Positions 1 through 48,453 of a DNA stretch of 48,453 nucleotides are shown piece by piece. The stretch spans positions 1 to 48,453 of the forward strand of contig JAQBQL010000017.1 in the NCBI GenBank assembly GCA_028287035.1. The letters are read 5' to 3'. Source of the stretch: Labilithrix sp. GTDB lineage: Bacteria > Myxococcota > Polyangia > Polyangiales > Polyangiaceae. Made by a program: the position numbers and the translations under genes. Each line of letters begins with the position of its first letter. The stretch's first letter is position 1. The notes under the pieces were generated by a model that saw nothing but the letters and a program-made list of their open reading frames with translations, did not search any database and was not told the origin of the DNA.

Positions 1-947
1 GCCGGGCGCGGCGGTGCCGGAGCGGCGACCGGCGTCGGGGCGACAGGAGCCGGCGGCGCAGCGGCGGCGACCGCGTAGGCAGGCGCTGCGGGTGCCGGGG
101 CGGGCGCCGGCGCGACCGGCGCCGGGCTCACGCGCGCCTGCTGGTCACGGTGCTCGCGGCGATCGCGATCGCGCTCACGCTCTCGCTCGCGCTTCTCCTC
201 GCGGTCACGTTCCCGCTTCTCGGCCTTCGTGAGGTGCGCCGGCTCGGCAGGGCGCGGAGCCTCGGCGGGGGCGGGAGCAGCAGCCGGCGCCGCGGCAACG
301 GGCGCCGCCTGGTGGACGTGCACGTGCACGATGGGCGCGGGCTGGTAGCGCGGCTCGAGCCGGGCGCCGACGCGGAGCCCGTTCACGTTGTGGATGTGAC
401 GCTGGTAGCGGACGTCGAAGTCGGACGGGCGCGCGGGACGCACGAAGACGATCGTCGTGCCGCCGTGGGTGCGCGGCGGCGGGGCGTGCGGGGCGCGCCA
501 GTAGCCGCGCACGTAGACGATGCGGTTGTTGACGCGCTCGTAGCGCGGGGCCGCGTAGACGTAGCCGACGGGCGCGGGACGCCAGGCGCCGACGTACCAG
601 GTCCATCCCGATCCTTCCGGATGCCAGTAGCCCGGCACCCAGACCATCTCGGCGGCAGGCTGCGGGGTCTGCTCCTCGTAGACGGGCTCGGGCGGCTCGG
701 ACGCAGCGGCGACCGGCTCGGGCTCCGTTGCCACGACCTCGGGCGCGGGCGCGGGCTCCTCGGGCGGCGCCTCGACCGACGCGCTCGCCTCCACCGGCGC
801 AGCGGGCGCCGCGGCCTCCGCGGCCGGCTGGGCCGCCTGGTCCTCCGGGGCTACCGGGTAGTAGACCGGGCGCGCGTGCGCACCGTGATGACAGCCGACC
901 GCGGTGGCGGCGAGGATCAAGAAGAGGGCAGACGTTCCGAGGCGCAT
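1..947 (-). CDS. Lipoprotein with WxxGxW motifs (C-terminus cut off by window edge)
   Basis: The frame opens with ATG at 947 and runs without a stop to base 1, so the C-terminus lies outside the window. The N-terminus is a lipoprotein signal ending in AVGC, with Cys19 as the lipidated residue. A long Ala/Pro/Glu-rich linker follows (about residues 30-100). Then come three [W/Y]xxGxW motifs at about residues 103-108 (WVPGYW), 117-122 (WYVGAW) and 145-150 (YVRGYW), typical of YXWGXW-repeat envelope proteins. Near residues 240-275 is a highly charged Lys/Arg/Glu/Asp stretch, followed by another Ala/Pro-rich region. The GGGGAGA just before the start is a plausible ribosome site. The protein is probably anchored in the outer membrane with the repeats in the periplasm or outside; no enzymatic role can be read. 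Confidence 0.8.
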   Translation of the reverse strand, partial: MRLGTSALFLILAATAVGCHHGAHARPVYYPVAPEDQAAQPAAEAAAPAAPVEASASVEAPPEEPAPAPEVVATEPEPVAAASEPPEPVYEEQTPQPAAEMVWVPGYWHPEGSGWTWYVGAWRPAPVGYVYAAPRYERVNNRIVYVRGYWRAPHAPPPRTHGGTTIVFVRPARPSDFDVRYQRHIHNVNGLRVGARLEPRYQPAPIVHVHVHQAAPVAAAPAAAPAPAEAPRPAEPAHLTKAEKRERDREEKRERERERDRDRREHRDQQARVSPAPVAPAPAPAPAAPAYAVAAAAPPAPVAPTPVAAPAPPRP

Positions 948-1037
948 GGGATTGTCTCCCCGCAACGTGTGTGCCGTTATCCCACTCGGACGCCGCTCAA
1001 CGATTCCGCGGATTTGTGCACTGTCACTGAATGAAGG

Positions 1038-1059
1038 GTGATCCGGCCCCGTGGATCAC
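1038..1059 (-). terminator. Hairpin at the end of the SnoaL-like gene
   Basis: GTGATCC (1038-1044) and GGATCAC (1053-1059) form a perfect 7-base stem around an 8-base loop. The hairpin overlaps the stop codon of the minus-strand SnoaL-like gene and lies upstream of the lipoprotein gene on the same strand. There is no clean T-run after it, so it may be a weak terminator or only an mRNA-end structure. Confidence 0.35.
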
Positions 1060-1541
1060 GCGCGGAAGAAGAGCCACGCGTCGATGACCGTTTTCCGCGC
1101 ATCCTCGCGGAAGGTGTCGAGAGCGCTCCGCCCGTACCAGCTCCACTGCTCGACGAGCTTGCCGTCGAGGGCGCGGAAGAGCGCGAGCCCGTTGACGGTG
1201 GCCGGCCGCCCCTCGTGCACGAACGCGATCGTGTTCCGCACCGCCACGAAATCCGCGTCGGAGGCCTCGAACGCGAGGGTCATCACCGCGCCGGGGTTCG
1301 CGGCCCGGAAGCGCGGGACGAGGGACCGGAAGGCGGCCGGGCCGAGCACCTCCGGATGGGCATGATCGAAATACGTGGGCGCGAGCACCTGGTCGGCGAC
1401 CGACGGGTCGCCCGAGTTCCACATGTCGAAGTAGCGCTGCACGAGCGCGCGGTTCGCGAGCCCGGCCGCCGTCGGCGCCACCTCGCGCTGTGCGCCGACG
1501 AAGCGCTCGAACCTTTGCTGGACGTCTGGAGGTTGATTCAT
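1056..1541 (-). CDS. SnoaL-like / NTF2-fold protein
   Basis: This 161-residue protein reads as a SnoaL-like or ester-cyclase-type member of the NTF2-like superfamily, small cone-shaped proteins that bind or transform hydrophobic ligands. Visible signs are the N-terminal helix with ALVQRYFDMWNSGD, then LAPTYFDHAHPE with the family's typical Asp-His pair, and a C-terminal strand KLVEQWSWYG. There is no signal peptide, so it should be cytoplasmic. It is divergent from a TetR repressor and efflux pump, with an operator-like repeat between, which suggests the same regulator controls it. The substrate is unknown; family membership is fairly sure, enzymatic activity is not. Confidence 0.75.
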   Translation of the reverse strand: MNQPPDVQQRFERFVGAQREVAPTAAGLANRALVQRYFDMWNSGDPSVADQVLAPTYFDHAHPEVLGPAAFRSLVPRFRAANPGAVMTLAFEASDADFVAVRNTIAFVHEGRPATVNGLALFRALDGKLVEQWSWYGRSALDTFREDARKTVIDAWLFFRA

Positions 1542-1571
1542 CGGGCTGTCTCCCGCGGGTTGGTCTAGAAT

Positions 1572-1613
1572 CGGAACCGTGACTCCGCTTCGTTATACGG
1601 AACCATCCCTCCG
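1572..1613. promoter_or_regulatory. Probable TetR operator: two copies of a CGGA-N8-TCCG site
   Basis: Two related 16-base elements lie 26 bases apart in the 96-base divergent intergenic region: CGGAACCGTGACTCCG (1572-1587) and CGGAACCATCCCTCCG (1598-1613). They agree at 13 of 16 positions, and each has inverted CGGA/TCCG ends. Paired sites of this kind next to a TetR gene usually bind the repressor. Their place between the SnoaL-like gene and the tetR gene would let one repressor shut both directions. Confidence 0.55.
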
Positions 1614-1637
1614 TTTGTCAACTCGCGAGCCGCGGAC

Positions 1638-2255
1638 GTGACGAAGTCGCCCGACCCGGAACCGACCGACGCCCAGGCAGGCGAGGTTGTTCCCCGTCCT
1701 CTCCGCGCGGACGCCGAAAGAAACCGCCGGCGGGTCCTCGAGGTCGCCGAGCAGGTGTTCGCCGCCGAGGGCCTCGCGGTGCCCATCGATGACATCGCGC
1801 GGCGCGCCGGCCTCGGCGTCGGCACGGTGTACCGGCACTTCCCGACCAAGGAGGCGCTCATCTCCGCGATCCTCGCGCAGCGCCTGGCCAACTCGGGGGC
1901 CCGCGCGCGGGCGATGTTCGAGGCCGGCGCGAGCGGTCACGTGTTCTTCGAATTCCTCACCGAGATGGTCCACGGCTGGCGCGACAAGAAGCACTTCATG
2001 GAGGCGCTCGCGCGGGCCGGCGTCGACCTCGCCGAGATCGTGGCGGCCAAGGCGGAGTTCCACGCCGAGCTCGGCAAGCTCCTCGCGCGGGCCCAGGAGC
2101 AGGGCGTCGTCCGCCAAGGCGTGTCCGTGGAGGAGATCATGGCGCTGCTTGCGGGCGCGTTCGTTGCGATCGATCGCCACGCGATCTCCGAGGACGGGAA
2201 AAAGCGCATGCTCGCGATCGTCTTCGATGGGCTACGTCCCGGCGCTGCGCCCTGA
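1638..2255 (+). CDS. TetR/AcrR-family transcriptional repressor
   Basis: The 205-residue protein has the TetR DNA-binding domain at about residues 28-75: a first helix RRVLEVAEQVFAAEG, then IDDIARRAGLGVGTVYRHFPTKEAL, the standard helix-turn-helix and its YRHF signature. The remaining helices form the ligand-binding and dimer domain, which cannot be assigned a ligand. The start is GTG at 1638. The MFS pump starts 24 bases after its stop, so the two are very probably one transcript, the usual arrangement for a ligand-relieved repressor of a drug exporter. The twin sites at 1572-1613 are its likely operator. Confidence 0.9.
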   Translation: MTKSPDPEPTDAQAGEVVPRPLRADAERNRRRVLEVAEQVFAAEGLAVPIDDIARRAGLGVGTVYRHFPTKEALISAILAQRLANSGARARAMFEAGASGHVFFEFLTEMVHGWRDKKHFMEALARAGVDLAEIVAAKAEFHAELGKLLARAQEQGVVRQGVSVEEIMALLAGAFVAIDRHAISEDGKKRMLAIVFDGLRPGAAP

Positions 2256-2279
2256 GCTGCTAGACACAGGCGAGCACGC

Positions 2280-3791
2280 ATGGACGGTGACAGTCCTCGG
2301 TCGGAGAAGCTGAAGGAGCACGCGAGCACGGTCCTCACCGGGAACGAGGGGCTCGCGTCGTCGGTCTCCATCCAGGGCGCCGCCGGCTCGACGGTCGCCG
2401 ATGCCGTCGCCCTCCAGGTCCCGGTCCGCACGACGCGCCTCACGTCGATCGCGGTGGCGAGCGCGCTCTTCATGGAGTTCATCGACTCGACCGCGCTCTC
2501 CACCGCGCTGCCCACCCTCTCGCGCGCGTTCCACACCGACCCGCTGCACCTGAAGCTCGCCCTCACGTCGTACATCCTCGCGCTCGCGGTCCTCGCGCCC
2601 GCGAGCGGGTGGGTGGCCGACCGGTTCGGGCCGAAGCGCGTCTTCATGCTCGCGATGACGGTCTTCCTCGCCGGCTCCGTGCTGTGCGGGTTCTCGCATT
2701 CCCTCGCCCAGCTCGTCGTGTTCCGCCTGCTGCAGGGGGCGGGCGGCGCGATGATGATCCCGGTCGGGCGCCTCATCATCGTCAGCACCACGCCGAAGAA
2801 CAACCTCGTGTCGGCGATGGCGTGGTTCACGATGCCGGGGCTCATCGGACCGATCCTCGGCCCGCCGCTCGCCGGCATCGTGCTGGGCGTCACGTCGTGG
2901 CCGTGGATCTTCTTCATCAACATCCCCGTGTGCATCGGCGGGCTGTTGCTCGTCGGGACGCTGGTGCCCGCCTCCCGGCCGCCGGATCCGGGCCGGTTCG
3001 ACACGGTGGGCTTCGCGTACGCCGCGCTCGCCGTCACCCTGTTCGTCGGCTCGATGGAGACGGCCGGGGTCGACGTGATCCCGGGATACGTGCAAGCGGC
3101 AGGTATCGCGGCATCGGTGGTGCTCACGATCCTCTACGTCCGGCATGCGAAGCGGAGCGTGCGGCCGATCCTCGACCTGTCGCTCTTCCGGCTCCCCACG
3201 TTCCGCGCCAGCGTGGTGGGCGGCACGCTCGTCCGCCTCGGGGTCGGTGCCGGGCCGCTGCTCCTCCCTCTCCTCCTCCAGGTGGCGCTCGGGTGGAGCC
3301 CGCTGAAGGCCGGGCTCATCAGCGTGTGGCAGAGCGTCGGCGCGCTGACCGCGAAGCCGGCGACCTCCTGGGTGCTGCACCGCTTCGGCTTCCGCCGCGT
3401 GCTCATCGTGACGGTGTGTCTCTCCGCCGGCTTCGCGGTGCTGCCCGGGTTCTTCCGCCAGGGCACGCCGCTCGTCCTCATGATCCTCGTGTTCGTGCTC
3501 TCGGGCTTCTCCCGGTCGAACCAGTTCACGGCCGCGAACACCGTCGCCTATGCGGACGTGCCGGCCCCGCGGGTCAGCGCGGCCTCGACGCTCTCCACGG
3601 TCACGCAGCAGGTCGGCCTCTCGCTCGGCATCAGCTTCGGTGGGCTCGTGCTGCACCTCGCCACCGGATCGGGCGGCGCGCTCACGCCCGACCGGTTCGT
3701 GCTGCCGTACCTCGCGGTCGGCGCGACGACGCTGCTCGCCGTCGCCAGCTACGTGCGGCTGCCCGCCGGCGCGGGCAGCTCGCTCGCCTGA
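2280..3791 (+). CDS. MFS drug-efflux transporter, DHA2 (EmrB/QacA-like, 14 TM)
   Basis: At 503 residues with about 14 hydrophobic segments after a 55-residue hydrophilic N-terminus, this fits the DHA2 family of proton-driven multidrug exporters in the inner membrane. Diagnostic motifs are the first helix ALFMEFIDSTALSTALPTL with its membrane-embedded Asp, motif A as GWVADRFGPKRVF, RLLQGAGGAMMIP, and motif C as PGLIGPILGPPLAGI. The long N-terminal tail may mean the true start is further in. It follows tetR by 24 bases and is likely induced by the pump's substrate. Its stop codon abuts the stop of the convergent protease gene with no bases between. Confidence 0.9.
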   Translation: MDGDSPRSEKLKEHASTVLTGNEGLASSVSIQGAAGSTVADAVALQVPVRTTRLTSIAVASALFMEFIDSTALSTALPTLSRAFHTDPLHLKLALTSYILALAVLAPASGWVADRFGPKRVFMLAMTVFLAGSVLCGFSHSLAQLVVFRLLQGAGGAMMIPVGRLIIVSTTPKNNLVSAMAWFTMPGLIGPILGPPLAGIVLGVTSWPWIFFINIPVCIGGLLLVGTLVPASRPPDPGRFDTVGFAYAALAVTLFVGSMETAGVDVIPGYVQAAGIAASVVLTILYVRHAKRSVRPILDLSLFRLPTFRASVVGGTLVRLGVGAGPLLLPLLLQVALGWSPLKAGLISVWQSVGALTAKPATSWVLHRFGFRRVLIVTVCLSAGFAVLPGFFRQGTPLVLMILVFVLSGFSRSNQFTAANTVAYADVPAPRVSAASTLSTVTQQVGLSLGISFGGLVLHLATGSGGALTPDRFVLPYLAVGATTLLAVASYVRLPAGAGSSLA

Positions 3792-4913
3792 TCAGCCGTT
3801 GCGGCGACGCCGCGCGGTGACGAGGGCGAGCGCACCCACCGCCACGGCGAGCGCCGCCGAGCCGCCGCCCTGGCGCGCCGGGGTCGTGCTGCAGCCCGAG
3901 GTCGTGGTCGTCGTCTCGCCGTCCGCGGCGTGGGTGTCGCCGGCGTCCGGCTCCGCGGGCTCGCCGAGGCCACCCGAGGAGCTCGAGGTGCCTGCGTCGA
4001 CGCTCGGGCTGGCGTCGGGCGTGGCGCCCGCGTCGGGCGTCGCGGGCGGCGCGTTCAGCGGGTGGCCGGCGGTCGTGGCAGCGGCCTCGATCATGGCGAG
4101 GTGCGAGTAGACGTCGCTCCAGACGCTCGGGCGGTCCACGCAGAAGTCGTCCACGCCGCGCGACGTGACGCCGATGACGAGACCGGCCGCGTCGAGGAGC
4201 GGCCCGCCGCTGTCGCCGAAGCACGTCGACTCGGAGCTGAGGAACTCGCCGGGCGCGACCGTCACGCTGATCGTGCGGTTCTTCAACGTCTTGTAGGTCG
4301 TCGTGGCGGGCCCGATGGCGCTGACCGTGATGCCGGTGCGCTGGTAGCGCCCGTTCGTCAGGGTGCCGTGGTCGTCGCCGTCGCCGTACCCGATCGCGAG
4401 CCCCACGTCGGCAACGGTCGGCGGCGTGAACCGCAGCTTCGAGACCGTGACGCCCGGCACATCCTTGTCGAGCTGGAGGAGGGCGATGTCGTAGCTGCAG
4501 CCGCTCGGGTTCGTCTCGTGGAACAGCTGCGTGCCATGAGCCACGATCGTGGGGGTGTCCGTGAGGCTCGCGTCGGCGCCGAGCGCGATCCCCATCGTGG
4601 TCGGATCGTCGTCGGTCGTGAAGTGTCCGCAGTCGTCGTTCCCCGCCATCTGCGAGACGCAGTGACGTGCGGTCAGCACGAGGTTCGGCGTGATGAGCGA
4701 CCCGGTGCAGAAGCCTTCGGCGAGCTGGATGAACACCGTCGAGTCCTGCGTGGCCGTCGACGGCACGCCGCCGATGATGCGCGGGTCCTCGCCCTTGCGG
4801 GTCACACGGACGTTCACGCCCTCCTCCGCCGGAGCAGGCGCGGTGCATGCGGCTCCGCCCGCGAGCGTGCCGAGGCCGAGGAACAGCGGGACCAGCACGC
4901 CGAGAGCTCGCAT
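3792..4913 (-). CDS. Secreted trypsin-like serine protease with MYXO-CTERM-type tail
   Basis: Starting at ATG 4913 (a TTG lies six codons upstream), the 373-residue protein has a signal peptide ending near GGAAC, a possible lipobox. An RIIGG mature N-terminus follows, then a trypsin (S1) domain with catalytic His84 (TARHC), Asp142 (SYDIALL) and Ser235 (CFGDSGGPLL). After the domain come an Asp/Ala/Ser/Thr-rich spacer and a tail made of a Gly-Cys, a hydrophobic helix and RRRR. This is the layout of the MYXO-CTERM surface-sorting signal known in myxobacteria. It is therefore expected to be exported and held at the cell surface, perhaps for predation or nutrient release. It is convergent with the MFS gene. 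Confidence 0.88.
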   Translation of the reverse strand: MRALGVLVPLFLGLGTLAGGAACTAPAPAEEGVNVRVTRKGEDPRIIGGVPSTATQDSTVFIQLAEGFCTGSLITPNLVLTARHCVSQMAGNDDCGHFTTDDDPTTMGIALGADASLTDTPTIVAHGTQLFHETNPSGCSYDIALLQLDKDVPGVTVSKLRFTPPTVADVGLAIGYGDGDDHGTLTNGRYQRTGITVSAIGPATTTYKTLKNRTISVTVAPGEFLSSESTCFGDSGGPLLDAAGLVIGVTSRGVDDFCVDRPSVWSDVYSHLAMIEAAATTAGHPLNAPPATPDAGATPDASPSVDAGTSSSSGGLGEPAEPDAGDTHAADGETTTTTSGCSTTPARQGGGSAALAVAVGALALVTARRRRNG

Positions 4914-5060
4914 TGCGCACACCCTAGGCAATCGGCGACGACGTGCAAATGGGCCGCGCGCGCACCAGGGGCGCGTCAGCTACCGCGCGGGCGGACAGTT
5001 GCACTCCGCACGAATCCGGAACGCAGGATCGCCGGACGATCGCGCCATCGCGTCCGGCGG

Positions 5061-5747
5061 TCAGCGCCGCGCGAGCTCGGCGCGGCGACGCTCATGAGAC
5101 GCGGACGCCCCGTCGTCGCCGAGCTCGCGCTCGAGCTCCTGCAGCGCCTCGTGCTCGCCCGCCTCGTGCGCATCATCACCGATGCGAACGCCCGGGAGCA
5201 ACGCGGCGTCGTCGACGCGGACCCGCGCCTCCGCCTCCGTCACCAGCGACCCCGACCGCCCCGGACGCACGCGCATCGCCACGATGGCGACGGCGAGCAG
5301 CGGCAGCAGCCACACGCCGTGGTGCGGGTACCGGCTCGGCCAGAGCATCGGGTGCTCGAGGAAGACGGGCCAGACGACCTCCTTCCAGAGGACCGCGCCG
5401 GCGGCGCCGAACGAGACCGCGAGCCCGGCGAGCAGCGCGGCCGCCCCCTTGTCGAAGCGGGCGAAGGCGCGCGACGAGAGCAGGAACGGCCGGGCGCCGA
5501 CGAGCCCGACCAGCATGAACCACGGCGGCGCGATCCCGATGAGGAACGCGACCGGGAACGCGGAGGCCGCGGCGAGCGCGAGGAGGACGCCCCACGAGCG
5601 GTTGCGGCGCGCCGCGGTGGCGCCCGCGAGAAGGACGAGCGACGCGAGGACCGTCACCCAGCGGTCGAGCGCGACGCTGCGCAGGAGCGTGAGGACGCCC
5701 ACGATCTGCACCAGCACGAGCGACGCGTTCAGCTTGCGTGGATCCAA
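5061..5747 (-). CDS. Small multi-pass membrane protein of unknown function
   Basis: I do not recognise the family. The 228-residue protein shows about five hydrophobic segments within residues 8-160, for example LVLVQIVGVLTLL, VTVLASLVLLAGA and VWLLPLLAVAIVAM. A hydrophilic, acidic C-terminal tail of about 60 residues follows, likely cytoplasmic and helical (EALQELERELGDD). The 120-base region between it and the divergent PLP-enzyme gene shows no clear promoter or operator. A shorter start is possible, but codon use supports the frame along most of its length. Confidence 0.6.
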   Translation of the reverse strand: MDPRKLNASLVLVQIVGVLTLLRSVALDRWVTVLASLVLLAGATAARRNRSWGVLLALAAASAFPVAFLIGIAPPWFMLVGLVGARPFLLSSRAFARFDKGAAALLAGLAVSFGAAGAVLWKEVVWPVFLEHPMLWPSRYPHHGVWLLPLLAVAIVAMRVRPGRSGSLVTEAEARVRVDDAALLPGVRIGDDAHEAGEHEALQELERELGDDGASASHERRRAELARR

Positions 5748-5866
5748 CCCGAGAAGCGTAGGACGACGGGCGGCCCGCGCAACGCCCGGCGCAACTCTTG
5801 TGGCCGCTCGTTGCGGCGGAGCTCGATCGGCCGCCCACGAGCGCGGCGCTGCCGTAGCATCCGGGC

Positions 5867-6970
5867 GTGGACCACGGCGTCATTCCCGCCGGGCGCACGC
5901 GTCCGCTCCTGTTCGACGCCCTGCCCGACCTCGCGGCGCACGTCGCCTGGCTGCCGCTCGCGCACGTGCCCACCCCGGTCGAGCCGGTCACCGCGATCGG
6001 CGACTGGCTCGGGCGGCAGGGCGGCATCTTCATGAAGCGCGACGACCTCGTCTCGCCGCTCTACGGCGGCAACAAGGTGCGCCGCTTCGAGTACGTGCTC
6101 GCCGACGCCCGAGCCCGGGGCCGGAGACGCCTCGTCACCGTCGGAGGCCTCGCCTCGACGCAGGCGATGGCGACGGCGCTCTTCGGAAAGGCGCTCGGCT
6201 TCGCGGTTCGCGTCGTGCTGTTCGATCAGCCGGTCACGACGTTCGCGCGCGAGACGCTGCGTGGCCTCGCGGCGGCGGGCGCGGAGCTCGTCCACGGCGG
6301 CGGGTACACGATGACCGCGCTGCGGGCCTTCGAGGCGGCGCGACGTGACGCGGACGAGAACTACTTCATCTTCCCCGGCGCCGCCGGGCCGCGCGCCAAC
6401 CTCGGCTACGTCGACGCGATGTTCGAGCTCGCGGCCCAGGTGGCGCGCGGCGAGGCGGAGCGTCCCGACGTCATCGTCCTGCCCACCGGCTCCTCCGGCA
6501 CCCTCGCCGCGCTGGCGCTCGGCGCGGCGCATCTTGGCTGGCCGACCGAGATCGTCGGCGTCCGGATCACGAGCCCGCTCGCCACGAACCGGCTCACCGT
6601 CGGTGCGGTGATCCGCGCGACCGACCGGTACCTCGCGGCGCGCGATCCGCGGTGGAAGCCGCGCCGGACCGCCGTGCGGTACCGCCTCGACGGGAGCGCG
6701 CTCGGCGCCGGGTACGGCCACCCCACCGCCGACGCGCTCGAGGGCGCCGCGCAGACCGAGCGGCTGATCGGCGCGAGCGGCGAGGTCACGTACAGCGGCA
6801 AGGCCCTCGCCGGGCTGCGTGCGATCGCTGGTGACCCCACGTATGCAAAGAAGAGCATCCTGCTGTGGAACACGCTCTCCCGTGCCCGGCCCGTGCTCCC
6901 GCCGCTCGACCTCGAGCGTGACCTCCCGCGCGCGCTGCACCGCTTCTTCGCGGGGCCGGTCGTCGCCTGA
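5867..6970 (+). CDS. PLP-dependent D-cysteine desulfhydrase / ACC-deaminase-like enzyme
   Basis: This 367-residue cytoplasmic enzyme belongs to the fold-type II PLP family that holds D-cysteine desulfhydrase and 1-aminocyclopropane-1-carboxylate deaminase. The cofactor lysine is Lys70 in YGGNKVRR. The phosphate-binding loop is LPTGSSGTLAALALG, and the substrate-side motif is VTVGGLASTQAMATA, where relatives usually have SN(H/Q). The C-terminal block GHPTADALEGAAQTERL followed by YSGKALAGL is typical of the family. These enzymes release ammonia plus a keto acid from small amino acids; D-cysteine, ACC and related substrates cannot be told apart here. The gene ends 7 bases before a convergent gene. 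Confidence 0.82.
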   Translation: MDHGVIPAGRTRPLLFDALPDLAAHVAWLPLAHVPTPVEPVTAIGDWLGRQGGIFMKRDDLVSPLYGGNKVRRFEYVLADARARGRRRLVTVGGLASTQAMATALFGKALGFAVRVVLFDQPVTTFARETLRGLAAAGAELVHGGGYTMTALRAFEAARRDADENYFIFPGAAGPRANLGYVDAMFELAAQVARGEAERPDVIVLPTGSSGTLAALALGAAHLGWPTEIVGVRITSPLATNRLTVGAVIRATDRYLAARDPRWKPRRTAVRYRLDGSALGAGYGHPTADALEGAAQTERLIGASGEVTYSGKALAGLRAIAGDPTYAKKSILLWNTLSRARPVLPPLDLERDLPRALHRFFAGPVVA

Positions 6971-6977
6971 GCGGTGC

Positions 6978-7727
6978 TCAGCTCGCCGCGACCACGAACA
7001 GGAGCGCGGCGTAGGCGAGCGAAACCGCCGCGGCGCCGACGAGGAGCACGACGGGCCACCCGGCGCGGAAGAGGAGCTGCCGCTCCGAGCCCGGACCGAT
7101 GATGAGACGCGCGGTCGGGCTCCCGTGCACGAGGAAGGACGTCCGCGTCGTCGGCACGCCGTCGCGATAGCCCGGAGCGGCCGCGTGCTCGATGACCGCC
7201 TCCCGGATGCGCGCATGCCCGCTCACCATGACGTGCTCGCCGACCTCGATGATGCGCTCCTCGAGGACGATGCTGTCGGCGCCTCCCGGCACGGAGGGCA
7301 CCCACGCAAGAGCCGCCAACGAGAAGACCCCCTGCCGCGCCTTCACGCCCGTGGTGGGGGCGACGATCTCCACGTTCTCGAAGTCGAGCAGCGCAACGCC
7401 GCCCGCGTCGTCGGTGATCAGCGTGGGCACGCGGCGCTCGATCTCCTGCCGGTGCACGACGACCCGGTTCTTGCCGTTCCCACGGAAGGCGGTGACCTTG
7501 AGGTGCATGGCGACGGCGGGGCGTCCCGACGGGGGGAGGACCGGCTCGTCGGGCCCGGCGAGGCGCACGACCCCGCTGATCTCCACCGCGCCTTCGTGGA
7601 GCTCGCGGATCGGTCTCCTCTGGACGGCACGGAGCCGGCGCACCGCATCCCAGCCGCCCCGCGCCCAGACGAGGAGCACGATCGCGACCACCACGAAGGC
7701 GCCCCCGAGCAGGACCCCGAAGATCAC
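6978..7727 (-). CDS. Membrane protein with GIDE-like domain
   Basis: The start is taken as GTG at 7727, whose GTGA overlaps the stop of the upstream gene; this gives 249 residues. A TM helix at the N-terminus (VLLGGAFVVVAIVLLVWA) is followed by a beta-rich domain with ISGVV...GPDEPVLPPSGRPAVAMHLKV, DDAGGVALLDFENVEIV and ERIIEVGEHVMVSGHA. That order (processing of a GP.EPL.SP.SG.P element, then D..G.AL.D, then GE.V.V.G) matches the GIDE domain of mitochondrial MULAN-type proteins and their bacterial relatives. A second TM lies at the C-terminus. Bacterial members are uncharacterised; no RING domain is present, so no ligase role is implied. Confidence 0.65.
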   Translation of the reverse strand: MIFGVLLGGAFVVVAIVLLVWARGGWDAVRRLRAVQRRPIRELHEGAVEISGVVRLAGPDEPVLPPSGRPAVAMHLKVTAFRGNGKNRVVVHRQEIERRVPTLITDDAGGVALLDFENVEIVAPTTGVKARQGVFSLAALAWVPSVPGGADSIVLEERIIEVGEHVMVSGHARIREAVIEHAAAPGYRDGVPTTRTSFLVHGSPTARLIIGPGSERQLLFRAGWPVVLLVGAAAVSLAYAALLFVVAAS

Positions 7728-8596
7728 GACCGGCGCTCCCACGGCAGCGGCAGATCCGGCTGCCCCTCGGGCCGGGACATCACGCGTGCGTGCCGGGCGA
7801 GCACGCCGAGCAGTACCACCCCGACGAGCAGCGCCGCGCCGCCGGTGAGCATCGTCCCCGCCTGTTCGTCCTTCGTCGCGGCGCGCGCACCGGCCAGGCT
7901 GCGCGAGGTGATGATGTCGCGGCCGTCGAGGCACGGCCGGAGCACGTTGGGGGCGTCGGGGACCGGACATCCGCGCACGGTGATGACGTCGCCGACCTTC
8001 GCGTCGCGTTCGACGTACTCCGGGTTGGAGGTGCTCGGCACGCGCCCGCGGCACCACTCCAGCATCGTCGCGGGCATCGACGCGTTGCCGTACAACGTGC
8101 CCGAGCTCTCCGGGAAGTCGACGGTCACGGAGCGCGGCTCCGCGAGCGCGAAACCGCTACGGAAGGCCGCCGTCTTGCCCTCGAAGCCGCTCACCGTGAA
8201 GCGCTCGTGCGTCTTCTGATCTTCGACGATGAGCCCGTCGACGCTGGTGATGAAGCAATCGGTCGAGAAGTGACGACTCTTGGGCGCCCCCGAGGCATGG
8301 CCGATGCGCGCGGCGAGGACCATGGGGAGCGCGTGGAGGGGCGAGAGGCGCGGCGCGGAGACGAGCGGCCCGACGACGACGCGCGCCGCCGTCTGACCCG
8401 CCTCGTCGCGCTCGCTGGCGCGTACCACGTCGACCACCCGGAAGGCGTCCCCTGCGCCGTTCAGCGCCAGGCACAGCGGCACCAGCGCGAGCAGGAAGCG
8501 CAGCGCGCCCCGCAGGACCTGCCGCGGGATGGACAGGCGGGCCGGAGCGCGGCTCACCGGGCGCGCGGGCTCCCGGAGCGAGTCGGAAGGGCGCAC
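7724..8596 (-). CDS. Two-TM membrane protein, probably a divergent partner of the GIDE-like protein
   Basis: The 290-residue protein begins with GTG at 8596. It has a basic N-terminus, a TM helix near residues 30-50 (FLLALVPLCLALNGAG), a central beta-rich extracytoplasmic or cytoplasmic domain, and a second TM near residue 255 (LLVGVVLLGVLA) with a short basic tail. The middle part reads EYVERDAKVGDVITVRGCPV then GRDIITSRSLAG. This resembles the C-terminal half of a GIDE domain, so it may be a diverged paralogue of the next gene; that is inference. Its stop overlaps the next start by four bases, so the two are translationally coupled and probably work together. Confidence 0.6.
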   Translation of the reverse strand: MRPSDSLREPARPVSRAPARLSIPRQVLRGALRFLLALVPLCLALNGAGDAFRVVDVVRASERDEAGQTAARVVVGPLVSAPRLSPLHALPMVLAARIGHASGAPKSRHFSTDCFITSVDGLIVEDQKTHERFTVSGFEGKTAAFRSGFALAEPRSVTVDFPESSGTLYGNASMPATMLEWCRGRVPSTSNPEYVERDAKVGDVITVRGCPVPDAPNVLRPCLDGRDIITSRSLAGARAATKDEQAGTMLTGGAALLVGVVLLGVLARHARVMSRPEGQPDLPLPWERRS

Positions 8597-8661
8597 GCCG
8601 CGATCCTATACCCATGCTGGTGACGGTGCCACCGAGCAAGGGACCGTTGTAAGGTCGTGGG

Positions 8662-9228
8662 GTGCAGCGCCCCGCCCGCCAGACCTTGCCTCTCGGGGAG
8701 GACTCGCACGAGGCGCTCAGGATCGCGGTCGTCGCCGACACGCACGGGCGGCCGCATCGCGCGGCGCTGCCACGGATCCAGGAGACGCGCCCGCACCACA
8801 TCCTCCACGCGGGGGACATCGGCGGCCGGTCCGTCCTCGAGGATCTCGCACGGATCGCCCCGGTGTCCGCCGTCCGCGGAAACATCGACGGGCGCGATCC
8901 CGAGACGCCCGACGCGCGCGCGCTGGTCCTGACGCGCGGGGACCAGGGGCTCCTCACGATCCTGCTCGTCCACATCGCGGTGAGCGGTCCGCGCCTTCGT
9001 GCCGACGCGGCGCGGCTCGCCAGGGCGGAGGGGGCCTCGATGGTGGTGTGCGGGCACTCCCACGTGCCGTTCATCGGACGCGATCGCGAGCTGTCGATCT
9101 TCAATCCGGGATCGATCGGGCCCCGCCGCTTCTCGCTGCCGATCGTCTTCGGCCTGCTCGAGGTTCAGGGGAAGGCCCTCTCCATGAAGCATATCGACGT
9201 CGAGACCGGCGCGCGCTGGGAGCCGTGA
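8662..9228 (+). CDS. YfcE/MJ0936-type metallophosphoesterase
   Basis: This 188-residue protein carries the five metal-binding blocks of calcineurin-like phosphodiesterases of the YfcE/MJ0936 group. They are Asp26-x-His28 (VVADTHG), Asp52 (HAGDIGG), Asn74 (RGNIDG), His104 (LVHIA) and His132/His134 (CGHSHVPF). NPGSIGPRR near the C-terminus is also typical. Such enzymes hydrolyse phosphodiesters such as cyclic nucleotides using two metal ions in the cytoplasm. It starts with GTG at 8662 and is the first of five genes that overlap by four bases each, so it is co-translated with the hybrid kinase. A signalling-nucleotide role is plausible but unproven. Confidence 0.85.
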   Translation: MQRPARQTLPLGEDSHEALRIAVVADTHGRPHRAALPRIQETRPHHILHAGDIGGRSVLEDLARIAPVSAVRGNIDGRDPETPDARALVLTRGDQGLLTILLVHIAVSGPRLRADAARLARAEGASMVVCGHSHVPFIGRDRELSIFNPGSIGPRRFSLPIVFGLLEVQGKALSMKHIDVETGARWEP

Positions 9229-12194
9229 GCGTGCACGACCCCATCTTCGACGGCGGCGGCGAGGCCGGCGCGCTGATGCGGAGCCTCGACTGGGCGTCGA
9301 CGCCGCTCGGGCCTCCCGCCACGTGGTCGAGCACGCTGCGGACCATCATCCGCACGATGCTCGCGTCGCGGTTCGCGATGCGCGTCCTCTGGGGGCCGGA
9401 GCTCGCGCTCCTCCACAACGACGCGTACCGGCCGGTGCTCGGCGCAGACAAGTACCCGCACGCCATGGGGCGGCCCACGGTCGAGAGCTTCGCCGAGGTC
9501 TGGCCGGTCGTCGGGCCGATGTTCGCGCGCGTCATGGACGGTGAGACGGTGGCGCTCGACAACGGGTCGCTGCCGCTCGTCCGCCATGGGTATCTCGAGG
9601 AGTGTTACTTCACGCTGTCCTACAGCCCGCTTCGTGACGACGAGGGCACCGTCCGCGGCGTGCTCGGCGTGGTCCACGAGACGACCGCCGAGGTCCTCGC
9701 CGAGCGACGCCTCGAGACGTTGCGCAGGCTCGCCGGCCGCGTCTCGGCGGCGCGCACCGCGGTCGAGGTGTGCCGGGCGACGACGGAGGTGTTCGCAGCG
9801 TGCGTCGACGTGCCGTTCGCGCTCCTCTTCCTCCGCGGGGCGCGGGGCGACGGCGCCGAGGCGGACCCCTTCGAGCTCGCCGCGTCGTCGGGGCTCGACG
9901 CCGATCAGGTGCCTCCCGGCCTGCGCGAGAGCGCATCGTGGCCGCTCCACGGCGACAAGGGGGAGGCGAGCGTGCACCGGGTCGACGACCTGCGGAGTCG
10001 CTTCGGCACGACGGTCACCGGCGCCTACCCGGAGCCCGTCGAGACGGCGCTCGTGCTGCCACTCGCGCGCGCGGGCGCCGCGGAGGTGAGCGGGTTCCTG
10101 GTCGTCGGGGTCAACCCGCGCAGGCGCCTCGATCCGGACTTCGAGACGTTCTTCGAGCTCGCGCGCGAGCACGTCACCGCAGCCCTCGCGAACGTGCGGG
10201 CCCTCGCAGCGGTCGAGGCCGAGCGCACGCGTCTCCAGGCCCTCTTCCTCGAGGCACCGGCAGCGATCGCGCTCCTGCGCGGCCCCGACCTCGTCGTCGA
10301 GCTCGTGAACGCTCGCTACTGCGCGATGGTCGGCGCGACGGAGGCCGAGCTACGCGGTCGCCCCTTGCGCGCGGGGCTCGCGTGGCTCGCGCAGGATCGT
10401 AGGCTGACCGTGGAGGAGGTGTACCGCACCGGCGAGCCCATCGAGGCGCGCGAAGCGCTGGGTCTCGAGCCGCGCGTGCCGGGCGGGGAACGCGCGCATC
10501 TCGATTGGATTGCACAGCCGACGCGCGACGAGCACGGGCGGGTCGACGGTGTGATGGTCTTCGCGATGGACGTGACCGCCCAGGTGCGCGCCCGGCGCGT
10601 CATCGAGGATTCACAGCGCTTCCTCGAAGGCGTCGTGAACCAGATCCCCTCCGGCATCAGCATCGTGGAGGCCCCGTCCGGAAAGACGCTGCTCTCGAAC
10701 GCGAGCGCCGAGACCATCTACGGCCACCCGCCGATCCACACCGCCTCCGTCGCGGATTTCGCGGCATACCACGCGGTGCGCGCCGACGGGCAGGCGGTCC
10801 CGGTGCGCGACTATCCGGTGGTACGCGCGCTCGCCGGCGAGCTCGTGCTGGAGGAGGAGGTCCTCTACGACCGGCCGGACGGCACGCGCCGCATCCTGCT
10901 CGTCAGCGCCTCTCCCGTGTACGACGCGTCCGGGAAGCGCGTCGCGGCCGTCTCGGCCTTCGTCGACATCACCGACCGCAAGCGCATGGAAGAGGCGCTC
11001 CGCGAGGCCAGGAACGTCGCGGAGTCGGCGAGCCGCGACAAGGACGAGTTCCTCGCCATCGTGAGCCACGAGCTGCGGAATCCGCTGAACGCGATGCTCG
11101 GGTGGACGCGCCTGCTCCGCGGGGGGACGCTCTCTGCGGATCGCGCGGCGCGCGCGCTCGAGACGATCGAGCGCAACGCGACGACCCAGGCACAGCTGAT
11201 CGAGGACCTCCTCGACGTGTCGCGCGTCATCGCGGGGAAGCTCCCGCTCGACGTCAGCACGGTCACGTTCGCGCGCGTCGTCGAGGCAGCGCTCGAGTCG
11301 GCAGCGCCGGCGATCGAGGCGAAGGGGCTGAAGCTCCGCGTCGTGCTCGACACCGACGCGACGCTGTCGGGCGACCCCGCGCGGCTCCAGCAGGTCGTCT
11401 GGAACCTGCTCACCAACGCCACCAAGTTCACGCCGAAGGGGGGCGCCATCCAGGTGACGCTCCGCCGTGACGATTCGCACGTGGAGCTCGCCGTCACGGA
11501 CAGCGGACAGGGAATCGACCCGAGCTTCCTCGAGCACGTCTTCGACCGCTTCAAGCAGGCTGACCCGTCGACGACGAAGGTCCACGGCGGCCTCGGCCTC
11601 GGGCTCAGCATCGCGAAGAACCTCGTCGAGATGCACGGCGGGGTGATCGAGGCGCGCAGCGACGGCCCCGGCAAGGGCGCGACCTTTCTCGTTCGCTTGC
11701 CGGTCGCCGCGATGCGGCGCTCTCCTGCGCCGACCGCGCCCCCCACGTCCCGGCCGCCGAGCAGCATCGTTCCCCTCGCCTCGCCGCCGGAGATGCAGGG
11801 GCTACGTGTCCTCGTCGTCGACGACGAGCCCGACGCCCGCGACGTCATGGGTGCGGTCCTCGCCGGGTGCGGGGTCGCCGTTCGCACCGCCGCGTCCGTC
11901 GCCGAGGCGCGGGCGGCGTTCGCCGTCGAGGTCCCGGACGTCCTCCTCTCCGACATCGGCATGCCCGTCGAGGACGGCTACATGCTCATCAAGTTCGTGC
12001 GATCGCTCGGCCGCGAGGACGGCGGCGCCACACCAGCGGCCTGCCTGACCGGCTACACGACGAGCGAAGATCGGCGACGCGCGCTCCTCGCCGGCTTCAA
12101 CATGCATCTCGCGAAGCCCGTCGAGCCGAGCGAGCTCATCGCGGTGGTGGCGAACCTGGGGCGGATGGCCCGCGCGCTGAAGGCGGCCCCTTGA
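9225..12194 (+). CDS. Hybrid sensor histidine kinase (PAS-GAF-PAS-PAS-HisKA-HATPase-REC)
   Basis: The start is GTG at 9225, overlapping the previous stop as GTGA (GTG at 9231 is the alternative); this gives 989 residues. No TM segment is visible, so it is a cytoplasmic sensor. In order it has: an N-terminal PAS-like domain (about 15-150, opening with LDWASTPLGP), a GAF domain (about 160-325), PAS (about 335-455), PAS (about 465-590), HisKA with phospho-His615 in VSHELRNPL, HATPase (about 720-840, with NLLTNATKF and GGLGLGLS), and a receiver with Asp910 in LLSDIGMP. It shares the N-terminal layout with the second kinase at 19037-21526. Its operon links it to an ECF42 sigma factor. Confidence 0.9.
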   Translation: MSVHDPIFDGGGEAGALMRSLDWASTPLGPPATWSSTLRTIIRTMLASRFAMRVLWGPELALLHNDAYRPVLGADKYPHAMGRPTVESFAEVWPVVGPMFARVMDGETVALDNGSLPLVRHGYLEECYFTLSYSPLRDDEGTVRGVLGVVHETTAEVLAERRLETLRRLAGRVSAARTAVEVCRATTEVFAACVDVPFALLFLRGARGDGAEADPFELAASSGLDADQVPPGLRESASWPLHGDKGEASVHRVDDLRSRFGTTVTGAYPEPVETALVLPLARAGAAEVSGFLVVGVNPRRRLDPDFETFFELAREHVTAALANVRALAAVEAERTRLQALFLEAPAAIALLRGPDLVVELVNARYCAMVGATEAELRGRPLRAGLAWLAQDRRLTVEEVYRTGEPIEAREALGLEPRVPGGERAHLDWIAQPTRDEHGRVDGVMVFAMDVTAQVRARRVIEDSQRFLEGVVNQIPSGISIVEAPSGKTLLSNASAETIYGHPPIHTASVADFAAYHAVRADGQAVPVRDYPVVRALAGELVLEEEVLYDRPDGTRRILLVSASPVYDASGKRVAAVSAFVDITDRKRMEEALREARNVAESASRDKDEFLAIVSHELRNPLNAMLGWTRLLRGGTLSADRAARALETIERNATTQAQLIEDLLDVSRVIAGKLPLDVSTVTFARVVEAALESAAPAIEAKGLKLRVVLDTDATLSGDPARLQQVVWNLLTNATKFTPKGGAIQVTLRRDDSHVELAVTDSGQGIDPSFLEHVFDRFKQADPSTTKVHGGLGLGLSIAKNLVEMHGGVIEARSDGPGKGATFLVRLPVAAMRRSPAPTAPPTSRPPSSIVPLASPPEMQGLRVLVVDDEPDARDVMGAVLAGCGVAVRTAASVAEARAAFAVEVPDVLLSDIGMPVEDGYMLIKFVRSLGREDGGATPAACLTGYTTSEDRRRALLAGFNMHLAKPVEPSELIAVVANLGRMARALKAAP

Positions 12195-12670
12195 GCGACG
12201 CGGGGCTTCCCCGGACGACCCGGACGCGCGCCTCGGCGCTCGTGGTCCACGAAGGAAATTTGCTCCTCGTCCGCCTCCGCGATCCGGTGAGCAACGTCGA
12301 GGCCCTGTACCCACCGGGCGGCGCGATCGAGGTCGGCGAGACGCCGGCCGAGGCGGCCGGGCGCGAGACGCTCGAGGAGACCGGCCTGCGGGTCGTGGTC
12401 GACGCATCGTCCGAGCTCGTCGACGTGTACCCATTCGTCTGGGCCGGCACGCACGTCGCCGTGACGACGCACTACTTCGCGGCGCGGCTTGCCGCCGGCG
12501 AGCGATCCGCGCTGCGCCCCGTGGAGGACGCCGCCTACAACCTCGGCGCGAGCTGGGTGCCGCTCGCCGAGGCCGCCGCGGCGCTCGCCGTCCATCCCGT
12601 GATCGCCGCGGCTTGTTCGCGCGTGCTCGATGCCGCCAGACCCGAGAGCCCGAGGAGACCATCCCGATGA
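12191..12670 (+). CDS. Nudix hydrolase
   Basis: The start is taken as TTG at 12191, giving a TTGA overlap with the kinase stop and 159 residues. The Nudix box runs from about residue 44 to 66 (GAIEVGE, seven residues, then RETLEETG), so the metal-binding Glu cluster is intact. Nudix enzymes cleave nucleoside diphosphates linked to another group; the substrate cannot be read. RASALVVHEGNLLLVRLRD is the usual first strand region. The gene sits between a hybrid kinase and a DGPF protein and overlaps both by four bases. It could serve housecleaning or tune a nucleotide signal; both ideas are inference. Confidence 0.85.
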   Translation: MSDAGLPRTTRTRASALVVHEGNLLLVRLRDPVSNVEALYPPGGAIEVGETPAEAAGRETLEETGLRVVVDASSELVDVYPFVWAGTHVAVTTHYFAARLAAGERSALRPVEDAAYNLGASWVPLAEAAAALAVHPVIAAACSRVLDAARPESPRRPSR

Positions 12671-13068
12671 AGTTCATGCTGATGATGCACGCCGCACGAG
12701 GCGACGGCGGCTACGCGATCGCGGCGTGGCCGGCCGAGTCCTTCCGGAGCCACATCCGGTTCATGAGAGATCTGAACCGCGACCTCACGGCGAGCGGCGA
12801 GCTCGTCGGCGCCGAGGGGCTCGCGCCGCCCGGTCAGGCGCGCATCGTGCGGGCGGGGTCTGACGAGGCGCCCGAGATCACCGACGGTCCGTTCGCCGAG
12901 TCGAAGGAGTTCCTCGCCGGCTACTGGATCGTGGACGTCGACTCGCCGGCGCGGGCCCACGCCATCGCGGCGCGCGCGTCCACCGCGCCCGGACCGGATG
13001 GCAAGCCCCTCAACTTGCCGATCGAGGTCCGCGAGGTGATGACCGGACCCCTGCCCGACGTCGGATGA
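12667..13068 (+). CDS. DGPF (YCII-related) protein, partner of ECF42 sigma factor
   Basis: The start is ATG at 12667, supported by a GAGGAG ribosome site and an ATGA overlap with the previous stop; this gives 133 residues. The name-giving motif is present as ITDGPFAESKEFLAGYWIV, after the usual N-terminal KFMLMMH strand. The fold is the small ferredoxin-like YCII barrel, found in many actinobacteria and proteobacteria. Genes of this family are known to sit directly beside ECF42 sigma factors and to be their regulatory targets; the next gene is exactly such a factor. The biochemical role of DGPF proteins is not settled. Confidence 0.9.
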   Translation: MKFMLMMHAARGDGGYAIAAWPAESFRSHIRFMRDLNRDLTASGELVGAEGLAPPGQARIVRAGSDEAPEITDGPFAESKEFLAGYWIVDVDSPARAHAIAARASTAPGPDGKPLNLPIEVREVMTGPLPDVG

Positions 13069-14324
13069 CCCCGGGCGCGCCGACCACGAGCGCCCCGCAC
13101 GAGCCCCTGCTGCGTGAGCTCGCCCCCCAGGTCCTCGCGATCGTCGCGCGCCGGTCGGGCGACTTCGCCGCGGCCGAGGATGCCGTGCAGGAGGCGCTCG
13201 CCGCCGCCGCGCAGCAGTGGCCGCGGACCGGCCTTCCGGAGAGCCCACGGGCGTGGCTCGTGCACGTGGCGCGGCGTCGGCTGACGGACGAGGTGCGGGC
13301 CGACGTGTCCCGCCGGCGTCGCGAGGAGGCGGTGGCCCGCCTCGAGCCCGAGCACGAGCGCGTCGTCCCCTCCCCCGACGACGAGCGGGCAGTGCCCGAG
13401 CGGGACGACACCCTCCTGCTCCTCTTCATGTGCTGCCACCCGGCGCTCACGCGACCGAGCGCGATCGCGCTCACGCTGCGCGCCGCGGGCGGGCTGACCA
13501 CCGCCGCGATCGCGAGCGCGTTCCTCGTGCCGGAGGCCACGATGGCCCAACGGATCAGCCGCGCGAAGGAGACCATCCGCCGGTCGGGACTGGGGTTCAC
13601 CATGCCGACTGCCGCGGAGCGTGCGGCGCGCCTCGGCGCGGTGCGGTCGGTCCTCTACCTCGTCTTCAACGAGGGATACGCGAGCAGCGGAGGTCCCGAG
13701 CTCGCACGCGTCGATCTCTCGAACGAGGCGATCCGGCTCACCCGAGCGCTGCGCGAGGTGACGCCCGACGACCGCGAGACCACGGGCCTCCTCGCGCTGA
13801 TGCTCCTCACGGATGCGCGCCGCGCCGCGCGCACCGGTCCCGGCGGCGAGCTCGTTCCGCTCGACGAGCAGGATCGCGGAAGATGGGACCGCGCCGCCAT
13901 CGCGGAAGGCTCGGCGCTCGCCACGCTCGCGTTCTCCGCTGGAGACGTCGGTGCGTACCAGGTCCAGGCTGCGATCGCCGCCCTTCACGACGGCGCGCCG
14001 AGCGTCGAAGCGACCGACTGGAAGGAGGTCGCCGCTCTCTACGGCGTGCTCGAGGGCATCTCGGGCAGCCCGATGGTGACCCTGAACCGCGCGGTCGCGA
14101 TCGCCATGGCCGAGGGGCCGCGCGCCGGGCTCGCGCTGCTGGCGCGCCTCGCCGCGGACCCGCGCCTCACGGAGCACCACCGCCTCGCGGCGGTGCGAGC
14201 GCACCTGCACGAGCGTCTCGGTGAGATCGACGAGGCGCGCGCCGCCTACCGCGCCGCCGCAGATCGGACCCGGAGCGACCGCGAGCGCGAGTACCTCCTC
14301 GGGAGGGCGGCGCGTCTCGGCTGA
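13065..14324 (+). CDS. RNA polymerase sigma factor, ECF42 group with TPR-like C-terminal extension
   Basis: This 419-residue protein is about twice the length of a normal ECF factor. Region 2 is at about residues 15-75 (AAEDAVQEALAAA, then SPRAWLVHVARRRL). Region 4 is at about 120-175 (ALTLRAAGGLTTAAIASAF and MAQRISRAKETIR). The rest is a long helical extension with FNEGYASSGG, DAGDVGAYQVQAAIAALH-like helices and a final TPR-like segment. This is the hallmark of ECF42, which uses its C-terminal domain in place of an anti-sigma factor. It overlaps the DGPF gene as ATGA, matching the conserved ECF42-DGPF pairing. It probably drives its own operon. Confidence 0.9.
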   Translation: MTPGAPTTSAPHEPLLRELAPQVLAIVARRSGDFAAAEDAVQEALAAAAQQWPRTGLPESPRAWLVHVARRRLTDEVRADVSRRRREEAVARLEPEHERVVPSPDDERAVPERDDTLLLLFMCCHPALTRPSAIALTLRAAGGLTTAAIASAFLVPEATMAQRISRAKETIRRSGLGFTMPTAAERAARLGAVRSVLYLVFNEGYASSGGPELARVDLSNEAIRLTRALREVTPDDRETTGLLALMLLTDARRAARTGPGGELVPLDEQDRGRWDRAAIAEGSALATLAFSAGDVGAYQVQAAIAALHDGAPSVEATDWKEVAALYGVLEGISGSPMVTLNRAVAIAMAEGPRAGLALLARLAADPRLTEHHRLAAVRAHLHERLGEIDEARAAYRAAADRTRSDREREYLLGRAARLG

Positions 14325-14383
14325 GCCCGCGCGCGGTGCTTCGAGGCGGGCGCCCGGGGCGGGAGCCGCGGTATCCTCGGTGC

Positions 14384-16288
14384 ATGGACCGCTCCCTGCT
14401 CGAACAGCCGCTCGTCATGGCGACCGACCGCTTCGCGCCCGCGTGCACCGCGGACGAGGCGGCACGTCTGCGTCAGCTCTCCCCGGAGGCCTACTGGCTC
14501 GAGATCGCGAAGGAGCTCACGTGGGACCGCCCGCCGACCACCGCGCTCACCGGGACGCTCGGGGACTTCGAGTACTTCCCGGGCGCCACGATGAACGTGA
14601 GCGTCAACTGCCTCGACCGCTGGCCCGCCGAGCGCGTCGCGCTGCACTACGAGCGCGAGGACGGGCTCACGGAGACGTGGACCTTCGGACGCCTGACCGA
14701 CGCGGTGGCGCGCTTCGCCGCGGCCCTCGAGGACCTCGGCGTCACCAAGGGTGACCGCGTCGCCATCTACGCGAGCAACATCCCCGAGTCGTTCATCGCC
14801 ATCCACGCGTGCTACCGGATCGGCGCGATCTACTCGGTCATCTTCGCGGGGTTCAGCGCGTCGGCGGTGCGCGACCGCCTCGAGGACGCGCGGCCCAAGG
14901 TGGTGGTCGTCGCCGACGCAACGCTGCGCCGCGGTCGCGCCATCCCGCTGAAGACGACGTACGACGAGGCCGCCAAGGGCCTCGGCATCCCGCACGTGGT
15001 GGTCGCGCGGCGGGTCGACCACCGGCACCCGCTGCGCGACGGCGAGCACGACTTCGCGGAGCTCCTGGCGCGGACCACCCGCAAGGCGGCGCCGGTCTCC
15101 ATCGAGGCCAACGACCCGGGCTTCATCATCTACACGTCGGGCACGACCTCGAAGCCGAAGGGCCTCGTGCACTCGGGCGTCGGCTTCCTGGTCGGCGTGT
15201 ACGCGAACGTGAAGTGGTCGCTGCACCTCGAGCCGAGCGACGTCTACTGGTGCACGGCCGACGTCGGGTGGCTCACGTTCCCGATCTTCGCGCTGGTCGG
15301 CGGGCTCGCGCAGGGCGCGACGCACGTGATCTTCGAGGGCAGCATCGACACCCCAACCGCGGCGCGTCCCTACGAGCTCATCGCGAAGTACGCCGTGACG
15401 AAGATGTTCACCGCGCCGACCGCGCTCCGCATGATGCGGCGGGCCGGTGACCAGCTGCTCGAGGGCCACGACACGTCGCGCCTGTCGCTCGTCTCGCTGG
15501 TCGGCGAGCCGCTCGATCCGGACACGTGGTTCTGGACGCGTGACAAGCTGGGGCGCGGAGCGCTCTTCGTGAACAACACCTACGGCCAGACGGAGACGGG
15601 CAGCGCCTGGTCGAGCAGCATGGTCGGAGCCACGCCGACGCGCCCGGGAAGCTGCGGTCACACCCTCCCCGGCTACGTTCCGCGCGTGCTGCGGGACGAC
15701 GGGTCGGAGGCGGACGTCGGAGAGCTCGGCGCCCTCACGCTCGCGCAGCCGTTCCCGTGCCTCGCCCGCACCGTGTGGGGCGATCACGAGCGTTACGTGG
15801 CGACGTATCTCGCGCAGTTCCCCGGCCACTACCTCGCCTCGGATGCGGCGCTGTTCGACCAGGACGGTCAGCTGTGGGTCACGGGCCGCATCGATGACGT
15901 CATCAACGTGGCCGGCCACCGGCTCGGCACGATGGAGCTCGAGGCGGCGCTGCTCACCCACGCGGCAGTCTCCGAGGCGGCGGTCGTCACGCGCGAGGAC
16001 GAGGTGAAGGGCACCGTGCCCATTGCGTTCGTGGTGCCGCGCGCCGGCCATGCCGACAGCCCGGAGCTCCAGGCTGCGCTCGCCCAGGCGATCGTCGATG
16101 CGGTCGGCGCCATCGCGAGGCCGGCGCGCGTCGTGGTGGTGAGCACGGTGCCGCGCACGCGCAGCGGCAAGATCATGAGGCGCGTGCTCCGGGATCTCGT
16201 CGTTTCGGGGGTCGCGAGCGGTGACCTGACGAGCCTCGACAACCCCGATGCCATCGACGTCGTGAAGAAGCGCCTCGCCGAGCCGTGA
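14384..16288 (+). CDS. Acetyl-CoA-synthetase-like acyl-CoA synthetase (adenylate-forming)
   Basis: Starting at ATG 14384, this 634-residue enzyme is close in length and layout to acetyl-CoA synthetase. It has an N-terminal ACAS domain (YWLEIAKELTW, then FPGATMNVSVNCLDRW) and the P-loop YTSGTTSKPKG. The A5 region is NNTYGQTETG, the A7-A8 region TGRIDDVINVAGHRLGT, and the C-terminal catalytic lysine sits in RTRSGKIMRR. It activates a carboxylic acid with ATP and loads it on CoA. In acetate-specific enzymes the A5 region reads WWQTE, with a Trp closing the acyl pocket. Here Tyr400-Gly401 replaces the two Trp, which suggests a longer acyl substrate. It lies 59 bases after the ECF42 gene. Confidence 0.88.
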   Translation: MDRSLLEQPLVMATDRFAPACTADEAARLRQLSPEAYWLEIAKELTWDRPPTTALTGTLGDFEYFPGATMNVSVNCLDRWPAERVALHYEREDGLTETWTFGRLTDAVARFAAALEDLGVTKGDRVAIYASNIPESFIAIHACYRIGAIYSVIFAGFSASAVRDRLEDARPKVVVVADATLRRGRAIPLKTTYDEAAKGLGIPHVVVARRVDHRHPLRDGEHDFAELLARTTRKAAPVSIEANDPGFIIYTSGTTSKPKGLVHSGVGFLVGVYANVKWSLHLEPSDVYWCTADVGWLTFPIFALVGGLAQGATHVIFEGSIDTPTAARPYELIAKYAVTKMFTAPTALRMMRRAGDQLLEGHDTSRLSLVSLVGEPLDPDTWFWTRDKLGRGALFVNNTYGQTETGSAWSSSMVGATPTRPGSCGHTLPGYVPRVLRDDGSEADVGELGALTLAQPFPCLARTVWGDHERYVATYLAQFPGHYLASDAALFDQDGQLWVTGRIDDVINVAGHRLGTMELEAALLTHAAVSEAAVVTREDEVKGTVPIAFVVPRAGHADSPELQAALAQAIVDAVGAIARPARVVVVSTVPRTRSGKIMRRVLRDLVVSGVASGDLTSLDNPDAIDVVKKRLAEP

Positions 16289-16304
16289 GGGCGGCCGGGC
16301 GCGC

Positions 16305-16922
16305 TCAGCGCGTCTTCGCGCGGGAGCTCTTCTTCTTGGCGGGCGCCTTCGTCTTCGTCTTCGTCTTCGTGCCGCGCGCCAAGGAGGCGGTCTTCTTCTT
16401 GGCGGGCGCGCTCTTCTTCTTCGCGGCTGCCGTCTTCTTCTTCTTCAGCGGGGCGAGCATCGTGCCCCGGCACGTGGCGGCGCCGCAGCGGCACGCGAAG
16501 ATCTTCTCGGCCTCGCGCGTCTTGTCGTCGGGATCGCGCGTCAGGTTGTAGTCGTAGTTCAGCTCCTCGCCGACCGCGATGTCCCGGATGGCCTCGACCA
16601 TCGGCCGCTTGTCCTCGAGGACGACCTCGCAGTTGGGGTCGCACGAGTGGTTGATGAACCGCGAGTCGTTGCCGCCGACCGCGGCGTCGATGACGTGGCG
16701 CGAGTCGATCGTGAAGAGGAACGTGTGGTCGGGGTCGCTCGTCTTCTGCTCGTAGCGGCGGTCGGCCTCGGCGTTCGTGATGACCTCGCCGACGTACTCG
16801 CAGATGCGCTTGCCCTTCTTGATCGGGGCCGTCGCGAAGACGCCCGTGCCGTGCACCTTGGAGCGGCGCGCCTTGAAGATGGACGGCTTCGGGGACTTCT
16901 TGTTGGCGGTTTTCTTGGGCAC
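16305..16922 (-). CDS. SET-domain lysine methyltransferase with post-SET motif and Lys-rich tail
   Basis: This 205-residue protein has a full SET domain. It shows KVHGTGVFA (about 22-30), YVGEVI, the cofactor/pseudoknot motif [11 protein letters not shown] (Asn91-His92-Ser93-Cys94), GEELNYDY with catalytic-type Tyr123/Tyr125, and a post-SET zinc motif with Cys144, Cys146 and Cys151. Residues from about 160 to the end are Lys/Ala/Thr/Pro-rich ([13 protein letters not shown] and a run of alternating Thr-Lys), like histone H1 or bacterial H1-like tails. The N-terminus is also basic. The enzyme should methylate lysine on a protein using S-adenosylmethionine, and the tail may bind DNA. It follows the C39-like gene by 28 bases. 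Confidence 0.88.
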
Positions 16923-16950
16923 GGGATCACCGCTATACCCCCGAACCGCG

Positions 16951-17604
16951 TCAGCGGAGAAGCGTCGTTTTGTCGGTGCAGGCCACGGCCGGGTTGTGGA
17001 TGCCGTAGACGCTGTCCCACGCGGCGACGAGCTTCTTCATCGGGATGGCGTAGTAGCTGCCCCACGACATGACGATGACGACCTCGCGGTCGCCGGTCCC
17101 GCGGTGGCCCACCGCCGTGACCCAGTGCGACGAGAGACCCTCGGTGTTGAACCACATCATCACGGGGTGACCATTGTCGGTCTGATCGCGGAGGAACGCG
17201 GCGCCGTCCGCGGGGTGCTGCAGCGTGCACCCGAGCTCGGGGTGGAAGCGATCGAAGTACGACTCGATCTGCCGTCCCATCGTGCCGACGATCCAGTGGA
17301 CGCCGGCCGCGTCCGCCTCCTCCGGCGTGACGTCGTCCCAGTAGAGGAGCAGCGCGTTCGCCACCGCGGTCGGCCCGCACTTGCCACGCTCGTCGAACAT
17401 CCCCGTCGAGTCGGGCTGATCGTAGGGCTTCGGCATGCCCGCGGGCGTCGCGATGAGCCTCATGTCGCGATCGGCGAGCGGCGCGCTCTGCAGGCGGAGC
17501 GCGTCGCCGGCCTCGGCGCTCGCCGGCTCTGCTTCGTCGACGGGGGCCGCGCACGCCGAGGCCCCGAGGACCGTCATCACCGCACCGAGCAGCCAGGAAC
17601 GCAT
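16951..17604 (-). CDS. C39-like (papain-fold) lipoprotein
   Basis: The 217-residue protein starts with a signal peptide ending LGASAC (Cys18, a loose lipobox). The catalytic region resembles C39-like peptidases: Cys76 in [16 protein letters not shown] and His160 in SSHWVTAVG, the order and spacing of papain-fold Cys-His pairs. The usual third residue (Asp/Asn before the final strand) is not obvious; [14 protein letters not shown] occupies that place. It should be exported and may be a peptidase or an inactive relative. It precedes the SET gene by 28 bases in the same direction and is divergent from the YebC gene. Confidence 0.65.
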
Positions 17605-17751
17605 GCGATCGCTCGAGCACGCGGCGTGCCGACGCCTGTCACCCGCGATTCTGCGGCAAATGCATCATCGAGCGGGCCGCCTGGTGCGGAATTATCCCAC
17701 CTACATGGATCGTGCACCGGCGCCGCGGACTCTGCGCTAAGTGGCTGGCCC

Positions 17752-18450
17752 ATGGGCGCACAGTGGAAGCAGGCTCACCGCGAGGTCGCGGCGAACGCCA
17801 AGGGACGCATCTTCACGAAGCTCGCGAAGGAGATCATGGTCGCGGCGCGGGCCGGCGCCGATCCCAGCATGAACCCGCGCTTGCGGATGGCGGTCGACGC
17901 CGCGAAGAAGGCGTCGATGACGAAGGACACGCTCGAGCGCGCCATCAAGAAGGGCGCGGGGCTCCTCGACGAGCCCGTCAACTACGAGACCGTCACCTAC
18001 GAGGGCTTCGCTCCTCATCAGGTGCCCGTCATCGTCGAGTGCCTCACCGACAACCGGAACCGCACCTCGTCGAACGTGCGCGTGCTGTTCCGGAAGGGGC
18101 AGCTCGGTGCCCTCGGCTCCGTCTCGTGGGACTTCCACCGTGTCGGTCAGGTCGAGGCGTCGCCACCCGCCGGCGGTGCGGATCCCGACGAGGCCGCCAT
18201 CGAGTGCGGAGCCCAGGACCTCGAGGCCGGCGAGGACGGGGGAACCCGCTTCTTCACCGAGGCCGGCGACGTCGATACCGTCAGCAAGGCGCTCGAGGCG
18301 CGGAAGTGGACCGTCACCTCGGCGCAGCTGATCTGGAAGCCGAAGAACCCGGTCACCCTCGACGACGCGCAGCGGTCGGAGGTGGTGAGCTTCCTGTCGG
18401 CGATCGACGAGGACGACGACGTCCAGAACATCTATGTGGGCCTGGCCTGA
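17752..18450 (+). CDS. yebC: YebC/PmpR (TACO1) family protein
   Basis: Starting at ATG 17752 this is 232 residues, close to the 240-250 usual for YebC. The N-terminus [19 protein letters not shown], then [21 protein letters not shown] and [23 protein letters not shown] in pieces, follows the family's first domain. [23 protein letters not shown] and NRTSSNVR are its best conserved blocks. Members act as DNA-binding regulators in some bacteria and as translation factors that ease stalling at proline runs in others. The variant start MGAQWK resembles the short type found outside enterobacteria. It stands 22 bases before a cupredoxin lipoprotein. Confidence 0.93.
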
Positions 18451-18472
18451 GGAGGTTCGTTAGTCTGGGAGG

Positions 18473-19027
18473 ATGGCTATTTTTCGCTTTTCTCCGCTCC
18501 GCCTCTCCATCGCCGTCGTGACCCTCGTGGGGGGCATCGGTCTCCTCGCCGCCTGTAGCGACGACGACACCGACAACGCCGTGAACCCGCAAGACGGCGG
18601 CGCGGACTCGTCCCAGGCCGACGCCGCCCACCCCGACGCCGCGGCAGCCGACAGCGCGGTCGCCGATGCGGGCAACGACGCCGCCGACGCTGCGGACGCG
18701 ACCGTCGCGGTGCGCTGCACGCAGGCCGAGTTCGACGCCACCGATCACACGATGACCAGCGGCGTCGACATCACGTTCCCGACCACCGCCGCGCCTGCCC
18801 AGTACGGCCAGCACTGCGCGAAGGTGAAGGTCGGCCAGCACGTCGGCTTCTACGGTGACTTCAGCATGCACCCGCTCGAGCCGAACGGCGGCGACACCCC
18901 GACCTTCATCACGGCGAAGTCGACGGGCACCACCCTCGACCTGACCGCCACCGCGGTCGGCACGTACGGCTTCCAGTGCAGCAGCCATCCGGGAACGATG
19001 TTCGGCGCGGTGCAGGTCGTCCCCTGA
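18473..19027 (+). CDS. Cupredoxin-like copper lipoprotein
   Basis: The 184-residue protein has a lipoprotein signal ending LLAAC (Cys28), then an Asp/Ala-rich spacer to about residue 78 that probably lifts the domain off the membrane. The C-terminal domain is plastocyanin/azurin-like. His133 (FSMHPLEP), Cys169, His172 and Met176 in FQCSSHPGTM are the four type-1 copper ligands in standard order. It likely carries electrons in the periplasm or at the outer membrane; no partner oxidase is nearby. Cys82 and Cys115 could form a disulfide. A GGGAGG touches the start codon directly, an unusually short spacing, while AGGAGG lies about 18 bases upstream. Confidence 0.85.
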   Translation: MAIFRFSPLRLSIAVVTLVGGIGLLAACSDDDTDNAVNPQDGGADSSQADAAHPDAAAADSAVADAGNDAADAADATVAVRCTQAEFDATDHTMTSGVDITFPTTAAPAQYGQHCAKVKVGQHVGFYGDFSMHPLEPNGGDTPTFITAKSTGTTLDLTATAVGTYGFQCSSHPGTMFGAVQVVP

Positions 19028-19036
19028 CCTCCGGCG

Positions 19037-21526
19037 TCACGTCTCGGCGGTGATCCCGGCGCGGTAACCGGCGAGCAGGGCGCCCAGGGTGTCGACGAGC
19101 ACGGGCTTCACGAGGTGGGCGTCGAAGCCCGCCTCGCGCGTGCGAGCCCGATCGGCATCCTGCCCGTAGCCGGTGACCGCGACGAGCTTGAGGACGTCGC
19201 CGCCCGGCGCGCTGCGAAGGCGGCCGGCGAGCTCGTAGCCGGTCATCACCGGGAGACCGATGTCGAGGAGCGCGACGTCCGGCGCGTAGCTCTCGTGGAG
19301 GCGCAGCGCCGCCGCGCCGTCGTACGCGACGCGGGTATCGTAGCCGAGCATCGCGAGAGCCTCGGCGAGTAGCTCCGCGGCGTCCTCGTTGTCGTCGACG
19401 ACGAGGACGCGGATCTTGCGTGCGCCGTCCTCCGGGGGCGTCGTCACCGGAGAGGCATCCTTCACGGGCACGACCGCATCCGAGGCGGGCAGCTCGATCG
19501 TGAAGGTGCTCCCGTGGCCGGGTCCGTCGCTCTCGACGCGAACCGATCCGCCGTGCTGGACGACGAGGTTCGAGACGATCGCGAGACCGAGCCCGAGGCC
19601 GCCCTGCGCGCGGTCCAGCGCCTGCTCCTCCTGCGCGAACGGCTCGAACACGCGCGGAAGCATGTCGGGCGCGATGCCGATGCCACTGTCCTTGACCGAG
19701 AGGAGCACGCGATCACCCGCACGGTGGGCGGCCACCCGGATCCGCCCGCCCGGCTCCGTGTACTTCGCGGCGTTGGTGAGCAGGTTCGAGATCACCTGCG
19801 CGAGCCGCGAGGGGTCGCCGTCGACGACGAGCCCGGCGCCCGGCACGTCGACCTCGAGATGGTGTCGCCGCTCCTCGACCAGCGGGCTCGCCGCCTCGAT
19901 GGCGACGGTCACGAGGTCCATCATCTCGACGGGCTGCCGCTTGAGCGAGACCTTCCCGCGCGTGATGCGTGACACGTCGAGCAGATCGTCGACGAGGCGG
20001 CGGATCTGCTCGACCTGGTGCTCGATGACCGTGCGCTCCTTGGCATTGGCGGCGTCGCCGCGGAGGCGCATCAGCTCGAGGGCGGTCGCGATCGGCGCGA
20101 GCGGGTTGCGGAGCTCGTGGCCGAGCATCGCGAAGAACTCGTCCTTCGCGCGGTTCGCGGCCTCGGCGTCGCGTCGGGCTCGCGCGAGCTCCGTCACGTC
20201 GAACACCACCACGATGATGGTCTCGGTCGCGCCGTCCTCGCCGGGAACGGGCTCGTACACGAAGTCGAAGAACCCCTCGCGCGTCGTGCCGTCACCCCCG
20301 TCGAGGACGATTCGCACGGCGTGTCCGACGAACGGCTCGCCGGTCCGATAAACCCGCTCGACGAGCTCGAAGATGCCCTGGCCGGTGATGTCCGGCAGGG
20401 CCTCGCGCAGGGTCAGGTTCAGCAGCGGGCGGTTGCCGGTGAGCGCGTGGTATTGCGGGTTCGCCACCTCGAAGACGTGCTCGGGCCCGCGGAGCACCGC
20501 GATGCCGACCGGCGCGTGCTCGAACAGCATGGCGACGCGGCGGGCGTTCGCCTCCTTGACCGCCTCCGCCTCGCGCCGGGCGTTCGCCTCGCGGACCCGC
20601 CACTCGGCCTCGAGCGCGTCGCGCCGGACCGCCGCGAGGCTGCTGCCCACCTCCCGCGCGACCTCGTCGAAGAAGGCCCGGTAGCTCGCGTCGAACCGCA
20701 GCCGCGGGCTGATCCCGAACAGCACCACGCCGGTGGCGGCGTCCCCGGAGGCGCGCCGCAACACGCCGACGTACGCCCGCCGGATGGGCTCGGGCCACGG
20801 CCCCGCGGCGAGGTCGATGGCCACCTCGCGGGCCGCGCCGCTCGCGAAGGCCTCGTGCAGGTCGGACGCCACCGAGGCGAGCTCGGCACCGCCTGCCGAT
20901 CCGGCGCGGAGACCTCCCGAGCCGAAGGCGTCCAGCCGTTCCTCGGCCTCGTTCCAGAGGTAGATCGCGAAGGCGGGAACGTCGGCGGGATTCGCGGAGA
21001 GCGCCGCGGCCGCCCGCGGGAGAACGTCGTCGCCTTGCGCGCCGCTCAGGAGCCGCAGGGTCTCGGTGCGTCGGTCGCGGAGCACCGCGCCCGTGTGCTC
21101 CGTCACCGGCTGGAAGATGCCTGCGATACGGCCCTCGTCGTCCCGCACGGGACTGAAGGAGAACGAGAAGTACGCCTCCTCGAGGAAGCCGTGACGTGCG
21201 ACCCAGATCGGCGCTCCAGGCGTGATCTCGACCACCCCACCACCTAGCACCTTCCGCATCTCCGGGTGGAGAACCGAATAGGTCTCCGGCCACGCGTCGC
21301 GATAGCTGCGCCCGAAGAACTCCGGGTGCCGCGGGCCCATGATGACGGCATAGCCGTCGTTGTAGATCTGGGTCAGCTCCGGCCCCCAGAACACGATGGC
21401 CGGGGTCGGCATCTCCAGGATCACGCGCACCAGGCCGACGAGGCTCTTCGGCCACGACGCGATATCGCCCAGCGGCGTCTCGCGCCAGTCGACGGCGCGG
21501 ACGAAGTCCCAGTCGATGCGAGCCAT
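19037..21526 (-). CDS. Hybrid sensor histidine kinase (PAS-GAF-PAS-HisKA-HATPase-REC)
   Basis: This 829-residue cytoplasmic kinase begins with the same PAS-like module as the first kinase (VDWRETPLGD, then VFWGPELTQIYND and PVRDDEGRIAGI). A GAF-like region follows (about 160-310), a short coiled coil rich in Ala/Glu/Arg (about 305-330), and PAS (about 330-445). HisKA carries phospho-His470 in LGHELRNPLAP. HATPase (about 570-690) has NLLTNAAKY and GGLGLGLA, and the receiver carries Asp755 in LLDIGLP. It starts 20 bases after the PEGA gene stop and so may be the third gene of the barrel-PEGA-kinase operon. No output protein is adjacent. Confidence 0.92.
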   Translation of the reverse strand: MARIDWDFVRAVDWRETPLGDIASWPKSLVGLVRVILEMPTPAIVFWGPELTQIYNDGYAVIMGPRHPEFFGRSYRDAWPETYSVLHPEMRKVLGGGVVEITPGAPIWVARHGFLEEAYFSFSFSPVRDDEGRIAGIFQPVTEHTGAVLRDRRTETLRLLSGAQGDDVLPRAAAALSANPADVPAFAIYLWNEAEERLDAFGSGGLRAGSAGGAELASVASDLHEAFASGAAREVAIDLAAGPWPEPIRRAYVGVLRRASGDAATGVVLFGISPRLRFDASYRAFFDEVAREVGSSLAAVRRDALEAEWRVREANARREAEAVKEANARRVAMLFEHAPVGIAVLRGPEHVFEVANPQYHALTGNRPLLNLTLREALPDITGQGIFELVERVYRTGEPFVGHAVRIVLDGGDGTTREGFFDFVYEPVPGEDGATETIIVVVFDVTELARARRDAEAANRAKDEFFAMLGHELRNPLAPIATALELMRLRGDAANAKERTVIEHQVEQIRRLVDDLLDVSRITRGKVSLKRQPVEMMDLVTVAIEAASPLVEERRHHLEVDVPGAGLVVDGDPSRLAQVISNLLTNAAKYTEPGGRIRVAAHRAGDRVLLSVKDSGIGIAPDMLPRVFEPFAQEEQALDRAQGGLGLGLAIVSNLVVQHGGSVRVESDGPGHGSTFTIELPASDAVVPVKDASPVTTPPEDGARKIRVLVVDDNEDAAELLAEALAMLGYDTRVAYDGAAALRLHESYAPDVALLDIGLPVMTGYELAGRLRSAPGGDVLKLVAVTGYGQDADRARTREAGFDAHLVKPVLVDTLGALLAGYRAGITAET

Positions 21527-21546
21527 GCTTCGCCGCGCAGTCTACC

Positions 21547-22620
21547 TCAGAACGTGCCGATCACGCGCAGCCCGGCGCCATCGGTGGATATCGCCGGTGC
21601 GACATGCGGAGCGTCGCGCACGTCGGACTTCGAGGCGAACAGATACCAGCCGAGCGCGAAGGCGGTGGCACCTGCGCCGACCGCCAGCGAAGCGACGAAC
21701 GGCCCCTGCACGTCGGCAGAGGTCTGCGCCGCCGAGCGAGCGGTGCGGCACGTCGCAGCGATCGTGGCGTCGAACGCTCCTCCGCACGCGGTCAGGGACT
21801 TGCCATTCCGGGCGAGCGCATCGGTCGCCGTCTCGAGGTTGCGGTCGGCGTTCGTGCCCATCCCGGCGAGGACGATCGCGGTGGTGAGCGCGGCGACGCC
21901 CACCGCCCCGGCGAGATGCACCGGCAGCATCGACTCTGGCGGCGAGAGCAGCCCTGGCGCAGCAGGTCGCGGTGCAGGCTTCTCGGGTACCGCGTCCGGA
22001 GCCTCTGCGACGGCGGGCGGCGACGACGTGGCGGCGGCGCGCGCGGTCCCGAGCCTCACCTTCGCGAGGGAGCGGACCTTCACGTCGACCGCCTCGGTCC
22101 TCGTACCTGCCGCGGTGGTCGCGGTGACCTCGTGCCGCCCCGGGAGCACGTCGATCGGCGCCGCGAGCGGGGCGCGTCCCGCGGGCTCCCCGTCGACGGC
22201 GATCTCGGCCCCGTCGGGCGCGGCGATCTCGAGGGCGCCGAGCGTGCTCCTCGCGTCGGCGATCCCCTTCGCGGCGCGCGCGCTCTGCTCGGCGGTGGGG
22301 CCACGCGCCTCCTTCGTGAACTGCTCGAGATAGCGGAGCGCCTCGAGGGGCCGCCGCAGCTTGATCGTCGTGAGCCCCAGGACGAGCAACACCGCCGGAT
22401 CCTTGGTCAGCGCGTACGCCTGGAGGAAGGCCGCCTGCGCCTTGTCGTATCGCTTCTTCGAATACAGGCGAAGCCCCTCGGCGATGCGCGCGCGCGCCGC
22501 CTCCGTCACGGCAGGGTCTCGCGCCAGCGAAGTGGGCGCGGTCGGCGCGGCCTGCGCGGCGACCGGCACGAGGAGCGAGAGCGCCGTCACGAGCGCCAGG
22601 ATGCGAGTCCGTCCGCTCAT
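21547..22620 (-). CDS. PEGA-domain protein with TPR-like N-terminus
   Basis: The 357-residue protein has a cleavable signal peptide (LALVTALSLLVPVAAQA), then a TPR-like helical part (about 40-115, ARIAEGLRLYSKKRYDKAQAAFLQAY in pieces). A PEGA domain lies at about 125-175 (APDGAEIAVDGEPAGRAPL, then VLPGRHEVT). After a Pro/Ala linker there are two hydrophobic segments (about 232-252 and 305-325). It is probably a periplasmic or inner-membrane envelope protein. Its ATG shares one base with the stop of the barrel gene (TGATG), so the two are translationally coupled, pointing to a joint role at the outer membrane. Confidence 0.78.
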   Translation of the reverse strand: MSGRTRILALVTALSLLVPVAAQAAPTAPTSLARDPAVTEAARARIAEGLRLYSKKRYDKAQAAFLQAYALTKDPAVLLVLGLTTIKLRRPLEALRYLEQFTKEARGPTAEQSARAAKGIADARSTLGALEIAAPDGAEIAVDGEPAGRAPLAAPIDVLPGRHEVTATTAAGTRTEAVDVKVRSLAKVRLGTARAAATSSPPAVAEAPDAVPEKPAPRPAAPGLLSPPESMLPVHLAGAVGVAALTTAIVLAGMGTNADRNLETATDALARNGKSLTACGGAFDATIAATCRTARSAAQTSADVQGPFVASLAVGAGATAFALGWYLFASKSDVRDAPHVAPAISTDGAGLRVIGTF

Positions 22621-24338
22621 CAGAACGAGAACCTCGTCGTCAGGTAAGCAGTGCTGTTGCGGCGGTAGTATTCACCGAACGAGCCGCTCGCGCCGCCCAT
22701 GGCCATGACGCCGGCCCGGACCGTGAATCCCGGCGACTGATAGCCGATCTCCGGGCGAATCGAGTACCAGAACGGCTCGATACCGATGTTCGATCGCAGC
22801 TCGAAGATGCCGCTCGAATCGAAGAAGCCATACCGCACGAGCGCGGCCATGCTCAGGTTGTTGTCACCATACCAGAGCACGGTGCTCTGCGTCGCGGGCA
22901 CCAGCGCCGGTACGTAGCGGACCTCGGGCCCGAGCACCTGCATCGCCCACAGCTCCACGCCGACCACGCGGTCGAGGCTCCCGGTCTGGTACTCGGCCCC
23001 GATCACCTCCTGGACCACCGGATGGATCACCGAGTCGAGCGACCCGGCCGAGAAGAACGTCTTCGCGGAGTCGTACGCGACGTCGGTGCGCAGGACGAAC
23101 GGCCCCACCGTCGTCTGGGCGTCCATGCCCACGTGGTTGCGACGTCGATAGCTGACGATGACCGGCCCCCCCACCGCCTTGGTGGAGGCGCGAGTCTGGT
23201 TGAGGAGCGCCTCGAAGACGCCGCCATTCAGCTGATCGCTGGAGGTGGTCTCGAGCTTCTGCTGGAACGACGGATCGACGTAGACCGCGGGCTGCCGGTC
23301 GAACCCGGAGAGCACGTACCAGGAGAGATCGACGCTCGCGACGTGCGTCTTGAGCGAGCCGCCGATCGAGGCGTTCGCGGGATTCGAGCCGGAGACGGCG
23401 CCGCCCGACAGCGTGTCCTGGAGGCTTCCGATCTCGCTCCGGTTCAGCCCCTGGGAGAGCGTGCCGAAGAGGCGACGGTACGAGCGTGGGGCGTCCGGCT
23501 GGATGATCGCCCAGGTCGTGCCGTAGAGGTCGAAGCGGTCACTCGGCACGAAGGGCTCGAGCACGACGCTGAGCACGCCGAGCGACGAGAGGTCGACGTC
23601 GGCCCGCACCGCGGGCGTCGGCAATTCGAGCATCTCGGTGTCGAAGAGGAACGGGTTGCGGACGTCACGACCGTTCAGGACGTCGTTCGGCGCGTACGCA
23701 TCGGAGTTGCCCCACGCGATGCGCTGCTGGCCGATGCGGAGGTCGAGCCGACCGAGCGAAAAGCCGACGTAGAGCTCGCGCAGGATCGGGTCGAGCTTGC
23801 CGAGGTCGACCGCGGTGGTCGGCGCGCCGCTGCTCGCCTCGTTGGTCGTGTTCCACGCCGACAGGGACAGCGAGCCGGACGCGACCGCGGTGAACCACGC
23901 GGCGTGCGCGTACCTGAGATCCAGGTAGAGGTGCTGCTCGGCGAACGCGCGATCGTAGGGGACGCGCTCCTGGGGGGCGGCGCCCTTCGGGTCGTCGGGG
24001 ATCGGGTACAGGCCGGCTCCCGCGGTGAGCCGGGTGAAGCCGCGGAACTCGAGCTTGTCGGGGCGCGCGGGCTCGGCGGGCTTCGTCGCTCCGGGCGCGG
24101 CGGTGCCGAGCGACTGCGCGAGGTCGGGCTCGGCCGAGAGATCGATCGTCTGATCGCCGCTCTCCTCCTCTTCGCCAGCCGGCGCGCCCGCGTCTGCTGC
24201 GCGGGGCGGTTGCTGCGCCGCGGCCGCCGCTGGCCGGGCGAGCAGCCCCACCAGCACGACGATCGTGTAGACTGCGCGGAGCAGCGAAGGCGACGTGCGA
24301 TGTCCCAGCCCGAACGAGCCTATATCGCCCTTCGCCAC
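22620..24338 (-). CDS. Outer-membrane beta-barrel protein (DUF1302-like)
   Basis: A long frame rich in alternating strands ends with STAYLTTRFSF, the aromatic C-terminal signature of outer-membrane barrels. The block RIGQQRIAWGNSDAYAPNDV followed by NGRDVRNPFLFDTEMLELP matches DUF1302-type barrels that accompany RND or ABC lipid-transport loci. There is no ATG. GTG at 24338 gives 572 residues and a signal peptide (YTIVVLVGLLARPAAAAAQQ), but overlaps the divergent ATPase gene by 38 bases. CTG at 24284 or GTG at 24257 are alternatives, so the start is uncertain. It is coupled to the downstream PEGA gene and next to two ABC ATPases. Confidence 0.8.
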   Translation of the reverse strand: MAKGDIGSFGLGHRTSPSLLRAVYTIVVLVGLLARPAAAAAQQPPRAADAGAPAGEEEESGDQTIDLSAEPDLAQSLGTAAPGATKPAEPARPDKLEFRGFTRLTAGAGLYPIPDDPKGAAPQERVPYDRAFAEQHLYLDLRYAHAAWFTAVASGSLSLSAWNTTNEASSGAPTTAVDLGKLDPILRELYVGFSLGRLDLRIGQQRIAWGNSDAYAPNDVLNGRDVRNPFLFDTEMLELPTPAVRADVDLSSLGVLSVVLEPFVPSDRFDLYGTTWAIIQPDAPRSYRRLFGTLSQGLNRSEIGSLQDTLSGGAVSGSNPANASIGGSLKTHVASVDLSWYVLSGFDRQPAVYVDPSFQQKLETTSSDQLNGGVFEALLNQTRASTKAVGGPVIVSYRRRNHVGMDAQTTVGPFVLRTDVAYDSAKTFFSAGSLDSVIHPVVQEVIGAEYQTGSLDRVVGVELWAMQVLGPEVRYVPALVPATQSTVLWYGDNNLSMAALVRYGFFDSSGIFELRSNIGIEPFWYSIRPEIGYQSPGFTVRAGVMAMGGASGSFGEYYRRNSTAYLTTRFSF

Positions 24339-25007
24339 GTGAAGAAGACCTTTCGGTCGGGGTCGGGCGGCATCGCCACCGTGCTGCACGACGTCACCAC
24401 CACGTTCGAGCGCGGTAGCTTCACCGCCGTCACCGGGCCTTCGGGCTGCGGGAAGAGCACGTTGCTGGCCCTGCTCGGCGCGCTCGACGTGCCCGATGCG
24501 GGCAGCATCGAGGTGGGCGGGCTCGACCTCGCCCGCGCCAGCCAGAAGGCGCTCTCCGCCTTCCGCCGCACGCAGGTCGGGTTCGTCTTCCAGTCCTACA
24601 ACCTCCTGCGGTCGCTGAGCGCCGTCGAGAACGTGGAGGCGACGCTCCAGGGCACCGAGCTCAGCGCGCGGGAGCGACGGAACCGCGCGCTCGAGACCCT
24701 CGCCGCGGTCGGGCTCCCCGACGTCGCCGCCAAGCTCCCGCACCAGCTGTCGGGCGGTCAGCAACAGCGCGTCGCGATCGCGCGGGCCATCGCGCGTCGC
24801 CCCGCCCTGCTCCTCGCCGACGAGCCCACCGGAAGCCTCGACCGCGAGAGCGGCGCGCGCGTGTTCGCGTGCCTCACCGAGCTGCAGCGCTCCCTGGCGG
24901 TCACCACCATCATGGTCACGCACGACGCGGCGCTCGCGGCCGCCGCCGACCGCATCGTGCGCATGCAGGACGGCGCGATCGCAGCCGAGACGGCGCGCTC
25001 GTCGTGA
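24301..25007 (+). CDS. ABC transporter ATPase, LolD/MacB type (first of two)
   Basis: This 235-residue ATPase has Walker A GPSGCGKST, Q-loop VFQSYNLL, signature LSGGQQQR, Walker B LLLADEPTGSLD and the switch His in MVTHD, all intact. The phrase EPTGSLD and the ALDVPDAGSIEVGG context place it in the LolD/MacB/FtsE group, which pairs with FtsX-type permeases that move lipids or lipoproteins, or do mechanical work, rather than import nutrients. A GAAGG site precedes ATG 24301. It overlaps the second ATPase gene by four bases (GTGA). The only matching permease in view is the 8-TM FtsX protein at 28013-30502. Confidence 0.92.
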
Positions 25008-25702
25008 CCACCGACGCGATCATCGTCGCCGAGGGCGTCGAGAAGGCGCTCGCCTCCGGGGACGTCACGACCCCCGTGCTCCGCGGCGTCACCCTCACCA
25101 TCGCACGCGGCAGCTTCACTGCCATCGTGGGCCCCTCGGGCTGTGGCAAGACCACGTTCCTCAGCATGCTCGGCGCGCTCGACCGCCCCGACCGCGGAAC
25201 GCTCCTGGTCGACGGCACCGACCTCGTCACGGCCCGGGGCGCGGCGCTCGACGGATACCGTAGGACCATCGGCCTCGTCCTCCAGTTCTGGAACCTCATG
25301 CCGACGCTCACCGCGCTCGAGAACGTGGAGACGGGCCTCGAGCTCTCGCCGCTGTCGCCCGCGGCACGGCGCGAACGTGCCGCCGAGTACCTCGACCGGG
25401 TCGGGCTCGCCGCCGCCCGTGACAAGTTCCCGGCGCAGCTCTCGGGCGGCATGCAGCAGCGCGTCGCCGTGGCGCGGGCGCTCGCGCGTCAGCCGCGACT
25501 CCTGCTCGCCGACGAGCCGACGGGAAGCCTCGACCGCGAGAGCGGGCTGCTGGTGTTCGAGCTCATCGAACGCCTCGTCCGGGAGCAAGCCATCACCTGC
25601 GTGATGGTCACCCACGACCCGGAGCTCGCCGCGCGCACCGGCAACGTCATCACGCTGGTGGACGGCCGCGTGGCTACGGCTTCTCCAGGCTCGCGAGCGT
25701 GA
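25004..25702 (+). CDS. ABC transporter ATPase, LolD/MacB type (second of two)
   Basis: The start is GTG at 25004, overlapping the first ATPase stop as GTGA; this gives 232 residues. The motifs are intact: Walker A GPSGCGKTT, Q-loop VLQFWNLMP, signature LSGGMQQR, Walker B LLLADEPTGSLD and switch MVTHD. It is a clear paralogue of the first ATPase but differs across the Q-loop, the face that touches the permease. Two non-identical coupled ATPases suggest a heterodimer serving a permease with two unlike halves. Its 3' end overlaps the convergent LolA-like gene by 29 bases. Confidence 0.92.
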   Translation: MTTDAIIVAEGVEKALASGDVTTPVLRGVTLTIARGSFTAIVGPSGCGKTTFLSMLGALDRPDRGTLLVDGTDLVTARGAALDGYRRTIGLVLQFWNLMPTLTALENVETGLELSPLSPAARRERAAEYLDRVGLAAARDKFPAQLSGGMQQRVAVARALARQPRLLLADEPTGSLDRESGLLVFELIERLVREQAITCVMVTHDPELAARTGNVITLVDGRVATASPGSRA

Positions 25703-26477
25703 GCTGGTCGAGCGGCACCTCGCGCGGCTGGATCTTCTCGATGGCGATCTCGGTGGTGCGACCGGAGGACTGGTCGGTCATCACCGAGCGCGTGATCGAC
25801 CACTTGCCGTCGCGCTTCTGGAGCTCCTTGGCGACGAGCACGCGGGCCGCTGCGCCGCTCTGATCGAACATGACCCACTTGAGGGGGATCAGGTTGTCCT
25901 TGCGGACCCAGATCTCGACGCGCTTGTACGGCGCCTCCTTGACCGTGGAGTCGACCCGCAGGTGATAACAAGGAAACTTGCCGATGTTCTCGTCGGCATC
26001 GAGCACCGGCGTGCCATTCCGGATGTCCTTCCGGTCCATGTCGGCATACGTGAAGTCGGTGCCCATGAACTTCTCGTTGCGATTGCCGGCGGCGACGCGG
26101 CGTGACCGCTTGAGGTCCGGCATCCACACCGTGCGCTCGTCGTCACCGTCGTTCTTCTGGACGAGGAGGAACTTCATGCCGGCCACGTCAGCCGGGGCGC
26201 TGAAGCGGAGCATGCTCTTCGCGAGCGGCGGCGCATAACGTCGGGATTTGGCCTCGAAGGCGAGCTCCCGCTTCTGGCCATTCTTCTCGGTGACGGTCAC
26301 GCGCGCCGTCGCCTCGATCCCGTCCCGCCCCCACGAGTCGGCGTCGATCGCCTTCTCGACGATCTCGCGCGCGGACAGCCGCCCCGCCTCGGCCGACGCG
26401 TCGGTCGACACGAAGCTGGGCGCCGAGAAGGCAGCCATGACGGTGAGGGCGGAGAGCAGAGCGGATCGCGTTCGCAT
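25674..26477 (-). CDS. Periplasmic LolA-like (outer membrane lipoprotein-sorting) protein
   Basis: Starting at ATG 26477 behind a GAGGAAA site, this is 267 residues with a signal peptide (LLSALTVMAAFSAPSFVSTDASA). The mature part follows the LolA-like sorting family: SMLRFSAPADVAGMKFLL, then RTVWMPDLKRSRRVA, NEKFMGTDFTYADM and YKRVEIWVRKDNLIPL. Such proteins have a half-barrel that shuttles hydrophobic cargo across the periplasm and are usually found beside a DUF1302-type barrel and an inner-membrane transporter, as here. The cargo is unknown. It is on the same strand as the Cys-rich lipoprotein and permease, and convergent with the ATPases. Confidence 0.85.
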   Translation of the reverse strand: MRTRSALLSALTVMAAFSAPSFVSTDASAEAGRLSAREIVEKAIDADSWGRDGIEATARVTVTEKNGQKRELAFEAKSRRYAPPLAKSMLRFSAPADVAGMKFLLVQKNDGDDERTVWMPDLKRSRRVAAGNRNEKFMGTDFTYADMDRKDIRNGTPVLDADENIGKFPCYHLRVDSTVKEAPYKRVEIWVRKDNLIPLKWVMFDQSGAAARVLVAKELQKRDGKWSITRSVMTDQSSGRTTEIAIEKIQPREVPLDQLTLASLEKP

Positions 26478-26533
26478 GGAGTTTCCTCGCGGTTCGGGTG
26501 AGGCGAAAGTCGGTAATCGGGAGAGGACGAGGC

Positions 26534-27835
26534 TCAGGGAGGACAGCCGGGCGCGCCGGTGCTCTTGCCGTCCTGCTGGCACGGGGCACACGTGTGGTCC
26601 TTCGGGCAGTTGCCGCGGTCGAGCACGAGCTCGCTCGCGAATCCGAAGTCGAGACAGTCGCTGAGGCAGACGCCGGAGTACTTGCTGCCGAAGGTCGGGT
26701 CGCCGATGCACGCCTGGGGCGTGAAGCCGGCGGTCAGGTTCTCGGTCGGGACGCAGAGCGCGTTCTGGCAGCCATGGCCCTCGAGGACCGATTGCATGGA
26801 GGCCGGGATGGAGCCCTGCGGGACGCACTTACCGACGAGGCCCGCCGACATCCCGCAGCAGCCCGGGAACGTCACCGGCGGGCTCTTCGGACCGGGGTCG
26901 CACGACGTCTTGCACGCGCCGGTCTCGGTGCCGTCGACCGGGCTCGAGCACGGGACGCAGCGCTCGGTGGCGTCGCACGAGGCGACCGGAAGGAGCGTCT
27001 GCGCCGCCACCGACGGGAGCGCCGCGCTCTGGCAACGACCCTCGGCGCCGCCGATCGAGGTGCAGGTCGCGGGGATGAAGCGGCCGCCGGCGGCGATGAG
27101 CTTGTCGGGCACGCAGAACCCGCCGGTGCACGAGGCGAGCTTCGCGGTGAGGTCCGCCGGCGTCAGGTGCGCGGGCAGGCAGTGGGCGCCGCTCGCTGCG
27201 CCCCCGCAGGCCGGCAGGGTGCCCGGATCGAGGACCGGCGCTCCCACGTGCGGGCACGTGAGATCGGGTGCCGGCGCGGCGCCGTCTCCGCCCACGCCGC
27301 CATCGGGGGCGCAGGTGTCCGCTTCGCCGATCGCGCAAGCACCGGTGACGGTGCCGTCGTTCGGGTTCACGCAAGGCGCGCAGCGCTCGCCCGCCGCGCA
27401 CGAGGCCTGCGGGAGCACGTCGGCGTTCTCGGCGACCTGCGGGACGCACGTGCTGAGACAGACGCCCGCCGCGCCGTTGAGCGACGCGCAGGCCGCCGGT
27501 TTCGCGCCGCCCGACTGGATGAGCGTGTCGGGGAGACAGTAGCCGCCGCCGCACGAGGCGAACGATGCGCGCGAGCCTGCCGGCACCTTCGCTTCCGGCA
27601 CGCAGTGGGCGCCCCCGCAGGCCGGTGCGCACGCGGGGAGCGAGCTCGGGTCGGCGAGCTTCTCCCGCGCGCTCGGGGCGGCGCACGTGCTCGCCCCGGC
27701 CGGAGCTGCACCCGGCGCGGTGCTCGCTGCGCCCGCGTAGCCGAAGGCCGCGTCGGTTCCCGCATTGCAGCCCGCGACCGCGGCGAGGATCGCCGCCGAG
27801 GTGGCAGCCAGGACGACGAGAGAGGCGCGGCGCAT
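26534..27835 (-). CDS. Cys-rich lipoprotein with three internal repeats
   Basis: Starting at ATG 27835, the 433-residue protein has a lipoprotein signal ending AVAGC (Cys23). It then has three repeats of about 105 residues at about 66-168, 207-308 and 323-431. Shared positions are GAHC(V/L)P, SCxGG(Y/F)C(L/V)PDxLI, a Cys before a Gly-rich turn, ERCxPCxxPxDGTxTGAC. The third copy is more diverged. About ten Cys per repeat suggest disulfide-locked modules outside the cytoplasm. I do not recognise a named family; similar repeat lipoproteins seem typical of myxobacteria. It sits between the LolA-like gene (56 bases away) and the permease gene, so it may be part of the same transport locus or its cargo. 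Confidence 0.8.
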   Translation of the reverse strand: MRRASLVVLAATSAAILAAVAGCNAGTDAAFGYAGAASTAPGAAPAGASTCAAPSAREKLADPSSLPACAPACGGAHCVPEAKVPAGSRASFASCGGGYCLPDTLIQSGGAKPAACASLNGAAGVCLSTCVPQVAENADVLPQASCAAGERCAPCVNPNDGTVTGACAIGEADTCAPDGGVGGDGAAPAPDLTCPHVGAPVLDPGTLPACGGAASGAHCLPAHLTPADLTAKLASCTGGFCVPDKLIAAGGRFIPATCTSIGGAEGRCQSAALPSVAAQTLLPVASCDATERCVPCSSPVDGTETGACKTSCDPGPKSPPVTFPGCCGMSAGLVGKCVPQGSIPASMQSVLEGHGCQNALCVPTENLTAGFTPQACIGDPTFGSKYSGVCLSDCLDFGFASELVLDRGNCPKDHTCAPCQQDGKSTGAPGCPP

Positions 27836-28012
27836 GTCGGGAGCAGCGAGTGCACCGCGGATGCCAGGCCTCGGCACGCACGGGGAGCCGCAAATCGCCG
27901 GCGATCGCGCGGGGTGTGCAGCGGCGCTTCTCAGGCCCGGATCCACCACCACCCGCTCGATCCTGTCGAGATCAGGGGACGCCGACGATCCGGCGCGAAT
28001 GTAGGCGAGGCT

Positions 28013-30502
28013 TCAGCCGACCCCGCGCGCGCAGAGCACGGCGCGGAGGTCGATACGCAGGATCTGCCTCACCGCGAGCGCCGAGGCGATGGCGAGGCAC
28101 GCCAGCGTGGGGACGGCGACGGTCAGCACGTCGCCCACGCGGTAGGCGGTCGGCAGCGGGAACAGCGTGCGCGACAGGACGTGCAGCAGGTACGCGTCGA
28201 GCGCCAGCCAGCCGAGGAGCGCCGCGACCAGGCCGAACATCCCGAGCAGCCCGATCTCGGTGAACACGACGCGGACGATCGCGGCGCGCCCGTAGCCCAT
28301 CGCCCGGAGGGTCGCGTACTCGGTGTCACGCTCGAGGACGAGCACCGCGAGGACGCTGAGCACCGCCGCGAGCGCGAAGATCATGCCCACCACGAGGAAG
28401 GGGAAGATCGCCGAGCGCTGCTCGAGCACCATGCGCTGCATCGTCCTCATCGCCGCGTCGCGCGACTGGAGGCCCATGACCATCTCCTCGCGGAGGAGCG
28501 CTGCCTCGGGCGTGGTGGGCGCGGGCGGCGGCGGCGGCGCGGCCGCTCCGGCGTCGCTGTCGAAGTCGATCTCCTCGGCGCCCTCCGGCCGCGGGCCGGC
28601 TTCGGGCAGGAGCGGCGGCGGCGCGGCGCGCTCCGACATCGGACCGTACACGACGAACATTCCCGAGACCTTGTCGCCGAGCTCGAGCAGCCGCTGCGCG
28701 GTGCGCTTCGGCACGTGGACCGTCGAGGCCGACGCGTCGTGGACGAGCCCGACCACCGTGAGCTCGAGGGAGGGGCCGCGGGCCGAGGCGACGCGCACCT
28801 TCTCGCCGATCGCGAGCGGGCGCTCGTCGCGCACGAGGCTCTCGTTGACGATGATCTCGAGCGCGTCGTCGCCGGTGAGGTCGCGCCCTGCGGTCAGGTC
28901 GCGCCCGTCGAGCGTGCCCGCCACGTCGACGCCGCGCACGCGGACCTCCTGCGGGCCATTGCCGGCGCGCGCCAGCGTGGCCCGACCCTGCACGAAGGTC
29001 TCCGTGGCGTGGAGGCCCGGCGTCGACAGGAGCCCGACGAGCGACGGCGGCTCGAGCGGCACGCGGAAGCTCACCGTCGCATCCCACTGGATCCGGGCCG
29101 CGGTGCGCGCGCTCCACAGCTGCCAGGACGAGTTGATCGTGAGGAGCGTGGCCGGCGCGGCGATGCCCGCGCCGAGGAGGAGCACGATCGCGCCGGAGAG
29201 GCGGAGGCGGCGGACCACGTTCCGGATCGCGTAGCGGGTCGTCGCCCGGGCGTGGCCGAGCAGCGCCTCGAGCGGGCGCGGCAGCCCGCGGAACGACACC
29301 TCCGTGCCGCCACGCATCGCGAGCGCGGGGCTCATGCGCAGGATCGAGGCGAGCGGAACGACCACGCCGACGAGTGTGGTGAGCACCGCGAAGGCCGCCA
29401 CCGCGGCGAGGGTCCCCTGCGGCACGACGATGGCCGGCGTGGCGACGCCCATGCTGCGGGCCTGCGCGATCGCGTTCGACCCGCCGAAGACCGGCGCCAG
29501 CCAGAGGCCGGCCCCCGCCCCGAGCACCGCCGGAACCAGGCCCACGAGCAGGTACGCGATCACGAACTGGAAGGGCGGAAAGCCCACCGCGAGCAGCGCC
29601 CCGATCTCGCGCCGCTGGCTCTCGACCACGCGCATGACGAGCACGTAGGCGACGATCGCGCCGAGGAGACCGACCACCAGCGCGAGGATCGGCGTGAGCA
29701 CGCGCGGCGAGCGGAGGAGCTCCTCGTGCAGCCGGTAGCCGATGTTGGAGCGGCGCGGCACGATCTCCTCGATGGTGAGCCCCTTGAGGGCGGCCACGAT
29801 GGCGCGGCGCGTGGCCTCCTCGTCGGCGCCGGGCTGGTACGTGAAGAGGAGCTCGTTGTAGAGATGGTCGACGAACAGCTCGTCGAGCTTCGCGCGCGGC
29901 GCGTACACGATGCCCATCGAGCCCTTCGCCGGCATCAAGAACCGCGGGTCGACCGCCGGCGCCAGGTACTCCGGGCTCATGCCGATGCCGGCGATCGTGA
30001 AGCGCGTCGCGAAGCGGTGCGGATTGACCACGAGCGGGTCGCCCAGGTGGAGCCCGCGCACCTCGGCGAAGCTGCCGTCGATGATCGCGCCGCTCGGCGA
30101 CGCCGGATCGAGCGGCCGCCCCTCGAGAACCGCGAGGTCGTTCACCTCCTGCTGCCCGGGATCGAGGTACACGACCACCACCGGCCACGGGACCGCAGCC
30201 TCGCCCTGATCCTCGATCGTGCCGCGCGTCGTGTAGCGACGTGACACGCCGCGTACGCCCCGGATCGTGCGGAGCCGGTCGAGCGGCGGCAGCTCGGTGT
30301 CGGCGGCCGGGACGATCCCCACCGCCAGGTCGGCGAAGCGGAGCTGCTCGTAGTACGCATCACGGCTCGCCGTGAAGCTGTGGGTCATGACGTACGCGCC
30401 GCCGATGGTCATCGTCTGCAGCGCGAGGACGAGCGCCAGCAGGCCCAGACGGACGCGCACCCGCCACAGCTCGCGGAGCGCCATGCGCAGAACGATCGTC
30501 AC
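28013..30502 (-). CDS. FtsX-type ABC transporter permease, 8 TM (fused double unit)
   Basis: The 829-residue protein contains eight hydrophobic helices in two sets of four. The first is at about residue 15, then three at 265-400, one near 435, and three at 690-815. Each set has a large periplasmic domain after its first helix (MacB-PCD type) and an FtsX core (VVESQRREIGALLAVGF in the first, LERDTEYATLRAMGYGR in the second). This is a natural fusion of two LolC/E-like halves, enough for one complete transporter. A Pro/Ala/Glu low-complexity insert (about 620-665) interrupts the second periplasmic domain. The matching ATPases are on the other strand at 24301-25702. Confidence 0.9.
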   Translation of the reverse strand: MTIVLRMALRELWRVRVRLGLLALVLALQTMTIGGAYVMTHSFTASRDAYYEQLRFADLAVGIVPAADTELPPLDRLRTIRGVRGVSRRYTTRGTIEDQGEAAVPWPVVVVYLDPGQQEVNDLAVLEGRPLDPASPSGAIIDGSFAEVRGLHLGDPLVVNPHRFATRFTIAGIGMSPEYLAPAVDPRFLMPAKGSMGIVYAPRAKLDELFVDHLYNELLFTYQPGADEEATRRAIVAALKGLTIEEIVPRRSNIGYRLHEELLRSPRVLTPILALVVGLLGAIVAYVLVMRVVESQRREIGALLAVGFPPFQFVIAYLLVGLVPAVLGAGAGLWLAPVFGGSNAIAQARSMGVATPAIVVPQGTLAAVAAFAVLTTLVGVVVPLASILRMSPALAMRGGTEVSFRGLPRPLEALLGHARATTRYAIRNVVRRLRLSGAIVLLLGAGIAAPATLLTINSSWQLWSARTAARIQWDATVSFRVPLEPPSLVGLLSTPGLHATETFVQGRATLARAGNGPQEVRVRGVDVAGTLDGRDLTAGRDLTGDDALEIIVNESLVRDERPLAIGEKVRVASARGPSLELTVVGLVHDASASTVHVPKRTAQRLLELGDKVSGMFVVYGPMSERAAPPPLLPEAGPRPEGAEEIDFDSDAGAAAPPPPPAPTTPEAALLREEMVMGLQSRDAAMRTMQRMVLEQRSAIFPFLVVGMIFALAAVLSVLAVLVLERDTEYATLRAMGYGRAAIVRVVFTEIGLLGMFGLVAALLGWLALDAYLLHVLSRTLFPLPTAYRVGDVLTVAVPTLACLAIASALAVRQILRIDLRAVLCARGVG

Positions 30503-30530
30503 GTCAGGGCCACCGCCACGCCGCGGGATA

Positions 30531-31022
30531 CTAGCGCGAAGCGGCCTTCAGCGTCTCCAGCACGCGGCGCATCCGCTCGGTGCCCTGCGCGATGACGTGC
30601 TCGAAGCCGATGCTGCGCGCCATCGCCAGCGCGGCCGGGGACCCGAACGACGCGACGAAGTGGGTGCGCGTCGCCGCGCCGTCGGCGGTCAGGCTGAGCA
30701 CGTGCCGCACGCGAAGCTGCCCGTGCAGCGGCGTATCCTCGGTCACGGTCTCCCACGCGAGGCGGCGCGGCGCATCGACCTCGACGAAGCGGAACGTCAG
30801 CGCGACCTCTTGGCCGTCGGGCGTCTTCATGACGTGCTTCCACAGGCCGCCGGGCCGCACGTCCATCTCGCACAGCGGATTCTCGAAGCCATGGCCGCCG
30901 TACCAGTTCTTCACGTGCGCGGGGTCGGTGAACGCCTCCCACACGAGGGCGAGCGGCGCGTCGAGCCGGCCCTCGATGACCACCTGGTTCTCGGTCTCGC
31001 GGGTGACGGGTGCTGCGTTCAT
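30531..31022 (-). CDS. SRPBCC (AHSA1-like) protein, pair A
   Basis: Starting at ATG 31022, whose ATGA overlaps the ArsR stop, the protein is 163 residues. The AHSA1/START-like fold is visible as IEGRLDAPLALVWEAFTDP, HVKNWYGG, RPGGLWKHVM and a final helix EHVIAQGTERMRRVLETL. These proteins hold a hydrophobic ligand in a deep cavity, and many are coded right after an ArsR regulator whose signal they may process. It lies 28 bases before the permease gene in the same direction and could be co-transcribed with it. Its ligand is unknown. Confidence 0.85.
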   Translation of the reverse strand: MNAAPVTRETENQVVIEGRLDAPLALVWEAFTDPAHVKNWYGGHGFENPLCEMDVRPGGLWKHVMKTPDGQEVALTFRFVEVDAPRRLAWETVTEDTPLHGQLRVRHVLSLTADGAATRTHFVASFGSPAALAMARSIGFEHVIAQGTERMRRVLETLKAASR

Positions 31023-31387
31023 CGTTTCTTTCCTTTTCTCGGCGCCGGCGGCGCCTGCGTGGCGTTCTGCGTCTGCAAGTCCTTCAGGTAATCGTTCAGG
31101 CCGGCGAAGCTGCGCTCCCAGAAGCGGCGGTACTCCTCCAGCCATTCTGCTGCGTCGCGCAGCGGAGCCCCTTCGAGGCGACACGGACGCCACTGCGCGT
31201 CGCGCCCGCGCGTCACGAGCCCGGCGCTCTCGAGCACCTTGATGTGCTTGGAGACCGCGGCGAACGTCATCGCATGTGGCTCCGCGAGCTGGGTGACCGT
31301 GGCCTCACCCCGGGCGAGCTGCGCGAGCAGGCTCCGGCGCGTGGGGTCGGCGAGAGCGTGGAACGTCCTGTCGAGTGTCTGCGTCAT
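31019..31387 (-). CDS. ArsR-family transcriptional regulator, pair A
   Basis: The 122-residue winged-helix protein shows FHALADPTRRSLLAQLARGE, then TVTQLAEPHAMTFAAVSKHIKVLESAGLV in pieces, the standard ArsR recognition helix region, and WRPCRLEGAPL as the wing. There is no Cys pair for metal binding; this is the non-metal ArsR group typically coupled to SRPBCC genes. A GC-poor palindrome covers its start codon (31386-31405), pointing to autoregulation. It overlaps the SRPBCC gene by four bases. The C-terminus is short and basic (PRKGKKR). Confidence 0.9.
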   Translation of the reverse strand: MTQTLDRTFHALADPTRRSLLAQLARGEATVTQLAEPHAMTFAAVSKHIKVLESAGLVTRGRDAQWRPCRLEGAPLRDAAEWLEEYRRFWERSFAGLNDYLKDLQTQNATQAPPAPRKGKKR

Positions 31388-31405
31388 TCAACCGAATGGT
31401 TTAAT
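31386..31405. promoter_or_regulatory. Palindromic ArsR operator between the two divergent ArsR/SRPBCC pairs
   Basis: ATTCAACC and GGTTTAAT flank a central GAAT; the arms ATTnAACC/GGTTnAAT match exactly apart from one centre-proximal base each. The element overlaps the start codon of the minus-strand arsR gene and lies 65 bases upstream of the plus-strand SRPBCC gene. Similar AACC-N4-GGTT sites precede ArsR/SRPBCC pairs elsewhere. It is the most AT-rich part of this region. Confidence 0.6.
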
Positions 31406-31470
31406 ACGTCGCGAGGCCATCCCGGTCAATGCCAAAGAATGGGCTTGCGATCGTATAAGCGTCGACTAAT

Positions 31471-32112
31471 ATGACGCCCATGAAGACGGATGTTCTCTCG
31501 TTCCTCGGTGCCGCTGCCCGCAGCGCCGATCCCGGGATGCGCGACGGTGTCCCGGTGCGCATCGTCCGCGCCTCGCGAAGCTACGCCACGGTGCGCGCCG
31601 ACCTGTGGGAGGCGATCACCACGAAGGAGCGCATCCCGCGCTGGCTGATGCCGGTCGAAGGCACGCTCGAGAAGGGCGGGCGCTATTCGCTCGTCGGGAA
31701 CGCGAGCGGCACCATCCTGGCCTGCGAGCCGCCGTCCCGCCTCGAGGTGACGTGGGAGTACGCCGGCAACGTGAGCTGGGTGAAGGTCGACCTCCACGAC
31801 GAACCGGCGGGCGGCACGCGTCTCGAGCTGCAGCACCTCGTGCCCCTCGACGACCCGAAGCTGACGGAGTTCGGGCCCGGAGCGATGGGCGTCGGCTGGG
31901 ATCTCATGCTCTTCGGGCTCGAAGGTCACGTCGCAGGTGGCGGCACGCCGACGCCCGAGGAAGGCATGGCCTGGATGGGCTCGGAAGAGGGCCGCACGTT
32001 CGTCCGCACGAGCAGCCAGGCCTGGGGCGTCGCCGACGCTGCCGCCGGCACCGCGGCGGGGGACGCGTCGGCGCTCGCCGGAAAGACCGCGGCCGCGTAC
32101 GGCGCCGGGTGA
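31471..32112 (+). CDS. SRPBCC (AHSA1-like) protein, pair B
   Basis: This 213-residue protein has the AHSA1 fold as VRASRSYATVRADLWEAITTKERIPRW in pieces, then GGRYSLVGNASGTIL, PSRLEVTWEY, GTRLELQHLVP and FGPGAMGVGWDLMLFGLE. It keeps a longer C-terminal Ala-rich extension (from about 165) not found in pair A. No signal peptide is present. It is translationally coupled to the next gene as GTGA, in the order SRPBCC then ArsR, the reverse of pair A. ATG 31471 and the in-frame ATG four codons later are both possible starts. Confidence 0.85.
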   Translation: MTPMKTDVLSFLGAAARSADPGMRDGVPVRIVRASRSYATVRADLWEAITTKERIPRWLMPVEGTLEKGGRYSLVGNASGTILACEPPSRLEVTWEYAGNVSWVKVDLHDEPAGGTRLELQHLVPLDDPKLTEFGPGAMGVGWDLMLFGLEGHVAGGGTPTPEEGMAWMGSEEGRTFVRTSSQAWGVADAAAGTAAGDASALAGKTAAAYGAG

Positions 32113-32447
32113 GCAGCGCGTTCGACGTGCTCGGCGATCCGGTGCGTCGCCGGATCCTCGAGCTGCTCGCGAGCGGCGAGCACGCATCCGGCGACATCGT
32201 CGTCGTCGTGCAGCAGGAGTTCGGCATCTCGCAGCCCGCGGTCTCCCAGCACCTCCGGGTCCTCCGCGACAGCGGGTTCGCGACGGTGCGGGCCGACGGG
32301 CCGCGGCGCCTCTACAGCGTCGACCCCTCGCCGCTCCGCGAGGTCGACGCGTGGCTGGATCGCTTCCGCGTGTTCTGGGAGCACAAGCTCGACGCGCTGG
32401 CCGTCGAGGTCGCCCGCGGCAAGCGCGCGAAACGAACGAAGCGGTGA
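32109..32447 (+). CDS. ArsR-family transcriptional regulator, pair B
   Basis: Starting at GTG 32109 in a GTGA overlap, the protein is 112 residues. It has FDVLGDPVRRRILELLASGE, a helix region with FGISQPAVSQHLRVLRDSGF, and a wing RADGPRRLYSVDPSPL, then a helix DAWLDRFRVFWEHKLDAL. It belongs to the same SRPBCC-linked ArsR group as pair A but is not a close copy. The insert VVVVQQEF before the recognition helix is a little longer than usual. Its operator may be the shared divergent region. Confidence 0.88.
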   Translation: MSSAFDVLGDPVRRRILELLASGEHASGDIVVVVQQEFGISQPAVSQHLRVLRDSGFATVRADGPRRLYSVDPSPLREVDAWLDRFRVFWEHKLDALAVEVARGKRAKRTKR

Positions 32448-32451
32448 CCGG

Positions 32452-33612
32452 TCAGCGCCCGGCGCGACGCCGCCGCCAACCGAGGAACGCGGCGAAGAGG
32501 GCATTCGGCAGGACGACGAGCAGCGCAACGATCCACCCGGACGTTCCGAGGAGCCATGCGCGCATCCGCCACACGGGACCGGTGATGAGGCCCGCGCCCC
32601 TCGCCGGCGGGAACTCGTAGCGGCCCACGCGGACCTTGCCCTCGAGCCGGACGCCCTTGCCGCCGTCGAGCTCGGGCAGCGTGATCTCGTAGCGGCAGGT
32701 GCCGAACGCGAGCCCGGTGATCTCCGCGATCTGCTCGTGGTTCTCGTCGTCGGGCGCGTCGTCGAGCCTCGCGGTCGCCGTGCAGATGTCCGGCGTGAGG
32801 CTCCGCGCGCGCGTGAGAGCGTCCTGGCTGCACACCGTGACGTTGCCGGGTCCGGTGACCTGCGCAACCGCATACGTGGAGCCACCCTCGAAGACGCGCG
32901 TGTCGTCGGCCCTGACGAGGTGCGCCTCGGTCAGGGTCGCGCGGTCCACGACGTCGACATCGATCCGCGACGCGTCCACCTTCGAGGTGAGCGAGATGCG
33001 CGCATCGCGGCTTGGCAAGCGGTAGCGATAGAAGCCCCCCGCCTGCGGTTGCGCGACGAGCTCGACGTCGGCCGGGGGCTCGATGGTCACCGGGGCGTAG
33101 CCGTAGCCCACGACCGGCCGCGCGTCGGCGGTCTGGAGCGCGTGGTACACGTCGACGGTCGCGCCGCGGACGTAGATGGCCCGGGGCTCGCTCGTGCAGG
33201 CGTGCTCGAGGCGGTGGGTCTCCGGCTTCTGCACGTGGAAGAACATGCGGTCGGTCAGCTCGCGGCCCTGCTCGTCGCGCGCGGTCAGCGTGATCTCCGC
33301 GACCCCGGGCACGCCGCCGGTGAGGACGACGGTGGTGTCGTCCTTCAGCGCGGTGGTCAGCACCGACGGCTTCGACGAGGACGCCCGGATGACGACCAGC
33401 TTCGTCTCCGTGCCGTTCGCGAAGGCCACGACGTCGAGCTTCGCGCCCGGCGCGATCGGCTTCACGAAGTTCACGAAGTCGGCGCCGGCCGCATAGGCGA
33501 ACGTGAGCTTCCCGTCGTACGCGGTCGACGTCGCGTAGCAGCCGGGCGTGAGCAGGGCGAGCGCCAGGGCCCCGGCGGTGACGAGCGCGGTCGCGACGGG
33601 TGCGTGCTTCAC
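32452..33612 (-). CDS. Lipoprotein with C-terminal membrane helix, function unknown
   Basis: The start is taken as GTG at 33612, giving 386 residues with a lipoprotein signal ending LLTPGC (Cys25). The body is beta-rich with Ig-like looking segments (GGVPGVAEITLTARDEQGREL) and scattered Cys. A helix near the C-terminus (about 355-375, WIVALLVVLPNALFAAFLGW) is followed by RRRRAGR, a stop-transfer-like end reminiscent of myxobacterial sorting tails but without the Gly-Cys. I do not recognise the family. It is third in a minus-strand set after the DHCR24-like and PhnD-like genes (47 bases from the latter). Confidence 0.7.
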   Translation of the reverse strand: MKHAPVATALVTAGALALALLTPGCYATSTAYDGKLTFAYAAGADFVNFVKPIAPGAKLDVVAFANGTETKLVVIRASSSKPSVLTTALKDDTTVVLTGGVPGVAEITLTARDEQGRELTDRMFFHVQKPETHRLEHACTSEPRAIYVRGATVDVYHALQTADARPVVGYGYAPVTIEPPADVELVAQPQAGGFYRYRLPSRDARISLTSKVDASRIDVDVVDRATLTEAHLVRADDTRVFEGGSTYAVAQVTGPGNVTVCSQDALTRARSLTPDICTATARLDDAPDDENHEQIAEITGLAFGTCRYEITLPELDGGKGVRLEGKVRVGRYEFPPARGAGLITGPVWRMRAWLLGTSGWIVALLVVLPNALFAAFLGWRRRRAGR

Positions 33613-33659
33613 GGGTCCGAGCGTAGCATCGGGCGCCGGCGTGAGGCGGCCGGGGAAGC

Positions 33660-34493
33660 TCAGTCGAAGACGCCGTTCGCCACCGCGGTCTCCACCACGT
33701 GGCGGAGGCCCTCGTGGCCCTTCCCCACGCCCTCGCGCAGCTCGTCGCCGCCGAACACCGCGCGCGCGAGCGCCTGCCCCTCCGCCGCATCGGCACACGC
33801 TGCCCGCAGCGCAGCGACGATGCGCTCGTAGCTCGCGGGCAACAGGTTGCGGCGCACGGCGATGACGTCGGTGGGGATGGGGCCGTACGTCCCGAGCACG
33901 CGCACGTCGAGGCCATCGACGAGCGACCACGCGCCCTCGAGCACCGCGGCTCCGTCCTCGGGGGTACGCGCGAAGGTCGCGGCGACGTCGCACGCGCCGC
34001 TCTTGAGGGCCAGCATCGTGTCGCGGTGCGTGCCGTGGAACGTCTCGCTCGCGAACGCCGTTGCCGGGTCGATGCCCGCCTTCAGCAGCTCGAGGCGCGG
34101 CACCACGTACCCGGCCGCGCTCCACGGGTCGACCCACCCGGCGCGCGCCCCGGCAAGCTGCGTGGCCTCCAGCGCCGTGACGCGCGACCCGGCGAGCGTG
34201 ACGAGGGCCGCCGAGTAGCTCGTGCGCCCGCGCCGGACGATGCTGCCGATCGGTGTGACCCCCTCGGCCACCCACGCGTAGGCGACGGGCGGGAGCCACG
34301 CGACGTCGGTGCTCCCGTCACGCACGCTGCCCATCAGCTCCTTGTAGTCGGCGGCATTGCGGCGCTCGAGGTCGACGCCGGCGTGGGCGCGCAGCCAGTC
34401 GGCGAGGGCGTCGAACGGGCCGCTCGCGTCGGCCCCGGGCGCGGGCGACGCGACGAGGCCGAACACGAGGCGTTCATGGGCGGTCGTTGTCAT
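33660..34493 (-). CDS. PhnD-like substrate-binding protein without signal peptide
   Basis: Starting at ATG 34493, the 277-residue protein follows the phosphonate/phosphite-binding (PhnD) fold: ADYKELMGSVRDGSTDVAW with PPVAYAW, DPWSAAGYVVPRLELLKAGI, HGTHRDTMLALKSGACDVAA. In family members these loops bind an anion such as phosphonate or phosphite. The N-terminus (MTTTAHERLVFGLVASP) begins almost directly with the first strand and carries no signal peptide. No ABC permease or ATPase is adjacent. It may be a cytoplasmic sensor or ligand carrier instead of a transport receptor. The gene lies 37 bases after the flavoprotein gene. Confidence 0.8.
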   Translation of the reverse strand: MTTTAHERLVFGLVASPAPGADASGPFDALADWLRAHAGVDLERRNAADYKELMGSVRDGSTDVAWLPPVAYAWVAEGVTPIGSIVRRGRTSYSAALVTLAGSRVTALEATQLAGARAGWVDPWSAAGYVVPRLELLKAGIDPATAFASETFHGTHRDTMLALKSGACDVAATFARTPEDGAAVLEGAWSLVDGLDVRVLGTYGPIPTDVIAVRRNLLPASYERIVAALRAACADAAEGQALARAVFGGDELREGVGKGHEGLRHVVETAVANGVFD

Positions 34494-34530
34494 CGGCACG
34501 GCGATGGTAGCCCGCCGGGCGGCGCTGGGC

Positions 34531-35883
34531 TCACGTCTCTTGCAGGCGCGCCCCGGAGCGCGCCGATCCGGGGCACATCTTCTCGTAAAGGCCGCGGAGA
34601 AGGCCACGCGGATCGGTCGCCGCCTTGGCGGCGTCGTAATTGGCCTTGTTCCACGTCTTCCAGAAGCTCGCCTCGTCGTAGTAATTGTGCGCGATGAGCG
34701 TCTTGATGCCGGCCACGTTGGGAAGCTCGTCCTCGATCTCCTTGTAAAGGTTCCGCCCCGGCGGCTGGGCAAGCCCGTAGAGCGCGATGTCCACGAACAT
34801 CGAAGGATCCTTCAGACCATCGAAGTAGCCGTCGGCCACCCAGTCGTACGTCCGCGGCAGCCGGTAGGGCACGCACCAGAGCGGATAGTGGCCAATCGAG
34901 CCGCGGTACCAGTCGAGGAACTTCTCGAGGTTCTCGAGGGGCAGGAACATGTCGAGCGTGACGTCGGGCGTCCCGCGGAGGAACCACTTGTGCCCCCACT
35001 CGGCGAGCTGCAGCACGCGCGTCGAGGAGAGCAGCTTTCCGAGCAGGAGCCGCCCCATGAACGACCGCGGCGTCGGGTTGGTCACGCCGCGGTCGTAACG
35101 AAAGAAGTAATCCTTCGTCCGGAAGTAGTCCTCGCGGCGGTTCCGCGTCGTCCGGTAATAGACCTTCACCCAGTCGTACCGGTGGGTGTAGGGCGCGTGG
35201 TCGACGAACCGCCCGAGCGACAGGACGAAGTTTCCCTCGGCGTGGAGGATGCCGTCCATGAAGTCGAGCGTCTCGTCCGCGGCGTGGCGACGGATCGCGG
35301 CGACGTACTCGGACATCGTCCGGTGGCGCTCGTACTCGACCTTCACGAACGGCTTTGCCGGCACGAGCTGGAAGACCAGCTTCGTCAGGATGCCCAGCGT
35401 CCCGAACGATCCATGCATCATCTCGAAGACGTTCCGCAGCGGCCCGTCCGGCGTGCAGCGCAGCGTCTCGCCCGACGTGGTCAGGACCTCGTACTCGACG
35501 CACGAGTCGTGGAAGCCGCCGTGGCGAAAGGACATCGACTCCACCGACGCCCCGGTGACCGCGCCCCCGATCGTGATCGTCTCGAGCTCCGGGACGACGC
35601 GCGGCACGAGGCCGTGCGGCAGCGTCGCCTCGACCAGGTCGACGAACGTGACGCCCGGCTCCGCGACGCAGAGCCGCCGCGCCACGTCGATGGCGAGGAT
35701 GTGGTGGAGATCGCTGATGTCGATCTTGTCGTCGCTGCGGCGCGCGTCGACGAGCTTCGGGACCATGTGCGAGACCGAGCGCTTGCGGAGCGACAGCGGG
35801 CGGCCGCCCGGGTGGTCGGCGAGCATCCGCGCGATGCGCGCCACCCTGGCGTCGTGCTCCACGCGGCCGTGAACGTCATCCAT
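34531..35883 (-). CDS. FAD-linked oxidoreductase, Delta24-sterol reductase (DHCR24/DIM)-like
   Basis: ATG 35883 is chosen as start because a longer frame would run into the divergent IclR gene; this gives 450 residues. It is an FAD_binding_4 flavoprotein. LCVAEPGVTFVDLVEATLP and TITIGGAVTGASVESMSFRHG, followed by HDSCVEYEVLTTSGE, match the FAD site of DHCR24-type enzymes, as does the late YPLWCVPYR region. Human DHCR24 reduces the C24 double bond of sterols, and the plant relative DIM makes brassinosteroids. Some myxobacteria make sterols, so a sterol or other isoprenoid is a possible substrate. No membrane helix is seen. An IclR-site-like palindrome lies just upstream. Confidence 0.82.
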   Translation of the reverse strand: MDDVHGRVEHDARVARIARMLADHPGGRPLSLRKRSVSHMVPKLVDARRSDDKIDISDLHHILAIDVARRLCVAEPGVTFVDLVEATLPHGLVPRVVPELETITIGGAVTGASVESMSFRHGGFHDSCVEYEVLTTSGETLRCTPDGPLRNVFEMMHGSFGTLGILTKLVFQLVPAKPFVKVEYERHRTMSEYVAAIRRHAADETLDFMDGILHAEGNFVLSLGRFVDHAPYTHRYDWVKVYYRTTRNRREDYFRTKDYFFRYDRGVTNPTPRSFMGRLLLGKLLSSTRVLQLAEWGHKWFLRGTPDVTLDMFLPLENLEKFLDWYRGSIGHYPLWCVPYRLPRTYDWVADGYFDGLKDPSMFVDIALYGLAQPPGRNLYKEIEDELPNVAGIKTLIAHNYYDEASFWKTWNKANYDAAKAATDPRGLLRGLYEKMCPGSARSGARLQET

Positions 35884-35890
35884 GCACCGC

Positions 35891-35902
35891 GGTTTGCAAA
35901 CC
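35891..35902. promoter_or_regulatory. Perfect 12-base palindrome, probable IclR operator
   Basis: GGTTTGCAAACC is fully self-complementary and lies 8 bases before the flavoprotein start and 49 bases before the iclR start, in the 68-base divergent gap. IclR-family repressors bind short palindromes in this kind of position. It would block translation-proximal transcription of the flavoprotein operon and could autoregulate iclR. Confidence 0.55.
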
Positions 35903-35951
35903 CCATTCCGCTTGGTCCCGGCGGTGACCTGACCTAGAGAAAACGGGCACC

Positions 35952-36734
35952 ATGCCGCGTGAGCCCGAAGGTCCATACGTCCAGTCCCTCGAGCGGGGGC
36001 TCGCGGTGATCCGGTGCTTCGGCGAGGGACGCGCCCGGCTCACCATCTCGGACGTCGCGCGCGAGGTCGGGATCGATCGCGCGGCGGCCCGTCGGTTCCT
36101 GCACACGCTCGTCGAGCTCGAATACGTCGGCGTCGAGGACGGGCAGTTCTACCTGCGGCCGCGCGTCCTCGAGCTGGCGCAGGCGTACCTCGGCGCGGTC
36201 TCGCCGTTGAACGACGTCCTGCAGCCGCACCTCGACCGGCTGACCAGCGAGACCGAGGAGACCTCCATGGCGTGCGTGCTCGACGGGAGCGAGGCGGTGC
36301 ACATCGCGGGGGTGCGCGCGAAACGGCTCGTCGCGATCAACGTGCGCGTCGGCACGCGCGTCCCGGCGCACGCGAGCCCGCTCGGCCACGTGCTGCTCGC
36401 GGCCCTTCCCGACGCGGCACTGGCGAGCTTCTTCGCGCGCGCGCAGATGGTCCCGCGGACCGCCCGGACCCTCACCCGCGAGGCCGATCTGCGCGAGCGG
36501 CTCGGGGCGGTGTCGAAGCAGGGATACGCGATCGGCGATCAGGAGCTCGAGGTGGGGCTCCGCACGATCGCGGTACCGATCCGCGGCCGCGAAGGCGCGG
36601 TCGTCGCTGCGATCTCCATCGGGGTGACGGCGAGCGCGTTCACGGTCGCGCAGCTCCGCTCCGATCTCCTGCCCCGCCTGCAGAGCACGGCGCGCCGCAT
36701 CGAGACGGACCTCGCGCTCATCGCCCCCGCCTGA
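35952..36734 (+). CDS. IclR-family transcriptional regulator (PcaR/PobR-like)
   Basis: The 260-residue protein has the N-terminal winged helix (about 10-75: VQSLERGLAVIRCFGEG, LTISDVAREVGIDRAAARRFL, LVELEYVGVEDGQFYLRPRVL in pieces). An IclR effector domain follows (about 85-255), with THE-type motifs ASPLGHVLLAALPDA, GYAIGDQELEVGLRTIAVPI and SIGVTASAFT. Such proteins respond to small acids, often aromatic intermediates, or to related catabolites. It stands between the divergent flavoprotein operon and the downstream amidohydrolase and probably controls one or both. Confidence 0.92.
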   Translation: MPREPEGPYVQSLERGLAVIRCFGEGRARLTISDVAREVGIDRAAARRFLHTLVELEYVGVEDGQFYLRPRVLELAQAYLGAVSPLNDVLQPHLDRLTSETEETSMACVLDGSEAVHIAGVRAKRLVAINVRVGTRVPAHASPLGHVLLAALPDAALASFFARAQMVPRTARTLTREADLRERLGAVSKQGYAIGDQELEVGLRTIAVPIRGREGAVVAAISIGVTASAFTVAQLRSDLLPRLQSTARRIETDLALIAPA

Positions 36735-36790
36735 GCGCGGGGCCCGCAATGACGCGACGCGAAGCGGCGGCGGCGGCGTAGAATGGCCGC

Positions 36791-38080
36791 GTGAGCACCC
36801 TCGAAGCCCCCGCACGCACCGCCTCGAACGTCGACCCCAGCGCGAGCGCGAGCCCGCGCATCGACGGCCAGCGCTTGTGGGACTCGCTCATGGAGCTCGC
36901 CCGCATCGGCGGCACCCCCAAGGGCGGCGTCTGCCGGCTCGCGCTCACCGATCTCGACCGACAGGGCCGGGATCTCGTGACCAGCTGGGGCCGGCAGGCC
37001 GGCATGTCGGTCACGATCGACCGCATCGGTAACGTCTTCATGCGTCGTCCCGGCAAGAACCCGGCGCTCCCTCCCATCGCCTGCGGCAGCCACATCGACA
37101 CGCAGCCCACGGGCGGCAAGTTCGACGGCAACTACGGCGTCCTCGCCGGCCTCGAGGTGGTGCGCACGCTGAACGATCTCGGCATCGAGACCGAGGCGCC
37201 GATCGAGGTCATCTTCTGGACCAACGAGGAGGGCTCGCGCTTCGTGCCCGTCATGATGGGCTCCGGCGTCTTCGCGGGCGCGTTCTCGCTCGAGAGCGTC
37301 TATGCCGCCAGGGACGTCGACGGCAAGACCGTGAAGCAGGAGCTCGAACGCATCGGCTACGTGGGCGACGAGGAGCCGGGCAAGCACCCGCTCGGCGCGT
37401 ACTTCGAGGCGCACATCGAGCAGGGCCCGGTCCTCGAGGACGCGGACGTCACGATCGGCGTCGTGACGGGCGTGCTCGGCCTCCGCTGGTACGACTGCGT
37501 GGTCAACGGGATGGAGGCGCACGCCGGCCCCACGCCGATGGCGCTCCGCAAGGACGCCCTCCAGGTCGCGACGCGCATCATGCAGGAGACCGTCGCCATC
37601 GCGCATCGGTACCCGCCGTACGGGCGCGGCACGGTAGGGTTCGTGCAGAACTTCCCGAACAGCCGCAACGTCATCCCGGGCAAGGTGTCGTTCTCGATCG
37701 ATCTCCGGAACGTCGACAACGAGCGCCTCGACACGATGGACCGCGAGATCCGCGCGTTCGTCGACCAGCAGGCGAAGGAATCGGGCCTCGCCATCAGTAT
37801 CGAGCAGGTCTCGTACTTCCCGCCCTGCCCCTTCGAGAAGGGCTGCGTCGAGGCGGTCGAGGGCGGCGCGAAGGCCCTCGGCTACTCCTACATGAACGCG
37901 GTGTCCGGCGCCGGCCACGACGCGGTGTACATGGCGCGCCTCGCCCCGGCCGGGATGGTGTTCGTGCCCTGCAAGGACGGCATCAGCCACAACGAGATCG
38001 AGGACGCGAAGCCGGAGCACCTCGAGGCAGGCTGCAACGTCCTGCTGCTCGCGATGCTGGACAGGGCAGTGCGGGGGTAA
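36791..38080 (+). CDS. Zn-dependent M20-family amidohydrolase (hydantoinase/carbamoylase type)
   Basis: Starting at GTG 36791, this 429-residue enzyme is of the N-carbamoyl-L-amino-acid hydrolase / allantoate amidohydrolase / beta-ureidopropionase group. It shows the metal blocks CGSHIDTQPTGGKFDGNYG, WTNEEGSRF and FEAHIEQGPVLED. The dimer-domain substrate motif is GMEAHAGPTPMALRKDA, and the last metal block is KDGISHNEIE. It cleaves a carbamoyl or ureido C-N bond with two metals in the cytoplasm. It follows iclR by 56 bases, which hints at IclR control. The exact substrate cannot be told from sequence. Confidence 0.92.
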   Translation: MSTLEAPARTASNVDPSASASPRIDGQRLWDSLMELARIGGTPKGGVCRLALTDLDRQGRDLVTSWGRQAGMSVTIDRIGNVFMRRPGKNPALPPIACGSHIDTQPTGGKFDGNYGVLAGLEVVRTLNDLGIETEAPIEVIFWTNEEGSRFVPVMMGSGVFAGAFSLESVYAARDVDGKTVKQELERIGYVGDEEPGKHPLGAYFEAHIEQGPVLEDADVTIGVVTGVLGLRWYDCVVNGMEAHAGPTPMALRKDALQVATRIMQETVAIAHRYPPYGRGTVGFVQNFPNSRNVIPGKVSFSIDLRNVDNERLDTMDREIRAFVDQQAKESGLAISIEQVSYFPPCPFEKGCVEAVEGGAKALGYSYMNAVSGAGHDAVYMARLAPAGMVFVPCKDGISHNEIEDAKPEHLEAGCNVLLLAMLDRAVRG

Positions 38081-38436
38081 GGGGCGGCGAGTACCGGGGC
38101 GCCGCCGAGCGAAGCTGTCGCCGACGCGGCGTGGCCAGTCACGAAGCATCGTCGATGCGTCCAATCCCAACGGCAACTTCCGATTAGGAAGTCATGACCG
38201 CGCATCGGCGGCAGCGCCGCTCGAGATCCCACCAGCCTGCCGTCTCGGACGAAGAACAAAAATCGGTTGTAGAGCCTGTGGGAAGGGTGGGCAGCGGAAG
38301 CAGCGAGCGCTTTCCACAGGCCACAAGGCCCGATGCAGATGAAGCTCAGTGTGCCGCCGCCGCCGCCCGCGACACTCTCACGACAACAACGCGTCGAGCT
38401 CCGCGGGGCTCGCGCGTCAGCTGTCCGCCGGTGGCT
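38081..38436. other. 356-base gap without a convincing gene
   Basis: No frame here has good codon bias or a family match. It contains a short perfect hairpin (ACTTCC/GGAAGT, 38176-38192), a longer imperfect hairpin (38275-38320), and a slightly lower-GC patch around 38255-38275. It separates the amidohydrolase gene from the convergent WapI-like gene and may hold transcription ends of both. Confidence 0.5.
38275..38320. terminator. Long imperfect hairpin in the convergent gap
   Basis: CCTGTGGGAAG (38275-38285) pairs with CTTTCCACAGG (38310-38320) with one mismatch, around a 24-base purine-rich loop. It lies between two convergent genes. It lacks a T-run on either side, so a terminator role is only suggested; a small structured RNA or a remnant repeat is also possible. 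Confidence 0.3.
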
Positions 38437-38889
38437 CTACGGCGCTCCGATCACCGGGAATGCGCTTGTGATCGCGTCGAGCCCGCCCAGGATCTCGGGT
38501 AAATCCGACTGATCGAACGCGATCTTGAAGGTCAGGCGATTGCCGGTGCCCGGTCGATCCAGGGCGACGCAATCGGCGTCGAAGTGACCCTTGCCGTCCC
38601 CGACGATCGTGATCGAGAGCCACTCCTCCATGGTGTCGAACCTGGCGCGCCCCACCAGCTTCTCGTGCAAGGGCCGAAGCTCGTCACGGAACCGAACGAG
38701 CTCCTCCGCGCGGAGCAGCGCCTCGAATTCGGCACCGAACGCGCCGGCCGCGATCGTGATCGTCGCGTAGACCCAGTTGCCATCCCAGCAGTCGGTTGCG
38801 TCGTGGAATTCGCGACGGCTCGGGCGCACGCTGACCCGCGGGTTCGAGCGGCCGATACAGAACCGGGGAGCATCCACCGAGGCCAGCAT
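38437..38889 (-). CDS. WapI-family-like immunity protein (orphan)
   Basis: The 150-residue protein has the layout of WapI/DUF6228-type immunity proteins: FHDATDCWDGNWVYATITI, then an alternating strand-helix body with ALLRAEELVRFRDELRPLHEKL in pieces and WLSITIVGDGKGHFD. The late AFDQSDLPEILGGLDAI is the family's common DQS-L ending. These neutralise polymorphic toxins or contact-dependent inhibition proteins, but no toxin gene is next to it. The region is a little lower in GC and more loosely packed than the rest, which fits later acquisition. Confidence in the family is moderate. Confidence 0.6.
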   Translation of the reverse strand: MLASVDAPRFCIGRSNPRVSVRPSRREFHDATDCWDGNWVYATITIAAGAFGAEFEALLRAEELVRFRDELRPLHEKLVGRARFDTMEEWLSITIVGDGKGHFDADCVALDRPGTGNRLTFKIAFDQSDLPEILGGLDAITSAFPVIGAP

Positions 38890-39095
38890 ACGAAACCGGC
38901 GGCCTCCGCGCGAGAGTCAGGGAGCGGTTCGGTCGGCGCGCCAGCGGGTCTGCTCACCTGCGGTCACGTTCATACTGGTCGACGCCTACCCCTATCTGTC
39001 GTGGCCCGTCCGCAGCTGCGGCGCGCGGCGGGTTCGATGCTCGGGGGCAAGCAGCCCAGCATCCCTCAGCGCGTCGTGCGATGTCCCCCCCACCC

Positions 39096-40769
39096 TCACG
39101 ACGCCTCCGCCACCGCCTGCAGATAGTCGGCATGCACCGTCTTCTCCCCCACGTCCTCGAACTCGACCCGCACGTGCTCGGGTGTCACCTCCACGGTGAC
39201 GCCCTTGCCGAAGCTCGCGTGCTCGACCTGCGCGCCGGCCGCGAAGGGCATCTCCACGGCCTCCGGGAGATGCGGATCGGAGCTCGCACGCTCCACCGGC
39301 GCGGCGATTTCGGCCGGATGGTCCCGGCAGTTGTCGCAATGTCCGCAATCGTCCTCGAGATGCTCTCCGAAGTACTCGCAGATGCGCTTCATGCGGCAGC
39401 CCGTCGACTGCGCATAGGTCATCATGTCCTCGAGCTTCTCCTGGTCGGTCTGGAAGCGTGACTCGTACGAGCTCGTGAACGCATCGAGCTCGGCGGGGCT
39501 CGCGAACTCGCGCGTGAGCTGCGCCTTTCCGGGGCTGCGCCGCGCGATGCCCATCGCATCGAGCTGGGCGACGATGACCTTCACGCGCTTCTCGGAGATG
39601 GCGGTCTGCTCGGCGATCGCCGCGACGGGCGCGGGGCCGCCGTACGCGCGGAGCGCCTCGTGGACCTTCATGAGCTCGTCGCGCTTCGGATACTTGCCGC
39701 CCAGGAAATAGGCACGAACGCGCCGGTCCTCGAGGCGATAGAGGAGTACCGCGCGCGCCGGCTGACCGTCGCGACCGGCGCGCCCCGCTTCCTGGTAATA
39801 GGCCTCGAGCGAATCGGGGAACATGTAATGAACGACGAGCCGGACGTCCGGCTTGTCGATGCCGAGACCGAACGCCGAGGTCGCCACGATGATGCGCTTG
39901 TCGCCATGCATGAAGGCGGTCTGGTTCTCCTCGCGGGCCTTCTTGCCGAGGCGGCCATGATAGAGGGCGACCGGGAAGCCGAGGACGGTGAGCTCCTTGT
40001 GCAGCGCCTCGGCGGAGGCCACCGTCGCGGTGTACACGATGCTCGAGCCCTCGGTCTCGCCGAGCAGCGAGGCGAGCGCGGCGAGCTTCTTCTCGTCACT
40101 GGGCGTGCGCAGGACCTCGAAGAAGAGGTTCTTGCGCTCGGGATCGGTGCGGACGATCTCCGGATCCTTCATCCCGAGCTGCTTCACGATGTCGTCGGCG
40201 AGCTCGAACGTCGCGGTCGCGGTGAGCGCGAGGATCGGCGGCCGGCCCAGCGCCTTCACCGCGTCGCGCACCGCGAGGAACGCCGGGCGGAAGTCGTGAC
40301 CCCACTGCGAGACGCAGTGAGCTTCGTCGACCACGAGCAGCGCGACGCCGTGCTTCTTGAAGAGCGAGATCACCTCGGGTCGCTCGAGGCGCTCGGGCGT
40401 GACGTAGACGATGCGGTCGCCCTCCACGAGGTCCGCCATCGCCTCCCGCTCCTCGCCGGCGGTCAACGTGGAGTCGAGCTTCGTCACCGGGATGTCGAGC
40501 CCATCCAGCTTGTCGGTCTGGTCCTTCATCAGGGCAATGAGTGGCGAGACCACCACCGTCAGGCCGTGCAGCAGCTGGGCAGGCGCCTGGAAGCAGAGTG
40601 ACTTTCCCGCCCCGGTCGGCAGGATACCGAGGGCATCGCGTCCCTCGAGGGCCGCGCGGATCAGCGGGCGCTGCCCGGGACGGAACTGATCGCACCCGAA
40701 CGTCTCACGCACCACACGACGCACCGCGGGCCAGCTGGGGAGAGCGCGGGCATTGGACCTGGAAGGCAT
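39096..40769 (-). CDS. recQ: RecQ-family DNA helicase with C-terminal Tudor-like (DUF3553-type) domain
   Basis: The 557-residue helicase has Walker A GAGKS with Lys56, DEAH at 148-151 (VVDEAHCVSQWGHDFRP), TATAT at about 183-187, and motif VI YYQEAGRAGRDG at 324-335, all intact. A winged-helix-like part (about 365-420) comes before the RecQ zinc site, whose ligands are probably Cys458, Cys475, Cys478 and Cys481. There is no HRDC domain. Instead residues 512-551 (VEHASFGKGVTVEV, then VRVEFEDVGEK) look like the DUF3553/PcrA C-terminal Tudor fold. It unwinds DNA 3'-5' in repair. It is last in a minus-strand operon. Confidence 0.93.
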   Translation of the reverse strand: MPSRSNARALPSWPAVRRVVRETFGCDQFRPGQRPLIRAALEGRDALGILPTGAGKSLCFQAPAQLLHGLTVVVSPLIALMKDQTDKLDGLDIPVTKLDSTLTAGEEREAMADLVEGDRIVYVTPERLERPEVISLFKKHGVALLVVDEAHCVSQWGHDFRPAFLAVRDAVKALGRPPILALTATATFELADDIVKQLGMKDPEIVRTDPERKNLFFEVLRTPSDEKKLAALASLLGETEGSSIVYTATVASAEALHKELTVLGFPVALYHGRLGKKAREENQTAFMHGDKRIIVATSAFGLGIDKPDVRLVVHYMFPDSLEAYYQEAGRAGRDGQPARAVLLYRLEDRRVRAYFLGGKYPKRDELMKVHEALRAYGGPAPVAAIAEQTAISEKRVKVIVAQLDAMGIARRSPGKAQLTREFASPAELDAFTSSYESRFQTDQEKLEDMMTYAQSTGCRMKRICEYFGEHLEDDCGHCDNCRDHPAEIAAPVERASSDPHLPEAVEMPFAAGAQVEHASFGKGVTVEVTPEHVRVEFEDVGEKTVHADYLQAVAEAS

Positions 40770-40805
40770 GTGAGCGGCCGCAGTTGCAACGCGCGGGCCA
40801 CGCGT

Positions 40806-41771
40806 TCAGGCGTCCGGCAGGGCGACGCGCGAGGTCTTCTTCCACTGATGCCAGCTCGTGAGGGGAACCTCCACGCCGCGGACCTTCTCGATCGCGCGGA
40901 GCTGCTTGCGCGGGAACTTCACGGGCGGGTTCTGCCCGAAGCGCGACGCGAGATTCATCGCGTCGTAGGGCGCCCGCACCTTCACGTCGTTGTCGAAGTA
41001 GACGTAGACGTCGCGCGGCTTCCACGACTCGATGTGCCTCGCCCACATGTCGAGGGTGCGCGGCGCGTAGCCGCTGACGTAGAGCTCCTTGTCCCCGTGC
41101 AGCCGCACGTAGACGAAGTCGGACGTGACCTCGTGGAGGAGCGGCCATTTGCCAGCCGTGTCGGCGATGCACAGCGCGATGTCGTGCTTCCGGAGGAGCT
41201 CGGGAAAGCCGGGGTGGAGATACGTGTCGTGGCGGACCTCGAGCGTGTGGCGCAGCGGGCGGTCGTCGCCGAACTCCGTGTAGGGCTCGCGCTTGAAGCG
41301 CGGGTCGGGGCGGCTCGCGAGCGCCGCCGCCTGGCTCGTCGTCCGCGGGAGGATCGCGAAGAAGTCCTCGAGGCGCTTCGGATCGTACGAGAGCTGCGGC
41401 GGCAGCTGCCACAGGAACGGACCGAGCTTCTCGCCGAGCGCGAGCACGCCGGAGGCGAAGAAGTTCGCGAGCGCTCCCTCGCAGTCGCGGAGCTTCTTGT
41501 TGTGCGTGATGAAGCGCCCGCCCTTCACCGAGAAGACGAAGTCGTCCGGCGTCTGGTCACGCCAGGCCGCGTAGCTCTCGGGCCTCTGGAGCGAGTAGAA
41601 GGAGCCGTTGATCTCGATGCTGCGCATCTTGCTGCTCGCATATTCGAGCTCGCGCCGCTGCGGCAGCTTGGGCGGATAGAACGTGCCCCGCCACGCGGCA
41701 TAGCGCCACCCCGAGATTCCGATCCGGATGTCGGCTTCGCCTGCTTGCCCCATCGAACGGGAACCAAGCAC
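40806..41771 (-). CDS. DUF72 family protein
   Basis: The 321-residue protein is a clear DUF72 (YecE-like, TIM-barrel) member: IRIGISGWRYAAWRGTFYP near the start, then YASSKMRSIEINGSFY, FVFSVKGGRFITH and LPPQLSYD. WKPRDVYVYFDND closes the conserved part, where relatives end with a conserved FDNT or FNND. ATG 41753, six codons in, is an alternative start. The family is widespread and uncharacterised; it is cytoplasmic. It follows the S9D peptidase gene by 15 bases and precedes recQ by 36, so all are likely one transcript. Confidence 0.9.
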   Translation of the reverse strand: MLGSRSMGQAGEADIRIGISGWRYAAWRGTFYPPKLPQRRELEYASSKMRSIEINGSFYSLQRPESYAAWRDQTPDDFVFSVKGGRFITHNKKLRDCEGALANFFASGVLALGEKLGPFLWQLPPQLSYDPKRLEDFFAILPRTTSQAAALASRPDPRFKREPYTEFGDDRPLRHTLEVRHDTYLHPGFPELLRKHDIALCIADTAGKWPLLHEVTSDFVYVRLHGDKELYVSGYAPRTLDMWARHIESWKPRDVYVYFDNDVKVRAPYDAMNLASRFGQNPPVKFPRKQLRAIEKVRGVEVPLTSWHQWKKTSRVALPDA

Positions 41772-41786
41772 CGCGCGTGCCGGCGT

Positions 41787-44396
41787 TCAGGGGCGGGCGC
41801 TCTTCGCTCGCGGCGGCGCGTTCTTCACGTAGCGGTCGAACCAGCGGATCATCTCCGCCACGAGCTGCTCGTTCGACTCCATCGCGGAGTACCAGTGCGG
41901 CTCGTGTGGCAACATGACGAGGCGGGCTGTCCCGCCGTTCCCGCGGACCGCCTCGTAGAGCTTCGTCGCCTGGAGCGGCGTCGTGCCCGGGTTGGCGTCG
42001 TCGGCGCCGTGCATGATGAGGATGGGGAGCTTCAGCTTGTCGGCATAGAAGAACGGCGAGGCCTTCACGTAGACCGGCTGCGCCTCCCATACCGAGCGGC
42101 GTTCGTTCTGGAACCCGAACGGGGTGAGGGTCTTGTTGTACGAGCCGCTCGTCGCGACGCCGGCCCGGAAGAGATCGGTGTGGGCGAGCAGGTTCGCGGT
42201 CATCAGCGCGCCGTGGCTGTGGCCGGTGATGCCGATGCGCTCCGGGTCGGCGACGCCGATCTCGATTGCCTTGTCGACCGCCGCCTTCGCGTCGGCCACG
42301 AGCTGGTCGAGGTACGTGTCGTAGGCCTTCTTCGGATCGCCCACGATCGGGAAGCTCGCATTGTCGATGATGGCGTAGCCCGCGAGCAGGAGGAGCCGGT
42401 AATTGCGGAGTCGCGTGAACGTCTGCTCGGAGCCGCTCACCTGGCCGGCCTTCGACGGGTCGGCGAAGTCGAGCGGGTACGCGTAGAGGATGGCCGGCAC
42501 GCGCGTGCCCTCCTGGTAGTCGGGCGGCGTGTAGACGGTGAAGGAGAGGTCGGTCCCGTCCTTGCGCTTGTACTTCACGAGGCGCTTCTTGATCTTGCGC
42601 ACCACCGGCGTCGGATCCGGCAGGTGCGTGACCGGGCGCGCGGACGACGCGATGGCCGCCTCGCCGGTCGCGGGCGCCACCTTGTCGCCCAGCGTGCGGA
42701 GGTGGACGTTCGGCGGATCGGCGGGCGTCTGGTGCCACGTGAGGAACGTCCTGGTCGCCTCGTTACCGGCGAAGGCCAGGAACTGCTCGAGCGCCGTCCG
42801 TTCACTCCGGAAGAGCCGCTCGGCGCTGCGCGTCCTGAGGTCGAGCCGGTCGAGGAACGGGCGATCGCCCTCCGGCGAGGCGCCGTCGCCGGTCAGGAAG
42901 ATCGCGTCGCCCTCCTGACGGAGCACCCACTGGCCGTTCGGCAGGACGCGCATCACCGGGCGGCCCGGGTTGCGGTACTTCTCGTCGGTCGACAGGTCCC
43001 AGAGAACGCGCGGCTTCGCGGCGCGGTCGTCCACGTTGAACGTGGCGGCATGCTTCCAGTGCCGGTTCTCGTCGACCTCGCGGAGCACGGCGAGCTCCTT
43101 CTGCTCGCCCCACCAGATGCCGGCGTAACGCTGCTCGGTGCGGATCACCTCGGTGGCGGCGCCGTCGAAGGGCGCCTTGTGCATCATGACCTTGTCGCGC
43201 GCGGGCACCTTCGCCTTCCAGTCGCCGCCGTCGAGCGCCTCGGCCCAGAGGACGGTGGCGGGCTCGGTCGAGCGCCACTCGAAGTCGCGCGGCCCGACCG
43301 GCACGCCGTGGACGGGGACGCGGTCGGCGACGGGCAGCGAGGCGAGCGCGTGAACGGTCTTGCCGCTGCGGTCCCAGACGGTGACGTCATGGGCGAAGTG
43401 ATCGTAGGTGGTCACGTAGGAGTACGGCTTCTTGATCGCGGAGACGAGGACGTACCCGCCGTCCGGCGAGGGCTCGACGTCCGTGTAGAGGCCAACCTTG
43501 CCGATGCGCGTCACCGCGTTCGACGTCACGTCGACGAGCGCGAGCTGCGCCGCCCCGTAGTAGTCGAAGAGGTCCTCGTCGCCCTTGCTGGTGAGGGTGT
43601 CGCGCGTCTCGTACGTGCTGCTCTCGCCCTTCTCGCCGTTCGTCTCCTGGATGCTGGGGCCCACCGGGACGCTACGGCTCGAGGGCGGAGCGCCGGCGCC
43701 GTCGGGCACGAGCTTCACGAGGACCGTCTTCTGGTCGTTCGTCCACTGCACGCTGCTGCCGAACATCGGATTCAGGCGCACGCCGGGCACGGCATGCACC
43801 TGACCGGTCACCGCGTCGCCGACCCACAGCTCGACGGCGTCCTGCGAGGTGCTGCGGAACACGAAGCGCCGGCCGTCGGCCGACCAGATCGGGGTCTCGG
43901 CGCAGCCGCCCGCGGGGAGCGCGACGTGGATCTCCGCGCCGTCCGCCACCTTCGTGATCGTGAAGTCGCGCGCGCAGGCCACGATGCCGTAACCGGCCGG
44001 CGTGTCGTGGCGGCGACGGGTGCGGGGCTCGACGCGCACCCCCGCGAGGCGGAGGAAAGGCTCTGCCACGCGCGTCATCGGCGGATAGTCGACCCACGAG
44101 ACGAGCAGGATCGCGTCGCCGGTGGGGCTCACGATGGGCTGCGGCGGGGACGGGGCGTGCAGGACGTCGAGCACCGGCGCGGGCGGCTGGTCGTAGCCGG
44201 ACGGTACCTCGAGGGGGGGCGCCGGGACGCGGGCCGGCGTTGCCACCGCGGCGGCGCTCGCGACGGGCCCGGGCGGGCGCGCGGCAGGTGCCTGCGCAGG
44301 CGGGGTCTCGCACGCGGCGACGGCGGAGGCGACGAGCAGGGCGGCGGGAACACGGCTGCCGGAGAGGGCACGGACGCGACGGAGGGCGCGGAACAT
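41787..44396 (-). CDS. S9D prolyl-oligopeptidase-family lipoprotein (glutamyl-endopeptidase-like)
   Basis: Starting at ATG 44396, the 869-residue protein has a lipoprotein signal ending SAVAAC (Cys29) and a Pro/Ala linker. A large beta-propeller domain (about 75-600) with WSADGRRFVF-type blades follows, then an alpha/beta-hydrolase domain. The nucleophile is Ser727 in GHSHGALM, the acid Asp799 or Asp800 in HGADDAN, and the His in LPHEPHWYS (His834 or His831). YAYPLDFADPSKAGQVSGS is typical of the S9D group that includes chloroplast glutamyl endopeptidase. It probably degrades peptides at the cell envelope. The TPR gene lies 35 bases upstream. Confidence 0.9.
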   Translation of the reverse strand: MFRALRRVRALSGSRVPAALLVASAVAACETPPAQAPAARPPGPVASAAAVATPARVPAPPLEVPSGYDQPPAPVLDVLHAPSPPQPIVSPTGDAILLVSWVDYPPMTRVAEPFLRLAGVRVEPRTRRRHDTPAGYGIVACARDFTITKVADGAEIHVALPAGGCAETPIWSADGRRFVFRSTSQDAVELWVGDAVTGQVHAVPGVRLNPMFGSSVQWTNDQKTVLVKLVPDGAGAPPSSRSVPVGPSIQETNGEKGESSTYETRDTLTSKGDEDLFDYYGAAQLALVDVTSNAVTRIGKVGLYTDVEPSPDGGYVLVSAIKKPYSYVTTYDHFAHDVTVWDRSGKTVHALASLPVADRVPVHGVPVGPRDFEWRSTEPATVLWAEALDGGDWKAKVPARDKVMMHKAPFDGAATEVIRTEQRYAGIWWGEQKELAVLREVDENRHWKHAATFNVDDRAAKPRVLWDLSTDEKYRNPGRPVMRVLPNGQWVLRQEGDAIFLTGDGASPEGDRPFLDRLDLRTRSAERLFRSERTALEQFLAFAGNEATRTFLTWHQTPADPPNVHLRTLGDKVAPATGEAAIASSARPVTHLPDPTPVVRKIKKRLVKYKRKDGTDLSFTVYTPPDYQEGTRVPAILYAYPLDFADPSKAGQVSGSEQTFTRLRNYRLLLLAGYAIIDNASFPIVGDPKKAYDTYLDQLVADAKAAVDKAIEIGVADPERIGITGHSHGALMTANLLAHTDLFRAGVATSGSYNKTLTPFGFQNERRSVWEAQPVYVKASPFFYADKLKLPILIMHGADDANPGTTPLQATKLYEAVRGNGGTARLVMLPHEPHWYSAMESNEQLVAEMIRWFDRYVKNAPPRAKSARP

Positions 44397-44431
44397 GCGC
44401 GCCACTCTACCCCTTCTCGGGACCTCCGCGA

Positions 44432-45970
44432 TCAGCGCTCCTGCAGCACGTAGGCGTCGCCGTCGCGCTGCACCGCGCCGCCCAGCGCCTCGCCCTCCGC
44501 GGACGCGAGGAGCGCGTCGATCCGCGCGCGCGCCGCCGCGAGGTCGGGGAACGTCACGTCGGGCCAGACGTGCGAGGCGAGCTCCGCGGCGCCCACCGAG
44601 CGCGTCGGTCGTCCGCGCAGCAGCGACAGGAGCCGGCGCGTGTCGAGGCGGCGCGCCAGAGGATCGTTCTCGCCGTCGGGGCGGACCGATCGTACGTGCC
44701 GCGGCGGCGCAGGCTGCGACGCCGACGCACGCCCGACGACCTCGAGGCGCGTGCGGAGGATGCGTGCCGCGGTACGAGCATCGTCGAGGCGCTGCACGAG
44801 CGCGCGCTCCTGGCCGGCGCGCGGCGTGCTCACGTCGGCGAGGAGCGCGCGGGCCAGCGACTCCGCCCGTGCGCCGCCGCGTTCGAGGTTCACCATCGCC
44901 TCGAACATCGCGACCACCTGCACGTAGCCATGCCCGCGCGGCACGCGCCCCTTCGCGAACTTCACGCGGTCCTCCGCGGCGACGAGGTCCCCTGCCCGCG
45001 CATGCGCCGCCGCCTGCACGGCACCGAAGAACCCCTCGCCCACGCGGAAGCCGAGCTTCGAGGACTCGGCCACGGCGCGCGCGGCGAGCGAGAGCGCGCG
45101 CTCGACGCGGTCGTGCTCGAGATGGAGGATCGCCGAATAGCCCATGACGAGGGCACGCAGGCGCGGCGCGACCCCGGTCTCGCCGATCGCCAGCGCCTCG
45201 CCGTAGGCGTCGCGCGCCTCCTCGAAGCGCTGCGCCTCGAGGTGCCGGTACGCGAGGCCGGCGAGCGCGCGCATCTCGCCCACCGCGTCGCCGGCCTCCT
45301 TCGCGAGGGCGAGCGACTCCTCGAGCCGGGCCAGCGCCTCGCCCGAGCGGCCCAGTTGCTGGAGCACGTTGCTCTCGTCCTGCAGGGCGCTGACGAGCGC
45401 CTCGCGATCGCCGCTGGCCCGCGCGTGCGCGACGCTGCGCTCGTCCTCCACGACCGCCTCCTCGGTGCGGGCGAGCATCGCCAGGGTGTACGCGTGGCGC
45501 GAGGCGACGAACGCACGCGCGCCGGGAGAGCCGCCCGCCTCCTCCACGAGCGCGCTCGCGCGTTCGGCGTCGGCGAGCGCGTTCTCGGCTTCGCCGTGAT
45601 GGACCCGGATGCGCGCGCGCGCCGCGAGGCCGAGCGCCTTCCAGAGCGTCTCCACGGCGGGGTCGGCGAGGGCCGCACGCACCACGTCCTCGGCCCGTAC
45701 CCGCTCGATGGTGGTGGTCGGTCGCCGGTCCGAGAGCGCATCGATCGCGGCCACCACCCGGAGGCCTGCCGCGAGATCGGGGGCCTCCGCGCCGTCGCGT
45801 CGCGCCCCCTCCAGCACGCGCCCGAGGAGGCGCGGGTTCTCGGCGAGCTGCCCGAGGAGCACCGCGGCCTGCGCGTGACGGACCGGCGAAGGGATCGCCG
45901 CCTCCTCGCACAGCTGCAGGAGCTTCGGCAGGACGCGCACGCGGGCGTCGGACGGCGGCTGGTCGGACAA
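44432..45970 (-). CDS. TPR protein with degenerate C-terminal winged helix
   Basis: The 512-residue protein is mostly TPR-like helical repeats (about 100-370), for example EALARLEESLALAKEAGD and RFEEARDAYGEALAIGE. Near the C-terminus, LARRLDTRRLLSLLRGRPTR then VGAAELASHVWPDV and RARIDALLAS with DGDAYVLQER follow the pattern of an OmpR/BTAD-type winged helix. The order, TPR first and DNA-binding module last, is opposite to SARP regulators. It may be a regulator or a protein-interaction scaffold; no signal peptide is present. It heads the minus-strand operon ending in recQ and is divergent from the PolX-like gene 74 bases away. Confidence 0.72.
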   Translation of the reverse strand: MSDQPPSDARVRVLPKLLQLCEEAAIPSPVRHAQAAVLLGQLAENPRLLGRVLEGARRDGAEAPDLAAGLRVVAAIDALSDRRPTTTIERVRAEDVVRAALADPAVETLWKALGLAARARIRVHHGEAENALADAERASALVEEAGGSPGARAFVASRHAYTLAMLARTEEAVVEDERSVAHARASGDREALVSALQDESNVLQQLGRSGEALARLEESLALAKEAGDAVGEMRALAGLAYRHLEAQRFEEARDAYGEALAIGETGVAPRLRALVMGYSAILHLEHDRVERALSLAARAVAESSKLGFRVGEGFFGAVQAAAHARAGDLVAAEDRVKFAKGRVPRGHGYVQVVAMFEAMVNLERGGARAESLARALLADVSTPRAGQERALVQRLDDARTAARILRTRLEVVGRASASQPAPPRHVRSVRPDGENDPLARRLDTRRLLSLLRGRPTRSVGAAELASHVWPDVTFPDLAAARARIDALLASAEGEALGGAVQRDGDAYVLQER

Positions 45971-46044
45971 CGGCTCTCCGTTTCCGAGCGTAGCAGCTCC
46001 GGGCGGCGCCGGCGGTCCGGCACGCGGAGTGCAACACTGGTGGC

Positions 46045-47775
46045 ATGGACAAGGCTGCCGTCGTCGCCGCGCTGCGCGAGATCGCCGCGCTCCTCGCGCT
46101 CGAGGGCGCCAGCAAGTTCAAGGTGCGTGCCTTCGAGAAGGGGGCGAGCTCGCTCGAGGCGACGCCGCAGTCGCTGCCGCAGCTCGTGACCGAGAAGCGC
46201 CTGCTCGAGCTGCCCGGCATCGGCGCCGCGCTGGCGCACCAGATCCAGGAGCTCCACGACACCGGCAGCTCGGCCCTGCTCGACTCGCTACGAACGGGGC
46301 TGCCGAGCGGCGTCATCGAGCTCTCGCAGGTGGGCGGCATCGGGCTCCATGCGCTGAAGATGCTGCACGAGGAGCACGGCATCGCGACGCTCGACGACCT
46401 GAAGGCGGCCATCGACGAGGGCCGCCTCCAGACGGTGCGCGGGTTCGGCGACAAGCGCGCCGCGAAGATCCGGAAGGCGATCGAGCGGTACGAGACCGTG
46501 CCGCCGGCGATCGCCCTCGCCGAGGGGCTCGACAAGGCGGACAGCCTCGCCGCGGAGCTGAGCGAGCTTCCCGACGTCCTCTCCGCGCACCTCGCGGGCA
46601 CGGTGCGGCGGTTCCACGAGGTGTCGACGGAGCTCGCCTTCGTGCTCGAGACCGACGCGCCCGACGCCGTGCTCGAGCGGCTCGGCTCGCTGCCGCGGGT
46701 CGGCTCGGTGCTCGAGGAGCAGCCCGGCGAGCGCCTGCTCCGCCTGGCCGACGGCACGCGGGTGCGCGTCGTCACCGCGAGCCCGGACGCGCTCGGCGCC
46801 GTGCTCGTCCACCGGACGGCGACCGACCTCCACTGGGCCAAGCTCGCCGAGCGCGCCGAGGAGAAGGGCCTCAGCCTCGGCACCCGCGGCCTGACGCGGA
46901 ACGGCGCCAGCGTGGTGACGCACGCGGAGTCGGACCTCTATGCGCGTCTCGCGCTGTCGGCCGTGCCGCCCGAGCTCCGCGAGGACGTGGGCGAGGTGGA
47001 GGAGGCGGCCCTCGAGCCTCACCGCGCGATCGACCTCGTCGAGGCCTCGGATATCCAGGGATTCGTTCATTGCCATACGACGTGGTCGGACGGTAATGCG
47101 GATATCGAGACGATGGCGCGCGCCGCCGAGGCCCGCGGGGCGAGGTTCATCACCATCACCGATCATTCCCCGGCCGCCCACTACGCGGGCGGGCTCGACA
47201 TCGAACGACTCAAGCGGCAGTGGGACGAGATCGCCGAGGTCCAGGAGCGCGTGAAGATCCGCATCCTGCGCGGCAGCGAGGTCGACATCCTGGCCGACGG
47301 AGCCCTCGACCTGCCGCTCGCGATCCTCGAGCAGCTGGACGTCGTCATCGCGAGCATCCACGCGCGGCACCGCCAGGACGAGGCGGCGATGACCGACCGC
47401 GTCCTCCGCGCGATGCGCCACCCGCTCTTCAAGATCTGGGGCCATCCCCTCGGGCGCCTCGTCACGAGCCGGCCGCCCATACCGCTCCGCATGGAGGAGG
47501 TACTCGACGCCATCGCCGAGTCGAACGCGGCGATCGAGATCAGCGGGGACCCGGCCCGCCTCGACCTCGAGCCCCGCTGGGCACGGGCCGCGCGCCAGCG
47601 AGGGATCCGCTTCGTGCTCGGCGTCGACGCGCATTCCGTCCGCGGGTTCGACTACCTGCGTTACGCAGTGGGGCTGGCGCGCCGGGCGGGGCTCCGCAAG
47701 GGCGACGTGCTGAACGCCCTGCCGGCCGACGCGTTCGTGAACGCGGTCCGGCCGCGCGCGCGCGCCGCCGCCTGA
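46045..47775 (+). CDS. polX: PolX-family protein: HhH and degenerate polymerase domain with intact PHP nuclease domain
   Basis: The 576-residue protein matches bacterial PolX in length and order: helix-hairpin-helix N-domain (about 1-60, LLELPGIGAALAHQIQEL), thumb/fingers HhH (LSQVGGIGLHALKML), palm remnant (about 170-300) and PHP domain (about 335-570). PHP metal ligands are present: HCHTTWSDG, ITDHS, GSEVDI, ASIHARH, GHPLG and GVDAHS. In the palm, where active PolX has GS-RR-x-E-x-x-DID, it reads GTVRRFHEVSTELAFVL; Thr195-Glu196-Leu197 replaces the Asp pair, and the third Asp place is Arg239. It is therefore likely a nuclease or DNA-end binding protein, not a polymerase. Confidence 0.9.
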   Translation: MDKAAVVAALREIAALLALEGASKFKVRAFEKGASSLEATPQSLPQLVTEKRLLELPGIGAALAHQIQELHDTGSSALLDSLRTGLPSGVIELSQVGGIGLHALKMLHEEHGIATLDDLKAAIDEGRLQTVRGFGDKRAAKIRKAIERYETVPPAIALAEGLDKADSLAAELSELPDVLSAHLAGTVRRFHEVSTELAFVLETDAPDAVLERLGSLPRVGSVLEEQPGERLLRLADGTRVRVVTASPDALGAVLVHRTATDLHWAKLAERAEEKGLSLGTRGLTRNGASVVTHAESDLYARLALSAVPPELREDVGEVEEAALEPHRAIDLVEASDIQGFVHCHTTWSDGNADIETMARAAEARGARFITITDHSPAAHYAGGLDIERLKRQWDEIAEVQERVKIRILRGSEVDILADGALDLPLAILEQLDVVIASIHARHRQDEAAMTDRVLRAMRHPLFKIWGHPLGRLVTSRPPIPLRMEEVLDAIAESNAAIEISGDPARLDLEPRWARAARQRGIRFVLGVDAHSVRGFDYLRYAVGLARRAGLRKGDVLNALPADAFVNAVRPRARAAA

Positions 47776-47894
47776 GCCGCGTCTTCGTCGTCACGGAGGA
47801 GACCGGAAACTTCGGTCGTGCGTACGTGTCCGCCCGGAAGCGACACGACCGACACGTGCCGCGACCACCTCGGCCCACCTGCAGGGCCGATTCA

Positions 47895-47912
47895 GCTCGG
47901 CTTTGGCCGAGC
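47895..47912. terminator. Perfect 7-base hairpin upstream of the FecR-like gene
   Basis: GCTCGGC and GCCGAGC enclose a TTTG loop. It is 120 bases after the polX-like stop and 29 before the next start, so it could be a late terminator of the former or a leader structure of the latter. No T-run follows. Confidence 0.35.
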
Positions 47913-47940
47913 AAGTGGTCGTACCCTCGACGGAGCCTCG

Positions 47941-48453
47941 ATGAGAATCACGTTCGTCCTCTTCACGAGCGTCGCGCTCGTCCTGGCGCCGCTCGCCTTT
48001 GCGGGCTGCGCGTCCTCTTCTTCCACCCACGCGCCCGCGGCGATGCGGGGTGACACGTTCGCCGAGATGCGGACGGTCAAGGGCGAGGTCAAGGTCGCCG
48101 CGCGCGGGGAGGCGGCCCGCGCGCCGTACCCGCGGGAGCGGCTCGCCGAAGGGACCGAGGTGACCCTCGCGGCCGGCGCGCTCGCCTGGATCCGGCGCGA
48201 CGCGGGCGCGGTCTGGCTCGTCGAGGGCCCGGCGGCGCTGACGATGCACGACGACGCCGTGGCCCTCGCGTCGGGGCGAGCCTTCGTCGACGGCGAGGAC
48301 GGCCCGCCGGTGCGCGTCGACACTCCCCAGGGCCGCATCGAGCTCTCCGACGGGCGGGCCAGCGTCGAGCTCGCGCCCGCCGGCGCCGAGGTCTACGTCC
48401 TTCGCGGCGCCGCCCGCGCGGCAGGCGCCGAGCGGGCGGGCGCCGGGGAACGC
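47941..48453 (+). CDS. FecR-like lipoprotein (C-terminus cut off by window edge)
   Basis: The frame opens at ATG 47941 behind a GGAG site and continues without a stop to the window end (171 codons). It has a lipoprotein signal ending LAFAGC (Cys23), a short Ser/Ala linker, then a FecR-type beta domain: VKGEVKVAARG, a hydrophobic core strand GALAWIRRDAGAVWLVEGP, LASGRAFVDGEDGPPVRVDTP in pieces, then GRIELSDGRASVELAPAG and EVYVLRG. In myxobacteria FecR-like domains occur in many envelope lipoproteins unrelated to iron signalling. No sigma factor is adjacent in the visible part. Confidence 0.82.
   Translation, partial: MRITFVLFTSVALVLAPLAFAGCASSSSTHAPAAMRGDTFAEMRTVKGEVKVAARGEAARAPYPRERLAEGTEVTLAAGALAWIRRDAGAVWLVEGPAALTMHDDAVALASGRAFVDGEDGPPVRVDTPQGRIELSDGRASVELAPAGAEVYVLRGAARAAGAERAGAGER

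Follow-up and report, generated by a model that had tools for sequence, protein, structure and literature searches.

A SET-domain gene that encodes a candidate DNA-tethered lysine methyltransferase (16305..16922, minus strand, 205 aa, GTG start) was identified in a 48,453-nucleotide stretch of a Labilithrix sp. contig, hereafter the window. Judged by sequence, the catalytic core of the protein is intact, and its C-terminus is a basic tail of 52 residues with no predicted structure. Sequence comparison also indicated that a basic tail is widespread in the nearest relatives. Its presence in most of the closest relatives suggests that the enzyme may act on proteins bound to the DNA of the bacterium itself. 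We give about an even chance to the reading that it is a nucleic-acid-tethered Set1/MLL-type methyltransferase acting on DNA-bound basic proteins, with a tail that is probably self-methylated.

The gene was called from the list of open reading frames and a PF00856 match of 97.3 bits, and its GTG start is backed by several close homologues that likewise open with (M/V)-P-K. Residues 1-15 (16878..16922, minus strand) form a short basic N-terminal extension with a net charge of +5, and in the structure model the core begins its first strand after 15 residues. The extension was 8-66 aa long in 114 of 120 listed proteins, where measurable. The SET domain (residues 25-126; 16545..16850, minus strand) was placed by Pfam, by residue counts over 146 proteins and by alignment to Set1, NSD2 and MLL1. 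The full PF00856 profile (positions 1-105 of 105) matched residues 25-126 against a cut-off of 22.4 bits and was the sole match above cut-off, and Pfam found no AWS/pre-SET domain before SET. At E<=10 Pfam returned only SET and a chance-level VIT match.

The AdoMet motif H24-G-x-G27 sits at the start of the SET domain, NHSC occupies residues 91-94, and N91 and H92 align with the NH of Set1. By motif and by alignment to Set1 and MLL1, Y123 is the Phe/Tyr-switch position and Y125 the catalytic Tyr. The post-SET element C-x-C-x4-C-R-G (residues 144-153; 16464..16493, minus strand) has conserved Cys residues predicted to be zinc ligands together with C94. Zinc binding by C144, C146 and C151 with C94 is presumed here from general knowledge of SET proteins, and the roles of the SET motif residues are likewise taken in part from established knowledge. 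The protein has the SET fold. N91, H92, C94, Y123, Y125, C146 and C151 were invariant in the window protein and its 145 relatives (146/146), as were G25 and G27 of the AdoMet motif, while C144 was found in 145 and S93 in 134 of the 146. The complete SET and post-SET elements described in the initial annotation (residues 91-94, 123, 125, 144, 146 and 151) were confirmed as placed, and the loss of AdoMet-binding residues that it had named as grounds for doubt did not occur, G25, G27, N91, H92, C94, Y123 and Y125 all being retained throughout. The protein is therefore predicted to be an active AdoMet-dependent lysine methyltransferase. In yeast, Ala substitution of the Set1 Tyr that matches Y125 is reported to abolish Set1 function (PMC3585878). 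The same source puts forward the hypothesis that a Tyr at the Phe/Tyr switch blocks higher-order methylation. Set1 does not follow this rule, and Y123 is therefore only a weak predictor of a mono- or dimethyl product.

The tail (residues 154-205; 16308..16463, minus strand) opens with a conserved T-M-L and includes 18 Lys among its 52 residues, giving a net charge of +21, against -2 for residues 16-153. Across the other 34 predicted genes of the window, 14,944 aa in total, lysine accounts for 2.2% of residues, and the lysine content of the tail was improbable against this background (binomial P ~3e-17) as well as against that of its own core (P 2e-9). All 18 tail lysines are coded by AAG, in a window of ~72% GC. 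A perfect 6-bp tandem repeat in four copies (16347..16370, minus strand), detected by Tandem Repeats Finder, codes an alternating Thr-Lys run. Both the long Lys-rich tail and the Thr-Lys run from a short repeat had been noted in the initial annotation and were borne out. The structure model had neither helix nor strand beyond residue 157, with pLDDT of 45-73 per ten-residue block from residue 161 onward. The composition of the tail was rich in Lys, Ala, Pro and Thr without regular structure.

Relatives were searched with residues 16-156 alone so that the ranking was not driven by the tail. At least 7,976 of 7,999 scored candidates passed and the best 120 were used, one of which was the window's own protein. 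The best 119 of the at least 7,976 relatives were 60-72% identical over residues 16-156. All of the best 120 of at least 7,976 proteins extended at least 12 residues past the post-SET element, and as many listed proteins came from short metagenome contigs some C-termini were possibly cut off. Tails of at least 20 residues with at least 25% K/R were found in 112 of the 119 best-listed relatives with the window protein excluded (113/120 with it included), so the tail is not absent from all orthologues, an outcome that would have weakened the original interpretation. Tails of at least 40 residues were found in 57 of the 119 (58/120 with the window protein included), and tail length dropped somewhat with rank among the best 120 listed (r = -0.33).

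Conservation of the tail was of a particular kind. Among 116 proteins with tails of at least 30 residues, the median identity of 400 random pairs was 66% for cores, 39% for tails and 36% for shuffled tails. Sequence conservation was confined to the start of the tail, which is mostly T/S-M-L with a Pro often following. No fixed Lys position or motif was seen past it among the relatives' tails, and some relatives had Arg-rich tails with few Lys. Charge is thus kept while sequence is free, which is the pattern of an electrostatic tether. A specific automethylation site is less likely, since a fixed lysine context would be expected and none was seen. An HAHGR motif was observed near the end of otherwise dissimilar tails in 5 of the 146 proteins (P0084, P0093, P0102, P0138 and P0145).

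Such tails were uncommon among other genes. Under a strict definition, which required Lys >=22% and K/R/A/P/T/S/G/V >=85% in the last 45 aa, a single one of 597 predicted genes in loci of >60% GC qualified, itself a SET gene, compared with 58 of the 145 relatives. When the definition was relaxed, 22 of 995 predicted genes qualified against 103 of 145 relatives, and 13 of the 22 matched the window SET core by BLAST. The background gene calls were made by a simple longest-ORF heuristic in loci mostly from groups other than that of the window.

SET genes had been described in the initial annotation as rare in bacteria, which the survey contradicts. Of 150 genomes sampled from one phylum, 21 had a SET match (26 matches in all); the 21 include the centre genome, which had been selected for its SET gene. 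A review gives bacterial SET genes in 83 species among 390 bacterial genomes by 2007 (PMC3980110). Eight of the 26 matches scored at least 84 bits, three with long basic tails and five with short ones; in 15 of the 26 loci a simple motif scan did not locate a SET frame, and the tail counts come from the remaining loci. The named relatives were spread over many environmental bacterial groups. In loci of named genomes picked up by SET similarity, xanthomonad tails were mostly 7-9 aa, those of Betaproteobacteria, Burkholderiales included, ranged from 7 to 59 aa and those of Gemmatimonadota from 7 to 35 aa, while tails were ~21-47 aa and basic in Acidobacteriota and mostly 20-59 aa in Verrucomicrobiota. 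A 59-aa tail was seen in Diaphorobacter nitroreducens DSM 15985 (L034). As the core is just as intact in many relatives that are nearly tail-less, the tail is dispensable for the basic function of the family.

A large tree of 147 rows took in every second one of the 146 proteins (73 in all) and 74 of 81 loci, seven loci being left out because the core could not be cleanly cut; it had 140 columns and many weak forks. The window protein was located within a clade of 76 rows (SH-aLRT 96). Long basic tails were found in 71 of these 76 rows (window protein counted) against 31 of the 71 others, a comparison that is partly ascertained as the 76 rows, made up of all 73 protein rows and L001-L003, were also the picks of the protein searches. 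The long or short tail state required a minimum of 19 changes on this tree. Two of the three long-tailed matches of at least 84 bits, in two large genomes (L098 and L099), had Lys/Ala-rich tails of 53-56 aa that did not open with T-M-L; basic tails may have more than one origin.

In a 41-row tree the window protein fell among bacterial rows with support of 98/99, away from the four eukaryotic cores. Forcing the window protein together with these four was rejected (p-AU 0.038), and eukaryotic transfer was rejected on that basis, in a tree with four eukaryotic cores and no chlamydial sequences. A separate history of bacterial SET genes is also the view published in PMC3980110, which matches the 41-row tree. 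A mobile or phage origin was rejected with 0 matches among 50,697 phage records. Eleven viral-contig relatives were 27-35% identical, and 50 plasmid records matched, each <60% identical and 44 of them from Paraburkholderia, Caballeronia or Burkholderia.

Bacterial H1-like proteins of the Hc1, HC2 and AlgP type are rich in Lys, Ala, Pro and Thr and coded by short repeats, and the initial annotation had described the tail as histone-H1-like. Neither the tail nor the whole window protein matched Hc1 (PF07432), HC2 (PF07382) or linker histone at E<=10, nor were these three matched at E<=1 in 40 alignment rows, in searches whose sensitivity is lowered by HMMER filters and low-complexity correction. 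H1 homology of the tail was thus rejected by the profile searches and the likeness is one of composition only. Of the original interpretation both enzyme and tail hold up, while its claim of rarity was wrong and membership in the H1 family fails.

A C39-peptidase-like gene (16951..17604, minus strand; PF13529 E 0.008, below cut-off) ends 28 bp upstream of the SET start. Its product has a Cys-Gly-Pro-Thr motif and, by eye, a lipoprotein-type signal, and co-transcription with the SET gene is possible. No promoter-like site was found in a scan of 16200-17800, in which two terminator-like sites were located against 0.8 expected, and Rfam gave no match at gathering score anywhere in the window. The SET gene is flanked by two hybrid histidine kinases, both with PAS and receiver domains (8529-12194, plus strand; 19037-21526, minus strand). 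Also within the window are a YebC/TACO1-family protein (17752-18450, plus strand), 34-54% identical to YebC matches in 13 genomes searched, and a 1,698-aa open reading frame (41787-46883, minus strand) with Pfam hydrolase matches only at its C-terminus (prolyl oligopeptidase, residues 1526-1688); its long N-terminal portion has no Pfam match and could in part be spurious.

Among the named-genome loci L001-L080 and nine window genes, no neighbour was conserved throughout the SET family. In 11 betaproteobacterial loci (L009, L012, L014, L015, L018, L022, L023, L024, L027, L028 and L034) the SET match had a member of one gene family within ~220 bp, on the opposite strand in 10. This family member was identified by profile as DNA topoisomerase III in L009 and L024, and both topB proteins had a Lys-rich C-terminus. 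In seven Acidobacteriota loci (L056, L057, L059, L063, L067, L075 and L078) another family was located downstream of SET on the same strand, 53 to ~3,900 bp away, and was dnaX by profile in L056. The topoisomerase III-type and dnaX-type neighbour families are lineage-specific.

Among the 150 sampled genomes of one phylum, 21 with a SET gene, the Hc1 family was found in none. HC2 was matched in 44 of 150 at E<=0.001, with only 11 above cut-off and many matches inside long, unrelated-looking frames. HC2-like matches occurred in 10 of 21 genomes with SET and 34 of 129 without (p 0.07, kinship uncorrected), and in 6 of 8 genomes with the strongest SETs against 38 of 142 (p 0.008), a group picked post hoc and with kinship likewise uncorrected. 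Above the curated cut-off the counts were 3/21 SET genomes against 8/129 (p 0.19) and 2/8 for the eight strongest against 9/142 (p 0.11). The association of SET with HC2 is weak, at best suggestive, and carries no weight as evidence.

In the mechanism that we favour, a Set1/MLL-type core with its post-SET zinc cluster would carry out AdoMet-dependent lysine methylation, and a disordered polybasic tail would emerge right next to the active site. The tail would bind nucleic acid without sequence preference and thereby keep the enzyme on the nucleoid, where its substrates would be lysines in basic proteins of the HU or H1-like kind that are bound to DNA, and probably also those of its own Lys-rich tail. 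A nucleoid target is a good but tentative inference, and methylation of nucleoid proteins and of the enzyme itself has precedent, partly contested, in other SET proteins.

An unlikely but credible alternative is that the tail is an autoregulatory substrate, methylated in cis or between molecules and tuning activity or oligomerisation, with nucleic-acid binding minor. The chlamydial SET protein NUE automethylates, with K209 and/or K210 of its C-terminus as the likely sites, and adjacent-lysine K209/K210 mutants are reported as less automethylated and less active on histones (PMC2904774). The window tail starts directly after the post-SET element beside the modelled active site, which 52 aa could reach. 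A dedicated site might be expected to be conserved, but the tails share no Lys position or motif and those that are Arg-rich offer few lysines. It is rather improbable that the tail is largely neutral low-complexity sequence, grown by codon slippage and harmless or an aid to solubility. The perfect short repeats, the identity of tails close to that of shuffled ones (0.39 against 0.36) and the 19 or more long/short switches are as such a reading would have it, but drift is not expected to maintain positive charge. Charge and composition were kept in 112 of the 119 best-listed relatives against a window background of 2.2% Lys, and the only other predicted gene among the 597 with such a tail was itself a SET gene.

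Polybasic tails do not discriminate between polyanions, and this general property would equally allow the tail to bind RNA, the ribosome or polyphosphate, with translation or granule proteins as the methylated targets. The H1-like AlgP of Pseudomonas is reported to affect the spacing of polyphosphate granules (PMC9239181), but no family-wide conserved neighbour hints at translation or polyphosphate, and we consider this very unlikely. Barely credible is a secreted nucleomodulin, in which the tail would be a nuclear localisation signal and the targets histones in a eukaryotic host or prey organism. Modification of host histones is described for the SET proteins of certain intracellular bacteria (PMC3980110, PMC2904774), and the sole NCBIfam match at E<=0.1 was the LegAS4/AnkI effector model NF043024. 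That match reached only 57.1 bits against a cut-off of 550 and spanned positions 32-142 of 439, the SET part only, so that the whole-protein cut-off was missed. The bacterial placement of the window clade (98/99), the rejected grouping with four eukaryotic cores (p-AU 0.038) and the many environmental groups among the named relatives also speak against it.

If the nucleoid-writer reading is true, the enzyme would mark nucleoid proteins and itself and so add a layer of protein methylation to bacterial chromosome regulation. A tail kept by charge and not by sequence in a large bacterial SET group would offer a direct handle on methylation targets. The broader claim, that free-living bacteria have a widespread, dedicated lysine-methylation writer held on the nucleoid by its own tail and marking nucleoid proteins as a counterpart of the NSD design, is a speculative one that we regard as unlikely. 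Judged by titles and abstract openings, none of the best rows of larger literature results dealt with tailed SET enzymes of free-living bacteria.

Bacterial PF00856 proteins annotated as SET domain-containing protein-lysine N-methyltransferases have the same core, motifs and post-SET element as the window protein, but many, in xanthomonads and some Burkholderiales, stop ~7 aa past post-SET in place of a 52-aa tail of charge +21. The catalytic SET domains of yeast Set1/COMPASS and MLL1 are ~40% identical to the window protein. Proteins of the Hc1, HC2 and AlgP type resemble the tail in make-up, from general knowledge of their composition, whereas the tail is an appendage of an enzyme with no PF07432 or PF07382 match. 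The chlamydial NUE and cpnSET are, like the window protein, stand-alone bacterial SET proteins with a basic C-terminus, although by their descriptions the basic stretch has six residues against 52, and NUE is an effector that an intracellular pathogen delivers by type III secretion. As told in PMC3980110, cpnSET binds Hc1 and Hc2 and methylates Hc1, but Hc1 is reported as not methylated by NUE of C. trachomatis (PMC2904774), and for this reason the chlamydial precedent for nucleoid proteins is contested. The NSD enzymes differ in that the AWS/pre-SET domain is absent from the window protein, which lies apart from NSD2 on the tree and for which the nucleosome cannot be the natural substrate. 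The catalytic fragment of NSD1/2/3 nevertheless shares with it the order of SET, post-SET and basic extension, and the basic C-terminal extension of NSD2 is described as required for efficient nucleosome methylation and expected to touch DNA phosphates (PMC8593083). This likeness of layout suggests a common solution, perhaps independently reached, for bringing a lysine methyltransferase to DNA.
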